Source of the DNA: a virus
Reading direction: 5' to 3' (one strand)
Virus record (IMG/VR): IMGVR_UViG_3300035670_000388
Location: 1-45,398 of that record
DNA: 45,398 nt
Under the pieces are notes generated by a model. It was not told where the DNA came from, did no database searches, and saw only the letters and a list, made by a program, of their open reading frames with translations. Position 1 is the stretch's first letter. Each line of letters begins with the position of its first letter. The position numbers were made by a program, and so were the translations under genes. This document shows positions 1 to 45,398 of this stretch, in pieces.

Positions 1-127
1 ACGGTGAGCGGTGGAACTCCAATATTCCAGAATGGTCTATCTTGGAGAAGCCCTCTTTTCGTTAATGATGCTGGAAAAATTCTTATTGACGAAACATCAT
101 TTCATATAAATAGAGAATCGAGCGGAT
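1..127. repeat. Left copy of the 127-nt contig-end repeat
   Basis: These bases are identical to 45272-45398. The repeat lies inside one open reading frame that reads through the join in frame, so the simplest view is a circular or circularly permuted genome cut by the assembler. A length of exactly 127 equals a common maximum k-mer size, so this is probably an assembly overlap and not a biological terminal repeat. Confidence 0.93.
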
Positions 128-3100
128 TTCCTCAACTATCTATTGACTGGCAAGCGCAACAACTTTGTTCTGGTCAGGATATGTTATTAAATAATTATGT
201 TCTCCTTGATTGGGGCGTAGGAGCAACCTATTGGTTACGCTCTGGAACCTCATCTTTCACAAAATCTATTGATTGGGCTAACAGGCAACTATGCGATAAA
301 TTCGGTTCAGCGATATTCCAATGGGGAAAGAACGATGCTTTCTCGGCTCAAGAAATAAAACTTCTTGCTCTTACAACGGATGGTTTTGTTAAGACTTCAA
401 ATTCTGACGGAACCCTCACGGTTGATACCTCGACGTATCTCACAGCTGAAGCTGACACATTGGCTTCAGTTGTTGGAAGGGGAGATAATGTTGATGACAA
501 TGTTGCTATTAAATTTGGAACGAGTGATGATGCCACAATAACATTTGATGGAAATTCTCTCAACATCGTAGCTAATGCGGTAACAGCCACTGACGCATTT
601 GAAGTAACCGCAGGTTCAGCTCTATTTACTCTTGGCGGTGGTTCAGCGATAAGGCTTCTCGGAGCTGGGACGAAGAACCTATTTTTTGGAAACTTAGCAG
701 GGAACACAACGGCCTCTGGAAATACTGATAATATTGGGATTGGGTATTATGCGCTTGCTAATCTAACAAGCGGTGATACCAATGTCGCCATTGGAGGATC
801 AGCGGGACAGGGAATCTCCACTGGAATCGCTAACACAATGTTTGGGCATGGGGCGGGTTATGGAACAACCGGCGATTATAACGTATATATCGGAAGGGAC
901 GCAGGATTCTGGACTTCTTCTACTTCACTAAATGTTGGGATTGGATATGCCGCACTTTATGGAACTCAAAATAACTCGACAGGAGACTATAACACCGCCA
1001 TCGGAGGTTCTGCTCTTCTTTCCTTCACTTCTGGAGCAACGAATACAGCTATTGGATATGCCGCAGGGGGTTTAACAAGCACAGCAAGTGGGTGCGTGTT
1101 CCTCGGTCATTACGCAGGATATCGTCAGAACACAAGCGGCCTCCTCATTATTGACAACCAATCGAGAGCCTCTGCCGCAGTTGAGCAATCCAATGCGATT
1201 ATCTACGGTGTGATGGCGGCGGCTCCAGCAAACCAATCCATACGTTTCAACGTCGATGACTTCAATATATCCGCCGGTGATGCTGATGTCGTCCTTACCC
1301 TTGGAACAGGGGCAACGAACACGGGCGTTCTTTCGTGGATGGAAGATGAGGACTATTTCAAGTTCTCAGATGATATTTTACTTCCCGATAATGAGTTGAT
1401 TAAATTCGGAACTGGCGTAGACGCTTCCATTTACTACGATGGAACAAATCTTTTAATCAATCCTAAAGCCGCAGGGAGCGGGTATCTCAACATTCAGGGG
1501 CAGACGCTCGTTGATGACAAGATACTATTTACTCAGACCGATGGTAACGAATATATCGACAGTCTTGCTGATGGATACATGGATTACGGGGCAACAACTG
1601 GGCATCGGTTTGATGAGGATATCATTGTAGAAAGTACTCTCACTCTTGCTACCGGAAGCGTAACAGATAGTGGTTCTGAGCTTACGGTATCTGCTACGAG
1701 TACCATTGTAGACTACGGCGACAGTCTTATCGCTCATTGGAAGATGAACGACAATGCCGCATCGACGGACATAGTTGATAATATCGGGTCGTATACGGCT
1801 ACTGCTCCACGAAATACATCTTTGATGACAACAACGGGTAAGATATCTACGGCTCTTGAGTTTAATGGAACAACGGAATATGCCACCGTTAACATGAACA
1901 CAAACTTGAGTGGTTCGTTCTCGTTCTCTTGTTGGGCGAAACCTTCCGATACTCAAGAGGCGGGAGCGGACTCATGGTTCATTATGGGGTCGCGGGTTAG
2001 TTCTTATTCTAACTACTGGGCTTGTCTTTATATTTTGTCAAACACAAGTCAGTATCACTTCGCCCTCTATAACGGAAGCCAAAACCCATCTCTGCAAAGC
2101 GGAGTAAGCTATTCGGCTGGTACTTGGGTTCATCTTGTTGGGGTAAGAGATACCTCAGCTGACAAGATAAGGATTTATGTAAACGGTGATTTAAAGTTAG
2201 AAGCAACAGATGATACTGCATCTGTCCCATCATACGATTCATTCAGGCTCGGAGGGCAGGGAGATTATGACAGGCAGTTCAAGGGTGTTGTAGATGACGC
2301 AAGGGTTTACTCTAAAGCCTTAACTCAGGAAGAAATAACTGCTCTATACAATGAAGGAAACGGAACGGAAGAAGATGGAGCGGTTGGGGCCCCCGCCTAC
2401 GTTGACCTCGATGCTTCAAACTTGAGACTTCCTTCAGACTCGACAAAGATTCTTCTCGGAGCTGGATCTGATTGGGAAATAGGTTTTGACGGAACCAATG
2501 GGCTTGAAGATTTGACAAATGGAGGTATTTATAAATGGGCTATCTCAGGAACGAATCAGATTGAGTTGTCGGACGGAAAACTTGCTCCGACAACTGATGA
2601 CGATGTTTCACTAGGAGATTCAACGCATCGGTATAAGAACCTCTACCTGATGCCGACAAGTCTTTACCTCGGCACTTCTCATATCACGCAAGACTCTTAT
2701 GCTCGTAATGAAGTAAATGGACTCCTGACTGCTTGGCGTGGAATCAGAAACGCTGGGTCGGCTTTTCAACTCTTAATGGACGGAGTGGTAGACGGATTCA
2801 AAGATCAAACTGGGGTAGATACTGCAAACTCAACATACGAAGTATATGATTCGTCTAACGATTTATATTCTCCAGCTTCAACTACAGTAAGCGTAGAAGT
2901 TTTAGTAGTCGCAGGAGGCGGTGGTGGTGGTGCTTATTTTTCTGGAGGCGGCGGTGGCGGTGGCGGCGTAGTTTATGATGCCTCTTATGATGTTGCGGTT
3001 GGGGAATATACAGTAACGGTAGGAGATGGTGGAACTGGCGGAACGGCAAGTGGAGGCCCGCAGACCTATGCCACAAATGGTGAGGACAGCGTATTTGATA

Positions 3101-4026
3101 CGCTGACAGCTGTTGGAGGAGGATACGGAGGAAACGGAAACGGTGGAGCAACAAGCCAGACTCCTAATTCTGGAGGCTCTGGTGGCGGCGGTGGAGGTTA
3201 CAACGGTGGAAGTGGTGTAATTTCTGGAGCGGCAGGAACGACTGACCAAGGATATGCGGGTGGAGATTCTCAAGAGGGCTATTCAGGAGCTCCCGGGTAC
3301 GGAGCAGGTGGAGGTGGTGGAGCTGGGGCTGTTGGAGGAAATGGAACTACGACTACTGGTGGTAATGGCGGGGTTGGAGTTGCCTATGACATAGTTGAAG
3401 ACGGTTCTGATGTTTACTATGGCGGTGGCGGAGGTGGCGGGGCGTCTTCTCAAACAGCTGGAACTGGCGGCAATGGCGGAGGTGGGACAGCGGCAAACCC
3501 AGGAGGAAATGGAACAGCCAACACTGGCGGTGGAGGAGGAGGAAATCACGGGGCCGATGGTAACGGTGGCGCAGGTGGTTCTGGTGTAGTTATTGTCAGA
3601 TATTTGTCTTCCTCTTTAACCGCAACGGGAGGAACGATTACCACCGACGGAGATTATACGGTTCACAAATTTACAGCAGACGGAACTTTTGAGGTTACTG
3701 CTGGCGGTTCTGGAGTAGATAATATGACTCTTATTTCAAACGCAGTTACCGCCGAGGCCGCACCTTCAGCGGCAAGGGTAATGCTTCTAGTAGACCCTCA
3801 GGAAGCCATCACAATCAACACCGACCTGAAGGCATACGTCTCAAGGGACGGAACAAACTACACGCAGATCACTCTAGCCGATGAAGGGTCTGCCACTTCT
3901 GCTATAGATATACTCACTGGGGAAGCAACCATCTCATCAGCTTCTGGAACTTCTATGAAGTGGAAGGTTGAGACTCTTAATAATAAGGACATAGATATCT
4001 ACGGAGTGGGGGTTATATGGAAATAG
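1..4026 (+). CDS. Large composite tail fibre / adhesin (3' part; gene starts at 45167)
   Basis: This is the main part of a 1376-residue protein whose first 35 codons are at 45167-45271; the frame runs through from the other contig end. After the fibre-type N-terminus there is a repeat region at about residues 276-409 built of NIGIGYYAL / NTAIGGSALL-like units, resembling heads of trimeric autotransporter adhesins. A LamG/concanavalin-like domain follows at about 605-815 (AHWKMND, FNGTTEYATV, FSFSCWAKPS, GVVDDARVYSKALT). A very glycine-rich region at about 998-1235 resembles polyglycine adhesin tips. The C-terminus is an ordinary beta-rich stretch. Inferred role: host recognition by the tail. 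Domain boundaries are by eye; no chaperone or peptidase S74 domain is visible. Confidence 0.9.
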   Translation, partial: TVSGGTPIFQNGLSWRSPLFVNDAGKILIDETSFHINRESSGFPQLSIDWQAQQLCSGQDMLLNNYVLLDWGVGATYWLRSGTSSFTKSIDWANRQLCDKFGSAIFQWGKNDAFSAQEIKLLALTTDGFVKTSNSDGTLTVDTSTYLTAEADTLASVVGRGDNVDDNVAIKFGTSDDATITFDGNSLNIVANAVTATDAFEVTAGSALFTLGGGSAIRLLGAGTKNLFFGNLAGNTTASGNTDNIGIGYYALANLTSGDTNVAIGGSAGQGISTGIANTMFGHGAGYGTTGDYNVYIGRDAGFWTSSTSLNVGIGYAALYGTQNNSTGDYNTAIGGSALLSFTSGATNTAIGYAAGGLTSTASGCVFLGHYAGYRQNTSGLLIIDNQSRASAAVEQSNAIIYGVMAAAPANQSIRFNVDDFNISAGDADVVLTLGTGATNTGVLSWMEDEDYFKFSDDILLPDNELIKFGTGVDASIYYDGTNLLINPKAAGSGYLNIQGQTLVDDKILFTQTDGNEYIDSLADGYMDYGATTGHRFDEDIIVESTLTLATGSVTDSGSELTVSATSTIVDYGDSLIAHWKMNDNAASTDIVDNIGSYTATAPRNTSLMTTTGKISTALEFNGTTEYATVNMNTNLSGSFSFSCWAKPSDTQEAGADSWFIMGSRVSSYSNYWACLYILSNTSQYHFALYNGSQNPSLQSGVSYSAGTWVHLVGVRDTSADKIRIYVNGDLKLEATDDTASVPSYDSFRLGGQGDYDRQFKGVVDDARVYSKALTQEEITALYNEGNGTEEDGAVGAPAYVDLDASNLRLPSDSTKILLGAGSDWEIGFDGTNGLEDLTNGGIYKWAISGTNQIELSDGKLAPTTDDDVSLGDSTHRYKNLYLMPTSLYLGTSHITQDSYARNEVNGLLTAWRGIRNAGSAFQLLMDGVVDGFKDQTGVDTANSTYEVYDSSNDLYSPASTTVSVEVLVVAGGGGGGAYFSGGGGGGGGVVYDASYDVAVGEYTVTVGDGGTGGTASGGPQTYATNGEDSVFDTLTAVGGGYGGNGNGGATSQTPNSGGSGGGGGGYNGGSGVISGAAGTTDQGYAGGDSQEGYSGAPGYGAGGGGGAGAVGGNGTTTTGGNGGVGVAYDIVEDGSDVYYGGGGGGGASSQTAGTGGNGGGGTAANPGGNGTANTGGGGGGNHGADGNGGAGGSGVVIVRYLSSSLTATGGTITTDGDYTVHKFTADGTFEVTAGGSGVDNMTLISNAVTAEAAPSAARVMLLVDPQEAITINTDLKAYVSRDGTNYTQITLADEGSATSAIDILTGEATISSASGTSMKWKVETLNNKDIDIYGVGVIWK

Positions 4027-4229
4027 ATTTAAAAGCTGTAATTTCCATGGTGCACGAACTTAAAACAAGAATTGTAAAACTTGAGGCTTCGGCTGGAAGG
4101 ATGAAGCATCTTCAGCGCCAAGTAAACGACATTCAAAACACCGTACATGGTAACGATATAAATAAAATAAAAGGCGTGGAGAAAATGATTTGCGAAATAA
4201 CCAAAGAGATGGCAGAAAACAAGGCATGA
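4017..4229 (+). CDS. Small coiled-coil protein
   Basis: The 70-residue product is charged and mostly helical, with heptad-like spacing over residues 5-65 and no membrane segment. It begins inside the last codons of the fibre gene (10-nt overlap), with a GGAGTGGGG-type ribosome site in the fibre coding sequence, which suggests translational coupling. Genes directly downstream of fibres sometimes encode fibre chaperones or coiled-coil partners; nothing here proves that. No family recognised. Confidence 0.6.
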   Translation: MEIDLKAVISMVHELKTRIVKLEASAGRMKHLQRQVNDIQNTVHGNDINKIKGVEKMICEITKEMAENKA

Positions 4230-4245
4230 CAAAGGAGAAATTGCG

Positions 4246-4602
4246 ATGAGCATATTCGACGGAGTAGAAAAATCAGCGGCACAGAAACGATATGAAATGA
4301 TTAAGGAGAAAGCTCCTCTTCTAAAAAGCGGAGAGGAAAACCGTTGCAAGTCGGCGTTCTACGATATGTGGGGCGCGGAAAATAATCCGATTTCAAGGGA
4401 GGTGGCCGCTGAACTCCTAGCATTATTCGGGACGGATGCTGTAAGTCTATTCACGCATCACGCTGCTTGGCAGAATTTTGTCGCAACTGTAAATCCTTCT
4501 TGGGAGAGACTAACGCCTCCCTATGAACTTGATTTTCATGAAGACGGAAGCGTGACTTTGAAACCAGAAGCAGAACCAACACAACCAGAGGAGAACAAAT
4601 AA
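4246..4602 (+). CDS. Hypothetical protein, 118 aa
   Basis: A clear AAAGGAG site precedes the ATG. The product is soluble, with a mixed N-terminal half, a central stretch rich in W, F and H (THHAAWQNFVATVNPSWE) and a Pro/Glu-rich tail. The stop overlaps the next start by one base (TAATG), so the pair is probably translated together. No family recognised. Confidence 0.7.
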   Translation: MSIFDGVEKSAAQKRYEMIKEKAPLLKSGEENRCKSAFYDMWGAENNPISREVAAELLALFGTDAVSLFTHHAAWQNFVATVNPSWERLTPPYELDFHEDGSVTLKPEAEPTQPEENK

Positions 4603-4751
4603 TGACTTTAGTAGACCTAAAAGCCCGTATGTACGATCTCTTGGCCGCCAAACAGAACCTTGAGCTTGAGATGCAGAAGGTGAATCAGGCCATCATTGAG
4701 GAAACTAAGAAATCTCAGGAAGTCGAAAAGAAGGATATTCCTCAGGGGTGA
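4602..4751 (+). CDS. Short coiled-coil protein, 49 aa
   Basis: The ATG shares a base with the preceding stop (TAATG), and the frame is open for 49 codons to TGA at 4749-4751. The product is almost entirely a charged amphipathic helix (LKARMYDLLAAKQNLELEMQ). It sits among coiled-coil and membrane genes, so a role as a small structural or lysis accessory protein is possible. Function unknown. Confidence 0.6.
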   Translation: MTLVDLKARMYDLLAAKQNLELEMQKVNQAIIEETKKSQEVEKKDIPQG

Positions 4752-4754
4752 GTT

Positions 4755-5135
4755 ATGTCTCCCGAAGAAAGGATTCATTTAAAGCGTATGGATGACGAGA
4801 GGATTGCTCGGCTTGAGGAAAGAGTCTCAAACTGGATGGAGTCTACTACGGAGTATCGTAAGAGCCTCTGCTCTAAGTTGGATATTCTTCTCCAGAATCA
4901 AACCAAAATATCAGAGGAGGTTCATAGCAAGATATCCTCTCTCCCGTGCTCCAAGGGCCATGACAACCATGTTGACCGCCAGCTTGGTGCTATTTGGTGG
5001 ATCGTTTCAGTGTGCATGGTCGGGGTTGTTTCTGTGGCGGTTGCGTGGGGGGCCGTTAGCAAGCAAGTAGAAATCAATACGCAGAGATGGGACAGATATT
5101 TAGAGGAGTCGGCCCATGCAAAAGTGCAGTCGTGA
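4755..5135 (+). CDS. Coiled-coil membrane protein (XhlA-like layout)
   Basis: The 126-residue product starts with a helical, charged stretch (residues 1-60), then one predicted membrane helix at about 78-100 (IWWIVSVCMVGVVSVAVAWG) and a short charged tail. Phage hemolysin XhlA-type proteins in lysis regions have a similar coiled coil plus a membrane anchor, but they are shorter and no specific motif is seen. Its position beside holin-like genes supports a lysis or membrane-complex role by inference. Confidence 0.65.
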   Translation: MSPEERIHLKRMDDERIARLEERVSNWMESTTEYRKSLCSKLDILLQNQTKISEEVHSKISSLPCSKGHDNHVDRQLGAIWWIVSVCMVGVVSVAVAWGAVSKQVEINTQRWDRYLEESAHAKVQS

Positions 5136-5307
5136 GTTTGGATGTCACTCATGTAAGGATACGCTGATGATGTTGCACGCCGCAATCAAGCAGTATCTCG
5201 TGGAACCAGCAGTTAATCAAGACCGATTACGAAAGGAAATGATAAGTGTTAAAGACTTCATCGAAGACATCGTCACCATTGAAGGACGAGGAGAGACAGC
5301 GGGTTGA
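5116..5307 (+). CDS. Hypothetical protein with Cys/His cluster, 63 aa
   Basis: A GAGGAG site lies 8 nt before the ATG, inside the previous gene (20-nt overlap). The N-terminus carries CSREFGCHSC, which could bind a metal; the remainder is a charged helix. An alternative start at 5167 would remove the cysteine cluster. No family recognised. Confidence 0.5.
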   Translation: MQKCSREFGCHSCKDTLMMLHAAIKQYLVEPAVNQDRLRKEMISVKDFIEDIVTIEGRGETAG

Positions 5308-5431
5308 ATGTTGGAGTCGAGTGATGGGGTATCACCGTCCCGTCACTGGATGGAACATAGGTAAGAAGCAGGAATTTAAGGACAGGAAGTATTTCAAAAT
5401 AAAGGAGACTGACAATGGAACAGATCATTAA
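5246..5431 (+). CDS. Stand-alone NrdD glycyl-radical-domain-like peptide
   Basis: The stretch CWSRVMGYHRPVTGWNIGKK, followed by QEFKDRKYF, matches the C-terminal end of anaerobic ribonucleoside-triphosphate reductase (NrdD), where the Gly in an RVxGY motif carries the glycyl radical. Only this end is present, in a 61-residue protein from the GTG at 5246 (AAGGAA about 7 nt upstream) or a 50-residue one from a TTG at 5279. No NrdD catalytic barrel or NrdG activase is seen in the window. Similar short NrdD-like proteins are known in phages and bacteria without an established role. It lies between lysis-type genes, overlapping both neighbours. Confidence 0.7.
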   Translation: MLKTSSKTSSPLKDEERQRVECWSRVMGYHRPVTGWNIGKKQEFKDRKYFKIKETDNGTDH

Positions 5432-5582
5432 CTTATTGAAAGATCATTGGGTGGAAGTGTTGGCAATCATCGGGGCGGTGGACATAATCCTCGGAATCGT
5501 TGTGAAGTGGACTCCGACTCAGATTGATGATTCGGTGTACACATTTCTGCATAACCTCGTTAGTAAACTGGTGAAGAAATGA
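5415..5582 (+). CDS. Small membrane protein, holin candidate (55 aa)
   Basis: AAAGGAG lies just upstream of the ATG. The product has one hydrophobic helix at residues 13-31 (VEVLAIIGAVDIILGIVV), a KWTPTQIDD turn often seen in small phage membrane proteins, then a short amphipathic helix ending in KLVKK. The stop overlaps the lipoprotein start by four bases (ATGA). Size, topology and context fit a holin or antiholin, but no experiment or family match backs this. Confidence 0.65.
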   Translation: MEQIINLLKDHWVEVLAIIGAVDIILGIVVKWTPTQIDDSVYTFLHNLVSKLVKK

Positions 5583-5821
5583 GATGGCTTCTAATTGTCG
5601 CCATTTTGTCGACAGTTGGATGCGCATACTTTGAGGAGAGGATAGATGCGGCGGGGAAGTGTGCTTCAGACCCAGCCTGTCTTCAGCGAGTGCATGAGAT
5701 CAGTAAGGCTGGTAAAGCCGTCGGGGACGCGACGGGGCTTCCTTGGGCTGGAGCTGCTGCGGGTGGAGTGGTAGCGGCGATCATGTTGTTCTTTGCGAGG
5801 AGGAAGAAAGATGGCGAGTGA
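5579..5821 (+). CDS. Lipoprotein with C-terminal membrane helix (short u-spanin-like)
   Basis: The N-terminus (MRWLLIVAILSTVGC) is a lipoprotein signal with a lipobox at Cys15. A 40-residue soluble part follows, then a hydrophobic segment at about 56-73 and a basic end (RRKKDGE). Outer-membrane lipidation at one end and an inner-membrane helix at the other is the plan of unimolecular spanins such as T1 gp11, which join the two membranes at lysis. This one is much shorter than T1 gp11, so spanning the periplasm is doubtful; a simple small lipoprotein is the alternative. The ATG overlaps the previous stop (ATGA). Confidence 0.65.
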   Translation: MRWLLIVAILSTVGCAYFEERIDAAGKCASDPACLQRVHEISKAGKAVGDATGLPWAGAAAGGVVAAIMLFFARRKKDGE

Positions 5822-6137
5822 TATCTGGGGTGTTCTTAGAACCGTTGGCTTAGTGGTGATGATTACATGCGCCGTGCTTCTTGAAGCGTTACTCATATGG
5901 CAGGGCGTAACATTTTGGGCGTGGTTTTGGGGCATCTGCGTCATCATCGGAGTCATTGTCGCAGAGATTTTGTCATACGCCAAGCAAGGCAAGACAATCT
6001 CAACGGAGTGGCGAGACTGGGCAAAGAAGCAGAAAGGTTGGGCTTATACTGGGCTTGCCTTGATGCTTACTGCGTTCTGTGGGTTAATCCTGCACCTTGC
6101 GGTTTGGGGTGGAATGTTTAAAAAGGAAGATGAATGA
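5811..6137 (+). CDS. Three-helix membrane protein, holin candidate
   Basis: The ATG at 5811 follows a strong GAGGAGG site located inside the lipoprotein gene. The 108-residue product shows hydrophobic segments at about 8-27, 30-50 and 73-97, with a charged loop (AKQGKTISTEWRDWAKKQK) between the second and third. Topology and position next to a spanin-like gene fit a class-I-type holin, but the family is not recognised. Confidence 0.65.
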   Translation: MASDIWGVLRTVGLVVMITCAVLLEALLIWQGVTFWAWFWGICVIIGVIVAEILSYAKQGKTISTEWRDWAKKQKGWAYTGLALMLTAFCGLILHLAVWGGMFKKEDE

Positions 6138-6589
6138 ACGAGCTATGGTGGCTCGCTTGCCCCGTTAACTCAATCCTATGGGCTTTGGGGGGAACATGGA
6201 ACCGCTACTTCAGACGGATTGGCTATCCACTCATTACCACATGCTTGGTTGGCTTTACTTTGGGATTCTCGTGGCAGCTACTTGTGCTACCGCTATTGAC
6301 GTTCTTTGCCACCACATTACCTCTAACGCTAAAAGGCGACGATGTTACGAGCAGTATATGGAACAGGCTTTGGGTGTGGGTGGCGGGGTATCTGATTGCG
6401 GCTCCTGTACTTCTCCTGTCCTTCAATCTCCTTCTTCCGCTATGGAGTTGCGTGACGCAGGGCGTTGCGGTAACTCTGTCGAATGAGAAGATGACCGCTC
6501 ACCTGATGCCGCACAAGTTGGTTGAGTCCCTCGTTGGATTCTCCGTCTTGATTCCCTATTGTTTAGTGGTTTCTCTCCGAATATCCTGA
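6134..6589 (+). CDS. Polytopic membrane protein, 151 aa
   Basis: The start overlaps the previous stop (ATGA). About four hydrophobic segments are visible (near 28-48, 48-66, 80-105 and 130-150). It is the last gene of the rightward block, and its 3' third overlaps, antisense, the last gene of the leftward block (6423-6653). Function unknown. Confidence 0.6.
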   Translation: MNELWWLACPVNSILWALGGTWNRYFRRIGYPLITTCLVGFTLGFSWQLLVLPLLTFFATTLPLTLKGDDVTSSIWNRLWVWVAGYLIAAPVLLLSFNLLLPLWSCVTQGVAVTLSNEKMTAHLMPHKLVESLVGFSVLIPYCLVVSLRIS

Positions 6590-6653
6590 CGTAGTTGTCG
6601 TAGAAATTCTTGTTCATTGAGCGGTGACGATCCCCCTTCCCAGCTCCCGTCAT
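6423..6653 (-). CDS. GKGDRxR...RIFG small phage protein
   Basis: The first 26 residues (GAGKGDRHRSMNKNFYDNYV, then RIFG) match a short protein motif that is common and uncharacterised in many phages. The rest is low-complexity and lies antisense to the membrane-protein gene ending at 6589, so only the N-terminus may matter. Its ATG overlaps the stop of the preceding cysteine-rich gene (ATGA). It is the terminal gene of the leftward operon. Confidence 0.6.
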   Translation of the reverse strand: MTGAGKGDRHRSMNKNFYDNYVRIFGEKPLNNRESRRRIQRGTQPTCAASGERSSSHSTELPQRPASRNSIAEEGD

Positions 6654-6817
6654 TTCTTATCCCTCCCATTATCCCAGAACTCCTCGCATCGAATCCGTCC
6701 CTTCTTCCTCGGTGACTTTGCGAAGTACGACTGGTAAGTGTCCTTTTCGCATACATATCGGTAGCAAAGAGTACGACTTGGACACCGTTTATCGGAACAT
6801 GCTGTAATGTCTGCCAT
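6650..6817 (-). CDS. Small cysteine-rich phage protein, 55 aa
   Basis: The protein starts MADITACSDKRCPSRTLCYR and continues with YQSYF and EEFW. This Cys-x4-Cys-x5-Cys-Y-R pattern is a recurrent small phage protein of unknown function, probably binding a metal. A GGAGG site lies about 9 nt before the ATG. The preceding TAA directly abuts the ATG and the next gene overlaps by ATGA, so it sits in a tightly coupled chain. Confidence 0.75.
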   Translation of the reverse strand: MADITACSDKRCPSRTLCYRYVCEKDTYQSYFAKSPRKKGRIRCEEFWDNGRDKK

Positions 6818-6976
6818 TTAATCATCCTCCACTAATTCAAGATGACCATTGAACACGAAGGAAGCCCCTCTCAATGCGCACTCAAACGCCTGTATCACTT
6901 CATCGATGGTGTGTTCTTGTGCCACTACCATCACCTTTAACCCGCCGTGTTTGTGGATTCCTATTGATTGTTCCAT
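6818..6976 (-). CDS. Hypothetical protein, 52 aa
   Basis: A strong AGGAGG site precedes the ATG, which overlaps the preceding stop (TAATG). The short soluble product (MEQSIGIHKHGGLKVMVVAQ at the start) has a beta strand followed by an amphipathic helix (TIDEVIQAFECALRG). No family recognised; the operon position and ribosome site support it as a real gene. Confidence 0.65.
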   Translation of the reverse strand: MEQSIGIHKHGGLKVMVVAQEHTIDEVIQAFECALRGASFVFNGHLELVEDD

Positions 6977-7053
6977 TATTTCTCCTCCTGTCTGGACTTA
7001 GAGAGGGCTTCCCTCCCCTTTTTCTCCCCAGCTTCGTAGGCGGCTTGGTTCAT
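6976..7053 (-). CDS. Micro-protein, 25 aa
   Basis: The ATG overlaps the stop of the gene above (ATGA) and the TAA overlaps the ATG of the gene below (TAATG). The product begins MNQAAYEAGEKKGREALSKS and is helical and charged. It may be a real micro-protein or only a translational bridge that carries ribosomes to the next gene. Confidence 0.42.
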   Translation of the reverse strand: MNQAAYEAGEKKGREALSKSRQEEK

Positions 7054-7214
7054 AAAGTCTCCACGGTTACACGCACACGCTTGTCGTCTTTTTCCGCAAT
7101 CACGGACATCTCGCAAAGGATAAATTGAGTCCCGCTATATCCGCTGGTAACTTCCCAATGCTCGTTGACGTAGCCTGTCCAAACCATCCTTTTCTTCCCC
7201 GATTTAGTTTTCAT
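7050..7214 (-). CDS. Hypothetical protein, 54 aa
   Basis: The product looks like one small beta-rich domain (MVWTGYVNEHWEVTSGYSGT) with a basic N-terminus. The start overlaps the end of the zinc-ribbon gene by 11 nt, and the stop overlaps the next start (ATGA). No family recognised. Confidence 0.6.
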   Translation of the reverse strand: MKTKSGKKRMVWTGYVNEHWEVTSGYSGTQFILCEMSVIAEKDDKRVRVTVETL

Positions 7215-7401
7215 GGTCAACACGCTCCTTATTTGCCCATTTCTTTAGGCACTCCAAAGAACAGAACGACCAGTTAACTTGCTCCGAAGAAATATATGTC
7301 CCATTGTAGGCAAGCTCATAATGCCCAGCAGCAGCCAACATCGGATGATTGCAAGACAAATCCTTCTCACAACAATCACAAATAATAGATATTTTTCTCA
7401 T
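7204..7401 (-). CDS. Small zinc-finger protein (CxxC...CxxxC)
   Basis: The 65-residue product has CDCC near the N-terminus and FCSLECLKKW near the C-terminus, a four-cysteine zinc-binding layout like FCS/treble-clef modules. The ATG at 7401 is preceded by AAAGGGGTGAGGGG, almost the same leader as the zinc-ribbon gene at 17608-17823; a GTG at 7410 is an alternative. A nucleic-acid or protein-binding role is inferred. Confidence 0.7.
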   Translation of the reverse strand: MRKISIICDCCEKDLSCNHPMLAAAGHYELAYNGTYISSEQVNWSFCSLECLKKWANKERVDHEN

Positions 7402-7406
7402 TCCCC

Positions 7407-7658
7407 TCACCCCTTTGTTTTGATACTGGTTCTTGCTTCTTTGATAGCTGATTCAAGATTTCTTCCGCTTGCGATTACTTTTCTGTCGTAAGCATCTTTG
7501 TCTTTGTTGTAATCAAACCGAACAACTACAAAGCCCCAATCCTCATAGGTTCCTCCAACCTCAAACTCAACTCCAAGATAAACATTCTGGTCTGGAAATC
7601 CTTTCCCGTCAGTTCCAAGAGAGTTCCAGTAAAGAAAATCAGTTGCAATGTCTCTCAT
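7407..7658 (-). CDS. Hypothetical protein, 83 aa
   Basis: AAAGGAG lies upstream of the ATG at 7658. The product (MRDIATDFLYWNSLGTDGKG at the start) appears as an alpha-plus-beta domain with a central strand pair (YLGVEFEVGG, WGFVVVRFDY) and a helical end. The reading frame is open up to 7838, but that upstream part lacks a convincing start. No family recognised. Confidence 0.65.
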   Translation of the reverse strand: MRDIATDFLYWNSLGTDGKGFPDQNVYLGVEFEVGGTYEDWGFVVVRFDYNKDKDAYDRKVIASGRNLESAIKEARTSIKTKG

Positions 7659-7923
7659 GTTGCTCTCCTTTGTTTTGATACGGACACTAGATTCATTGGT
7701 GGCTCGGAGTGTTTCGCCTGTGAATCTTAAGCAGTCCGATAGTTTATCAAGGACACCACCAATGAAATTACGGACACTAAAAAGATTGGACGGCTCATGG
7801 TCGCACGTGACTATGGCAGGCAAAACGAAACGCCGCAAGAAAACCCACCACCTAGTTTTACGTGTATGCTCACAACGCCCGTTGCCATCACAACACCGCC
7901 CAACACACTATCATAACGAACTC
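7659..7923. other. Gene-free stretch with direct and inverted repeats
   Basis: No convincing gene is seen here. ACGGACACTA occurs at 7680-7689 and 7770-7779, and TTCATTGGTGG at 7692-7702 is the reverse complement of 7756-7766. The paired repeats could form a hairpin or a regulatory site in the leftward transcript. Confidence 0.4.
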
Positions 7924-8178
7924 CTAAGATTTGGCCTTGAGGGAGCGTTCAATGATGTTTCTAACATCGTACTGCATCGTTGTCGGAGTTCCGCACCTGT
8001 TATCCAAAGCCATAACTTTCTCGTAGATGTCAGCAATCGTAGCCTCCCGCACGGTGCGGATGGCTTGGGTTATTCTCTCCTGCAAATCTTCGGCATCAAA
8101 AATAACCTCTCCGTGGTAGTACATCTTCAAACAAGCGTTGAGAAGTTTCCTCGCCACATCCTCATCCTTGCGGGTCAT
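7924..8178 (-). CDS. Hypothetical protein, 84 aa
   Basis: The helical, charged product begins MTRKDEDVARKLLNACLKMY. The ATG at 8178 overlaps the stop of the upstream gene (ATGA). The first five residues and 18 nt around the start are identical to those of that upstream gene. No family recognised. Confidence 0.65.
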   Translation of the reverse strand: MTRKDEDVARKLLNACLKMYYHGEVIFDAEDLQERITQAIRTVREATIADIYEKVMALDNRCGTPTTMQYDVRNIIERSLKAKS

Positions 8179-8181
8179 TTG
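8164..8181. repeat. 18-nt start-region repeat, copy 1
   Basis: ATCCTTGCGGGTCATTTG occurs here and again at 8364-8381, exactly 200 nt away. Each copy covers the start codon of a minus-strand gene, so both proteins begin MTRKD. Confidence 0.85.
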
Positions 8182-8378
8182 GGTTCCTCCACAATAACGG
8201 TGCATTTCATTACGGGTTGCGGGTACGGAGCATTCTCAATCTTGAACAGCTTGGAAATGTGAACGGCATCCTTCTTGGTACGATAGAAAATCTTGGGAAT
8301 CTTGCCGTTCTTCTTAGCAAGCTCCTTCCAAGGACATCCAATCATCCACATCGTGAATCTCTTATCCTTGCGGGTCAT
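8175..8378 (-). CDS. Hypothetical protein, 67 aa
   Basis: A GGAGG site precedes the ATG, which overlaps the stop of the gene above (ATGA). The product is basic, beginning MTRKDKRFTMWMIGCPWKEL, and looks like a small alpha/beta domain. No family recognised. Confidence 0.65.
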   Translation of the reverse strand: MTRKDKRFTMWMIGCPWKELAKKNGKIPKIFYRTKKDAVHISKLFKIENAPYPQPVMKCTVIVEEPK

Positions 8379-8381
8379 TTG
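8364..8381. repeat. 18-nt start-region repeat, copy 2
   Basis: This is identical to 8164-8181 and spans the start of the gene ending at 8175. It suggests a past duplication of a translation start region. Confidence 0.85.
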
Positions 8382-8749
8382 ATGCCTCCTTTTCGCTTAG
8401 ATGTTATATGAGCTAATTCGTTTTCATCAAAGTTACAAAATGACGAGTAGTGAAAAGTAAACTTAACGGCGTAACTAAACCCACGTTTCTTGTTCCAATT
8501 TACTTCAGTTATTTCGCCAATCGCTCCTACAACTAACTGATTTCTAAATCCATACCAACCGTGTTTATGGTCAACAGTAATATTTTGTTCCTTTATAATT
8601 TGAACCTTCTGCCCAACCTTAAATTTAGACTGAGAAAATAGCTCATCTCTAGCGTCTACAAGTTGTTCTACTTCCCATTTTAAATCGTGAACTCTGGGCA
8701 TATCATCTATCCACTTCATAATCTTCTTAACAGTATCTAATGTATCCAT
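8375..8749 (-). CDS. Helical protein with SH3/KOW-like barrel
   Basis: AGGAGATAAG lies just before the ATG. Residues 1-40 are helical; residues 43-112 (FKVGQKVQIIKEQ, VVGAIGEITEVNW, YAVKF) alternate strands and turns like a small SH3/KOW-type barrel. It contains DHKHGWY at 60-66, a motif shared with the otherwise different protein at 9470-9787. Function unknown; a nucleic-acid or protein-binding role is possible. Confidence 0.65.
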   Translation of the reverse strand: MDTLDTVKKIMKWIDDMPRVHDLKWEVEQLVDARDELFSQSKFKVGQKVQIIKEQNITVDHKHGWYGFRNQLVVGAIGEITEVNWNKKRGFSYAVKFTFHYSSFCNFDENELAHITSKRKGGIK

Positions 8750-8757
8750 CTTATCTC

Positions 8758-9282
8758 CTAAACAGCTTTTATTGTTTTAATGTAAAAATATCCATCTCTC
8801 TGTAAACTAACATTTTCTAACGCACAAACCTTCCTAGTATCAAAAGGTTTACAAATAAAGTGCCATCCCTTTGGACTTTCTACTGATTTAATTAAGTGGT
8901 TCTCTGGAATAGATTCAAGAATACTTTTAACATCTTTCGTATCAACATCTAACATAAATAGCTTTTCCCCGTAGATACAAGCAGGCTGTAATAAAGCCGA
9001 CCTCCACTCCATGTCAATATTCGTACAGAGTTCTGGGTGGTCTATTAGCTTTTTCATTAAATACTTCATAGCCTTTTCTGGGTCACGAGCATTCACGGTT
9101 TGATGAATTCTCCATTCTCCTCCTCTAGCTAAACATCTCATTTCAAGAAACTTTAAGTCTTCTTCATAATTACGGATAACTTGTCTCATACAACGATGGT
9201 CTTGATTTGTACCAGTACGCAAGAGTGCAAGAAAGACGTGTATACTTTGAAGTCTTTCTCTCTGCTCTCTATTACTTCCCAT
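8758..9282 (-). CDS. Conserved-looking phage protein (possible primase-like fold)
   Basis: The start is placed at the ATG at 9282, with GGAGA about 8 nt upstream, because the frame above it runs antisense through a tRNA gene. The 174-residue product contains NARDPEKAMKYLMKKLID, FMLDVDTKD and ESPKGWHFICKPFD. Proteins with this pattern occur in other phage replication regions. The acidic DVDTKD strand and later His are reminiscent of archaeo-eukaryotic primase-like domains, but that is only a suggestion. Confidence 0.65.
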   Translation of the reverse strand: MGSNREQRERLQSIHVFLALLRTGTNQDHRCMRQVIRNYEEDLKFLEMRCLARGGEWRIHQTVNARDPEKAMKYLMKKLIDHPELCTNIDMEWRSALLQPACIYGEKLFMLDVDTKDVKSILESIPENHLIKSVESPKGWHFICKPFDTRKVCALENVSLQRDGYFYIKTIKAV

Positions 9283-9308
9283 GAGTATAGTCTCCATATA
9301 TATTAAAT

Positions 9309-9397
9309 TGGGCACGGATGGAATCGAACCACCACTCCGTCTAGCGGAATACAGATTTACAGTCTGCTGAGGCTTAACCAATATCCCCCTCATGCCC
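9309..9397 (-). tRNA. tRNA-Tyr (GUA)
   Basis: All parts of a type II tRNA can be drawn: a 7-bp acceptor (GGGCATG with CGTGCCC, one T-G pair), a D arm GGGG/CCTC, a 5-bp anticodon stem with loop CTGTAAA giving anticodon GUA, a long variable arm (TCCG-CTAGA-CGGA) and a T arm with loop TTCGATT. The discriminator is A and no CCA is encoded. A long variable arm is normal for bacterial tRNA-Tyr. Confidence 0.95.
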
Positions 9398-9402
9398 TTT
9401 AA

Positions 9403-9462
9403 TGGGCGGCTCGGTCTTATTCACCGACATCTCTAGTCGATTTGCCGATTCTTACACCGCCC
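9403..9462 (-). ncRNA. tRNA-like minihelix element next to tRNA-Tyr
   Basis: The ends GGGCGGT and GCCGCCC pair over 7 bp, followed by an unpaired A like a discriminator. Directly inside the 3' strand is a 5-bp stem with a 7-nt loop (TCGGT-GAATAAG-ACCGA), exactly where a T arm would stack. The 28 nt left over do not form an anticodon arm, and the loop lacks TTC. It ends 5 nt before the tRNA-Tyr 5' end. It may be a decayed tRNA or a tRNA mimic. Confidence 0.45.
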
Positions 9463-9469
9463 ATGATCG

Positions 9470-9787
9470 TTAATCCCACACTCTCTTAAACCGTGGGTCT
9501 AGCAACTCCCTTAAGGTTCCTTCAACATCACACGGGTAATAGATTGTTTCACCAGTCTTCTCATCCAACATGCAAGTATTCACGCCAAACTGCTTCCAGA
9601 ACCGCTTCGGCGAGATGTCCCAAAGGGCGGCCCACTTCTCCACAGTCTTGCAATACCACCCATGCTTATGGTCTAGCGGGGGAGCGGTCTGCACCAACAA
9701 CCTCGCACAATCACCCCTAGAAATCGGTTTCAACTTCTTGGCAGATGGCTTCAATTGCTTGAAAGCAATCTTTGAGTTTCTTTTCAT
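9470..9787 (-). CDS. Hypothetical protein with DHKHGWY motif
   Basis: The frame is open for 105 codons from the ATG at 9787, but no good ribosome site precedes it and it overlaps the next gene by 71 nt, so a later TTG or GTG start is possible. The core (DHKHGWYCKTVEKWAALWDI, then SPKRFWKQFG) is rich in Trp. No family recognised. Confidence 0.55.
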   Translation of the reverse strand: MKRNSKIAFKQLKPSAKKLKPISRGDCARLLVQTAPPLDHKHGWYCKTVEKWAALWDISPKRFWKQFGVNTCMLDEKTGETIYYPCDVEGTLRELLDPRFKRVWD

Positions 9788-9914
9788 ATTTGCGGTGATT
9801 CCTTATCTCGTTCTGAATCTCGGTTAACGCTTGGTAAAATTCATGCGCTTTATTCGCCAGAAGGAACTCCCACTTCTCCTCGGGCAACTTGAACCGCATC
9901 GTCAAACTAGCCAT
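9717..9914 (-). CDS. Small phage protein (FKLPEE type), 65 aa
   Basis: The start at 9914 overlaps the end of the gene above by 8 nt, with GAGGG upstream. The product (FKLPEEKWEFLLANKAHEFY) is a helical protein of a type frequent in phage early regions, with an LPEE turn and an IRNHRKYE segment. Role unknown. Confidence 0.65.
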   Translation of the reverse strand: MASLTMRFKLPEEKWEFLLANKAHEFYQALTEIQNEIRNHRKYEKKLKDCFQAIEAICQEVETDF

Positions 9915-10101
9915 GCCTGATTCCCTCCGGCGCATAACTGCCACCCACCCTCATCGCCTCTCGGTACTGCTGAATAACAAACACAGAAAAGAAATGTAAG
10001 TCAAAATCAAGATTGCGCCGAAGCACCTCATCGTTTTGCCCGTGCTTTTCGACCAGTTTTCCGATCTCCTCGTCTATCCTCGACATGAACTTTTTTTCCA
10101 T
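9907..10101 (-). CDS. Hypothetical helical protein, 64 aa
   Basis: GGGAGC lies about 8 nt before the ATG. The product is charged and helical (MSRIDEEIGKLVEKHGQNDE) with a hydrophobic stretch (HFFSVFVIQQY). It overlaps the C-terminal 74 nt of the gene above, which is long for this genome, so the start may be the Met at 10086. Confidence 0.5.
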   Translation of the reverse strand: MEKKFMSRIDEEIGKLVEKHGQNDEVLRRNLDFDLHFFSVFVIQQYREAMRVGGSYAPEGIRHG

Positions 10102-10306
10102 TTCGCAGCTCCCATTCTTTGAGTAAGTTCGGTGCTTTCGTGCCGATGAAGTCCTTGAGTGCTTGAAGTTCGTAATCCACCTTATGAAATGCGTTCCATC
10201 CAGCATCACATGAAACCTTTAGAAGCCTGAATGACTCTAAAACATCGTCTAGATTGTTTATATAGCTGTGGTTGAAGGTGATGGTTCCGCATTCAAGATG
10301 TTCCAT
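10028..10306 (-). CDS. Hypothetical protein, 92 aa
   Basis: AAGGAG lies 7 nt before the ATG at 10306. The N-terminal 65 residues look like a folded helical domain; the tail is very basic (EDRRGDRKTGRKARAKR) and could contact nucleic acid. No family recognised. Confidence 0.6.
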   Translation of the reverse strand: MEHLECGTITFNHSYINNLDDVLESFRLLKVSCDAGWNAFHKVDYELQALKDFIGTKAPNLLKEWELRNGKKVHVEDRRGDRKTGRKARAKR

Positions 10307-10316
10307 AATCATCTCC

Positions 10317-11198
10317 TTAGATTGAGGCGTGAATGTCGATGGTGAGTTGAGAATCTTCAAGTTTACCTTCTGAGTATTTCCTTTTCTGTTTTGGAGTTAG
10401 CTCAATTTTGACAGTCCCTAAGTCGGTTGGGTTCAGCAACTTCTTCGTCACATAAGACGGCTCATCAACCTCGTATCCCTTGAGGAATGAACCAGTACGG
10501 GCGTAGAGCAACTTCTTCTCTCTTAGCTTCAGCGATCCGCACCCTGATTGGAGGCACAACTTGCTCGACATTCCTACCGACTTCTTATGGTCGTGACCCA
10601 TCAAGTAGATGTTGGCATCAGCGCACTCTGCCATCTGCTGAACTGTGTTTAGGGAACCACCGACTAAGCGTGAAGCTCCTTTCCCGTGGTGACTGAAAAT
10701 GTCCACTGATGCTGACCACCTTCCTTTCATCTCTTTGTTGTAGGTGAAAGTGACACGAGTGAACGCTGAAGCCCCCAAATATTTGCACTCAAGGAGCTGG
10801 CATAGGTACTGGGTGCTTGTCATACCGTTCTCAAAGGTGTAGTGGTGGTTGCCCTCCATCAATCCAATCAGCTTCCCACGCATGAACTTAATGCGGTCAT
10901 AGAACTTCTTGCACATATCCTTCGCATAATCGTCCATTGTTCGCTGACTGGATTGGTGGAGGTTGATGCTCCGAAGCCCTAACCTCTCCGAATCACTAAA
11001 CCACTCCATGTAATCTCCCATACCGATGAACATTGCCCGTGGCTTCCCATTCGCCCAATCGCACCACTCCTGCCACATCTCCAAGTGACATCCTGCGTTT
11101 CCCTCGTGTATATCGCCAAAAGGGAGGAGGTAGTGCGAGTCAACCAAGTTATCGAATGGCTGCGTGTAGGTCTGGATTGTAAAGATGTCCTCGTTCAT
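10317..11198 (-). CDS. Calcineurin-like metallophosphoesterase
   Basis: The five motifs of the binuclear phosphoesterase fold are in order: GDIH (Asp29, His31), GD (61-62), GNHH (116-119), a later SHHG and MGHDHK. Together they form the two-metal site. The substrate cannot be read; phage members may act as nucleases, RNA 2',3'-cyclic phosphatases or nucleotide phosphatases. At 293 residues it is a single domain without the extra parts of SbcD. The ATG directly follows the TAA of the small gene above, with GGAGG inside that gene. It lies next to the RusA-like and recombination genes. Confidence 0.85.
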   Translation of the reverse strand: MNEDIFTIQTYTQPFDNLVDSHYLLPFGDIHEGNAGCHLEMWQEWCDWANGKPRAMFIGMGDYMEWFSDSERLGLRSINLHQSSQRTMDDYAKDMCKKFYDRIKFMRGKLIGLMEGNHHYTFENGMTSTQYLCQLLECKYLGASAFTRVTFTYNKEMKGRWSASVDIFSHHGKGASRLVGGSLNTVQQMAECADANIYLMGHDHKKSVGMSSKLCLQSGCGSLKLREKKLLYARTGSFLKGYEVDEPSYVTKKLLNPTDLGTVKIELTPKQKRKYSEGKLEDSQLTIDIHASI

Positions 11199-11351
11199 TT
11201 ATCTGACCTCCGCTCTTTTACGCCCATTCCACTCCGACTCCAAGGGCCAATGCAACCCTTCCTCACGCATCTTGTTTATTGACTTCCAAGCTCGTATCCT
11301 TCTCGCCAGTTCCAATCTCTCCTTGGAACCTTTCTTTGCTCCACGCCTCAT
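11199..11351 (-). CDS. Small basic protein, 50 aa
   Basis: GGGGGTGA lies just before the ATG and the frame is open for 50 codons. The product (MRRGAKKGSKERLELARRIR at the start) is very basic and helical. It overlaps the 3' end of the RusA-like gene by 89 nt but not its conserved core, and its TAA abuts the phosphoesterase ATG. It may be a DNA-binding accessory protein. Confidence 0.5.
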   Translation of the reverse strand: MRRGAKKGSKERLELARRIRAWKSINKMREEGLHWPLESEWNGRKRAEVR

Positions 11352-11778
11352 CAATCACCCCCATTGTGATTTGTACTGATTGCTCGTTGCTTTGGATTTT
11401 ATTACAGCTAAAAGACCACACCTGAGAATCATCAAAGCCGCATTTCTCACTCACCGCATCCACAACAACCTTTACTAAATTCTGAACATCCGACTTCTTC
11501 TGCTTTCCGTTCTTGAAATACCACTCATTCCTTACATCCATATTTAAGTAGACCTTACAATCAGGTTTACAATCAAAGCGGGGGATTAAGAGCTTCGCCT
11601 TAGACTTCCAGTACCTCGCATCATTGGTAAGGTAGACAGAACGAGTGCGGAAGTTGATGCCGTATAACCCATTCATCGAAGGGGGGAATGGTAGTTTGAA
11701 CGATAGGGGAGGGGGTAGCTTGGTGGAAAAGGTGGTAACCACCGTGGATGCCACCCCCTGATCCCTATCGTTTGACAT
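11263..11778 (-). CDS. RusA-like Holliday-junction resolvase
   Basis: The FPPSMNGLYG start, the SDVQN motif (Asp97), VVVDAV (Asp107) and the DDSQVW motif (Asp116, Asp117) reproduce the RusA pattern; these Asp residues bind the metal that cuts the junction. RusA proteins are about 120-140 residues; this one is 171, with an extra N-terminal 25 and a C-terminal tail. A GGAGGAAGG site precedes the ATG. It fits the adjoining recombination module. Confidence 0.85.
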   Translation of the reverse strand: MSNDRDQGVASTVVTTFSTKLPPPLSFKLPFPPSMNGLYGINFRTRSVYLTNDARYWKSKAKLLIPRFDCKPDCKVYLNMDVRNEWYFKNGKQKKSDVQNLVKVVVDAVSEKCGFDDSQVWSFSCNKIQSNEQSVQITMGVIDEAWSKERFQGEIGTGEKDTSLEVNKQDA

Positions 11779-11780
11779 TG

Positions 11781-12302
11781 TTACGCCTTCCTCCAGTTAA
11801 CCAACTTTTCACGGAAGGTTCCATCTGCAACGTACTCTCCGGCCTCGTTCTTGACCTGATTCTCTTCGTGGCGAATGTCCACCAGAAGTTCTCGGTCAAT
11901 AAGAACCTCAAGAAAGGCATCGTTCACCGTCACAGACTTGATGTCGATGTCGAGAGCTAAGCACAGCTTCTTGAAGTTGAGGAGATACTGCTTCGTCTGC
12001 CACCACTTTGAAGTCTTCACCGCAGTATCGCACCAGTACGGCAAATCCATCATCGAAGTGAACATCGGTTTATTCTTGTACTTCACCTCCTCGGTTCCAG
12101 TGGCGGGGTCGATGACGGAGATGCCATCAACAATCCGCAGTTCCAGTTTAAGGCTCTTAATATCACCGTTCTTGCTCGTCATCGTGCCAGCCTTCGCAAT
12201 CTTCATTAAAACCCCGCTACTGGCCGGAACGATCTGCTTCTGCTCTTTGACATCGGTCAAATCCCCCAATGCCACTTCTTCCGTCACTTGAACATCGTCC
12301 AT
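11781..12302 (-). CDS. Probable ssDNA-binding protein (DUF669-like)
   Basis: The 173-residue protein has the composition and order of an OB-fold domain: strand-rich middle (LMKIAKA, SLKLELRIVDG, YKNKPMFTSMMDLPYW) followed by helices. In many phages a DUF669-type single-strand binder is encoded right after a Sak4-like ATPase and a Cas4/RecB-like nuclease, as here. The function is inferred mainly from context. Confidence 0.6.
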   Translation of the reverse strand: MDDVQVTEEVALGDLTDVKEQKQIVPASSGVLMKIAKAGTMTSKNGDIKSLKLELRIVDGISVIDPATGTEEVKYKNKPMFTSMMDLPYWCDTAVKTSKWWQTKQYLLNFKKLCLALDIDIKSVTVNDAFLEVLIDRELLVDIRHEENQVKNEAGEYVADGTFREKLVNWRKA

Positions 12303-13100
12303 CTACTTCGCCTCCTTGGTTGTTGTTGCTGTTGGTTGATAAAGAGATTTAATAATCGCCTCATAACTTATCGACTCGACAGTCTCGGGTAGCCCCACAT
12401 TGTTCTTAGCTGCTTTTCCACCGCTGGGCTTACAGCGGGCCGTGTACTGATACTTGTCGGTTCCCACCTTCTTCGATTCGAGGAAGATCGAAGCATTGAA
12501 GAGTGATGCCGCCTGATTTCTAAACCCTCCCAAAGTTTGAGAAATGATTCGACCTGTCTTGGCGAGTTTTCCATCGGAGTCCTCCACTTCTTCGTCTTGT
12601 TCGTGACAATTGACAACGACATGGCAGGGGAGTGATACCACTTCCGTCAAAATGAAGCGGTAGAGCCATCTGCTTAAATTGCCGAACATTGATTGAGTGT
12701 CCACGTTGCCCGTCTTCGGCGAAACCGTCTTCTCATACTTCTCGATGTACGCCCACCGATTGACTGATAGGTGAGTCAGATTATCGAGTATGAATGTTTC
12801 AATCTCTCCCTTCTTTGCCTTCTCCCGCATATCTCGGCAGAACTGTTCCAAGCGGGTGAAAGTGGCCTTAACATCCTCGTCCTGACTGAGAATGAACTGG
12901 TCAGCAACAACCATATTCTCAATCAAGGCCGGATTGCTGAGGGCCGTTGTCAGTCCATTCGGTTCGATTTGAGCGTAAGCAAACTTCGGGAACGTCATTG
13001 AAAAGAACGTCTTACCAACACCGAACCCGCCGTTTGCCAACACCTTGAGCTTCACCTTACTTCTATCACTTAACAACTGCTCCTTCGTAATGACCATCAC
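12303..13100 (-). CDS. Sak4-like RecA-fold ATPase (recombination)
   Basis: Walker A is GGFGVGKT (24-31) and Walker B is FILDN (103-107); the chain is 265 residues with a single core domain. This matches short phage RecA-like proteins of the Sak4/AAA_24 group, which act with an ssDNA-binding protein in single-strand annealing and recombination. It stands between a nuclease and a single-strand-binding candidate, as in many phages. Confidence 0.85.
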   Translation of the reverse strand: MMVITKEQLLSDRSKVKLKVLANGGFGVGKTFFSMTFPKFAYAQIEPNGLTTALSNPALIENMVVADQFILSQDEDVKATFTRLEQFCRDMREKAKKGEIETFILDNLTHLSVNRWAYIEKYEKTVSPKTGNVDTQSMFGNLSRWLYRFILTEVVSLPCHVVVNCHEQDEEVEDSDGKLAKTGRIISQTLGGFRNQAASLFNASIFLESKKVGTDKYQYTARCKPSGGKAAKNNVGLPETVESISYEAIIKSLYQPTATTTKEAK

Positions 13101-13109
13101 TGGCCTCCT

Positions 13110-13919
13110 TTAGCCTTTTGGTTTTTGTTGATATAGAGCTTGTAGTAACCCCTCATCACAGCCGGACAGACAGAAAGGGTAGAATTGACAATAACCACAC
13201 AGCGACCCAAAAGCCTTCGGATAGCATCCATTCTCGGCGCTAAACTGCATCAGCCGCTCCCATTGAGCGTCCGACTCCATCCACATTTTGAGTTGCTCAT
13301 CGGTGCGGTTGAAGATTTGTCTTTCAAACTTGCTCCAGTATCCCGCAGGCTCCTCCTTGTACTTGCGGCTCCGATAGCCAAACGAGATGCCGTTAATAAT
13401 GGCCCCCGCACAGCTCCCGAACTCGTCCTTGACGAATTTCGTGTAGCGAGATAACTGGGAGTCAATTTCAAACTTCTTCCAGTAAAAAGGGGAGAACGCT
13501 TTGGTCGTTGTTTTGTGATCCCAGAAGTACAGCGAGGAGGAGGGGATATGCTCTGCAACCAAATCAATGTGCAACTCATGGTTCCCCGTCAAAGTCTCGA
13601 CCTTCCCGCTCAATTCAGTGGCAATGACCCGCCAATCAGCGTCCTTCTCCTTGTACCAATCAAGGTACGCTTCCAGAACCTTTAACCCTGATTCAGTTGA
13701 GTACTCCTTTTTCTCGCTCATGTCGTTAGGCATCACCGATTGAAAGGCTTCAGCTATGGCGGCACTACCTTTGTAATGCTCCTCCAAAGCCTTGTGAATC
13801 GCCTGACCGAACACTTTCGCCACCGATTCCTCGCCGTCCTCTTGCTTGACCCATCCTTCATCCTGTAGCTTTGACTTGAACGGGCAACTATTGAAAGTGC
13901 TGATCGCAGACCACCTCAT
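13110..13919 (-). CDS. PD-(D/E)XK nuclease, Cas4/RecB-like, with Fe-S cysteines
   Basis: The catalytic set is visible: His42 (GQAIHKALE), Asp119 (HIDLVAEH), Asp134-x-Lys136 (WDHKTT) and Gln155 (SQLSRYT). Cys12 plus Cys241, Cys244 and Cys250 (CGYCQFYPFC) have the spacing of the 4Fe-4S cluster of Cas4 and AddB nucleases. Probable role: end resection for the Sak4-like annealing system. There are no CRISPR repeats in the window, so an adaptation role is not suggested. Confidence 0.85.
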   Translation of the reverse strand: MRWSAISTFNSCPFKSKLQDEGWVKQEDGEESVAKVFGQAIHKALEEHYKGSAAIAEAFQSVMPNDMSEKKEYSTESGLKVLEAYLDWYKEKDADWRVIATELSGKVETLTGNHELHIDLVAEHIPSSSLYFWDHKTTTKAFSPFYWKKFEIDSQLSRYTKFVKDEFGSCAGAIINGISFGYRSRKYKEEPAGYWSKFERQIFNRTDEQLKMWMESDAQWERLMQFSAENGCYPKAFGSLCGYCQFYPFCLSGCDEGLLQALYQQKPKG

Positions 13920-14401
13920 TGATGTATCCTTTCTAAGCCGATCTTCTTGCCGTAGCTTGATAGGGCGGGGGAATTAAAGTCTGACATATTGACGAACTCT
14001 GTATTTACTTCAACCATCCCAACCGCAACAGAATTGGAGTGATCTTTACACCTTGAGAAATCAGCGATGTGGCGGGTCTTTTGGTTGTACGGATCATGCT
14101 CAAACAATCTCATGCACTCCCCGCAAATAACGAATCCATTATCCCCGCCACGGTTGTAAGTCCTCGCCCCCTGAATCCTGGTCTTATTCTTCTTAGCACC
14201 AAAAGCCCACTTGTCGGGATTGATATTCGCTAATTCGTCTTTAATCGCTTCAATCTTGGTGTAAAGCTCTGTTTCCTTATTGCGCCATTCTTCGCTGACA
14301 GCCTTGACCCCTAAGTCAAACTGTCTAACCCTATCCTCAAACAAATCGTTGTACTTCGCCTTCAAACTGTTCATTTTCCTCACCAATTCAGCCTCTCTCA
14401 T
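13916..14401 (-). CDS. Coiled-coil protein with zinc-binding cysteines
   Basis: The start at 14401 follows GGGGGATTC; an ATG at 14416 is an alternative. Residues up to about 60 are coiled coil; then comes VICGECMRLFEHDP followed by C and H residues (FSRCKDH), a likely zinc site. The stop overlaps the nuclease start (ATGA), implying linked expression with the recombination genes. No family recognised. Confidence 0.65.
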   Translation of the reverse strand: MREAELVRKMNSLKAKYNDLFEDRVRQFDLGVKAVSEEWRNKETELYTKIEAIKDELANINPDKWAFGAKKNKTRIQGARTYNRGGDNGFVICGECMRLFEHDPYNQKTRHIADFSRCKDHSNSVAVGMVEVNTEFVNMSDFNSPALSSYGKKIGLERIHQ

Positions 14402-14449
14402 AGCTGAATCCCCCATATGGTTAGTTGTTCACTTTAAAGTAAAAAGTAA

Positions 14450-14614
14450 TCAAAATTTAATGCCCTCCTCTTCTAGTTTTTCCCTAAACTCTGCCATACC
14501 AAGACCATCATCAACAATACGTCGAATTTCCAATAAACGCTGTCGGTTCAAATCATCAACCCAATGTTTCAGATAGGTGAGTTGCTGTTCAAACACCCAT
14601 TCTTTATCGTTCAT
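14450..14614 (-). CDS. Hypothetical protein, 54 aa
   Basis: GGAGGTGGAAG directly precedes the ATG at 14614. The product (MNDKEWVFEQQLTYLKHWVD at the start) is helical and acidic. It overlaps the gene above by 11 nt. Function unknown. Confidence 0.6.
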   Translation of the reverse strand: MNDKEWVFEQQLTYLKHWVDDLNRQRLLEIRRIVDDGLGMAEFREKLEEEGIKF

Positions 14615-14840
14615 CTTCCACCTCCTCGGCTTCATCTCCCGTCAATTCATACTCTTTGCAGAAAGCATCAATCATCGGCTCCCCAAGCTTGAAGAAACTA
14701 TTCGGCAACTGATCAAAAACAATTTCGACAGCATTTTGTTCCGCAACGTCACGACCAGACTTGTAATTACTGTTAAAAGCTCCCTCAACAGCAATCTTGA
14801 AACTAACCACAACCTCAACCACAGCCTTATACTGGTGCAT
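14604..14840 (-). CDS. Hypothetical protein, 78 aa
   Basis: GGAGGG lies just before the ATG at 14840 and the protein then starts in a strand (MHQYKAVVEVVVSFKIAVEG). An ATG at 14888 with GAGG is the alternative start and would add 16 residues. The C-terminus is acidic (GDEAEEVEDER). No family recognised. Confidence 0.6.
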   Translation of the reverse strand: MHQYKAVVEVVVSFKIAVEGAFNSNYKSGRDVAEQNAVEIVFDQLPNSFFKLGEPMIDAFCKEYELTGDEAEEVEDER

Positions 14841-15144
14841 TACATCCCTCCGATCGTGCAAACACTTCTTCTCTATCACGGTTTCCATTTGTTCCTCTTT
14901 TCCCTCTATTTAAGTAGAGCTGCGTTCCGATTGGAGCTAAAACGGGATGGATTACGGCAGTTTCAGGTAGGTTTGAGGCAACTTCTGATAAGATACGAGG
15001 ATAAAAAAAGTTAGGATTTTCAGCTAACTTACGAGTATGATAGGCTTGATTTTTCTGTTCTGGCTGTAATTGATACGTCCCATAATGTATCTCTTGAAAA
15101 GGAGAAAAAAACGAGGAAATCCTATTATTTCTTACGAGCGTCAA
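14827..15144 (-). CDS. Hypothetical protein, unusual or unknown start
   Basis: The segment KLAENPNFFYPRILSEVASN, followed by LPETAVIHPVLAPIGTQLYLNRG, reads like a real protein and fills a gap that would otherwise hold no gene. No ATG exists in the plausible range; a TTG at 15144 inside the end of the HTH gene is the best start, without a clear ribosome site. The stop overlaps the strong start of the next gene. An ATG in another frame (near 15085) would give only 19 residues. Confidence 0.42.
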   Translation of the reverse strand: MTLVRNNRISSFFSPFQEIHYGTYQLQPEQKNQAYHTRKLAENPNFFYPRILSEVASNLPETAVIHPVLAPIGTQLYLNRGKRGTNGNRDREEVFARSEGCNAPV

Positions 15145-15373
15145 TCTTTTTATTTTCTGGTCTGTATAATCCGCATTGTAATTCTTTACATCTTCTGTCG
15201 TATAAATCCATGAGGATATTGAGGTGCTTCCTTCGTGATCCCCATTCACCTTTAGACCAAGCATCAATACACCTCCAAGAGACATCTAACTCTTGCATCA
15301 ATTTCCACTTGGAGTAACCCATTTCTCGAAGACGATTGACTAGAGCTTGCGTCTGTGATTCCGTATATATCAC
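15125..15373 (-). CDS. HTH DNA-binding regulator
   Basis: The 82-residue protein has a helix-turn-helix of the XRE/Cro type at about residues 9-50 (LREMGYSKWKLMQELDVSWR, then CIDAWSKGEW). The start is GTG. It is the first gene after a clear promoter (15430-15457), so it may regulate the leftward genes below it or its own promoter. Confidence 0.75.
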   Translation of the reverse strand: MIYTESQTQALVNRLREMGYSKWKLMQELDVSWRCIDAWSKGEWGSRRKHLNILMDLYDRRCKELQCGLYRPENKKIDARKK

Positions 15374-15429
15374 CTTCTATCATCCCACCACAAATCTGAA
15401 TCTTAATCACATCTCACCTTGCACCTTTT

Positions 15430-15457
15430 ATTATACTCTGTTTCCTTATTGTTACAA
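15430..15457 (-). promoter_or_regulatory. Sigma70-type promoter
   Basis: On the minus strand, TTGTAA (15457-15452), a 16-bp spacer and a perfect TATAAT (15435-15430) lie upstream of the HTH gene in an AT-rich stretch of 124 nt without a gene. The -35 matches 4 of 6 consensus bases. Confidence 0.6.
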
Positions 15458-15497
15458 TTCAAACTATATCAAATCATCGGCAGTTATCAAACACGAT

Positions 15498-15761
15498 TTA
15501 GACTATTTCTTGATATTTTTTTCTATCCTCTATATCGACCTTTGAGTTTAAAACTAAACAGGTAATATAATCAGTCATTTCCATCCAAGCCTCGGACTCA
15601 ATGTTATGTCTAACACAGCACTTTTTACAAACAACACTGCAAAAAGAGCAGTCCCATGAGTGATCGAAATTCATGTCCTTTGCAGCCCTATTTTCACCAC
15701 AAATATCACACACCAAAACAGGCGCAAAACCGTGTCTTTTTTTAGCGATCTGAAAACCCAT
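15498..15761 (-). CDS. Cysteine-rich zinc-binding protein, 87 aa
   Basis: CDICG, CSFC, CKKCC and a later H form at least two metal-binding pairs in residues 18-52; the C-terminal part is an acidic helix. AAGGA lies upstream of the ATG. A regulator or host-takeover protein is possible; no family recognised. Confidence 0.65.
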   Translation of the reverse strand: MGFQIAKKRHGFAPVLVCDICGENRAAKDMNFDHSWDCSFCSVVCKKCCVRHNIESEAWMEMTDYITCLVLNSKVDIEDRKKYQEIV

Positions 15762-15764
15762 TTT

Positions 15765-15971
15765 TTATGATCCTTTTTGATAAAAAAAATAGGGGTGGGT
15801 AATGAAACACCTTAGTAATATATTACCTATATATAAGGTGCGATTACCATTCCCCTGCTTTTTTTGACCCTCTGTATAGACAAACGACCTGGGTAATGCA
15901 AAAAGTGACCCCATTACCTTACCCACCCCATATTTCACACTTTTAACAATACTTTTTAAAGTATCTTTCAT
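15765..15971 (-). CDS. Doubtful 68-aa ORF over the origin-like region
   Basis: The ATG overlaps the helicase stop (ATGA) and the frame is open for 68 codons, but the protein is odd (KQGNGNRTLYIGNILLRCFI) and the DNA is dominated by GGTAAT repeats. The open frame may be accidental to a structured DNA site, or both functions may overlap. Confidence 0.3.
   Translation of the reverse strand: MKDTLKSIVKSVKYGVGKVMGSLFALPRSFVYTEGQKKQGNGNRTLYIGNILLRCFITHPYFFYQKGS
15791..15929. repeat. Iteron-like repeat cluster, replication origin candidate
   Basis: GGTAAT or its complement ATTACC occurs at 15798, 15822, 15843, 15892 and 15913, spaced 24, 21, 49 and 21 nt. GGGGTGGGTAA near 15792 is mirrored by TTACCCACCCC near 15919, and the middle holds an AT-rich run with CACCTT...AAGGTG. 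It lies directly beyond the RepA-like helicase gene. Iterons plus an AT-rich unwinding zone next to the initiator gene are typical of plasmid and phage origins. Confidence 0.45.
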
Positions 15972-17101
15972 AAGTCAATTTTGGACAAGATTTTATACTC
16001 CGCATTTTGTCCATTTCCTTTCAAATTTTCGATCTTTTTTTCCTTCAATAATTTCTTAATAATATGGGTCAAAAGGTGGCTTGTTAGGTTCAATTCAATC
16101 TCTTTTGCGTGGTGTTCTATATCTGCCTTTGTGAACGTCTGCCCCATGATAAAGAGGTGATTGATGTACTTGTGAATCTGAACCGTCTTAGTTACAGGGG
16201 TATGCTCCTGATCTAGCGTTGAAATATAAAACTCGCTATCGAATATAAGGGGGAGCGGGGAGTAGATACAGGTATAGGAGTCCTTCTCTTTTGCCCATAT
16301 AGTGCCTTTTAAGCCCTCTTTTATGTGCATGATAGAGGTACACATTGTCGATAGGTTCTTATTGCCGTAGAAGTCCTGTCCCTCACGCTTGGCCGTTTTC
16401 TGGTTCCTTTGGCCTCTGTTCTCGTGATGGAAAAAGGTAACGGAGCAGTTAAACTTGTTCATTACCAACGTCAAAAAAGTCCTAATCATAGCAACAACGG
16501 AATCCTCCTTCATATCGCCAGTACAAAGAGCGTTAAGAGGATCAAAATAAACATGGTCAATGCGCCCGTCAAATTGATACCTTGCTATATCGTTAAGTAT
16601 TCCTATACAAACAAGGTGGTTTTTCTCATTGGCAAGGTTATACCCCTGAAACTTTCCAGTTATGTGGAAGTTCTTAAAATCAAAGTTATGCTTCTCATTC
16701 ATTATCTTGATACGTTGAAGAGGCTCGTTCTGGTGTCTCTCTCCTACGACATAGATAACATTCTGCCTTCCATGTGTTTGAAGATGCCCAAAAACAGGAA
16801 GCCCATGCGCCTGTTCTAACGCTGATTGGATACCCATCATTGATTTTCCAAGCCCGTCTGTCGCATACCACATATTTAGACTATTCTTAGCGATCAAGCC
16901 CTCGACAATCATATCCACCTTGCCCGAAAAATCATGGACGCACTTTGCCAAGATATCGCCCCCCAAAGACCATCCATCTGGATCGAGAAACTTAATATCA
17001 TGTGTCGTTATTGTCGCTGTCTCTGGCGTAGATGTGGCAGTTTCTTCACGCTCTTTTTTTAGCTCCTCTAAAAACTCCTTTGCTTCTTGATAGCCATCCA
17101 T
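15968..17101 (-). CDS. RepA-like replicative helicase (AAA_25 type)
   Basis: The ATPase core has Walker A (TDGLGKS, about residues 87-93) and Walker B (VYFDPLNAL), plus FFHHENR typical of the RSF1010 RepA/AAA_25 group of hexameric helicases. The C-terminal 70 residues (FTKADIEHHAKEIELNLTSH, then LLTHIIKKLLKEKKIENL) form a winged-helix-like DNA-binding end. It is the only replication helicase in the window, so the host probably supplies polymerase. AAGGAGTCC precedes the ATG; the RHH gene and a 35-codon frame are coupled upstream. Confidence 0.8.
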   Translation of the reverse strand: MDGYQEAKEFLEELKKEREETATSTPETATITTHDIKFLDPDGWSLGGDILAKCVHDFSGKVDMIVEGLIAKNSLNMWYATDGLGKSMMGIQSALEQAHGLPVFGHLQTHGRQNVIYVVGERHQNEPLQRIKIMNEKHNFDFKNFHITGKFQGYNLANEKNHLVCIGILNDIARYQFDGRIDHVYFDPLNALCTGDMKEDSVVAMIRTFLTLVMNKFNCSVTFFHHENRGQRNQKTAKREGQDFYGNKNLSTMCTSIMHIKEGLKGTIWAKEKDSYTCIYSPLPLIFDSEFYISTLDQEHTPVTKTVQIHKYINHLFIMGQTFTKADIEHHAKEIELNLTSHLLTHIIKKLLKEKKIENLKGNGQNAEYKILSKIDL

Positions 17102-17208
17102 TAACGGACTCCTTTTTTTAAGGTGGCCTCCCCCCTTGATACGCTCGGCAGTTTCTGAGAGAGAGTCGTACCAAGTAGGGAAGGGGAGGCCGATACATTA
17201 GAAATCAT
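17101..17208 (-). CDS. 35-codon bridging ORF
   Basis: The ATG overlaps the RHH stop (ATGA) and the TAA overlaps the helicase ATG (TAATG). It contains a 9-bp inverted repeat, GGCCTCCCC (17125-17133) with GGGGAGGCC (17183-17191). The peptide (MISNVSASPSLLGTTLSQKL at the start) is not family-like; it may be a regulatory leader. Confidence 0.4.
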   Translation of the reverse strand: MISNVSASPSLLGTTLSQKLPSVSRGEATLKKGVR

Positions 17209-17384
17209 AATCGTGTCTCCTTATTGTCGGATATTAGCTTTAGGCAAGCATAACGCACAAAGCTTGATAGGGTCATTCCTGATGACATAGCGAAGTCTTC
17301 GATCATGCGCTTATGAACCTTCTCAAGCTTGATATTGATGTGATCGATCTGCTGAAGCTTCTTAGTGCCTTTTGGTCGTACCAT
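17205..17384 (-). CDS. Ribbon-helix-helix regulator, 59 aa
   Basis: IDHINIKLEKVHKRMIEDFA, then MSSGMTLSSFVRYACLKLI, follow the strand-helix-helix plan of Arc/CopG/MobC proteins, with a G-M-T-L-S turn between the helices. GAGAGG lies upstream. Such proteins bind DNA as dimers; placement directly before the helicase gene suggests control of replication-gene expression or origin binding, as CopG does on plasmids. Confidence 0.75.
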   Translation of the reverse strand: MVRPKGTKKLQQIDHINIKLEKVHKRMIEDFAMSSGMTLSSFVRYACLKLISDNKETRL

Positions 17385-17454
17385 TTTTTTGCCTCTCTCT
17401 CTTTTTCAGATTATCAAATTAGCCGTTTTAATCAATCTAAAATCAGGGTTTATT

Positions 17455-17568
17455 TCAGTTCTGGCAGTACATTTGACCGCTGACGGTGAAACATTGATAC
17501 TGTTGCCCGTTGACGTTCACGGTGGTCAATAACAGTCCAATAAAGGCCATTAGATAGACGATATTCAT
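17455..17568 (-). CDS. Small secreted peptide with two cysteines, 37 aa
   Basis: A signal-peptide-like start (MNIVYLMAFIGLLLTTVNVN) is followed by a 17-residue end with two Cys (YQCFTVSGQMYCQN). AAAGGG lies before the ATG. If cleaved, a tiny mature peptide with a possible disulphide would enter the periplasm. A role in superinfection exclusion or in blocking a surface protein is possible but only speculation. Confidence 0.55.
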   Translation of the reverse strand: MNIVYLMAFIGLLLTTVNVNGQQYQCFTVSGQMYCQN

Positions 17569-17601
17569 AACGTCCCTTTCTGCCCTCTAAAGGGCTTTGT
17601 G

Positions 17602-17616
17602 GCCTCGCTAGGAGGC
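17602..17616 (-). terminator. Hairpin at end of zinc-ribbon gene
   Basis: GCCTC-CTAGC-GAGGC forms a 5-bp stem with a 5-nt loop across the stop of the gene ending at 17608. No T-run follows, so at best it is a weak terminator or RNA-stability element. Confidence 0.3.
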
Positions 17617-17823
17617 TTTAATTGTTACAGTCCCAAAGCTTGGTTTATTAGTGTTTGTTGTTTCAATATCTGGACACAAAATCTTCTTTCTTCGTTTTTT
17701 GTTAAAATCTTCGTCTGTTAAGTGAAGGCACATCAAGCAAACAAAATATTTTATTAAATTGTCTGCCTCTTCACGATAATCTTTTGCGCAAGCTGTTTGT
17801 TTTCCGCAACATTCACAGTTCAT
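17608..17823 (-). CDS. Zinc-ribbon protein (MxCECC family), paralogue of 20220-20435
   Basis: The protein has MNCECC, a later Cys, a DYR motif, then YFVCLMCLHLTDEDF. This layout recurs in the plus-strand gene at 20220-20435, so the two are probably paralogues. The leader AAGGGGTGAGGG resembles that of the zinc-finger gene at 7204-7401. Role unknown; zinc binding is inferred. Confidence 0.7.
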   Translation of the reverse strand: MNCECCGKQTACAKDYREEADNLIKYFVCLMCLHLTDEDFNKKRRKKILCPDIETTNTNKPSFGTVTIKAS

Positions 17824-17858
17824 ACCCTCACCCCTTGTTGTTGTGTTAGGCGTTAGCG

Positions 17859-18377
17859 TTAGTTATCCGTATACTTGTAAACATCGAAGGTTTTACCGCT
17901 AGCAACACGTTCAAACTTTCCGCCAATAAACTTTCCAATGTCGTAATAGCACGAAGTCCCAACCCCACCATTGAATGACGGCTTGCTGATATAGCCATTC
18001 TCTGACGGTTTCTGCGTTTCTGTGCCGTAATAATAAACTCCATACGGATGGCTAACCTTTTCCGCATTGATACGGCTCTTTAATTCATGCGCCTCGTAAA
18101 GTTTATAGCGAAGGAACGAGTTAAATATCTCCGCTATGACTGTGCTTTCCTTGTCATACCCGCAACCAGAAGCGGTGTAGCCATTCCTACGCTCAAAGGT
18201 GCCATCCTTAAAAGCAACCTCTGCCTCTGCACTTGGATTCATGCCCCATGTTCTGGACTTGCGCCATTCGATGGTAATTTTCAATTCCTTGACGGGCTTC
18301 TGTGCCTTATGCGCTTCAACCTCTGCCATTTCCTTTTTGATTCTGTTTGCAAGCTTTCTAGGTGTTAAGGTTTCCAT
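17859..18377 (-). CDS. Conserved-looking phage protein, 172 aa
   Basis: Motifs are IEWRKSRTWGMNPSAEAEV, ASGCGYDKESTVIAEIFN and GGVGTSCYYDIGKFIGGKFE. Proteins with this order occur in phages and prophages and have no assigned function. The N-terminal 30 residues are a basic helix; the rest appears alpha/beta. AGAGG and AGGG lie upstream of the ATG. Confidence 0.7.
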   Translation of the reverse strand: METLTPRKLANRIKKEMAEVEAHKAQKPVKELKITIEWRKSRTWGMNPSAEAEVAFKDGTFERRNGYTASGCGYDKESTVIAEIFNSFLRYKLYEAHELKSRINAEKVSHPYGVYYYGTETQKPSENGYISKPSFNGGVGTSCYYDIGKFIGGKFERVASGKTFDVYKYTDN

Positions 18378-18407
18378 GTCCCTATCCTCTTTTCTTCCCT
18401 TGCGGGA

Positions 18408-18545
18408 TTATTGGTTTATAGTGATGCTCTTTGCTTTGATAATCTTCCATTCCAAAGCAGACTTGGCGGGCTTCTTTCCTATGAGATAGGAATACTCCGC
18501 CAGAGCATTTAGAATGTGATAAACTTCTTTTTTCGATAGCTTCAT
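18408..18545 (-). CDS. Hypothetical protein, 45 aa
   Basis: GGGGGAG directly precedes the ATG. The basic, helical peptide begins MKLSKKEVYHILNALAEYSY. No family recognised; gene spacing and ribosome site support it. Confidence 0.6.
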   Translation of the reverse strand: MKLSKKEVYHILNALAEYSYLIGKKPAKSALEWKIIKAKSITINQ

Positions 18546-18571
18546 AACTCCCCCATTCCCGCTTAACGGGT

Positions 18572-18721
18572 TTATTGATTCCATTCAGGTTTAAAAGCTG
18601 GAACTGAGTAGTTGCTTGGCACATCCTTAAACAACTCCATCCATCCAAGCAGGGCATCATATTGACCGCTTGTTATGCTATCCTTCAATGCTTTTAATTC
18701 GTTTGCCGTGTAAAGTGTCAT
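18572..18721 (-). CDS. Hypothetical protein, 49 aa
   Basis: AAGGAGG lies close to the ATG. The product begins MTLYTANELKALKDSITSGQ and ends in a short Trp/Pro-rich tail. No family recognised. Confidence 0.6.
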   Translation of the reverse strand: MTLYTANELKALKDSITSGQYDALLGWMELFKDVPSNYSVPAFKPEWNQ

Positions 18722-18730
18722 AAACCCTCC

Positions 18731-19045
18731 TTATCGTTGTGTTGCGTTGTCGATGGCACTCTTCAAAGTCTTAAGCCTTAAATCTGATATGTTCCAGTTC
18801 CTATCCTTGCCCAAAGCTTCGTAAGCCTCACGGCAAGCCTCAAGCAAAGCCTCGTGATTATTGACGGCCTTGACGATGAGGGAGGCGTTAGCTTGCGCCT
18901 CTTTTAATGGTCGGGACCCGATAAAGCTTCCTTTGCATCGGCAAAGCATTTCATTCTTTCCGTTGACTATATCAACAACATCTTGTGAACCGCCTTCAAA
19001 TATCTTCCATGGCCTCGGCGTTGCTTTATCGATTGAGTTTGTCAT
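18731..19045 (-). CDS. Phage protein of the TPRPWK...HEALLEAC type
   Basis: The start at 19045 follows AAGGAGC and overlaps the previous stop (ATGA). The protein contains ATPRPWKIFEGG near the start, NASLIVKAVNNHEALLEACR in the middle and a helical end. This combination is very common in phage early regions, with unknown function. Confidence 0.75.
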   Translation of the reverse strand: MTNSIDKATPRPWKIFEGGSQDVVDIVNGKNEMLCRCKGSFIGSRPLKEAQANASLIVKAVNNHEALLEACREAYEALGKDRNWNISDLRLKTLKSAIDNATQR

Positions 19046-19233
19046 TTGGATTGCTCCTTTATTTTTAAAGAGTTTGGGTTTCCGCGCCAATACCAATTAG
19101 AGATATCTGACAGGGTTGTTTTCTCATCAGTCTCAAAAAATCTCGCATCCTTCTGATAGTCTCCTTTCTCCGGTTTAATTCTTGTCGGCATCATAGAACC
19201 GTCTTTAAAAAGCACTATGTAAACTTTATTCAT
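19042..19233 (-). CDS. First gene of the leftward operon, 63 aa
   Basis: The ATG at 19233 follows GAGGAGG and starts a strand (MNKVYIVLFKDGSMMPTRIK). The frame also opens at an ATG at 19281, which coincides with the expected transcription start of the promoter at 19288-19316 and would be leaderless. With the 19233 start, the message has a 48-nt leader. No family recognised. Confidence 0.6.
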   Translation of the reverse strand: MNKVYIVLFKDGSMMPTRIKPEKGDYQKDARFFETDEKTTLSDISNWYWRGNPNSLKIKEQSK

Positions 19234-19287
19234 TTTCTTCTCTGCCTCCTCTGGTTTGTTTACTGCATTGCTCTCTCTCATGTCTAC

Positions 19288-19316
19288 ACTATAACCTATC
19301 GACTAATTAGTGTCAA
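19288..19316 (-). promoter_or_regulatory. Strong leftward sigma70-type promoter
   Basis: On the minus strand a perfect TTGACA (19316-19311), a 17-bp spacer and TATAGT (19293-19288, 5 of 6 bases) lie just upstream of the whole leftward gene block. It is the best promoter seen in the window and probably drives early transcription by host RNA polymerase. Confidence 0.8.
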
Positions 19317-19393
19317 TACTTTAATGCAATTATTTTAAATTTATTTTCTATAGTAAAACCTCAATTTGTGTTTGATTTTATGGTATATCAATA

Positions 19394-19402
19394 TGCTATA
19401 AT
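19394..19402 (+). promoter_or_regulatory. Extended -10 rightward promoter
   Basis: TGCTATAAT is an extended -10 element; a weak TTGATT lies 19 bp upstream. It points rightward, diverging from the leftward promoter about 80 bp away, and precedes the packaging genes. Confidence 0.55.
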
Positions 19403-19408
19403 AATAAT

Positions 19409-19546
19409 ATGAATAAAGATAATATAGAATCTCAAAGAGAGCGGATAGCATTACAGTATGTAGAGTTACTAGTTACCGCTTATATCCCTAAATTAAAGCC
19501 GGTTATTACGGCCTATAAGTCTAATAGTGGCTGTAATGCTGAATAA
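19409..19546 (+). CDS. Short ORF before terminase, possibly leaderless (45 aa)
   Basis: The ATG is 7 nt downstream of the TATAAT element, so a transcript from it would begin at or next to the start codon. The product begins MNKDNIESQRERIALQYVEL and is helical. It is either a leaderless gene or the 5' leader of the terminase message. Confidence 0.45.
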   Translation: MNKDNIESQRERIALQYVELLVTAYIPKLKPVITAYKSNSGCNAE

Positions 19547-19576
19547 ACGCAAATAAAGACCATTTGAACAAAAGTC

Positions 19577-20131
19577 ATGGCTGACTATGTATCAAGGTCT
19601 AAAAGTCGCTTAGATAGGCAATTCCGCAAAGCTTTCGCAAGGGAAGTAATCAAACAAGGATTCAATCCAAGAAAAGCATATAAAGCAATGCGTCCTCATG
19701 TTACTGATGCAACAGCATCTACCAATTCATGCAAGCTTATGAAAACCCAAGACGTTCAACAGGAATTAGATAGCATCCTGAGACGGATCACTCCTGAATA
19801 TGTCCTAGACGGGATTGAACGGATAGCAAAAGAAGCCAAGAAGGATGACACAAAGCTGAACGCTTGGGTAGCACTAGGACGCTATCTATCGCTATTCAAA
19901 GATAGTCCTACCAGCCAGACTGCGGTGATTAATGCAATTGATCTGGACTCTATCAAGAAAGAGCTGGCTAATAAGTCCGATAAGAAGCAGATAGATACAA
20001 CTCCTGATATCTCTAAGTCTAATGATAGTAACAAGATAGAGATTATAGAGTCCGATAATATATGTTATGACAATAAGGTAGAATCTGATGGTGTGGAGGG
20101 GAGTACGGCTCAGCCCCCCACGGGGGTCTAA
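19577..20131 (+). CDS. Terminase small subunit
   Basis: The N-terminal part has the DNA-binding pattern of phage small terminases (INPRK-like: GFNPRKAYKAMRPHVTDATA, then NSCKLMKTQDVQQELDSIL), followed by a helical oligomerisation region and an acidic tail. It would recognise the packaging site and recruit the large subunit, encoded 600 nt further on. No good ribosome site precedes the ATG. Confidence 0.75.
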   Translation: MADYVSRSKSRLDRQFRKAFAREVIKQGFNPRKAYKAMRPHVTDATASTNSCKLMKTQDVQQELDSILRRITPEYVLDGIERIAKEAKKDDTKLNAWVALGRYLSLFKDSPTSQTAVINAIDLDSIKKELANKSDKKQIDTTPDISKSNDSNKIEIIESDNICYDNKVESDGVEGSTAQPPTGV

Positions 20132-20219
20132 ATTTATACTTACGGGCTTTCGGAAAATTACATACAAAATTTGAAGTGTGTTATAAACAGCTATAAGTTG
20201 ATAGTTCCTAGGAGTACAC

Positions 20220-20435
20220 ATGAAGTGTGAGTGTTGTGACAGATCGGAAGCGATATGTGACGATTACAGGCCGAGGAAGGATTTACACGAGAGCAAGTTT
20301 GAGTACACCTACAAGACTCCGCTGAGTTGTTATACGAAGTATCTTGTGTGTAACGAGTGCTTTCATGCTGAGGATAAGCGATTCTTCCAAAGTTTGGCAA
20401 AGACTGAAAAACAGCTCGCCGAAAAAGATGCATAA
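20220..20435 (+). CDS. Zinc-ribbon protein (MxCECC family)
   Basis: The protein begins MKCECC, has CDDYRPRKD, then YLVCNECFHAEDKRFFQSLA. It shares this layout with the minus-strand protein at 17608-17823. TAGGAG lies just before the ATG. Zinc binding is inferred from the cysteines; the job is unknown. It is the only regulator-like gene between the two terminase subunits. Confidence 0.7.
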   Translation: MKCECCDRSEAICDDYRPRKDLHESKFEYTYKTPLSCYTKYLVCNECFHAEDKRFFQSLAKTEKQLAEKDA

Positions 20436-20504
20436 GTTGTTTAGTTTCAACATGTTACAGAGTAAAACATACCCTTTTTATAAGTTATTGATACTAAACG
20501 AGTT

Positions 20505-20561
20505 ATGAAAATAAAAAAAAGTATGCGTGGTATGACATTACCTGACGGAAAAGTGGCTTAA
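20505..20561 (+). CDS. Very short ORF, 18 aa
   Basis: The frame encodes MKIKKSMRGMTLPDGKVA and its TAA abuts the ATG of the next gene. No ribosome site is clear; it may be a leader peptide or chance. Confidence 0.2.
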   Translation: MKIKKSMRGMTLPDGKVA

Positions 20562-20753
20562 ATGGCCTCTAATTGCGATATAGACAACGAACACGACGAA
20601 TGGCTGGCCGAGAAGAGGGTCTATTACTGGCATAAATGGTGGCAGCGTGTCGTTAGGCGGCAGTTAAATGCGTCTACCAGAGTTCCAACTGAGGATTTAG
20701 ATGAGGAAGTGCGGTTCCAAGAAGCGAAAACCGAGGCGTTGAGTGGCAAGTAA
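20562..20753 (+). CDS. Hypothetical protein before TerL, 63 aa
   Basis: A Trp-rich helical product (RVYYWHKWWQRVVRRQLNAS) with an acidic end. It overlaps the large-terminase start by 11 nt and contains its GAGG ribosome site. A packaging role is possible from context only. Confidence 0.55.
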   Translation: MASNCDIDNEHDEWLAEKRVYYWHKWWQRVVRRQLNASTRVPTEDLDEEVRFQEAKTEALSGK

Positions 20754-22161
20754 GGAAGATTTAGTCGAAATTACGAAGGGTTGCATACAAGACATCCACT
20801 TCTTCGCTAAACACTTCCTTCCGAATCTACTCTCAAGTGAAGTTCCTGAGTTTCACAAGGAGATGTACGGGCTTCTGAAAGGAGAGCAGAGGCTCGTTAT
20901 GGCAGCTCCCCGTGGGTTTGCCAAAAGTACCATCTCTAGCGTCATTTATCCGATATGGATCGCTTGCTTTGCGATGAAGAAGGACGTTTGCATCATTTCC
21001 GCATCCGAGACTTTAGCTGTCGAGATGATGCGAAGGGTCAAAAGAGAGCTAGAAACCAATGAAAAGATACATGCACTTGTGGGAAAGCTCAGGACTGATA
21101 AGTGGTCTGAGTCTCATTTTATTACTACCACTGGTGTTAGCTTTAGGGCTCGTGGTGCTGGTGGTCAGATTCGTGGTTTCCGTCCTGATTGTCTCATCCT
21201 CGATGATATTGAGACGGATGAGCTTGTTGAGAGTGAGGAGCAGCGCAAAAAGCTGAAGGAGTGGCTCTTTAAGGCGTGTTTGAACACCCTGCTCCCTAAC
21301 GGCCAGTTCATCTTGATTGGCTCAATCATTCATCCGCTGGCCGTCTTGAGTGATTTGCTCTTAATGGACAACGGCTGGACTAAGCGTAAGTATCAGGCAT
21401 ACAAAGATGCGAAGCAAGAAATTGGGTACGAGCTGTGGCCCGCACTATGGCCTCACGATAAGCTTCAAGCGAGGAAAAGAGAAATTGGGAGTTTTGCTTT
21501 CAGCTCCGAGTATCTCAATGATCCGATATCTGACGAAACGGCATCTGTTAAGCCTCACCAAATCAGGTACTGGAAAGAGCTGCCCGACCAGTTGTCACTC
21601 GTAATAGCAGTCGATCCCGCTTATTCGGAAGACCAAGCGGCTGACTACAAGGTGGCGGCTCTTGTAGGAATTGACCAACAGATGAATAGATATCTGGTTT
21701 CCTACATCCGAACTCACGCCCAAGTCGGTGAGTTCATTCATTCCATTCTTAATCTGTGGGTGATGAACAGAGGAAAAGTAACTGGAATCGGTATTCCGAA
21801 CAGTGGAACCGAGAAACAGTTCTTCCAGTCGTTTCTAAAAGAGGCAGAAAACAGAAAACTTTACCCACCCGTTATGGAACTGAAGAACTCATTCATTACC
21901 GCATCGGGCCAGAAAGTAAGAACAAAGAAACATCGCATTACCGCAGCCCTGCAACCTTTATTTGAAGCGGGGAAGTATTACATCAACTCGTCACACATCG
22001 AAGCCTTAGATGAGCTTCTGACAATCGGTTCATCTCGGTGGGATGATTTGGTGGACGCAATGTGCTACGCCGAGCAACTACTTACACCAGTATTCATCGA
22101 ATCCGAGAAGTTTGCAGAAGTAAATCCAATAAAGGTCACATCTAATTATGGCTACAACTAA
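20743..22161 (+). CDS. Terminase large subunit
   Basis: The 472-residue motor has a Walker A variant (APRGFAKS, 55-62), Walker B LILDD (151-155), a coupling motif (ILIGSIIHP, 190-198) and a nuclease domain beginning at AVDPAYS (Asp291) and ending with WDDLVDAM. ATPase first and RNase H-like nuclease second is the standard order for TerL, which translocates DNA into the capsid and cuts the concatemer. The start is GTG at 20743. Confidence 0.93.
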   Translation: MASKEDLVEITKGCIQDIHFFAKHFLPNLLSSEVPEFHKEMYGLLKGEQRLVMAAPRGFAKSTISSVIYPIWIACFAMKKDVCIISASETLAVEMMRRVKRELETNEKIHALVGKLRTDKWSESHFITTTGVSFRARGAGGQIRGFRPDCLILDDIETDELVESEEQRKKLKEWLFKACLNTLLPNGQFILIGSIIHPLAVLSDLLLMDNGWTKRKYQAYKDAKQEIGYELWPALWPHDKLQARKREIGSFAFSSEYLNDPISDETASVKPHQIRYWKELPDQLSLVIAVDPAYSEDQAADYKVAALVGIDQQMNRYLVSYIRTHAQVGEFIHSILNLWVMNRGKVTGIGIPNSGTEKQFFQSFLKEAENRKLYPPVMELKNSFITASGQKVRTKKHRITAALQPLFEAGKYYINSSHIEALDELLTIGSSRWDDLVDAMCYAEQLLTPVFIESEKFAEVNPIKVTSNYGYN

Positions 22162-24352
22162 ACGTAAAACAGTAACTCAGGATAAAGACGAGCTTTACGA
22201 GTCTATCAACTCAAAGATTCAAGACTCGTTACAGGACTCCTCTACTTGGACGCAGAATCAGGACAAGTGGCATAAGCTTCGCATGCGAATCAAGAAGGAG
22301 AAGACATTCCCATTCGTTGGTTCAAGTAATTTAAGGATGCCGACAGGGGAAACTAAACTCCGTAAATTAAAAGCGTCCCTTGTGAATGTCCTCTTCGGCA
22401 TCCGACCCGTTGTTCAAGTCGTTCCTTCGCCGTCTGGCACTCAGGAAGTCGCCCACAAGATTGAGAAGTTCTTAGACCACATCATAATGGACAAGATTGG
22501 TTTCAAGAAGACCGCCACAATCGCCATTGACCAGATGCTAGAGAAAGGTTTCTACGTCCTTAAACCGTACTGGCGCAATGAAGAGATGACACGCTTAGAA
22601 GAGTTTGGTTTGGAGGATATGGACGAGAATGAGGCTATCGCTTTCTTCTCTCCTGAAACTCCCGCTGAGATGTTGCTTCAGCACCTAGTCGAGAAGTTAG
22701 AGGTAGATACCAACGAGCGAGTTGTAGATGACAATGTGAAGCAATTAGAGAGCGCAATCGCTTCGCTGAAGAGTGGTAAAGAGAAAGTCACCATCAAACT
22801 GCGTGATGTTCTTTGCGACTACCCCGATGTTGCGCTTTGCAGCCCTGAAAGAATCTACGTCCCCTCCGACTCTGGTTACAACCCCCAAGAGTGCGCCTTC
22901 GTTGTCCATGAGTTTTACCTCCCTCTTCGTCGCCTAAAGGAAAACGCAGAAGGCAAGGGTTGGGACATGGCTGCTGTGGAAGAGATTGAGTCGTGTAAGG
23001 ATATTGATCTCCGCAAAATGTCCGACATTACCAAGGATAAGCGAGAGGGCATTAGCCGCCTCAATAACGCTTCCGAATTGGTGAAGGTGTGGGAGTTCTA
23101 CGGCTGGCACGATATTAACTCTGATGGCGTTGATGAGAAGGCGTTGGTTACTTTAGCCCCTGAGTTTAGCAAGGTTCTTCGTAAGATCACACTCCCTTAC
23201 GATAATGGTAAGTTCCCATTTGTGAAGATGTTCTACGAGCTTTGCGATGATCGCTGGTTTAGTCATAGGGGCATCATCGAAATCATCGAGGATATTATCA
23301 AGGAAATTGATATTCAGCACATGCAGAAGCTCGACCAGCAAACGATTCGGAACGCTCCGATGTTCGTTTACAGGGCTGGCATGGTGAATCCGAACCTAGT
23401 TCAGTTCATTCCGAACCAAGGAGTCCCGATTCATGGCATGAATCCGCTGAATGACACCTTGCAGATTCTGAACAATAACAACCCGAATGTTGAGTTCAGC
23501 TACGACAAGGAAGAACAAATCCTAGAAGGAAAGATTCAAGAGCTGATTGGACAGACCGACTTCACTTTGCAGAGCATGGTTAATAAACGCCAGCCTAGAA
23601 CTTTAGGCGAGGTTGAACTGCAAGCTCAATCTCAGCAGACCGTGTTCTCGCTGGACTCTGATTTAGTGCGTGAATCGATGAATGAACTCTTCAACTGGAT
23701 TTGGGATTTATGGTGTCAGTTTGGTTCTGATTACTACGAGTTCTCCTACTTTGGAAAAGAAGGCTGGGAGAAAATAAGACTGAGCCGAGAAGAAGTGCAG
23801 GGGAAGTGGACTATCACTGTAAGAGGAACAGATAACAACACGAATCCTCAGATGCGTATTCAGAAGGCGCAAACGATGATCCAGATGTGTTCCAATCCTG
23901 TTGCCTTGCAGATGGGAGTGGTTGGCCCGATGCAGCTCATGGAATCCTACAAGCGAGCGTATCAGGAGATGGACATTTCCGATTGGCAGAAGCTTGTTAA
24001 TCCGCAGCCTCAGCCTATGCCTAATCCAGACCAGCAGCAACAAGAACCGCCCGAACCCTTGATTGTTCCGAAGTTCGCTGATTTGGAGGAGGGTGAACAG
24101 GCGCAAGTATTGACCTCCCTTGGAATCAAGCCAGACATAGATTCGATGATGCTTAACCGCCAGAAAGAGTTAGCGGAACTTCAGCACACCGTGAAACTAG
24201 GTGAGAACGAACACGAGCTAGAGAAAGTGCGCCTCATGTTTGAGGCAGCGAAAACCAACAGAGAGTTTCAACTAAAGGAGCAAGACATCAATGCCCGTTC
24301 ACAGGAACGACTCAGTAAACAAGAGGAAAGAGGAACTGATTCAGAAGATTGA
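22148..24352 (+). CDS. Portal protein
   Basis: The 734-residue protein follows TerL with a 14-nt overlap. It has the long, mostly helical make-up of podovirus portals, including KLRKLKASLVNVLFGIRPVV early, a wing/stem region (GIIEIIEDIIKEIDIQHMQK) and a Gln/Pro-rich C-terminal barrel-like end. The portal forms the dodecameric DNA gate at one capsid vertex. Order between TerL and the scaffold/capsid genes supports the call. Confidence 0.88.
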   Translation: MATTKRKTVTQDKDELYESINSKIQDSLQDSSTWTQNQDKWHKLRMRIKKEKTFPFVGSSNLRMPTGETKLRKLKASLVNVLFGIRPVVQVVPSPSGTQEVAHKIEKFLDHIIMDKIGFKKTATIAIDQMLEKGFYVLKPYWRNEEMTRLEEFGLEDMDENEAIAFFSPETPAEMLLQHLVEKLEVDTNERVVDDNVKQLESAIASLKSGKEKVTIKLRDVLCDYPDVALCSPERIYVPSDSGYNPQECAFVVHEFYLPLRRLKENAEGKGWDMAAVEEIESCKDIDLRKMSDITKDKREGISRLNNASELVKVWEFYGWHDINSDGVDEKALVTLAPEFSKVLRKITLPYDNGKFPFVKMFYELCDDRWFSHRGIIEIIEDIIKEIDIQHMQKLDQQTIRNAPMFVYRAGMVNPNLVQFIPNQGVPIHGMNPLNDTLQILNNNNPNVEFSYDKEEQILEGKIQELIGQTDFTLQSMVNKRQPRTLGEVELQAQSQQTVFSLDSDLVRESMNELFNWIWDLWCQFGSDYYEFSYFGKEGWEKIRLSREEVQGKWTITVRGTDNNTNPQMRIQKAQTMIQMCSNPVALQMGVVGPMQLMESYKRAYQEMDISDWQKLVNPQPQPMPNPDQQQQEPPEPLIVPKFADLEEGEQAQVLTSLGIKPDIDSMMLNRQKELAELQHTVKLGENEHELEKVRLMFEAAKTNREFQLKEQDINARSQERLSKQEERGTDSED

Positions 24353-24641
24353 TGAGTGTACTAGGGTCGTCCGAGAGGTGGACGGCTCTGAGGCGTGGAA
24401 GATTATTTTCAAGGATTTTGAGAGGCAACGCCAACTCATCGATGATAACTGGCAGGGAGTCTTCGACGCTAAGAAGCTAGATGAACTACGCATTACGAAA
24501 TTGGCAGTAAAGAGTCTACTGGACTTGATTGCCACCTATAAACACGACCTTGAAGTTGCTAAAGATGAACTTCATAAAATTAACAATCCTAACGCTGTGC
24601 TTAATAAGTACTACGATGGCGAATCAAACTACGAACAATGA
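24291..24641 (+). CDS. Coiled-coil protein after portal, 116 aa
   Basis: The product is charged and helical throughout (KRKEELIQKIDECTRVVREV, LRITKLAVKSLLDLIATYKH). It starts 62 nt inside the portal gene with AAGGAG upstream. An internal capsid or assembly role is possible from position only. Confidence 0.6.
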   Translation: MPVHRNDSVNKRKEELIQKIDECTRVVREVDGSEAWKIIFKDFERQRQLIDDNWQGVFDAKKLDELRITKLAVKSLLDLIATYKHDLEVAKDELHKINNPNAVLNKYYDGESNYEQ

Positions 24642-25053
24642 AATAGACCCAGCACTGATAATGCTCCTGACTCAGTATAACTTTGCTGAGGCGGCGAATC
24701 AACCCAAGGAAACTTGGGCTGGTAATACCTTTGCCGCTCTCAACAGGTTGAAATCTGGAAAGTTTGGTGATGATTTACCTTCCGTACTCAAAGGAATGTC
24801 TTCAGCCATTCAAAATAACTCAAAGCAATGGCAGATTGCAACTGGTCAGATTCCAAGAAATGAATACGAGCAAAAAAGATTCAAGCAAATACTACAGCAA
24901 CAGTACGCAATTATGAATGGTTCGATTGAAAATCCAATCGGTGATGCGATGCACTTTGAGAATGTTAAATCATTCGGTTTGCCTAAATGGGCTAAAGGTG
25001 CAAAGAAAGTCGCAACGCTTGGTGACCATGTTTATTTCTCTGGTGTTAAATGA
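24616..25053 (+). CDS. SleB-like cell-wall hydrolase
   Basis: From the ATG at 24616 the 145-residue protein has FAEAANQ (Glu25), FAALNRLKSGKFGD, NPIGDAMHFENV (His113) and LGDHVYFSG (His138), following the order of Hydrolase_2/SleB peptidoglycan hydrolases (catalytic Glu early, GA-H-F and G-H-x-F late). It is the only muralytic candidate in the window, and it lies in the head operon, away from the lysis-type genes. The frame extends upstream to an ATG at 24565, which adds a signal-peptide-like start. It may be the endolysin or a virion enzyme. Confidence 0.7.
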   Translation: MANQTTNNEIDPALIMLLTQYNFAEAANQPKETWAGNTFAALNRLKSGKFGDDLPSVLKGMSSAIQNNSKQWQIATGQIPRNEYEQKRFKQILQQQYAIMNGSIENPIGDAMHFENVKSFGLPKWAKGAKKVATLGDHVYFSGVK

Positions 25054-25244
25054 GACTAGAGGTTCGCTGTAAACGATGCAGAAAATTGCAATTTATCGCC
25101 ACGAGCGAAGCAAACATATCGGGTATCGAAATAAAGTGTACCCGATGTAAGCACATCAATGCTTACACTTCGCCTGATGAGGCGTTACTCATCAACAAAA
25201 AACCCACTGAGGAGCAACAATGGACGAACAAGCCAAGGATGTAG
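25050..25244 (+). CDS. Com-like zinc-finger protein
   Basis: VRCKRCRKLQF and IEIKCTRCKHIN give two CxxC pairs in a 64-residue protein, as in the Mu Com family (a translational activator of the Mu mom gene). The ATG overlaps the hydrolase stop (ATGA). In Mu, Com binds RNA; a comparable job here is inference, and no mom-like gene is visible. Confidence 0.75.
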   Translation: MRLEVRCKRCRKLQFIATSEANISGIEIKCTRCKHINAYTSPDEALLINKKPTEEQQWTNKPRM

Positions 25245-26080
25245 TCGCAGAGTCATCCCCTGCACCCGAAACAGAAACACAGGCCGTCACACCTGAGACT
25301 ACGGCCACTCAGGAAACTAACGTCCCTGCTGACGAGGGTAAAAGTCAGGAAGCTCAAGTTGAGCCCGTAGATGAACATGGGGTTCCTTGGAAGAACCGAG
25401 CGTTTGAATGGCAAAGAAAAACGCAGGAGCTTTCAGAGAAACTCCCCGAAATCATTCAGGGCGAGCTTCAGAAGTTCAAGACAGACTTTCAGCAACCGCA
25501 GCAGAGGAAGTATACAGTTGCAGAGCTGGAAGCCTTCGCCCAACAGTCACCCGAATATAAACCGTGGGTGGAAGAACAGAAGGCGCAACTCCTCCAAGAG
25601 AAATTGCTTTCCAGCATCGACGAGAAGTTGAAGGCCAAGGAAACCGAAACACAGAAGATGTCCCAGAGACAACAGGCTGAAGCCGCTGTCTATCGGCAAT
25701 TCCCGAACATGTTCACTAAAGATGCGTATGGGAACGTCACATGGAACTCCGCAGACCCGATGACACAGCGGGTAGCGCAGTACATGAACGATCCTGATAT
25801 GAAATCCCATCCACGAGGCATTGAAGTGGCTGCAAAGATGGCCTATGCCGATTTAACGATGAGCGGTATTCCCGTTCAAGTTAAGAAGGAGCAAGCCATG
25901 AAAACTCAGATGAAATCATTAGAGAAGAAGGTGATGACTGAGGGCGGGGGTAAGCCAGTTGTGCAGAATACTTCCCCGATGAGAAAGAACTTAGACCGTT
26001 TAGCCCAGACGGGAAATATAAGGGACGCTCAAGCTGCCGTTGCGGAATATTTTAGAGCGATTGGGCAATTAAAGGATTAA
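25220..26080 (+). CDS. Scaffolding protein
   Basis: The 286-residue product has a long acidic, Pro/Thr/Glu-rich start (residues 1-55), a helical Gln-rich centre and a basic helical end, all typical of phage head scaffolds. It is placed directly before the capsid gene. GAGGAG lies before the ATG, inside the Com-like gene (25-nt overlap). Scaffolds direct shell assembly and then leave the head. Confidence 0.8.
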   Translation: MDEQAKDVVAESSPAPETETQAVTPETTATQETNVPADEGKSQEAQVEPVDEHGVPWKNRAFEWQRKTQELSEKLPEIIQGELQKFKTDFQQPQQRKYTVAELEAFAQQSPEYKPWVEEQKAQLLQEKLLSSIDEKLKAKETETQKMSQRQQAEAAVYRQFPNMFTKDAYGNVTWNSADPMTQRVAQYMNDPDMKSHPRGIEVAAKMAYADLTMSGIPVQVKKEQAMKTQMKSLEKKVMTEGGGKPVVQNTSPMRKNLDRLAQTGNIRDAQAAVAEYFRAIGQLKD

Positions 26081-26090
26081 AGGAGTTTTT

Positions 26091-26990
26091 ATGACGTTTA
26101 CATCAGGCACTGGTGCATACCAGTACGATGACAAAGCAGTACGGGAGGATTTGCTCTCCGTTCTTACGAACCTGTCTCCGACGGAAACCCAGCTCGTTAG
26201 CGGGCTCGGTCAATCCTCGGCGGCTTCGGTTCTTCACGAATGGCTGACGGATACTCTCGGTTCCGTTAAGACGAATGCGGCGACTGAAGGTGCGGATTTT
26301 GCATATCCGACCCTGACGAACCCCACCCGTCTGTTCAACTATACGCAAATCTTCACGCAGCCTTATCAGGTTTCGGGAACTGAGCGTTCGGTGAACACGG
26401 CGGCCTTCAATGATCGTTTCTCCTATGAAGCGACCAAGGCCATGAAGATGATTAAGAATGACATGGAGTACGCTGTTCTCCGTGGCTCTCTTGCTTGCGG
26501 GACTGGTTCTGCCGCTCGCCGTCTTCAGGGTATCAAGAACTTCCTGTCGCTTGTGACGAGTCAGTCGGGCGTTTCGATGTCTGAAAACACGCTCAATGAC
26601 ATGTTGCAGACGCAGTGGGACAACGGTTCTGAAACCAATGCCATCTACGGCGGTATGTACATCAAGCGGAAGATTTCTGGTTTTACCGCTGGTGCTACGA
26701 AGAATGTTGAAACCACGGATCGTCGGCTCGTTAATTCCGTCGATGTCTATGAAGCCGATGCGGCGAAGCTTGTTAAGCTCTTCGCTCATCGCTACATGAC
26801 CATCGCTGGTGACACGAACTACGATGTCATGGGTCTTGACGAGGATAAATTCCGCATCGCTTATCTGCGGAAACCTCAGACTCTGGAACTCGCTAAGACG
26901 GGTGACAGCGATAAGGGCGCAATCCTCACCGAAGCAACGGTTGAGTGCTTGCACCAGAACGCTGGATTCCTGCTTAAAGCGGTTCTCTAA
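26091..26990 (+). CDS. Major capsid protein (SU10/DUF5309-like)
   Basis: The 299-residue sequence opens with an N-arm (REDLLSVLTNLSPTETQLVS), then LHEWLTDTLG, a typical start of the SU10 major-capsid family (DUF5309). AAAGGAG precedes the ATG and codon use is strongly biased, as expected for the most expressed protein. It sits after the scaffold. The C-terminus (ECLHQNAGFLLKAVL) is strand-rich like other HK97-fold shells. A GC-rich hairpin follows the stop. Confidence 0.85.
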   Translation: MTFTSGTGAYQYDDKAVREDLLSVLTNLSPTETQLVSGLGQSSAASVLHEWLTDTLGSVKTNAATEGADFAYPTLTNPTRLFNYTQIFTQPYQVSGTERSVNTAAFNDRFSYEATKAMKMIKNDMEYAVLRGSLACGTGSAARRLQGIKNFLSLVTSQSGVSMSENTLNDMLQTQWDNGSETNAIYGGMYIKRKISGFTAGATKNVETTDRRLVNSVDVYEADAAKLVKLFAHRYMTIAGDTNYDVMGLDEDKFRIAYLRKPQTLELAKTGDSDKGAILTEATVECLHQNAGFLLKAVL

Positions 26991-26999
26991 GCATGACGG

Positions 27000-27030
27000 T
27001 AAGGGCGGGGGGAGCAATCTCCCCGCCTTA
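27000..27030 (+). terminator. GC-rich hairpin after the capsid gene
   Basis: TAAGG-GCGGGG pairs with CCCCGCC-TTA around an AGCAAT-type loop (about 10 bp with one bulge). It ends in TTA, not a long T-run, so partial termination or message protection after the capsid gene is more likely than a full stop. Confidence 0.55.
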
Positions 27031-27046
27031 ACCCCTTGAGGGATTG

Positions 27047-27430
27047 ATGCTGATTAAAACGAACAATAAATGGGATGCAGTACGAGCGATGATTAACACG
27101 CTTCTAAAAGACAAGACGCTCTACTGTAACGAGTGCGGTCAGGATTATGTGGATGGGTCGTGTTGTGAGCGACCTCACATTGGAAGACACGCAGATTTCG
27201 TGCAAGACATCATTTGCCAGAACAAAGACGTTATCGCCACAAGGCTAAACGACACTGGTTCTAATAAAGATAAGACGATGCGTTGGGGATTGAGTTTGCC
27301 GCCTAGATTCCTAGCCGAACTAGAGACTGGCTTCAAGTCAATGTATCAGGAGAAGTTGTTCAAAGATGCACACGAGATGCACCGTTTCATGAGAGAGTTC
27401 CCCGTTTTCGCAACCTGTTCAAAGGTCTAG
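27047..27430 (+). CDS. Zinc-site protein after capsid, 127 aa
   Basis: Residues about 26-42 (CNECGQDYVDGSCCERP) can bind a metal. The C-terminal half (SLPPRFLAELETGFKSMYQE, then FMREFPVFATC) is of a type found near capsid genes in other phages. GAGGG precedes the ATG. Function unknown; an assembly role is possible. Confidence 0.7.
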   Translation: MLIKTNNKWDAVRAMINTLLKDKTLYCNECGQDYVDGSCCERPHIGRHADFVQDIICQNKDVIATRLNDTGSNKDKTMRWGLSLPPRFLAELETGFKSMYQEKLFKDAHEMHRFMREFPVFATCSKV

Positions 27431-27439
27431 GAGAGCCAG

Positions 27440-29749
27440 ATGCTAAAGAAGCACACCGTTGGTCTTGGGATTATTTGTAAGGATGAAGTAGAACAGATTG
27501 ACCGTATCTTGGCGAAGTATTCGCAGTTCTTCGATAAGGTGCATATCACTATTACCAATCCTTCCAAGAGAAAAGAACTAGAGAAAGTCATCAAGAGCCA
27601 CGGTGCTGAATGCTCCTACTTCGATTGGATTGACGACTTCTCGGCGGCCCGTAATTTTAATAAGGCCCAGCTCAACACGACCTACATCTTCAGAATGGAC
27701 GCTGACGATGAGATTGAGAATCCTCAAGAGATTCAAGGGATTCTTGATAATGCTGCCGCTAACGATCTAAACATTATTTACTGCTACTACGTTTATAGCC
27801 GTGATGACCACGGCGTGTGCAATGCGGCGCACTGGCGTGAAACGATGTACAAGAACGATAACAATCTGTTCTGGAACAAGAAGATTCACGAGAACATCTT
27901 GGTTCGCAACACCACTGGACACAGGATTGATTTAAACGAGAAAGTTCGCATCGTTCACAAGGTTGACGCTGACCACGCCCTTCAATCAGCTTTACGAAAC
28001 ATCAAGTATTTGTTGAAAGAGTACAACCAAGATGGCGACAAGACCGATTCCCGAACTTTGGCTTATCTTGGAAGAATGTTCATGGGTGTTGGCGACTTTG
28101 AGAGAGCCATCATCTTCCTCAAGAAACACATCGAAACAAGCGGGTGGGATGAAGATAGGTATTACTCGTGGTGTTGCCTAGCTGAGATTTGTAAGCAGCG
28201 TGGTGAGTATGACGTTGCCATTGGTGCGGCAATGGAAGCGTTGCAGGAGCGTCCAGATTATCCTGATGCTTACCTTCGATTGCATGACATCTACTTTGAC
28301 ATGAAAGATTGGAAGAAGGCTCTTATCTGGGGCAAGCGTGGATTAGAGATTCCGCTCCCCAAGACATTCATGCTGATTGATCCGTCCAGTTACACATGGC
28401 GGCCCGTTCTTTCTCTTGCGTTCACTTACTTTCAGCTCTCTGATTTTGAGACGGCGATGAAGTTGCTGATGGTTGCAAAGAAGGAAGTTCCCGACCTCGA
28501 CTGGATTAAGGATAACGAGAAACTATTCGTTGAGGCGTTGGACAACAAACGCTTCGTAGAACACTTCATGTGGCTCTATCGCTACCTTGACAGCAAGAAG
28601 CACCCGAAGATGTTGAACTTGTTTGAGGTGATTCCCGATGGCCTTCGTGAGTGCGATTTATTGTTTGGGCTGAAGAATAAGTATAAAGAGCCTAAGAAAT
28701 GGGCTGACGACTCGGTCATCATTTTCTGCGGAATGTCTGCCGAGCCGTGGTCGCCGAAGATGGTTGAGACTGGTATTGGTGGTAGCGAGGAAGCCGTGAT
28801 TCACATGGCTAACAGTCTTGCACGAATCGGCTGGAAAGTGACAGTGTTCTGCAACTGCTTGGGTCAGGAAGGGAAGTATGGTGATGTTGATTACAGACAC
28901 TACACCGATTTCCACCCAAGGGATGAACATAACATACTAATCGGCTGGCGCAACAACATCTTCACCTTTGACATCAAGGCGAAGAAGAAGATTGTTTGGT
29001 TGCATGATCTACCTTCAAACATTGACTTGAGTAAGAACGGGATTGGTTGCTTTGACCGCATCGTTGTCTTGAGCGAGTATCACAAGAAGATGCTAATTTC
29101 CGCACTAGACCCGATGCCTTTAGAAGAGTTTAAGAAGTTTGAGGAGAAAATCTTCGTCAGCACGAATGGCATCAACGCTGAAGATTTCAAGGATTTGGTG
29201 ACGAATAAGAAGCCGCACCGAGTCATCTACGCTTCTAGCTACAACAGGGGATTGGAAACCATCCTCAAGATATGGCCCGAAGTGAGGAAGCAATTACCTG
29301 ACGCAGAGCTTCATTGCTACTACGGATGGCAAGTGTATGACGAGTTTGTGAGAGCTGGATTAATCAAGGAAGACGGCTGGAAGAATAAGATGGTCGAGTT
29401 GATGAAGCAAGATGGAGTGAAGGAACACGGTCGCATCGGTCATAAGGAGTTGCTCAAGGAATACTGCAAGGCTGCTGTCTTCGCTTATCCATGCACATAC
29501 GCTGGTGAGATTAACTGCATCGCTCTTACGAAGGCGATTGCGTGTGGGTGCTATCCAGTCACAAACGACTATGCGGTGATGAAGGAGCGTAATCAGTTTG
29601 GCTCCGTCGCAGATGATGAAGAAGGATTTAAGACATTGCTCATAGATGCGCTGAAGAAGTCCTACAACGATCCCATCAATCACGATTACATAGAGGCAAA
29701 CTCTTGGGACTCAGTTGCAAGGGAGTGGCATAAGGAGCTGCTCAAATGA
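27440..29749 (+). CDS. Tandem glycosyltransferase GT2-TPR-GT4
   Basis: Residues 1-180 are a GT2 domain with a DADD metal motif (87-90; FRMDADDEIENP). Residues about 185-310 hold TPR-like repeats (FERAIIFLKKHIETSGWDED, YPDAYLRLHDIYFDMKDWKK). From about 425 a GT4-type domain begins (GIGGSEEAVIHMANSLARIG) and ends with SSYNRGLETILKIWPE and GEINCIALTKAIACGCYPV. So one 769-residue chain may add two sugars. It opens the carbohydrate cassette after the capsid genes and its stop overlaps the next start (ATGA). Confidence 0.85.
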   Translation: MLKKHTVGLGIICKDEVEQIDRILAKYSQFFDKVHITITNPSKRKELEKVIKSHGAECSYFDWIDDFSAARNFNKAQLNTTYIFRMDADDEIENPQEIQGILDNAAANDLNIIYCYYVYSRDDHGVCNAAHWRETMYKNDNNLFWNKKIHENILVRNTTGHRIDLNEKVRIVHKVDADHALQSALRNIKYLLKEYNQDGDKTDSRTLAYLGRMFMGVGDFERAIIFLKKHIETSGWDEDRYYSWCCLAEICKQRGEYDVAIGAAMEALQERPDYPDAYLRLHDIYFDMKDWKKALIWGKRGLEIPLPKTFMLIDPSSYTWRPVLSLAFTYFQLSDFETAMKLLMVAKKEVPDLDWIKDNEKLFVEALDNKRFVEHFMWLYRYLDSKKHPKMLNLFEVIPDGLRECDLLFGLKNKYKEPKKWADDSVIIFCGMSAEPWSPKMVETGIGGSEEAVIHMANSLARIGWKVTVFCNCLGQEGKYGDVDYRHYTDFHPRDEHNILIGWRNNIFTFDIKAKKKIVWLHDLPSNIDLSKNGIGCFDRIVVLSEYHKKMLISALDPMPLEEFKKFEEKIFVSTNGINAEDFKDLVTNKKPHRVIYASSYNRGLETILKIWPEVRKQLPDAELHCYYGWQVYDEFVRAGLIKEDGWKNKMVELMKQDGVKEHGRIGHKELLKEYCKAAVFAYPCTYAGEINCIALTKAIACGCYPVTNDYAVMKERNQFGSVADDEEGFKTLLIDALKKSYNDPINHDYIEANSWDSVAREWHKELLK

Positions 29750-30327
29750 CGACTGAGAGAATCCTAGAGCAAGAGAAGAAGAAGGCTGAAGTGGTTAAGG
29801 TTCACCTATGTTGCGGAGATGTTTATCTTGGTGGATACATCAATGTTGATAGGGTTGGTTCAAGTGCGTACCAGAAGCTAGAAGGAACAACGCTTGAGAA
29901 TTACTACACGCACAAGCTCGGCACGAATAAACAACCCATCATTGACAGATGGATGGATATAAACCATCGTTGGGAATTTGAGCCAGAGTCGGTGGATGAG
30001 TTTGTGATGATTAGTGCGTTTGAGCATTTTAGCCGAGTGGATGCCGAGAGATTGCTTGATAGGGTTTATTCCTCTCTCAAGTACGGTGGGAAATTCAAGT
30101 TCGATTTCCCAGATATCGAAGAAACGGTTCTAAAGTTTAAAGATGATCCTGAGTATATGATGCGCCTCATCTATGGTTCGCAGAAGAATGATGGTGGATT
30201 CCATCGGTGGGGATACACAAAGGAATCCATCTGGCGCAAGCTCGCACTACAGCCGTGGCTTGATATTCAGTTCGGTGACATTGTAAAGCATGATTATCCA
30301 ATGCTGGGGTGTACATGTACCAAGTAG
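29746..30327 (+). CDS. SAM-dependent methyltransferase-like protein
   Basis: The glycine-containing motif I is VHLCCGDVYLGGYINVD (about residues 18-34), followed later by ISAFEHFSRVDAERLLDRVY and LKYGGKFKFDFPD, in class I methyltransferase order. In this context it could methylate a sugar hydroxyl to cap a glycan. The substrate is not visible. Length 193. Confidence 0.75.
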   Translation: MTTERILEQEKKKAEVVKVHLCCGDVYLGGYINVDRVGSSAYQKLEGTTLENYYTHKLGTNKQPIIDRWMDINHRWEFEPESVDEFVMISAFEHFSRVDAERLLDRVYSSLKYGGKFKFDFPDIEETVLKFKDDPEYMMRLIYGSQKNDGGFHRWGYTKESIWRKLALQPWLDIQFGDIVKHDYPMLGCTCTK

Positions 30328-30527
30328 ATCAGTGGCTCGGATGGTTAGCGACGATATTGTTCACCGCCATTTATTTTCCTGCGATTGGCAAGCGTTACCA
30401 GAGGATGTTGATGGTAGCACTAATCGCAAATCTGATTGCACTTGGTTATGCGACGATGATTGGACAGTCACCGTTACAAGTTAAGTACCTAATCGCAATC
30501 GTGTTCATTCTGGTATTCAAACGATGA
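30315..30527 (+). CDS. Small three-helix membrane protein, 70 aa
   Basis: Hydrophobic segments lie at about 5-22, 31-48 and 52-68 with short loops. A GTG at 30309 is an alternative start. It is the only membrane protein within the carbohydrate cassette. No family is recognised; a membrane step of glycan handling is a guess. Confidence 0.6.
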   Translation: MYQVDQWLGWLATILFTAIYFPAIGKRYQRMLMVALIANLIALGYATMIGQSPLQVKYLIAIVFILVFKR

Positions 30528-31363
30528 CCGTAAAAGTTTGTTTCATTTATGATCCGTGGGATAACGAGAAGACGCTTCGTCTGTACAAGAAGATGACTCC
30601 TCAATCCTCTGGTTGCTGGAAGGACTTGGTTGCTGTCACAGACCAGAACGATGCTGATTGGTGTGTAGTCGTTGACGATACCTCAAGGCCGATGAATCCA
30701 GAGCGTACTTTGTACATCGGCGCACACCCGTATATGGCTGGTTACGAAGGATACAGAGATTTATCACGACATAAACACAAGCTTGATTTGAAGGATACCT
30801 TCGGCTTCGGTGAGTGGTGGCTTAACTATGACTGGGATTATTTAACGGCTCTTGAACCTCCGCAGAAGGACAAAGATTGTTGCTTCATCATTTCTGACTC
30901 GGTGGGTGGATATGGGAGAGAGCGAAGAAAACAACTCGCCATAGAGTTAAATGGGCGCATTGATATTTATGGTCGCATTAGCGGTGTTGGTGCTGGTTGC
31001 CTCGGAGATATAAGTCAAGACGGTGGCAATCACATGTGGGGGAAAGAGGATGTATTACGGCGATATAGATACTCCGTGGAAGTCGATGTCGGGCCGACGA
31101 GGAACTACTTCTCAGAACGTATATTCGATTCCTTGCTTATGTGGTGTATGCCGCTGGTTTGGGGTGGAACCAATGTTGAGGAGTATCTTCCTAAAGACTC
31201 ATTCCGCTACATTGATATTTACGGGGACGGGTCAGACATTCTTGAGATTTGTAAAAGTGATGCTCGGGAAAAGAATATCGAAGCAATTAGAGAAGCAAGG
31301 AATCTTCTATTAAACAAGTACAACATCTTCGCAAGAGCTTGGGAGTATATAAGCCAACAATGA
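30524..31363 (+). CDS. GT10 (fucosyltransferase-like) glycosyltransferase
   Basis: Residues near 185-225 (RYSVEVDVGPTRNYFSERIF, then DSLLMWCMPLVWGGTNVEEYLP) reproduce the GT10 acceptor of GDP-fucose: an aromatic stretch, an S/T-E-K/R-I-x-D block and the PLVWGG-N-x-x-x-x-P end. GT10 enzymes use GDP-6-deoxyhexoses, so the product of the neighbouring GDP-mannose 4,6-dehydratase branch would be a sensible donor (inference). The start overlaps the previous stop by ATGA. Confidence 0.75.
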   Translation: MTVKVCFIYDPWDNEKTLRLYKKMTPQSSGCWKDLVAVTDQNDADWCVVVDDTSRPMNPERTLYIGAHPYMAGYEGYRDLSRHKHKLDLKDTFGFGEWWLNYDWDYLTALEPPQKDKDCCFIISDSVGGYGRERRKQLAIELNGRIDIYGRISGVGAGCLGDISQDGGNHMWGKEDVLRRYRYSVEVDVGPTRNYFSERIFDSLLMWCMPLVWGGTNVEEYLPKDSFRYIDIYGDGSDILEICKSDAREKNIEAIREARNLLLNKYNIFARAWEYISQQ

Positions 31364-32109
31364 AAATGTCGGTCATTGTTACATTTACGAAGGGCGATCA
31401 AGAGCGACAAGAAGGATTGATTAAGCTCTTTGATTGCCTTAAGAGACAGACGTTCCGAGACTTTGAGTTGATCCTTTGTGAAATGACGCTTGATGGAACG
31501 ACAGTCTATACGCCCTACAAGCCAGATTTGCACATCGTAAAGAAGTACAACGGATGGTTCAACAAGAGTTGGGTTAGCAATGTCGCAGTAAGGAAAGCGA
31601 AATACGATCTTATTTTGTCCTTAGACGCTGACACCTTATTTGACAAGGATTATCTACAGACGATTTCTGACTACTACGACCAGTACCACAACGAGTTCTT
31701 CATCCCGTGGGACAAGTGCATCATGGGAGTTGGGCGTGATGAGCCGACTGAGAGAATCGTTGACGGAAAGTACATGAGGGCCGCTGCTAGGGCTTGGTGC
31801 GTTACGAAAGAGTTCTACTGGCGCATCGGTGGAATGAACGAGAAATACTTTGGCTATGGAGCTGAAGACCAAGACGTTTATTTCAGAGCTGAACACTTGT
31901 TGAAGATAGTGATGTTCATGCCTTACACGATCCATCATCACTACCACCACTTTCATCCGAAGGATAGTGCGTTCCCGCTTAATCCTCATCGGGTAGTACT
32001 ACTAGAAGAAACGCAGAAGAATTTACAGGGTGAGATTGATAAGTTGGTTGCCATAGTACCGAACCTGAGTGACGAGAGACCATACTTTGAAAATAGACCT
32101 ATTCCGTAA
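31360..32109 (+). CDS. GT2/GT27-like glycosyltransferase
   Basis: The N-half has MSVIVTFTKGDQERQEGLIK and a SLDADT metal motif; the C-half has GGMNEKYFGYGAEDQDVYFR, the galactosyltransferase-type (GT27/7C) acceptor block. The ATG at 31360 overlaps the previous stop. The 249-residue length fits a single-domain GT-A transferase. Donor and acceptor unknown. Confidence 0.82.
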   Translation: MKMSVIVTFTKGDQERQEGLIKLFDCLKRQTFRDFELILCEMTLDGTTVYTPYKPDLHIVKKYNGWFNKSWVSNVAVRKAKYDLILSLDADTLFDKDYLQTISDYYDQYHNEFFIPWDKCIMGVGRDEPTERIVDGKYMRAAARAWCVTKEFYWRIGGMNEKYFGYGAEDQDVYFRAEHLLKIVMFMPYTIHHHYHHFHPKDSAFPLNPHRVVLLEETQKNLQGEIDKLVAIVPNLSDERPYFENRPIP

Positions 32110-32782
32110 CGGACTCTTTGAGCATCTGAAGCAGTACAACAAAGAAATAATCGACATCTGCGATAGGCATAAGATTCTTCCTTTCGGTGGACATGGGAAC
32201 GGTAAGGATGAGAGTTCTTGGTGGTTTAATCCGAGGGAGATTCAGAAGCTCCACTTAACGTCCACTTGGAAGGAGAGGGGAGAAATCATCTACCCTGAAC
32301 CTAATCCACTGGTATACGACAAGAAGTTCTGCCTAATCCTTTATGTTCCGAATTACTTGGCACTTTGGTTGACTTGGGAGTTGATGCCTAAGAATATCTT
32401 ATTTGAGGATTTGGGAAGTGGTTTGAGTCAGGTTTCATTCTATTTACATAAGCTTGGTTATCAAAACTTCAGCTTGGTTGAAAACTTCAAGTACCTCGGC
32501 TCAGATTTGTTCTACGACTTTGTTGAAACTACAAAGTTGCCTTATGTGCTGAACAAGAGTGGAACAAAGCCACAAGTAACGAACATTGTAGGACATCATC
32601 CTTATCCGAAGATTATTGAGAGAAGTAACGAATTGTTCGTCACTTATCAGAAAGACGAGTTGATGAATCTATTCGATAACTTAGAAGGCTACAAGCGTTT
32701 GTGCGAGGATTCTGACGGTCTATCAGTCGCATACTCAAGAGAAGATAAATACGACGAGTTTATGGAGAAGCTCAATGCCTAG
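32069..32782 (+). CDS. Methyltransferase-like protein, 237 aa
   Basis: ILFEDLGSGLSQVSFYLHKL followed by GYQNFSLVEN resembles the SAM-binding loop and acidic strand end of class I methyltransferases; other motifs are weak. The start is uncertain: GTG at 32069 or TTG at 32087, both inside the previous gene. Assigned to the cassette by overlap with both neighbours. Confidence 0.55.
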   Translation: MTRDHTLKIDLFRNGLFEHLKQYNKEIIDICDRHKILPFGGHGNGKDESSWWFNPREIQKLHLTSTWKERGEIIYPEPNPLVYDKKFCLILYVPNYLALWLTWELMPKNILFEDLGSGLSQVSFYLHKLGYQNFSLVENFKYLGSDLFYDFVETTKLPYVLNKSGTKPQVTNIVGHHPYPKIIERSNELFVTYQKDELMNLFDNLEGYKRLCEDSDGLSVAYSREDKYDEFMEKLNA

Positions 32783-33734
32783 AGCTTTGATACTTGGGAT
32801 TACGGGCCAAGATGGTTCTTATCTTTCTGAGTTATTGAGGGAGAAAGGTTACGAAGTCCACGGAGTAATTCGGCGTACATCGTTACCGAACACAGGACGC
32901 ATCGACCACATCTTTGATCCTGAATCAAAGAAGTTCATTCACTACGGTGATTTGGAGGAAGGTCTTGATGGACTTATTCACAAGATTCAACCTGATGAGG
33001 TATATAACCTCGCCGCCATGTCGCATGTCAAGATTTCGTTCGATATTCCTGTCTATACTGGAATGGTTAACGCTATTGGTGTTACGAAGTTGCTTGAAGC
33101 TGTCAGGCAAATCAAGCCAGACACGAAGGTGTACCAAGCCTCGTCGAGTGAAATGTTCGGTTCTACGCCTCCACCGCAGAACGAAGAAACAAAGATGAAT
33201 CCTGTAAGCCCGTATGGAGTAGCAAAACTGTACGCTTATCACATGGTTAGAAGCTACAGAACAGGATACGGTTTATTCGCTTGTAACGGCATCTTATTCA
33301 ACCACGAATCTGAACGGAGAGGCGTAAATTTTGTAACGAGGAAGATAACCCTCGGAGCGGCGAGGATTAGATGTGGTCTTCAGGACAAACTCTACCTCGG
33401 AAACTTAGATGCACTACGAGATTGGGGTCACTCCAAGGATTATATGAGAGCCATCCATCTCATTATGCAACAGCCGAAGCCTGACGATTACGTTGTTGCA
33501 ACAGGCGAATACCATACAGTTAGAGAGTTTCTTGATCGTGTATTTGACTACATGGGATTGTCAATTAAGAAGCATCTCGTAACTGATGATGTTTATAGGA
33601 GGCCAAATGAGGTTCCAGCACTTCTTGGAGACGCTACGAAAATTAGGTCGCTTGGTTGGAAGCCTGAGATTACCTTTGACGAGTTAGTGAAAAGGATGTG
33701 CGATGCTGACATTAAGCTCGTTACACAGCGATAA
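32775..33734 (+). CDS. gmd: GDP-mannose 4,6-dehydratase
   Basis: It has the NAD(P)-binding GITGQDGS (8-15), SSSE (123-126) and the catalytic YGVAK (Tyr147, Lys151), with GMVNAIGVTKLLEAV and HYGDL as in Gmd. The enzyme converts GDP-mannose to GDP-4-keto-6-deoxymannose, the branch point for GDP-fucose, GDP-rhamnose and GDP-perosamine. At 319 residues it is slightly shorter than usual bacterial enzymes. It overlaps both neighbours by a few bases. Confidence 0.92.
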   Translation: MPRALILGITGQDGSYLSELLREKGYEVHGVIRRTSLPNTGRIDHIFDPESKKFIHYGDLEEGLDGLIHKIQPDEVYNLAAMSHVKISFDIPVYTGMVNAIGVTKLLEAVRQIKPDTKVYQASSSEMFGSTPPPQNEETKMNPVSPYGVAKLYAYHMVRSYRTGYGLFACNGILFNHESERRGVNFVTRKITLGAARIRCGLQDKLYLGNLDALRDWGHSKDYMRAIHLIMQQPKPDDYVVATGEYHTVREFLDRVFDYMGLSIKKHLVTDDVYRRPNEVPALLGDATKIRSLGWKPEITFDELVKRMCDADIKLVTQR

Positions 33735-34071
33735 ACGGGGAAGTATTTCGTTGGTGAAAGGAAGCCTATTGGCTTACCCAGAGGTAACGATATTCCACAC
33801 CAAGGCAGGAATGGCTCGTGGTGGTTGTGTACACAATTTGAGCGACGAGTACACATGCGTTATTAACGGGATTGTTGAGTATAGGGTCGGTGAATCTACG
33901 TTCTTGTTGCAAGATGGTGATTCGATGGTGATTCCAAGGGGGATGCCTCACTACTTATTCTCTATCAGCGATTCAGTTGTTCTTGAGTGGGGAGCTACCG
34001 AGGAAGAAAAGAAAGAGAAGCATCCAGAGTTCAGGGCAATGGTGGATGAGATAAATGATCCAGCAAATTGA
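33703..34071 (+). CDS. Cupin-domain protein
   Basis: A small beta-barrel pattern is clear (GSLLAYPEVTIFHTKAGMAR, GGCVHNLSDEY, GDSMVIPRGMPHYLF) with candidate metal ligands His44 and His82. Cupins beside nucleotide-sugar genes are often sugar 3,4-ketoisomerases or epimerases; this one could equally be a binding protein. It lies between gmd and the aminotransferase, overlapping both. Confidence 0.7.
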   Translation: MLTLSSLHSDKRGSISLVKGSLLAYPEVTIFHTKAGMARGGCVHNLSDEYTCVINGIVEYRVGESTFLLQDGDSMVIPRGMPHYLFSISDSVVLEWGATEEEKKEKHPEFRAMVDEINDPAN

Positions 34072-35119
34072 GCCATCCTTCGGATTAGAGGAAGCGGAAG
34101 AGTTAAAGAGATACATTCTGTCAGGTGGTTGGGGGACAGATCATGTTTATACCCGCCAATTTGAGGATGAACTTGCTAAGTTCTTAGGCGTTAAGTATTG
34201 CTCGGTCACGACAAGCGGAACTCAGGCGCTTATCTTTGCTCTAATGTCTGTAGGAGTAAAAGAAGGAGATGAAGTTATATGTCCATCTTTGACAATGATA
34301 GCAACGCCAAACGCCGTAAGAGCGGTAGGCGCAAAACCTATATTCGTAGACGTAAACAAATATGGGGTGATGGACACACAACAGCTTTTGGAAAGGGTAT
34401 CTCCTCAAACGAAAGCAATTTTATATGTCAGCCTGAACGGAAGGGCGACGGATTTACACTCTATACTAGATCAAATTCTTGATAGAGGGATTTATCTGAT
34501 TGAGGATGCCTGTCAGTCGCTTGGGTCGAAGCATAATGGACAATATTTAGGGACGATAGGCCATATTGGATGCTTCTCGTTATCGCCGCATAAGGTTATA
34601 TCGACTGGGCAAGGGGGCTTTGCTGTCACAGATGATGAGAAACTAATCACAAAGTTCCGAAAGCTTAGAGACTTTGGACGCATTAAGGGTGGTGTAGATA
34701 TACACCCAGAGTTTGGCCTTAATGGAAAGTTCACCGACTTCCAGTCCATCATCGGCTTGGAGCAGCTAAAGAAGCTTCCTAAAAGATTGGAACAGAAGAA
34801 AACAATCTTTAAGTTGTATAAAGATATATTAGGAAACAGCATAAACTTTATAAAGAATGATGAATTCGTAGTTCCGTGGTTTATGGATGTGTATGTTCCA
34901 AATCCAGACTCTTTAAGGAAATACCTCGACTCTGAAGGAATTGGTTCAAGGAGGATGTATCCCCCATGCCACACTCAGGGTTGTTACAAAGACTCGGCAG
35001 TTCTACCGATGACAACGCTTTTATCGAACATGGGTATCTGGCTACCGTCAAGCCCTCATTTAGAAGAGCGTCAGATTACGCACATTTGCGACAGGATAAA
35101 ATGGTTCATCGGAAAATAG
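34055..35119 (+). CDS. DegT/PerA-like sugar aminotransferase
   Basis: The PLP lysine is Lys180 in FSLSPHKVISTGQGG, with Asp151 in LIEDACQSLG and TSGTQALIFAL at 53-63. This is the DegT/DnrJ/EryC1/StrS family. Given gmd two genes upstream, the likely substrate is GDP-4-keto-6-deoxymannose, giving GDP-perosamine; the family cannot by itself fix the sugar. 354 residues is normal. Confidence 0.85.
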   Translation: MIQQIEPSFGLEEAEELKRYILSGGWGTDHVYTRQFEDELAKFLGVKYCSVTTSGTQALIFALMSVGVKEGDEVICPSLTMIATPNAVRAVGAKPIFVDVNKYGVMDTQQLLERVSPQTKAILYVSLNGRATDLHSILDQILDRGIYLIEDACQSLGSKHNGQYLGTIGHIGCFSLSPHKVISTGQGGFAVTDDEKLITKFRKLRDFGRIKGGVDIHPEFGLNGKFTDFQSIIGLEQLKKLPKRLEQKKTIFKLYKDILGNSINFIKNDEFVVPWFMDVYVPNPDSLRKYLDSEGIGSRRMYPPCHTQGCYKDSAVLPMTTLLSNMGIWLPSSPHLEERQITHICDRIKWFIGK

Positions 35120-35511
35120 TATATACCTACGGAGCATTTGATTTGCTTCATCCAGCGCATGTTCAACTGCTTGAGAAAGCGAAGGATATGGGATGTCACT
35201 TGGTTGTTGGTATTTTAAGTGATGAGGCGATTCGATGCAGGAAGGGAAATGACAGACCAATCCAGCCGTATGACGATCGTTCCTTCATTGTTCGTTCTCT
35301 GAGATGCGTAGATGAGGTGGTAAGGCAGGAGACATACGATCCCGTCCCTTCGATGAATAAGTACGAGATTGATATTCTGACGAAGGGTGATGATTGGGAC
35401 GATTGCATCATCTCGGCGAAGCAGTACGGATGCGAGTTCAAGAAGCTCTATTACAACGATAAATATTCAACCACAAAGATGGTGAAGAAGATAAATGAAG
35501 CTAATAAGTAA
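35101..35511 (+). CDS. TagD-like cytidylyltransferase
   Basis: The start at 35101 gives 136 residues with TYGAFDLLHPAHVQLLEKAK (an HxxH nucleotide-binding motif, here HPAH), KGDDWDD and KYSTTKMV. These match the glycerol-3-phosphate cytidylyltransferase pattern (TagD: GDDWEG, STTKI). It probably makes CDP-glycerol or a related CDP-alcohol, a donor suited to the LicD protein encoded just downstream. Confidence 0.8.
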   Translation: MVHRKIVYTYGAFDLLHPAHVQLLEKAKDMGCHLVVGILSDEAIRCRKGNDRPIQPYDDRSFIVRSLRCVDEVVRQETYDPVPSMNKYEIDILTKGDDWDDCIISAKQYGCEFKKLYYNDKYSTTKMVKKINEANK

Positions 35512-36019
35512 CAATCTCAAGGGGCGTGTTCCTTTTCCGAAGGATGCTGTTGTTAGAGTTAACTCTGCGTGGGTCAAGAGTGCAAAAGACCTAGAGAAGA
35601 TTTTAAGGGATAACGAGGACTCAGAAGTGTTCCTTGATTATCCGAGCGGTAGGACGAAGCCTCCGAAGCCAGTCTTGGACTTGGTGGATTTAATCTTGGC
35701 GGCAACGAAGCATCAGAATGTAAAGCACTTCGCAGTTTCTAATGCTGAAAATAAAGAGTTCTTAGAACATATACTAAAGAGACTACCAGACCATACGAGT
35801 CTTGTTCCTAAAATTGAGACTCTAAATGGTATTAGAAATATAGAGTCTATTATTAAGGCAAGTAGATGCAAAAGAGTAATGTTAGACCGTGAAGACCTTT
35901 ATCTCAACTGTGGAACTGACACTCGGCTTTATGAAAACAGCATCGGAATTTTAAAGGATAAGTGCGGTGAACTAGGAGTCAAAGTCTTAGAACTTAATGG
36001 AGTGTACTTCGATGAGTAA
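35495..36019 (+). CDS. Pyruvate-kinase/aldolase-like domain protein
   Basis: The C-terminal half (TSLVPKIETLNGIRNIESII, then KRVMLDREDL) recalls the metal- and phosphate-binding barrel strands of pyruvate kinase and HpcH/CitE aldolases (K-I-E...G-I-x-N-I). The 174 residues are too few for a whole barrel, so it may be a partial domain. Placed between TagD and LicD, it could supply or handle a three-carbon unit, which is speculation. Confidence 0.5.
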   Translation: MKLISNNLKGRVPFPKDAVVRVNSAWVKSAKDLEKILRDNEDSEVFLDYPSGRTKPPKPVLDLVDLILAATKHQNVKHFAVSNAENKEFLEHILKRLPDHTSLVPKIETLNGIRNIESIIKASRCKRVMLDREDLYLNCGTDTRLYENSIGILKDKCGELGVKVLELNGVYFDE

Positions 36020-36590
36020 ACTGTGGGAGCGTGGGCAGGAAGGTGGCATTACTCGGCCGATTAACAGGGATGCTCTTTACAAGAACCTTAAGGATGTTTA
36101 TGAGGTGTTTCAAGAGCATGGGATTAAGTGCTGGCTCTCGCATGGGACGATGCTTGGCGTTTACCGAGATGGCGATTTCATTCCGTGGGACGATGATGCT
36201 GATGTCGGAGCTGATATTAGGACTGCTGATAGGAGATTAGAGGCAGAGGAGAAGCTGAGAGATATGGGCTTCTTCGTCCCTCAAATTGGGGATAGGACAC
36301 GACCCGTCAGCGAAGTAGATAACATGCCATACCACGATACCGTAGCTATTAGAGATGGTGAGAAGATTGAGGTTTGGTGGTACGAGAAGATTGGCGACAA
36401 ATATGTGTATGACGTTGATAGACACGCATGGCTCCAGCATCCAGAGAAGTATTACGACACATTGGCAACAATAGATTTTAAAGGGACTCATTTTAACATT
36501 CCGAGTCATATAGAACAGTGGTTAGAGATGATGTACTCAAGCGATTGGAACGTCCCACAGGAAGGGCGCAAATACAATAATCAGGGGTAA
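36012..36590 (+). CDS. LicD-family phosphotransferase
   Basis: HGIKCWLSHGTMLGVYRDGD and IPWDDDADVG (Asp60-62, Asp64) are the LicD signature; these Asp residues hold the metal of a nucleotidyltransferase-like fold. LicD proteins move phosphocholine or other phospho-alcohols from CDP donors onto sugars. With the TagD-like gene next to it, glycerol phosphate is a plausible cargo. The ATG at 36012 has GGAG upstream; an ATG at 35997 is the alternative. Confidence 0.82.
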   Translation: MSKLWERGQEGGITRPINRDALYKNLKDVYEVFQEHGIKCWLSHGTMLGVYRDGDFIPWDDDADVGADIRTADRRLEAEEKLRDMGFFVPQIGDRTRPVSEVDNMPYHDTVAIRDGEKIEVWWYEKIGDKYVYDVDRHAWLQHPEKYYDTLATIDFKGTHFNIPSHIEQWLEMMYSSDWNVPQEGRKYNNQG

Positions 36591-36592
36591 CT

Positions 36593-37507
36593 ATGAATAA
36601 AACATTCACAAGTATGAAGACCGTTGTAGGAGGGAACGTACAAGATACGTCTTCAGCGATGCTTTCTCTTATCGGCGGGTATATCAACGATAGGTACAAG
36701 GAAGTTAGGCAGCGGATCAAGCATAGTTTACTCCAGACTGGTCGCCTTGATTATACGGTGACTGTTGCGACTGAGGATATCGTTCTACCAGATGATGTTA
36801 ATGATGTTGTCTCGGTGATTGACAAGACGAACCTTAGACAGCTTGAGGAGATATCGGCGCAGAAGTGGGTTAACGAGAACTACTCGACGATTGATACGGC
36901 TGGAACTGTAAACAGCTACTTCGTCTACGATTCTGTTGTGAGGGCGCAACCAGCGGCCAGCGGTGTTGTAACGGTTGTTTCTTCTTCAGCGGCAGACACG
37001 ACACAGACCATTTATGTGAATGGCATCAATGCTAACGGTCAGCAAGTGGACGAGTCAATCACCATCACTGGAACCTCTAATGCCAGTGGGTCAGTCTCAT
37101 TTACTAGAATCCTTGGTTTATCGAAGAGTTCAGTAACCGCTGGTACAGTTACAGTGACACGAGATACGACCACTCTTGCGTATATGGCTCCCGACCAGAC
37201 GACTCATTATGTGCGTCTGATGCGCTTTAACTGCGCTCCTACAGCATCGTTTAACTGCGAGATTATCTACACTCAGAAGTTGTTACCGATGCTGAATGAT
37301 TACGACTATCCGACAGTTGATTGCGGAGATGTTTTGGAGGCTGGAGCTACAGCAGATGCTTGGAGATACAAAAGGCAATACTCCAAGGCAACGGATTGGG
37401 AACAGATTTACGAGAAGAAACTGGCGAATCTGGCTTACGACTTTGATAGCAGACCTAACAGGGTCACTATGTTCAACCCGATAACATACAACAGGGACAT
37501 CGTTTAA
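36593..37507 (+). CDS. Head-tail connector candidate with Ig-like insertion
   Basis: The N-terminus (SLIGGYINDRYKEVRQRIKH) and C-terminus (YSKATDWEQIYEKKLANLAY) form helical parts like small podovirus adaptor proteins; the middle (about 110-215) is a Ser/Thr/Val-rich beta domain similar to Ig-like virion inserts. It is the first gene after the carbohydrate cassette and overlaps the nozzle gene by one base. Confidence 0.6.
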   Translation: MNKTFTSMKTVVGGNVQDTSSAMLSLIGGYINDRYKEVRQRIKHSLLQTGRLDYTVTVATEDIVLPDDVNDVVSVIDKTNLRQLEEISAQKWVNENYSTIDTAGTVNSYFVYDSVVRAQPAASGVVTVVSSSAADTTQTIYVNGINANGQQVDESITITGTSNASGSVSFTRILGLSKSSVTAGTVTVTRDTTTLAYMAPDQTTHYVRLMRFNCAPTASFNCEIIYTQKLLPMLNDYDYPTVDCGDVLEAGATADAWRYKRQYSKATDWEQIYEKKLANLAYDFDSRPNRVTMFNPITYNRDIV

Positions 37508-39060
37508 TGGCTAAATTAGCTGGCAAGTCAAGAGCCGCCGATGATGAGTACCTATTCATTGTAAGGAGAGATTTGTCTGGAGGCCAGAACAACAGGCAAC
37601 ACGCCTCTATCATTCCCGACACTCAGGCTGATACTTTGACGAATGTTGATATCTCAATACCAGGAGAAAGAATCAGACGTAAAGGATGTACCGTAATTCA
37701 AGATTTGGGTGCTACTACGATTACTGGTCTTTTTGGATACGATCCGCAAGGGGAGACTGCGAATCTATTAGCAACCACTGGAGCAACGCTTAATCGGTGG
37801 GTTGGTACTGGTTCATTCGTAGATGTTCCTATTACGATGACCTCTGGACTTCCGACCAAGATGATTAAGGCGTATAAGACTCCGACTGGTGATGTCACTT
37901 TAATAAGTAACGGGACTGATAATGTTCAAGAGATGGCTCCTGATTACACTGTGACGGACTTGGGGGATACGAACACATCGCCGCCTAAGACTAAAGTGAT
38001 GGCGGCTTATCGTAACCGAGTGTGGGCTTTGAAGGATGATTTGGCCTACTTCTCCGATGCCGCTCCTTCTAACTGGGCCTCTAGCTTTGATAGAACCTCA
38101 AACGCTTATCGTATGCCTTTGGGTGAGGAGCGTTTCATTCTTGCAACAAGGGACGCTGGCTTAATATTCGGAGGGAAGGAACAGATTTGGGGATTGAATC
38201 CTACTGGGACTACACCTGCCGCTACTGATAAACCTGAGAAGTTACTGGATTATGGTTGCGCCGCTGGAGATACCGCATGTCAGGTTGGTGATGATTATCT
38301 CTACCTCGCCTTCGATGGTGTTAGGGCAATCAAGAGGACAATCCAAGATAAATTACAGGCAGGGAACTCGTACCCCTTATCGTATGTCTTGAAAGATGAG
38401 TTTGAAGTTATTAACTGGGCGCAGATTCAGAAGGCGTGTTCCGTCTACTTCGATAATAAGTATCTCATCGCTTTGCCGACTGGTAATTCAACCTATAACA
38501 ATGTTGTGTGGGTCTATTATCCTGCTTCTAACGCATGGACAGTTATCACTGGCTGGAACGTCGGATGCTGGGCTACTTTTAAGGTCAACGGTGAAGAGAG
38601 ACTTTACTACGGAGAGGCGAGTGCTGATGGAAAGGTTTATAGAGCCTTCTACGGAGCCTCCGACAATGGAACCGCCATTGAATATATTGAGATTGGGAAG
38701 GCCGAGGACATGGGCCAACCGATCAAGAAGAAGTGCGGTGGGGAGCTGAAGGTTGTCGCTAAACCTGCTGGCAACTATACCGTCACAGTTCAAGCGTCCT
38801 TCGACAACGGCTCATTCAACACTTTGGGGACTCTTAGCATTGATGGAAACTTAATCACCTTTCCAACAACCTTTCCCGTCAACTTCTATACCGATGCAGA
38901 GGTATACAAGAAGTTTCACTTAGACTCCTATGGGCCTTGGTATCAGATTAAGACAAAAGTAACGCACAATACCGTAACAACCAACGCCGATGATTTGACG
39001 ATTTATGAGACATCGGTAATCACTCATCTTGAAGAATATATTGCGGAGGAAGAAGTCTAA
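37507..39060 (+). CDS. Tail nozzle / stabilisation-like protein
   Basis: A 517-residue strand-rich protein begins LSGGQNNRQHASIIPDTQAD and has repeated blade-like segments (ITGLFGYDPQGETANLLATT, KVMAAYRNRVWALKDDLAYF, VWVYYPASNAWTVITGW), suggesting a beta-propeller. T7 gp12 and P22 gp10 type tail proteins are such propellers, closing the tail tip. Name by fold and position only. Confidence 0.65.
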   Translation: MAKLAGKSRAADDEYLFIVRRDLSGGQNNRQHASIIPDTQADTLTNVDISIPGERIRRKGCTVIQDLGATTITGLFGYDPQGETANLLATTGATLNRWVGTGSFVDVPITMTSGLPTKMIKAYKTPTGDVTLISNGTDNVQEMAPDYTVTDLGDTNTSPPKTKVMAAYRNRVWALKDDLAYFSDAAPSNWASSFDRTSNAYRMPLGEERFILATRDAGLIFGGKEQIWGLNPTGTTPAATDKPEKLLDYGCAAGDTACQVGDDYLYLAFDGVRAIKRTIQDKLQAGNSYPLSYVLKDEFEVINWAQIQKACSVYFDNKYLIALPTGNSTYNNVVWVYYPASNAWTVITGWNVGCWATFKVNGEERLYYGEASADGKVYRAFYGASDNGTAIEYIEIGKAEDMGQPIKKKCGGELKVVAKPAGNYTVTVQASFDNGSFNTLGTLSIDGNLITFPTTFPVNFYTDAEVYKKFHLDSYGPWYQIKTKVTHNTVTTNADDLTIYETSVITHLEEYIAEEEV

Positions 39061-39668
39061 TGGCTACTTTATCTATTACTCGTGGAACTACTTTACCCGA
39101 TAGCGCAGCAAAGGCTGACTTTCATAATCTTATTGATACAGCGGCTGGTTCTCTTACGGATATCGTGAACGCTGATATCAAGTCAGATGCCGCAATCGCA
39201 GATACCAAGCTAGCGGCCATCTCGACGGCTGGGAAGGTTTATGGACAGGCGATCACCGCTCTTGCGTGTCTTCCTTCTGGAGCTGGAGTAATCCCTAATG
39301 TGAATCAAGTTGGCGGTGCTATCGAGGTTGTCTTTGATAACGCTGGTTCTGAGATTGAGGATAACGCTCACTTAGAGGTATTAGTCCCGAAAGCTATTAC
39401 GATTACTGGAGCTTATGCCTTTGCTGATGTTTCTGGATCAATCGTTGTCGATGTTTGGAAGGATACGATTGCGAACTATCCGCCTACGGACGCTGACTCA
39501 ATCACATCTTCAGCTCCTATCACTATCTCGACTGCGACAAACTCAACAAATACGACCTTAACGGGCTGGACTACTGCTGTCGCCGCTCTCTCGGTACTGA
39601 AGTTCAATGTGGATTCGTGTACCTCTATTACGAAATGCACGATTGTCTTAACGTATAACAGGGCTTAA
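39060..39668 (+). CDS. Tail fibre-like protein, 202 aa
   Basis: The segment NADIKSDAAIADTKLAAIST followed by AGKVYG is a recurrent phage fibre motif; a beta sandwich follows. The start overlaps the previous stop (TAATG). Probably a receptor-binding or fibre-linking virion protein. Confidence 0.7.
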   Translation: MATLSITRGTTLPDSAAKADFHNLIDTAAGSLTDIVNADIKSDAAIADTKLAAISTAGKVYGQAITALACLPSGAGVIPNVNQVGGAIEVVFDNAGSEIEDNAHLEVLVPKAITITGAYAFADVSGSIVVDVWKDTIANYPPTDADSITSSAPITISTATNSTNTTLTGWTTAVAALSVLKFNVDSCTSITKCTIVLTYNRA

Positions 39669-39670
39669 TT

Positions 39671-40363
39671 ATGGCATCTTCTTCGACGTTATTTGACTCA
39701 GATTGTGTGTTGATGCTCCACATGGACGGTACTGATGCGTCCACAACTTTTACCGATTCATCATTCACGAATCAAAAGACTGTTACCGCAAATCAAAATG
39801 CTCAGATAGACACGGCGCAGAAGAAATTCGGAACTGCTTCGGGTCTATTCGACGGAGATGGAGATAATCTTACAGTACCCGACCATGCCGATTGGGATTT
39901 CGGAACTGGGGATTACACAGTTGATTTTCAAGTTAGATGGGCTTCAGTCGGAACAACAACACTTGTTGAAAGATACGGGTCAACTTTTGATTTTAAGATT
40001 CAGTATGCCAGCGGAACAGTGTATGTCTATGAGATGAGCAATGGTTCTAATAATTTCATTTCGGGAACATGGACTCCTTCTCAGGATACTTGGTATCACA
40101 TTGCAGTTGTAAGAACTTCTGGGGCGACAAAGCTTTTCATTGGAGGAGTAGAAAAGGCTAGTGACACTCTCGGACAAAACATTTCGGCATCATCAAATTT
40201 GTATATAGGAAGCAATGCATCATCAGCTCAGAGTCTTAATGGATGGATGGATGAGTTTAGAATTGTTAAGGGAACCGCAGTATGGACGACTGGATTCACT
40301 GCGCCATCTAACGCTTACGCAAGAAAAACAGCAGGACGAAATCAAATTATATGGGTGGAATAA
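39671..40363 (+). CDS. LamG/concanavalin-domain virion protein
   Basis: The entire 230 residues make one LamG-like jelly roll (LMLHMDGTDASTTFTDSS, FDGDGDNLTVPDHADWDFGT, YTVDFQVRW, WYHIAVVRTSGATKLFIGGV, GWMDEFRIVKGTAVW). It resembles the LamG region of the large fibre. Such domains bind glycans, so it may help recognise the host surface. Confidence 0.8.
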   Translation: MASSSTLFDSDCVLMLHMDGTDASTTFTDSSFTNQKTVTANQNAQIDTAQKKFGTASGLFDGDGDNLTVPDHADWDFGTGDYTVDFQVRWASVGTTTLVERYGSTFDFKIQYASGTVYVYEMSNGSNNFISGTWTPSQDTWYHIAVVRTSGATKLFIGGVEKASDTLGQNISASSNLYIGSNASSAQSLNGWMDEFRIVKGTAVWTTGFTAPSNAYARKTAGRNQIIWVE

Positions 40364-40543
40364 ATGGGAATTTCAAATGAGACAAAAGACCTGATTAGGG
40401 ATCAGATTGAGAAGTGTAAGACGCAGAAGGCCGGCATCGAAGCCGAGATGCAGACTTTAAAGAGCCGCAGAGACGATTTATCAACGCAGAGAGACGTAAT
40501 CAATGGAAAACTCCAGAAGTTTCAGACCGACCTCGGAGCTTGA
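40364..40543 (+). CDS. Coiled-coil protein, 59 aa
   Basis: The ATG directly follows the previous TAA. The product is one long charged heptad helix (IEAEMQTLKSRRDDLSTQRD). It overlaps the acetyltransferase-like gene by 41 nt. A virion assembly role is likely from context only. Confidence 0.6.
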   Translation: MGISNETKDLIRDQIEKCKTQKAGIEAEMQTLKSRRDDLSTQRDVINGKLQKFQTDLGA

Positions 40544-40955
40544 AGAGGTAAGAGAGTTCCTTAGAAAATATGGCGGGATTACTTACTCGCTTGAGTCGTT
40601 GGACATTGAAGGATTCATCAGAAACAACTCCTACGTTATTTTAAGAGATAAAGACGGAGAATTATCGGCGTTCTGTATCTGGAACATGGATGGAACTACA
40701 GGATGTATCGAAGAAGTGGTTATCCATCCGAAGTACAGGGAGCAAGGATTACTGTATTACATAGCAATGTTAGGGTGGCAGAAATTTCCCTATGCCACAC
40801 ACATCAGATTTTGCAGGGGAAGAAAATATCAAGATAAAGCACCCAGAGTGATTGATCTTGTTGAGTTTATAAGGAGAAAATCACATGGGCGGGGGAAACG
40901 ACACACCAGCTCCACAACAGACTTACCAGCCAGCACCACAACCTACAGCGACTGA
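40503..40955 (+). CDS. GNAT-like acetyltransferase
   Basis: EEVVIHPKYREQGLLYYIAM has the acetyl-CoA loop (R-x-x-G-L/G) of GNAT enzymes, after a short helix-strand region (GELSAFCIWNMDGTTG). The 150-residue length fits. Phage GNATs between tail genes are known, but the target is not. The last 70 nt overlap the next gene, so the true C-terminus may be structurally unimportant. Confidence 0.6.
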   Translation: MENSRSFRPTSELEEVREFLRKYGGITYSLESLDIEGFIRNNSYVILRDKDGELSAFCIWNMDGTTGCIEEVVIHPKYREQGLLYYIAMLGWQKFPYATHIRFCRGRKYQDKAPRVIDLVEFIRRKSHGRGKRHTSSTTDLPASTTTYSD

Positions 40956-41601
40956 GACTACAAGGGAGTTTTATGAGTCCATGCCTTTGCAGTATCAGAT
41001 GCAACAGGAGTATGGCCCTAAGTTCAGTCAGTTAAACTACGAGCAGTTAGCGCAGTACGCTCCTAAGATTAACGACTTAATGGCGGCAGAGCAGAGGCGA
41101 CTCGCTCCTAACCAGTATGCCTTGAATGAGGATTTAGCTCAACAGGCGTTAGCTGGTTCTAAGGGCGATTTGCCTGAGATTATGAAGCAATCAGCCCTCG
41201 ACACATTCCGCTCCGAGATTGGTGCGAATGTTGGGTCACCAATTGGTGCTGAGTACACCTCACGGAACTTAGCTCAGTTGGGCGAGCAATACCGCAACAA
41301 CTATCAGAACATGGGTTTGTCTCTGCTTAACAAGTATCCTACGAACGCCCAGCTTCCTAATCTGAATAGTCCAGCTACTTCTGATTATACGTTAGGTCAA
41401 TCCTCTGGCAATTCAATCGCTGGATACGGAGCCTACAACTCAGCGATGGCAAACTCCTTCTACCAACCCGCTCCTAAGAGTTCCTTTAATTGGGGTGGAA
41501 TGATTGGTGGTGGAGTCGGTGCTTTGGGCGGTGGAATGTTGGGTGGCCCAATGGGAGCAATGGCTGGTTACGGCATCGGTTCTTCGATGTTTGGGAGGTA
41601 A
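40885..41601 (+). CDS. Internal virion / DNA-ejection protein 1
   Basis: Pro/Gln-rich start, helical middle, and a Gly-rich hydrophobic end (GGMIGGGVGALGGGMLGGPM) as in podovirus ejection proteins that insert into the host membrane. AAGGAG precedes the ATG. Together with the next two genes it forms a typical internal-protein set. Confidence 0.7.
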   Translation: MGGGNDTPAPQQTYQPAPQPTATETTREFYESMPLQYQMQQEYGPKFSQLNYEQLAQYAPKINDLMAAEQRRLAPNQYALNEDLAQQALAGSKGDLPEIMKQSALDTFRSEIGANVGSPIGAEYTSRNLAQLGEQYRNNYQNMGLSLLNKYPTNAQLPNLNSPATSDYTLGQSSGNSIAGYGAYNSAMANSFYQPAPKSSFNWGGMIGGGVGALGGGMLGGPMGAMAGYGIGSSMFGR

Positions 41602-41603
41602 TT

Positions 41604-42644
41604 ATGTTCGCACAACCAGATTATGAAGATGAACGGAGAAGGACTAGGAATCAGGCGTTGGGAAGCTGGCTTGGTCTTGTCGCTTCAATGCAGAAACAAC
41701 AGGAGACTCCAGCGGATCAGTTAGCGAAGTTAATGTTGGCTGAGAAGCTTGGGACTCTCCAACAACAGAACGCAAGAAGGAACGAACTCTTGGGTGGTTC
41801 TTCTCAACCCCCAGTTGGCGCAATTCCTCCACAATACTCAGTTCCTCAGTTTGGACAGCTAAATCCAGACCAGTTAATGAGACAGAATCAAATGAATGGT
41901 ATCCAATCGCCAGATCAGATGGTTCTTAAATCTTTAAATCAAAACTTTGTTACTGGTGATACTTCTGCAATTTATGGGCAGTCTCCCCAAGCCGAAGCTG
42001 ATATGAGTGTTAAAACTCAGCTAAGGAAAGATGTTCTTGGCCGAATGGGAAAACTTCAAGAACTCATTCCGTTGCTGGATAACTTTGAAGCACAGTTAGA
42101 TTCTATTCCTGTTGGAAAAGGTGTCGGGGGTAAGTTTCAAGGGATGGCTGCTGAAGCCAAGGGTATGTTAAATGCTGATCCTTTTGCCGCTGCTTCTATG
42201 AGCCAGTTAGACGCTCTTCGTCCACAGATTGCTCGTGCCTTTGGAGATGTCGGCAACTTGTCTCAAACAGAACAACAGACAGCCAGAAAGTTTATGCCAG
42301 ATGTTTCAGATAGCGCAGATACGAGGGCTGTGAAGATTGTTAGCGGTCTTACATTCTTAAAAAGGAAGCTTGAGACAAGTGCAAATGATGCTGGCCTTCG
42401 TAATTCTCCTGAGTATCAACAGAAGTTTTCAGCTCTTGATGAAAGGATTAAATCATCTCTAAGGAGAGCTTTGGAGTCTGGTGTTTCTGGGTCAAGGCTA
42501 AAAGAGTTTGCTGGTAAGGATGTCATTAAAGCACTTGGCATTAAGAGTTTCAAGAATGAGTCTGAGTTTAGTAAAGCTGGAATTAAATTAAACAACGGCG
42601 ACATCGTAGAAGTCGGCGGGAAACTAGCAGTCTGGGAGGAATAA
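41604..42644 (+). CDS. Internal virion protein 2
   Basis: The ATG at 41604 follows GGAGGT. The 346-residue protein is helical and Gln-rich (QETPADQLAKLMLAEKLGTL), with a conserved-looking core (KFQGMAAEAKGMLNADPFAA, then QLDALRPQIARAFGDVGNLS). It fits an ejection protein by place and composition. Confidence 0.65.
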   Translation: MFAQPDYEDERRRTRNQALGSWLGLVASMQKQQETPADQLAKLMLAEKLGTLQQQNARRNELLGGSSQPPVGAIPPQYSVPQFGQLNPDQLMRQNQMNGIQSPDQMVLKSLNQNFVTGDTSAIYGQSPQAEADMSVKTQLRKDVLGRMGKLQELIPLLDNFEAQLDSIPVGKGVGGKFQGMAAEAKGMLNADPFAAASMSQLDALRPQIARAFGDVGNLSQTEQQTARKFMPDVSDSADTRAVKIVSGLTFLKRKLETSANDAGLRNSPEYQQKFSALDERIKSSLRRALESGVSGSRLKEFAGKDVIKALGIKSFKNESEFSKAGIKLNNGDIVEVGGKLAVWEE

Positions 42645-42645
42645 A

Positions 42646-43668
42646 ATGCCTCTTAAATTCTTTGAGGAAAAAGAGGCTTCTAAGCCTAGCGGAAAGTTAA
42701 GATTCTTCGACAGTAAACTTTATAAAGCTGTCGAAACAGCAACTCCTCCACTTCAAGTTGCTCGTAAAGCTATTGAAGACCCTATTGGAACTGCAAAGAT
42801 TGTTGGACAGACCGCTGGTGGAATTATGGGTGGGCCATTGGCTGCGATTGCTGCCCCAGTTGCTATCGAAGGAGCTGCTCAAGCGTTTGATTCGTTCAGA
42901 AATAAAAAGCCATACGATATCGGTGCTGTTGGTCAAGAAGCACTTGTTACTGGAGCCTCCGAACTAATCCCAAGAGTCGCTGGAAATCTTCTTTTTGGTA
43001 AACCTAGAGCGTTTAATGTTCTTCAAGAGGGTGCAGGAAAAGAGTTAAAGAACGCACAGGCAAAACTTGGAGAACTTTGGAACGTTAACACTGACGCAAA
43101 ACCATTTAGAGATGCGATAGATAATATATTCTCCAAAGTAAAAGATACCGCTGGAGGTGGTGGTTCTTTGCTTCGCAGATGGAAGAACATTCTCTCTGGT
43201 GATCGTGTCGCTGTTGGTGAACTAATTCAGCTTGAGAAGAGGCTTGGAGATTTTGCTAAGTTCGCCAAAGAAGGAAAAGATGTTGCTATCAAGAACACTC
43301 CTCTAAATAGCGAGATAAAGAATCTTCGTTCTTTGGTTTCTAAGACAGTTGATTCAATGGCGGGTAAAGCTGGGATTAAGAACTACGCTCAATTAAGCAA
43401 GGAAGTTTCTAAAGCTAAGAAGATTACCACAAGTCCGAATAAACCAATGTTGGAGAAATTGGGGGCTGGTGGTGTTCTTGGTGGTCTTACATATGCTTTA
43501 ACTCAAAACCCATTAGCAGCTTTCGGAGTTAGCGGAGGAGCTTTGGCGGCTTCTAATCCAGCGGTTCAGCAAGCATTATATACAGCGTTAGAGAGAAGTG
43601 GTCTTGGAAGAACGGCAACTATTAGTGCTGCTGATAGAATCAGAAAAATGCTTTCAGAACAGCAATAA
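42646..43668 (+). CDS. Internal virion protein 3
   Basis: This 340-residue helical protein has Gly/Ala-rich hydrophobic stretches (VGQTAGGIMGGPLAAIAAPV; LGAGGVLGGLTYALTQNPLA) at both ends and an amphipathic middle. No catalytic motif such as a transglycosylase is visible. Third of the ejection-protein set. Confidence 0.65.
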   Translation: MPLKFFEEKEASKPSGKLRFFDSKLYKAVETATPPLQVARKAIEDPIGTAKIVGQTAGGIMGGPLAAIAAPVAIEGAAQAFDSFRNKKPYDIGAVGQEALVTGASELIPRVAGNLLFGKPRAFNVLQEGAGKELKNAQAKLGELWNVNTDAKPFRDAIDNIFSKVKDTAGGGGSLLRRWKNILSGDRVAVGELIQLEKRLGDFAKFAKEGKDVAIKNTPLNSEIKNLRSLVSKTVDSMAGKAGIKNYAQLSKEVSKAKKITTSPNKPMLEKLGAGGVLGGLTYALTQNPLAAFGVSGGALAASNPAVQQALYTALERSGLGRTATISAADRIRKMLSEQQ

Positions 43669-43747
43669 TGACTGCTGTTACTGCAATACCAGCACACACT
43701 TCGTAGAATAATGTTCCAAAGTTTGATTGTTCTTCGTTGTTGTCCAT
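43640..43747 (-). CDS. Solitary minus-strand membrane micro-protein, 35 aa
   Basis: In a 112-nt gap between two plus-strand genes, the minus strand encodes a peptide with an acidic start (MDNNEEQSNFGTLFYEV) and one hydrophobic helix (AGIAVTAVIIAVLKAFF). It lacks a ribosome site; TGGTATTAT just upstream could be an extended -10, which would make it leaderless. It overlaps the end of the ejection gene by 29 nt. Confidence 0.42.
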   Translation of the reverse strand: MDNNEEQSNFGTLFYEVCAGIAVTAVIIAVLKAFF

Positions 43748-43780
43748 ACATAAATAATACCACAAAGGAGCAATAAATCA

Positions 43781-44152
43781 ATGAGTGGAATTGCCAAGAG
43801 CGCATCAGTTGACGGTAAGCCCTATGTCGTTCCTGCTCCTGTTCACAAGGACACAACCTCAATAAGCACAACGACTTACGACAATATTCCAGTTGATGTT
43901 TACCGCTTCTTTGGCACTCAATTAGGTGAGGTGAGTGATAAAGACATGGATAAATTATCACTTATAAGTGATTACGCTTTTAGAGAGGTCGAGACAGTCG
44001 GGGATGGATTGCTTAAATTGCGCAACTTAGAGATGAAGTTAGGATCACCGTCACTTGGTGAGAAGCGATACGACAGAATATTCAACTGGGTCAAATTACA
44101 GAAGAACATTGATGACATGCGAAAACGACAAGAGGCATTGAGGAGATTATGA
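43781..44152 (+). CDS. Hypothetical virion protein, 123 aa
   Basis: AAAGGAG precedes the ATG. The N-terminus is Pro/Thr-rich and extended, the rest helical (DKDMDKLSLISDYAFREVET; YDRIFNWVKLQKNIDDMRKR). It lies before the fibre region and ends in an ATGA overlap with the HNH gene. A tail or fibre-attachment role is possible. Confidence 0.65.
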   Translation: MSGIAKSASVDGKPYVVPAPVHKDTTSISTTTYDNIPVDVYRFFGTQLGEVSDKDMDKLSLISDYAFREVETVGDGLLKLRNLEMKLGSPSLGEKRYDRIFNWVKLQKNIDDMRKRQEALRRL

Positions 44153-44859
44153 AACTAAGGATTGCTTGGAATAAAGGAATATTTGGACAATTCAAGCACT
44201 CTGAAGAAACAAAAAGAAGAATAGGAATTGCTACCGCAAAAAGAGAAGTAAGTCAAGAAACAAGAATGAAACTAAGCAATTCCTTGAGAAACGCAATAAA
44301 AAATAATCCGTCAATTAGAAAGTCTGGAAGTCTTCATCCTTTTTGGCGTGGTGGTATTAAACCATGTGAAATGTGCGGGACTAAAGAGAAGAAATATAAA
44401 TCAAGACTTTGCTGTAAATGTCATAGGAAAAATAGATTTGGTAAAGATGCTCCAGCTTATCGTGGTGTTTATAACAAGTGTATAAGTTGTGGAGCTAAAT
44501 TACAAAATAAAACAGCCAAAAGATGTTCTTCTTGTTATTTTAAATACAACCGAGGAGAAAACAACAAGAGTTGGAAGGGCGGTATTACAAAGTTATGTGA
44601 AAAGATAAGGAGAACAAAAGAGTATTTTCAATGGAGAGATTCTATATATAAGCGTGACGGTTTTGAATGTTTAATTTGTGCTTCTATCGGTGGAAAGTTA
44701 AATGCTCACCATAGGATTAAATTTTCTCAAATACTCATAAAAAATAATATTTCAACTATTGAACAGGCTATGAATTGCGACGATCTTTGGGACATAAAAA
44801 ATGGAGTAACAGTTTGTTCAGATTGTCATACAAAGATTCATAGGAGAAAAATAAAATGA
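44149..44859 (+). CDS. NUMOD3/HNH homing endonuclease
   Basis: Residues 18-45 (HSEETKRRIGIATAKREVSQ) are a NUMOD3 DNA-binding repeat. Zinc-finger-like CxxC pairs follow at 73-76, 88-91, 111-114 and 126-129, and SWKGG motifs. The C-terminus has an HNH core with Cys174/177, His187/188, Cys223/226 and His227. It is a free-standing mobile nuclease gene, AT-rich compared with its neighbours and joined to them by ATGA at both ends. Confidence 0.88.
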   Translation: MKLRIAWNKGIFGQFKHSEETKRRIGIATAKREVSQETRMKLSNSLRNAIKNNPSIRKSGSLHPFWRGGIKPCEMCGTKEKKYKSRLCCKCHRKNRFGKDAPAYRGVYNKCISCGAKLQNKTAKRCSSCYFKYNRGENNKSWKGGITKLCEKIRRTKEYFQWRDSIYKRDGFECLICASIGGKLNAHHRIKFSQILIKNNISTIEQAMNCDDLWDIKNGVTVCSDCHTKIHRRKIK

Positions 44860-45167
44860 ACAGTCTTGGGAGTTCTTATTCTTGGGAGGGGGCTGTAAAA
44901 CCTGACGCTATCACTGTAGATAGCTACGAGGGGGAGCTCTTTGCCCAAAGAACGACAGACATACCTTCCAGCATGATAAAGAGATTTGATTATGGAGCAA
45001 GAACTGACGACAACGCAGTATATATAGGGTTTGCTCCAAAAGGACTTTCTGAAGGAACTGATGGGTGGTTGATTTATAAATTCACTTACGAGGATTCTCC
45101 AGTAACAAGAGTCACAAAGATTGATACTGCTTTTGGAAACTGGACAAATAGGAGTACATACTTCTAA
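44856..45167 (+). CDS. Virion protein preceding the fibre, 103 aa
   Basis: The product (KRFDYGARTDDNAVYIGFAP, DGWLIYKFTYED, NWTNRSTYF) is a beta-rich small protein of a type often encoded before long tail fibres. ATGA upstream and TAATG downstream show coupling with the HNH gene and the fibre. Function unknown. Confidence 0.7.
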   Translation: MNSLGSSYSWEGAVKPDAITVDSYEGELFAQRTTDIPSSMIKRFDYGARTDDNAVYIGFAPKGLSEGTDGWLIYKFTYEDSPVTRVTKIDTAFGNWTNRSTYF

Positions 45168-45398
45168 TGGCTTTTGCTCTTTCTTCTATAGGTGTTCCAA
45201 TAGATAAGACGGGTCTAACCACGACCACTCTCGATCTCCGCTACCTCAAGCTCGACCAGACCACGCCGCAGACGGTGAGCGGTGGAACTCCAATATTCCA
45301 GAATGGTCTATCTTGGAGAAGCCCTCTTTTCGTTAATGATGCTGGAAAAATTCTTATTGACGAAACATCATTTCATATAAATAGAGAATCGAGCGGAT
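45167..45398 (+). CDS. Tail fibre, 5' end (continues at position 1)
   Basis: The ATG at 45167 overlaps the preceding stop (TAATG). The encoded start (MAFALSSIGVPIDKTGLTTT), followed by LRYLKLDQTTPQTVSGG, is a fibre N-terminus seen in other phages. Reading through the contig join gives 1376 residues. From 45272 the bases are the same as from position 1. Confidence 0.9.
   Translation, partial: MAFALSSIGVPIDKTGLTTTTLDLRYLKLDQTTPQTVSGGTPIFQNGLSWRSPLFVNDAGKILIDETSFHINRESSG
45272..45398. repeat. Right copy of the 127-nt contig-end repeat
   Basis: This stretch is identical, base for base, to positions 1-127. Confidence 0.93.

Follow-up and report, generated by a model that had tools for sequence, protein, structure and literature searches.

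A candidate replication origin with its own repeats behind a RepA-like helicase gene of a tailed phage

The 206-bp stretch at positions 15762-15967, which runs from the stop codon of a RepA-like helicase gene to the next well-supported gene, is proposed to be the replication origin of this tailed phage or the core of that origin, with a probability of about 0.62. The stretch stands out by its repeats, its AT content and a position that is kept among related phages. In the mechanism that we infer, RepA made from the adjacent gene would assemble on the GGTAAT repeats, most likely reading them via its own predicted C-terminal winged helix. The AT tract would then open, RepA would load as a ring helicase, and host replication proteins would take over from a start in the gap, supplying primer and polymerase. 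Since each such phage would have its own repeat word at this same place, the initiator and its sites would drift together.

The repeat array and its surroundings

The window, i.e., the whole stretch of DNA that was analyzed, is a 45,398-base phage contig whose two ends (1-127 and 45272-45398) form an exact direct repeat of 127 bases. Because 127 is also a usual k-mer length of assemblers, this repeat probably reflects circular closure at ~45,271 bp and not a biological repeat, so that the phage genome is probably complete and circularly closed at about 45.3 kb; the record is labelled 'linear' by the tool. Minus-strand genes occupy the block between 8.4 kb and about 19.28 kb, and from 19.58 kb onward the genes lie on the plus strand. 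In front of the minus-strand block, near the minimum of the GC skew, is a minus-strand promoter-like site at 19288-19316 (TTGACA-17-TATAGT), the best match to sigma-70 in the 15 kb scanned. The tRNA-Tyr gene at 9309-9397 overlaps the start of an ORF at 8758-9393, and this stretch is 91% identical in the related phage G005 (L015 10938-11036), far above the surrounding DNA. A glycosyltransferase pair and an aminotransferase, possible tools for surface-sugar modification, are encoded amid the structural genes (27440-29749 and 34055-35119).

Within the minus-strand block, a small RHH-like gene (17205-17384) is followed by the RepA-like helicase gene (15968-17101), the repeat stretch, an 87-aa gene (15498-15761) and an HTH-like gene (15125-15373), and then by genes for an exonuclease, a Sak4-like annealing protein and a RusA-like resolvase. 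The repeats thus adjoin the helicase gene, with its stop at 15968, and an RHH protein is encoded upstream, both as the initial annotation had it; the Pfam matches of the RHH-like protein (DUF6290, E 0.0014; NikA-like, E 0.0039) are both under the curated cut-off. The 377-aa RepA matches PF13481 (E 8.2e-17, 61.9 bits against a cut-off of 27) and contains an AAA_25 motor of the RecA fold with a Walker A motif. The 87-aa protein has six Cys and received no family assignment in family and Pfam searches; its gene has a codon score of -0.021 and a Shine-Dalgarno-like AAGGA ahead of its ATG. No PF00476 or PF00136 polymerase was found in the window.

GGTAAT or its complement ATTACC occurs five times within 121 bp, at spacings of 24, 21, 49 and 21, exactly where the initial annotation had placed the copies. 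Copies 1 (15798-15803) and 4 (15892-15897) lie on the plus strand within TGGGTAATG, and copies 2 (15822-15827), 3 (15843-15848) and 5 (15913-15918) on the minus strand. Copy 2 occupies the apical part of a hairpin, hairpin A, beside an alternating AT tract; copy 3 pairs with copy 1 in the same hairpin, and copy 5, within CATTACC, is complementary to copy 4. Read in the RepA sense, the orientations are forward, reverse, forward, forward and reverse. The copies are therefore short (6-9 bp), of mixed orientation and not strictly direct. Their spacings correspond to 2.29, 2.00, 4.67 and 2.00 helical turns, which does not bear out the proposed phasing near multiples of two turns. The 11-bp inverted repeat that had been described as bordering the array is exact, pairing 15792-15802 (GGGGTGGGTAA) with 15919-15929 (TTACCCACCCC), but taken alone it is at chance level, as the window contains five such pairs within 200 nt versus 3.15 expected.

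The array itself is well above chance. When the whole window was dinucleotide-shuffled 100 times, five copies of any 6-mer within 139 nt occurred on average 0.03 times per window, and only two of the shuffles had any, whereas the real window has the GGTAAT cluster and four cluster entries in a glycine-rich gene at 3190-3530. When the 250 nt after the RepA stop were considered, 0/300 shuffles reached five copies of a 6-mer. The gap ranks 10th among 1131 repeat windows of the phage, and all nine higher-ranking windows lie at 2881-3481, in the glycine-rich gene. It is the strongest repeat cluster of the phage outside this glycine-rich tail gene. The glycine-rich repeats at 3190-3530, the sole stronger clusters of the window, belong to a large plus-strand gene ending at 4026.

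The gap is also AT-rich, as noted earlier, with 66% AT compared to 55% in the record. It contains two alternating AT runs, where 0.10 would be expected: TATATATA at 15828-15835, a candidate unwinding element, and ATATAT at 15818-15823. Rfam gave no match at the gathering threshold. As in iteron origins, several short repeat copies are found in a non-coding stretch beside a putative initiator gene, together with an AT-rich region.

Arrays behind repA in related phages

All relatives were found via other genes or via RepA, never via the repeats. Single-protein and profile scans of viral contigs returned no close relative of RepA except in G004, none was found in genome contigs, and tblastn against phage records gave no match. 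Searching with the large terminase (TerL) led to six loci. RepA was sought in four records of TerL relatives and was found in one, G004, whose RepA is distant (27% identity to that of the window); within the loci L003 and L007, as opposed to their whole records, RepA had no match. G001, the nearest relative by TerL, has no AAA_25 helicase and carries PolA at its left end. Comparison of G001 (L002 578-2290) with the window (15968-17101), the two sharing 79-89% identity in TerL, portal and major head protein, shows a replication module that was swapped as a whole. The major head gene of G004 (L006 10100-10959) is broken up into three overlapping parts that differ in frame, which probably stems from sequencing errors.

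A search with the Sak4 gene added G005, L021, L022 and the Manatee Spring phage MW202524; MW202718 and MW202743, from the same site and with the same RepA as MW202524, were left out as separate phages. An AAA_25 helicase is present in eight of the nine records searched, the exception being G001. This gave six phages, including the window, that encode a stand-alone RepA-like helicase, with 15-27% identity to RepA of the window. The genes just upstream of RepA differ among the relatives, with HTH_17 in two, a cell-wall hydrolase in one and a weak ERF-like match in one. This variation argues against the special role that the initial annotation had given to the RHH protein.

Four of the five other phages, and thus five of six with the window, have their own repeat array behind the RepA stop. 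Within 250 nt of this stop, there are five copies of GTATGACA and seven of ATGTCA in L022 (each 0/300 shuffles), four of AGTACCA in MW202524 (0/300) and, in L021, four of AGACTG (10/300) and three of CAGTCTCA (4/300). The repA gene of MW202524 is oriented against the adjacent operon, and the AGTACCA repeats, with a long hairpin in their midst, are still at its 3' end (L019 1484-1757). In G004, five copies of CACTG fall within 86 nt, a density reached in 3/1000 shuffles and at one other place in the 42 kb examined; at 6-mers its gap is not significant (61/1000 shuffles, rank 82/1047 for k=6). The gap of G005 has no repeat excess (best z 1.1, rank 276/1090), although this phage is syntenic with the window and has the closest Sak4 (73%). 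Alternating AT runs at least six long are found in four of the six gaps, where 0.04-0.10 would be expected in each, and in three of the four array-bearing relatives.

To the motifs themselves no common sequence corresponds: distant blastn of the repeat sequence against phage records gave weak short matches only (best E 0.8), and with their motifs not conserved the arrays lack direct homology in sequence. The expectation that relatives would keep the repeats thus failed for their sequence and held for an array at this position. The relatives' motifs were spotted by eye and tested afterwards; placement was assessed with a motif-free repeat score using overlapping windows. Random placement of the gaps reached the observed summed z in 32 of 200,000 trials for the six phages and in 74 when the window was excluded; capping the scores at 8 lowered these counts to 4 and 27. 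By this score, the gaps rank 1/228 in L021, 1/337 in L022 and 8/366 in MW202524, against a background that for these three consists of 9-15 kb loci. Ranks vary with k-mer length, and the array of G004 is visible at 5-mers only, a k chosen after inspection of the sequence. A looser ranking, which admits windows overlapping the gap, places G004 at 1/292 with a window mostly inside repA; the stricter 82/1047 was used. Taken together, the arrays of the relatives support the location that had been proposed for an iteron-like origin beside the helicase gene, while the helical phasing and the part of the RHH protein fall away.

Terminator, operator, small gene or inserted element

The main rival, or a second function of the same DNA, is that transcription is terminated or attenuated where repA ends; as the explanation of the stretch, we consider this rather unlikely. 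Hairpin A (15790-15857) is terminator-like in both directions, with the T tract TATTTTTTTT for minus-strand and CTTTTTTT for plus-strand transcripts; it would stop minus-strand transcripts after repA and plus-strand transcripts coming the other way, whereas a second hairpin and the outer repeat, as alternative pairings, could tune read-through into the recombination genes. Like a Rho-independent terminator, it has a GC-based stem followed by a T run, and among the T-tract hairpins of the window it ranks first on the minus strand (-25.0 kcal/mol, the next reaching -20.1) and second on the plus strand (-24.2 kcal/mol). The minus-strand RNA of the gap folds far better than its shuffles (z -3.9, 0/200), the outer 11 bp can displace the terminator stem by pairing with each other (-45.6 kcal/mol in a forced fold), and promoter-like sites follow at 15490-15430. 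Hairpin A moreover accounts for the neighbourhood of four of the five copies as stem arms. This counts against an origin, as do the gap of G005 without excess, the weak signal of G004 at 6-mers and the PolA of that phage, the rank of only 8/366 in MW202524, the lack of a conserved motif and the GC skew, suggested earlier as a check, which does not turn at the repeats but has its minimum near 19.3 kb at the divergent promoter.

However, a comparable T-tract hairpin in the RepA sense is missing from the gaps of three of the five relatives, while repeats are present in four of the five. The two remaining hairpins are weaker (-12.3 in L022 and -16.1 in MW202524), and folding of the gap RNA is unremarkable in G005 (z 0.24) and L021 (z -0.15), with -2.58 in L022. 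A terminator also leaves unexplained why the same word appears in two separate hairpins, and it does not explain the AT tracts. In favour of the origin, it accounts for differing words at a constant place, which a terminator does not. Both functions can coexist, by analogy with pRN1 as described in PMC4234260, and transcription of repA may also stop at hairpin A and its T tracts.

The repeats might instead bind a repressor or activator that controls the downstream genes, the HTH protein (15125-15373), the RHH protein and a host factor being candidate binders, and we regard such an operator as improbable. Small DNA-binding-like genes do lie nearby, promoter-like hexamers are present at 15490-15430, and inverted repeats are common in operators. 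But none of the 24 promoter-like matches listed falls inside or just downstream of the array on the minus strand, in a scan that is weak because 26.5 matches would be expected by chance. The relatives share RepA and the array but not the flanking regulators, and operators are normally found at promoters and would not be expected right behind one particular gene whose surroundings differ from phage to phage. It is very unlikely that the 68-codon ORF covering the repeats (15765-15971, minus strand) is a real small gene, translationally coupled to repA, with the repeats as a by-product. Its start overlaps the RepA stop in ATGA, its 67 open codons have a p of about 0.003 in this composition, and it would close a gap in a compact operon; yet its codon score of -0.229 resembles that of non-coding frames (-0.241, SD 0.127) and not that of genes (0.075, SD 0.115). 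It has no family above cut-off (one Pfam match is sub-threshold) and no relative in viral contigs, and the related phages have repeats with no shared ORF there. The frame stays open for longer than expected but is, as initially annotated, probably not a gene. A MITE-like inserted palindromic element, bounded by the 11-bp inverted repeat, would explain the perfect terminal 11-mers and the TAT on either side. We give this reading hardly any weight: the phage has no second copy, neither the inverted-repeat pair nor the hairpin pattern has any match in viral contigs (0 each), and 11-bp pairs are at chance level.

The predicted repeat reader and comparable replicons

For the proposed origin, the candidate reader of the repeats is the C-terminal part of RepA (residues about 301-374, encoded at 15980-16201 on the minus strand). 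In the full structure model, which was built on five sequences and has a mean pLDDT of 72.1, this part shows the winged-helix order helix-strand-helix-helix-strand-strand, and the domain predicted alone has the identical order of elements (pLDDT 77.9). Its nearest folds are mostly winged-helix proteins, namely Fur, LmrR, linker histone, ORC and MCM, with Z of about 8-9 and a Foldseek E no better than 0.017. Given that the winged helix is a common fold and the confidence of the prediction moderate, we regard the domain as a plausible DNA-binding part and no more. Mean pairwise identity between the phages is 0.20 in the C-terminal part versus 0.25 in the motor, a small difference that fits a changing specificity. 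The motor is closest to RSF1010 RepA by both sequence and predicted fold. A profile of six homologues matches RSF1010 RepA (1g8y) at E 4.3e-11, and the modelled motor domain superimposes on 1g8y with Z 22.7 and an rmsd of 3.0 over 213 residues, the next, unrelated fold matches (RadA and DnaB) reaching Z 21.3 and below.

SaPI and SCCmec elements differ from this tailed phage with its RecA-fold, RepA-like helicase, since the SaPI and Cch2 helicases presumably belong to another fold class. The resemblance lies in the layout: in SaPI Rep/ori and SCCmec Cch2/ori, as described in PMC7581432, iterons that follow the helicase gene directly are read by the C-terminal domain of its product. The phage likewise has short repeats directly downstream of its helicase gene, and a private array is found there in five of the six phages; the DNA-binding domain at the C-terminus of the helicase is predicted, with moderate confidence. 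Being likened to SaPI by position and design alone, the phage system would work like it and is not assigned to it as a member. According to PMC4234260, the iterons of RSF1010 are read by a separate protein, RepC, and its priming is done by RepB', whereas the phage RepA carries a predicted winged helix of its own. For the archaeal plasmid pRN1, the same source places the origin in a stem-loop no more than 166 bp from the stop codon of ORF904, a helicase gene whose product has a C-terminal winged helix, with a terminator hairpin beside it and with a kept position but an unconserved sequence. The candidate phage origin similarly lies behind the helicase stop, includes a terminator-like hairpin and has kept its position without its sequence. 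Unlike the phage, pRN1 encodes a primase-polymerase with an SF3 helicase and has a stem-loop without iterons, and by the fold z-scores given above for the window, G005, L021 and L022 no stem-loop of the pRN1 type is kept across the relatives.

The alpha protein of phage P4 is described in the same source as a single protein that binds repeats with a winged helix and unwinds DNA. A one-protein design of this kind is proposed for the phage RepA with its predicted winged helix; P4 alpha is a primase-helicase fusion, whereas RepA, with 377 aa, has no primase family match. PMC6356513 describes the Sfi21-type origin (PER element) of streptococcal phages as a non-coding, origin-like stretch in the replication module. 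The phage stretch is comparable in this respect, while its proteins and repeats differ from those of the Sfi21 type. An origin beside the helicase gene is supported by the experimentally studied replicons, because SaPI, Cch2 and pRN1, as covered in these sources, have theirs at the same spot.

Tentatively, and with somewhat less than even odds, we suggest that an RSF1010-type RepA became a one-protein initiator in a lineage of tailed phages. As its C-terminal winged helix would read private iterons right behind its own gene, helicase and origin would travel as one swappable cassette, each origin being invisible to other phages. In the open-access papers that we searched, we found no description of a phage RepA-like helicase with such an origin. 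If true, a helicase family known from RSF1010, where it needs a separate RepC, would act as its own origin reader, and phages infecting the same cell could each replicate from private iterons without cross-talk. In uncultivated phages, origins are seldom pinpointed, as the repeats have no sequence in common; should the rule to look right behind the RepA-like helicase gene hold, origins could be proposed for many metagenomic phages.

Queries with RepA matched 12, 51 and 67 phage records, of which nine further ones, chosen for diversity and not randomly, were opened. No repeat excess (z at most 2.2) was found in Lebethron, PMBT14, Serbin, P744, Shocker, DS1 and the Wolbachia phage WO. Six of these seven records carry an annotated DNA polymerase, the exception being WO, for which the annotation covered was that of a part of the record; in the five primase-helicase phages with an annotated polymerase, and likewise in DS1 and WO, neither a gap nor repeats follow the helicase gene. 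The records of G005, L021, L022 and MW202524 had no match to PF00476 or PF00136, and those of Javan629 and FP_Lugh had none in a search restricted to PF00476. Arrays thus mostly, but not strictly, go with the absence of a PF00476/PF00136 polymerase among the records surveyed, several of which may be fragments. G004, which encodes a PF00476 polymerase (PolA) and still has a short array, rules out the polymerase as a clean dividing line. Streptococcus phage Javan629 and Faecalibacterium phage FP_Lugh, phages of Gram-positive hosts with a primase/helicase fusion, have the top-ranking repeat windows of their loci behind this gene, in gaps of 467 bp (z 21.1, rank 1/308) and 266 bp (z 13.0, rank 1/309), respectively. 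These dense arrays (L029 7195-7661 and L030 7171-7436) are candidate origins in phages whose hosts are culturable.
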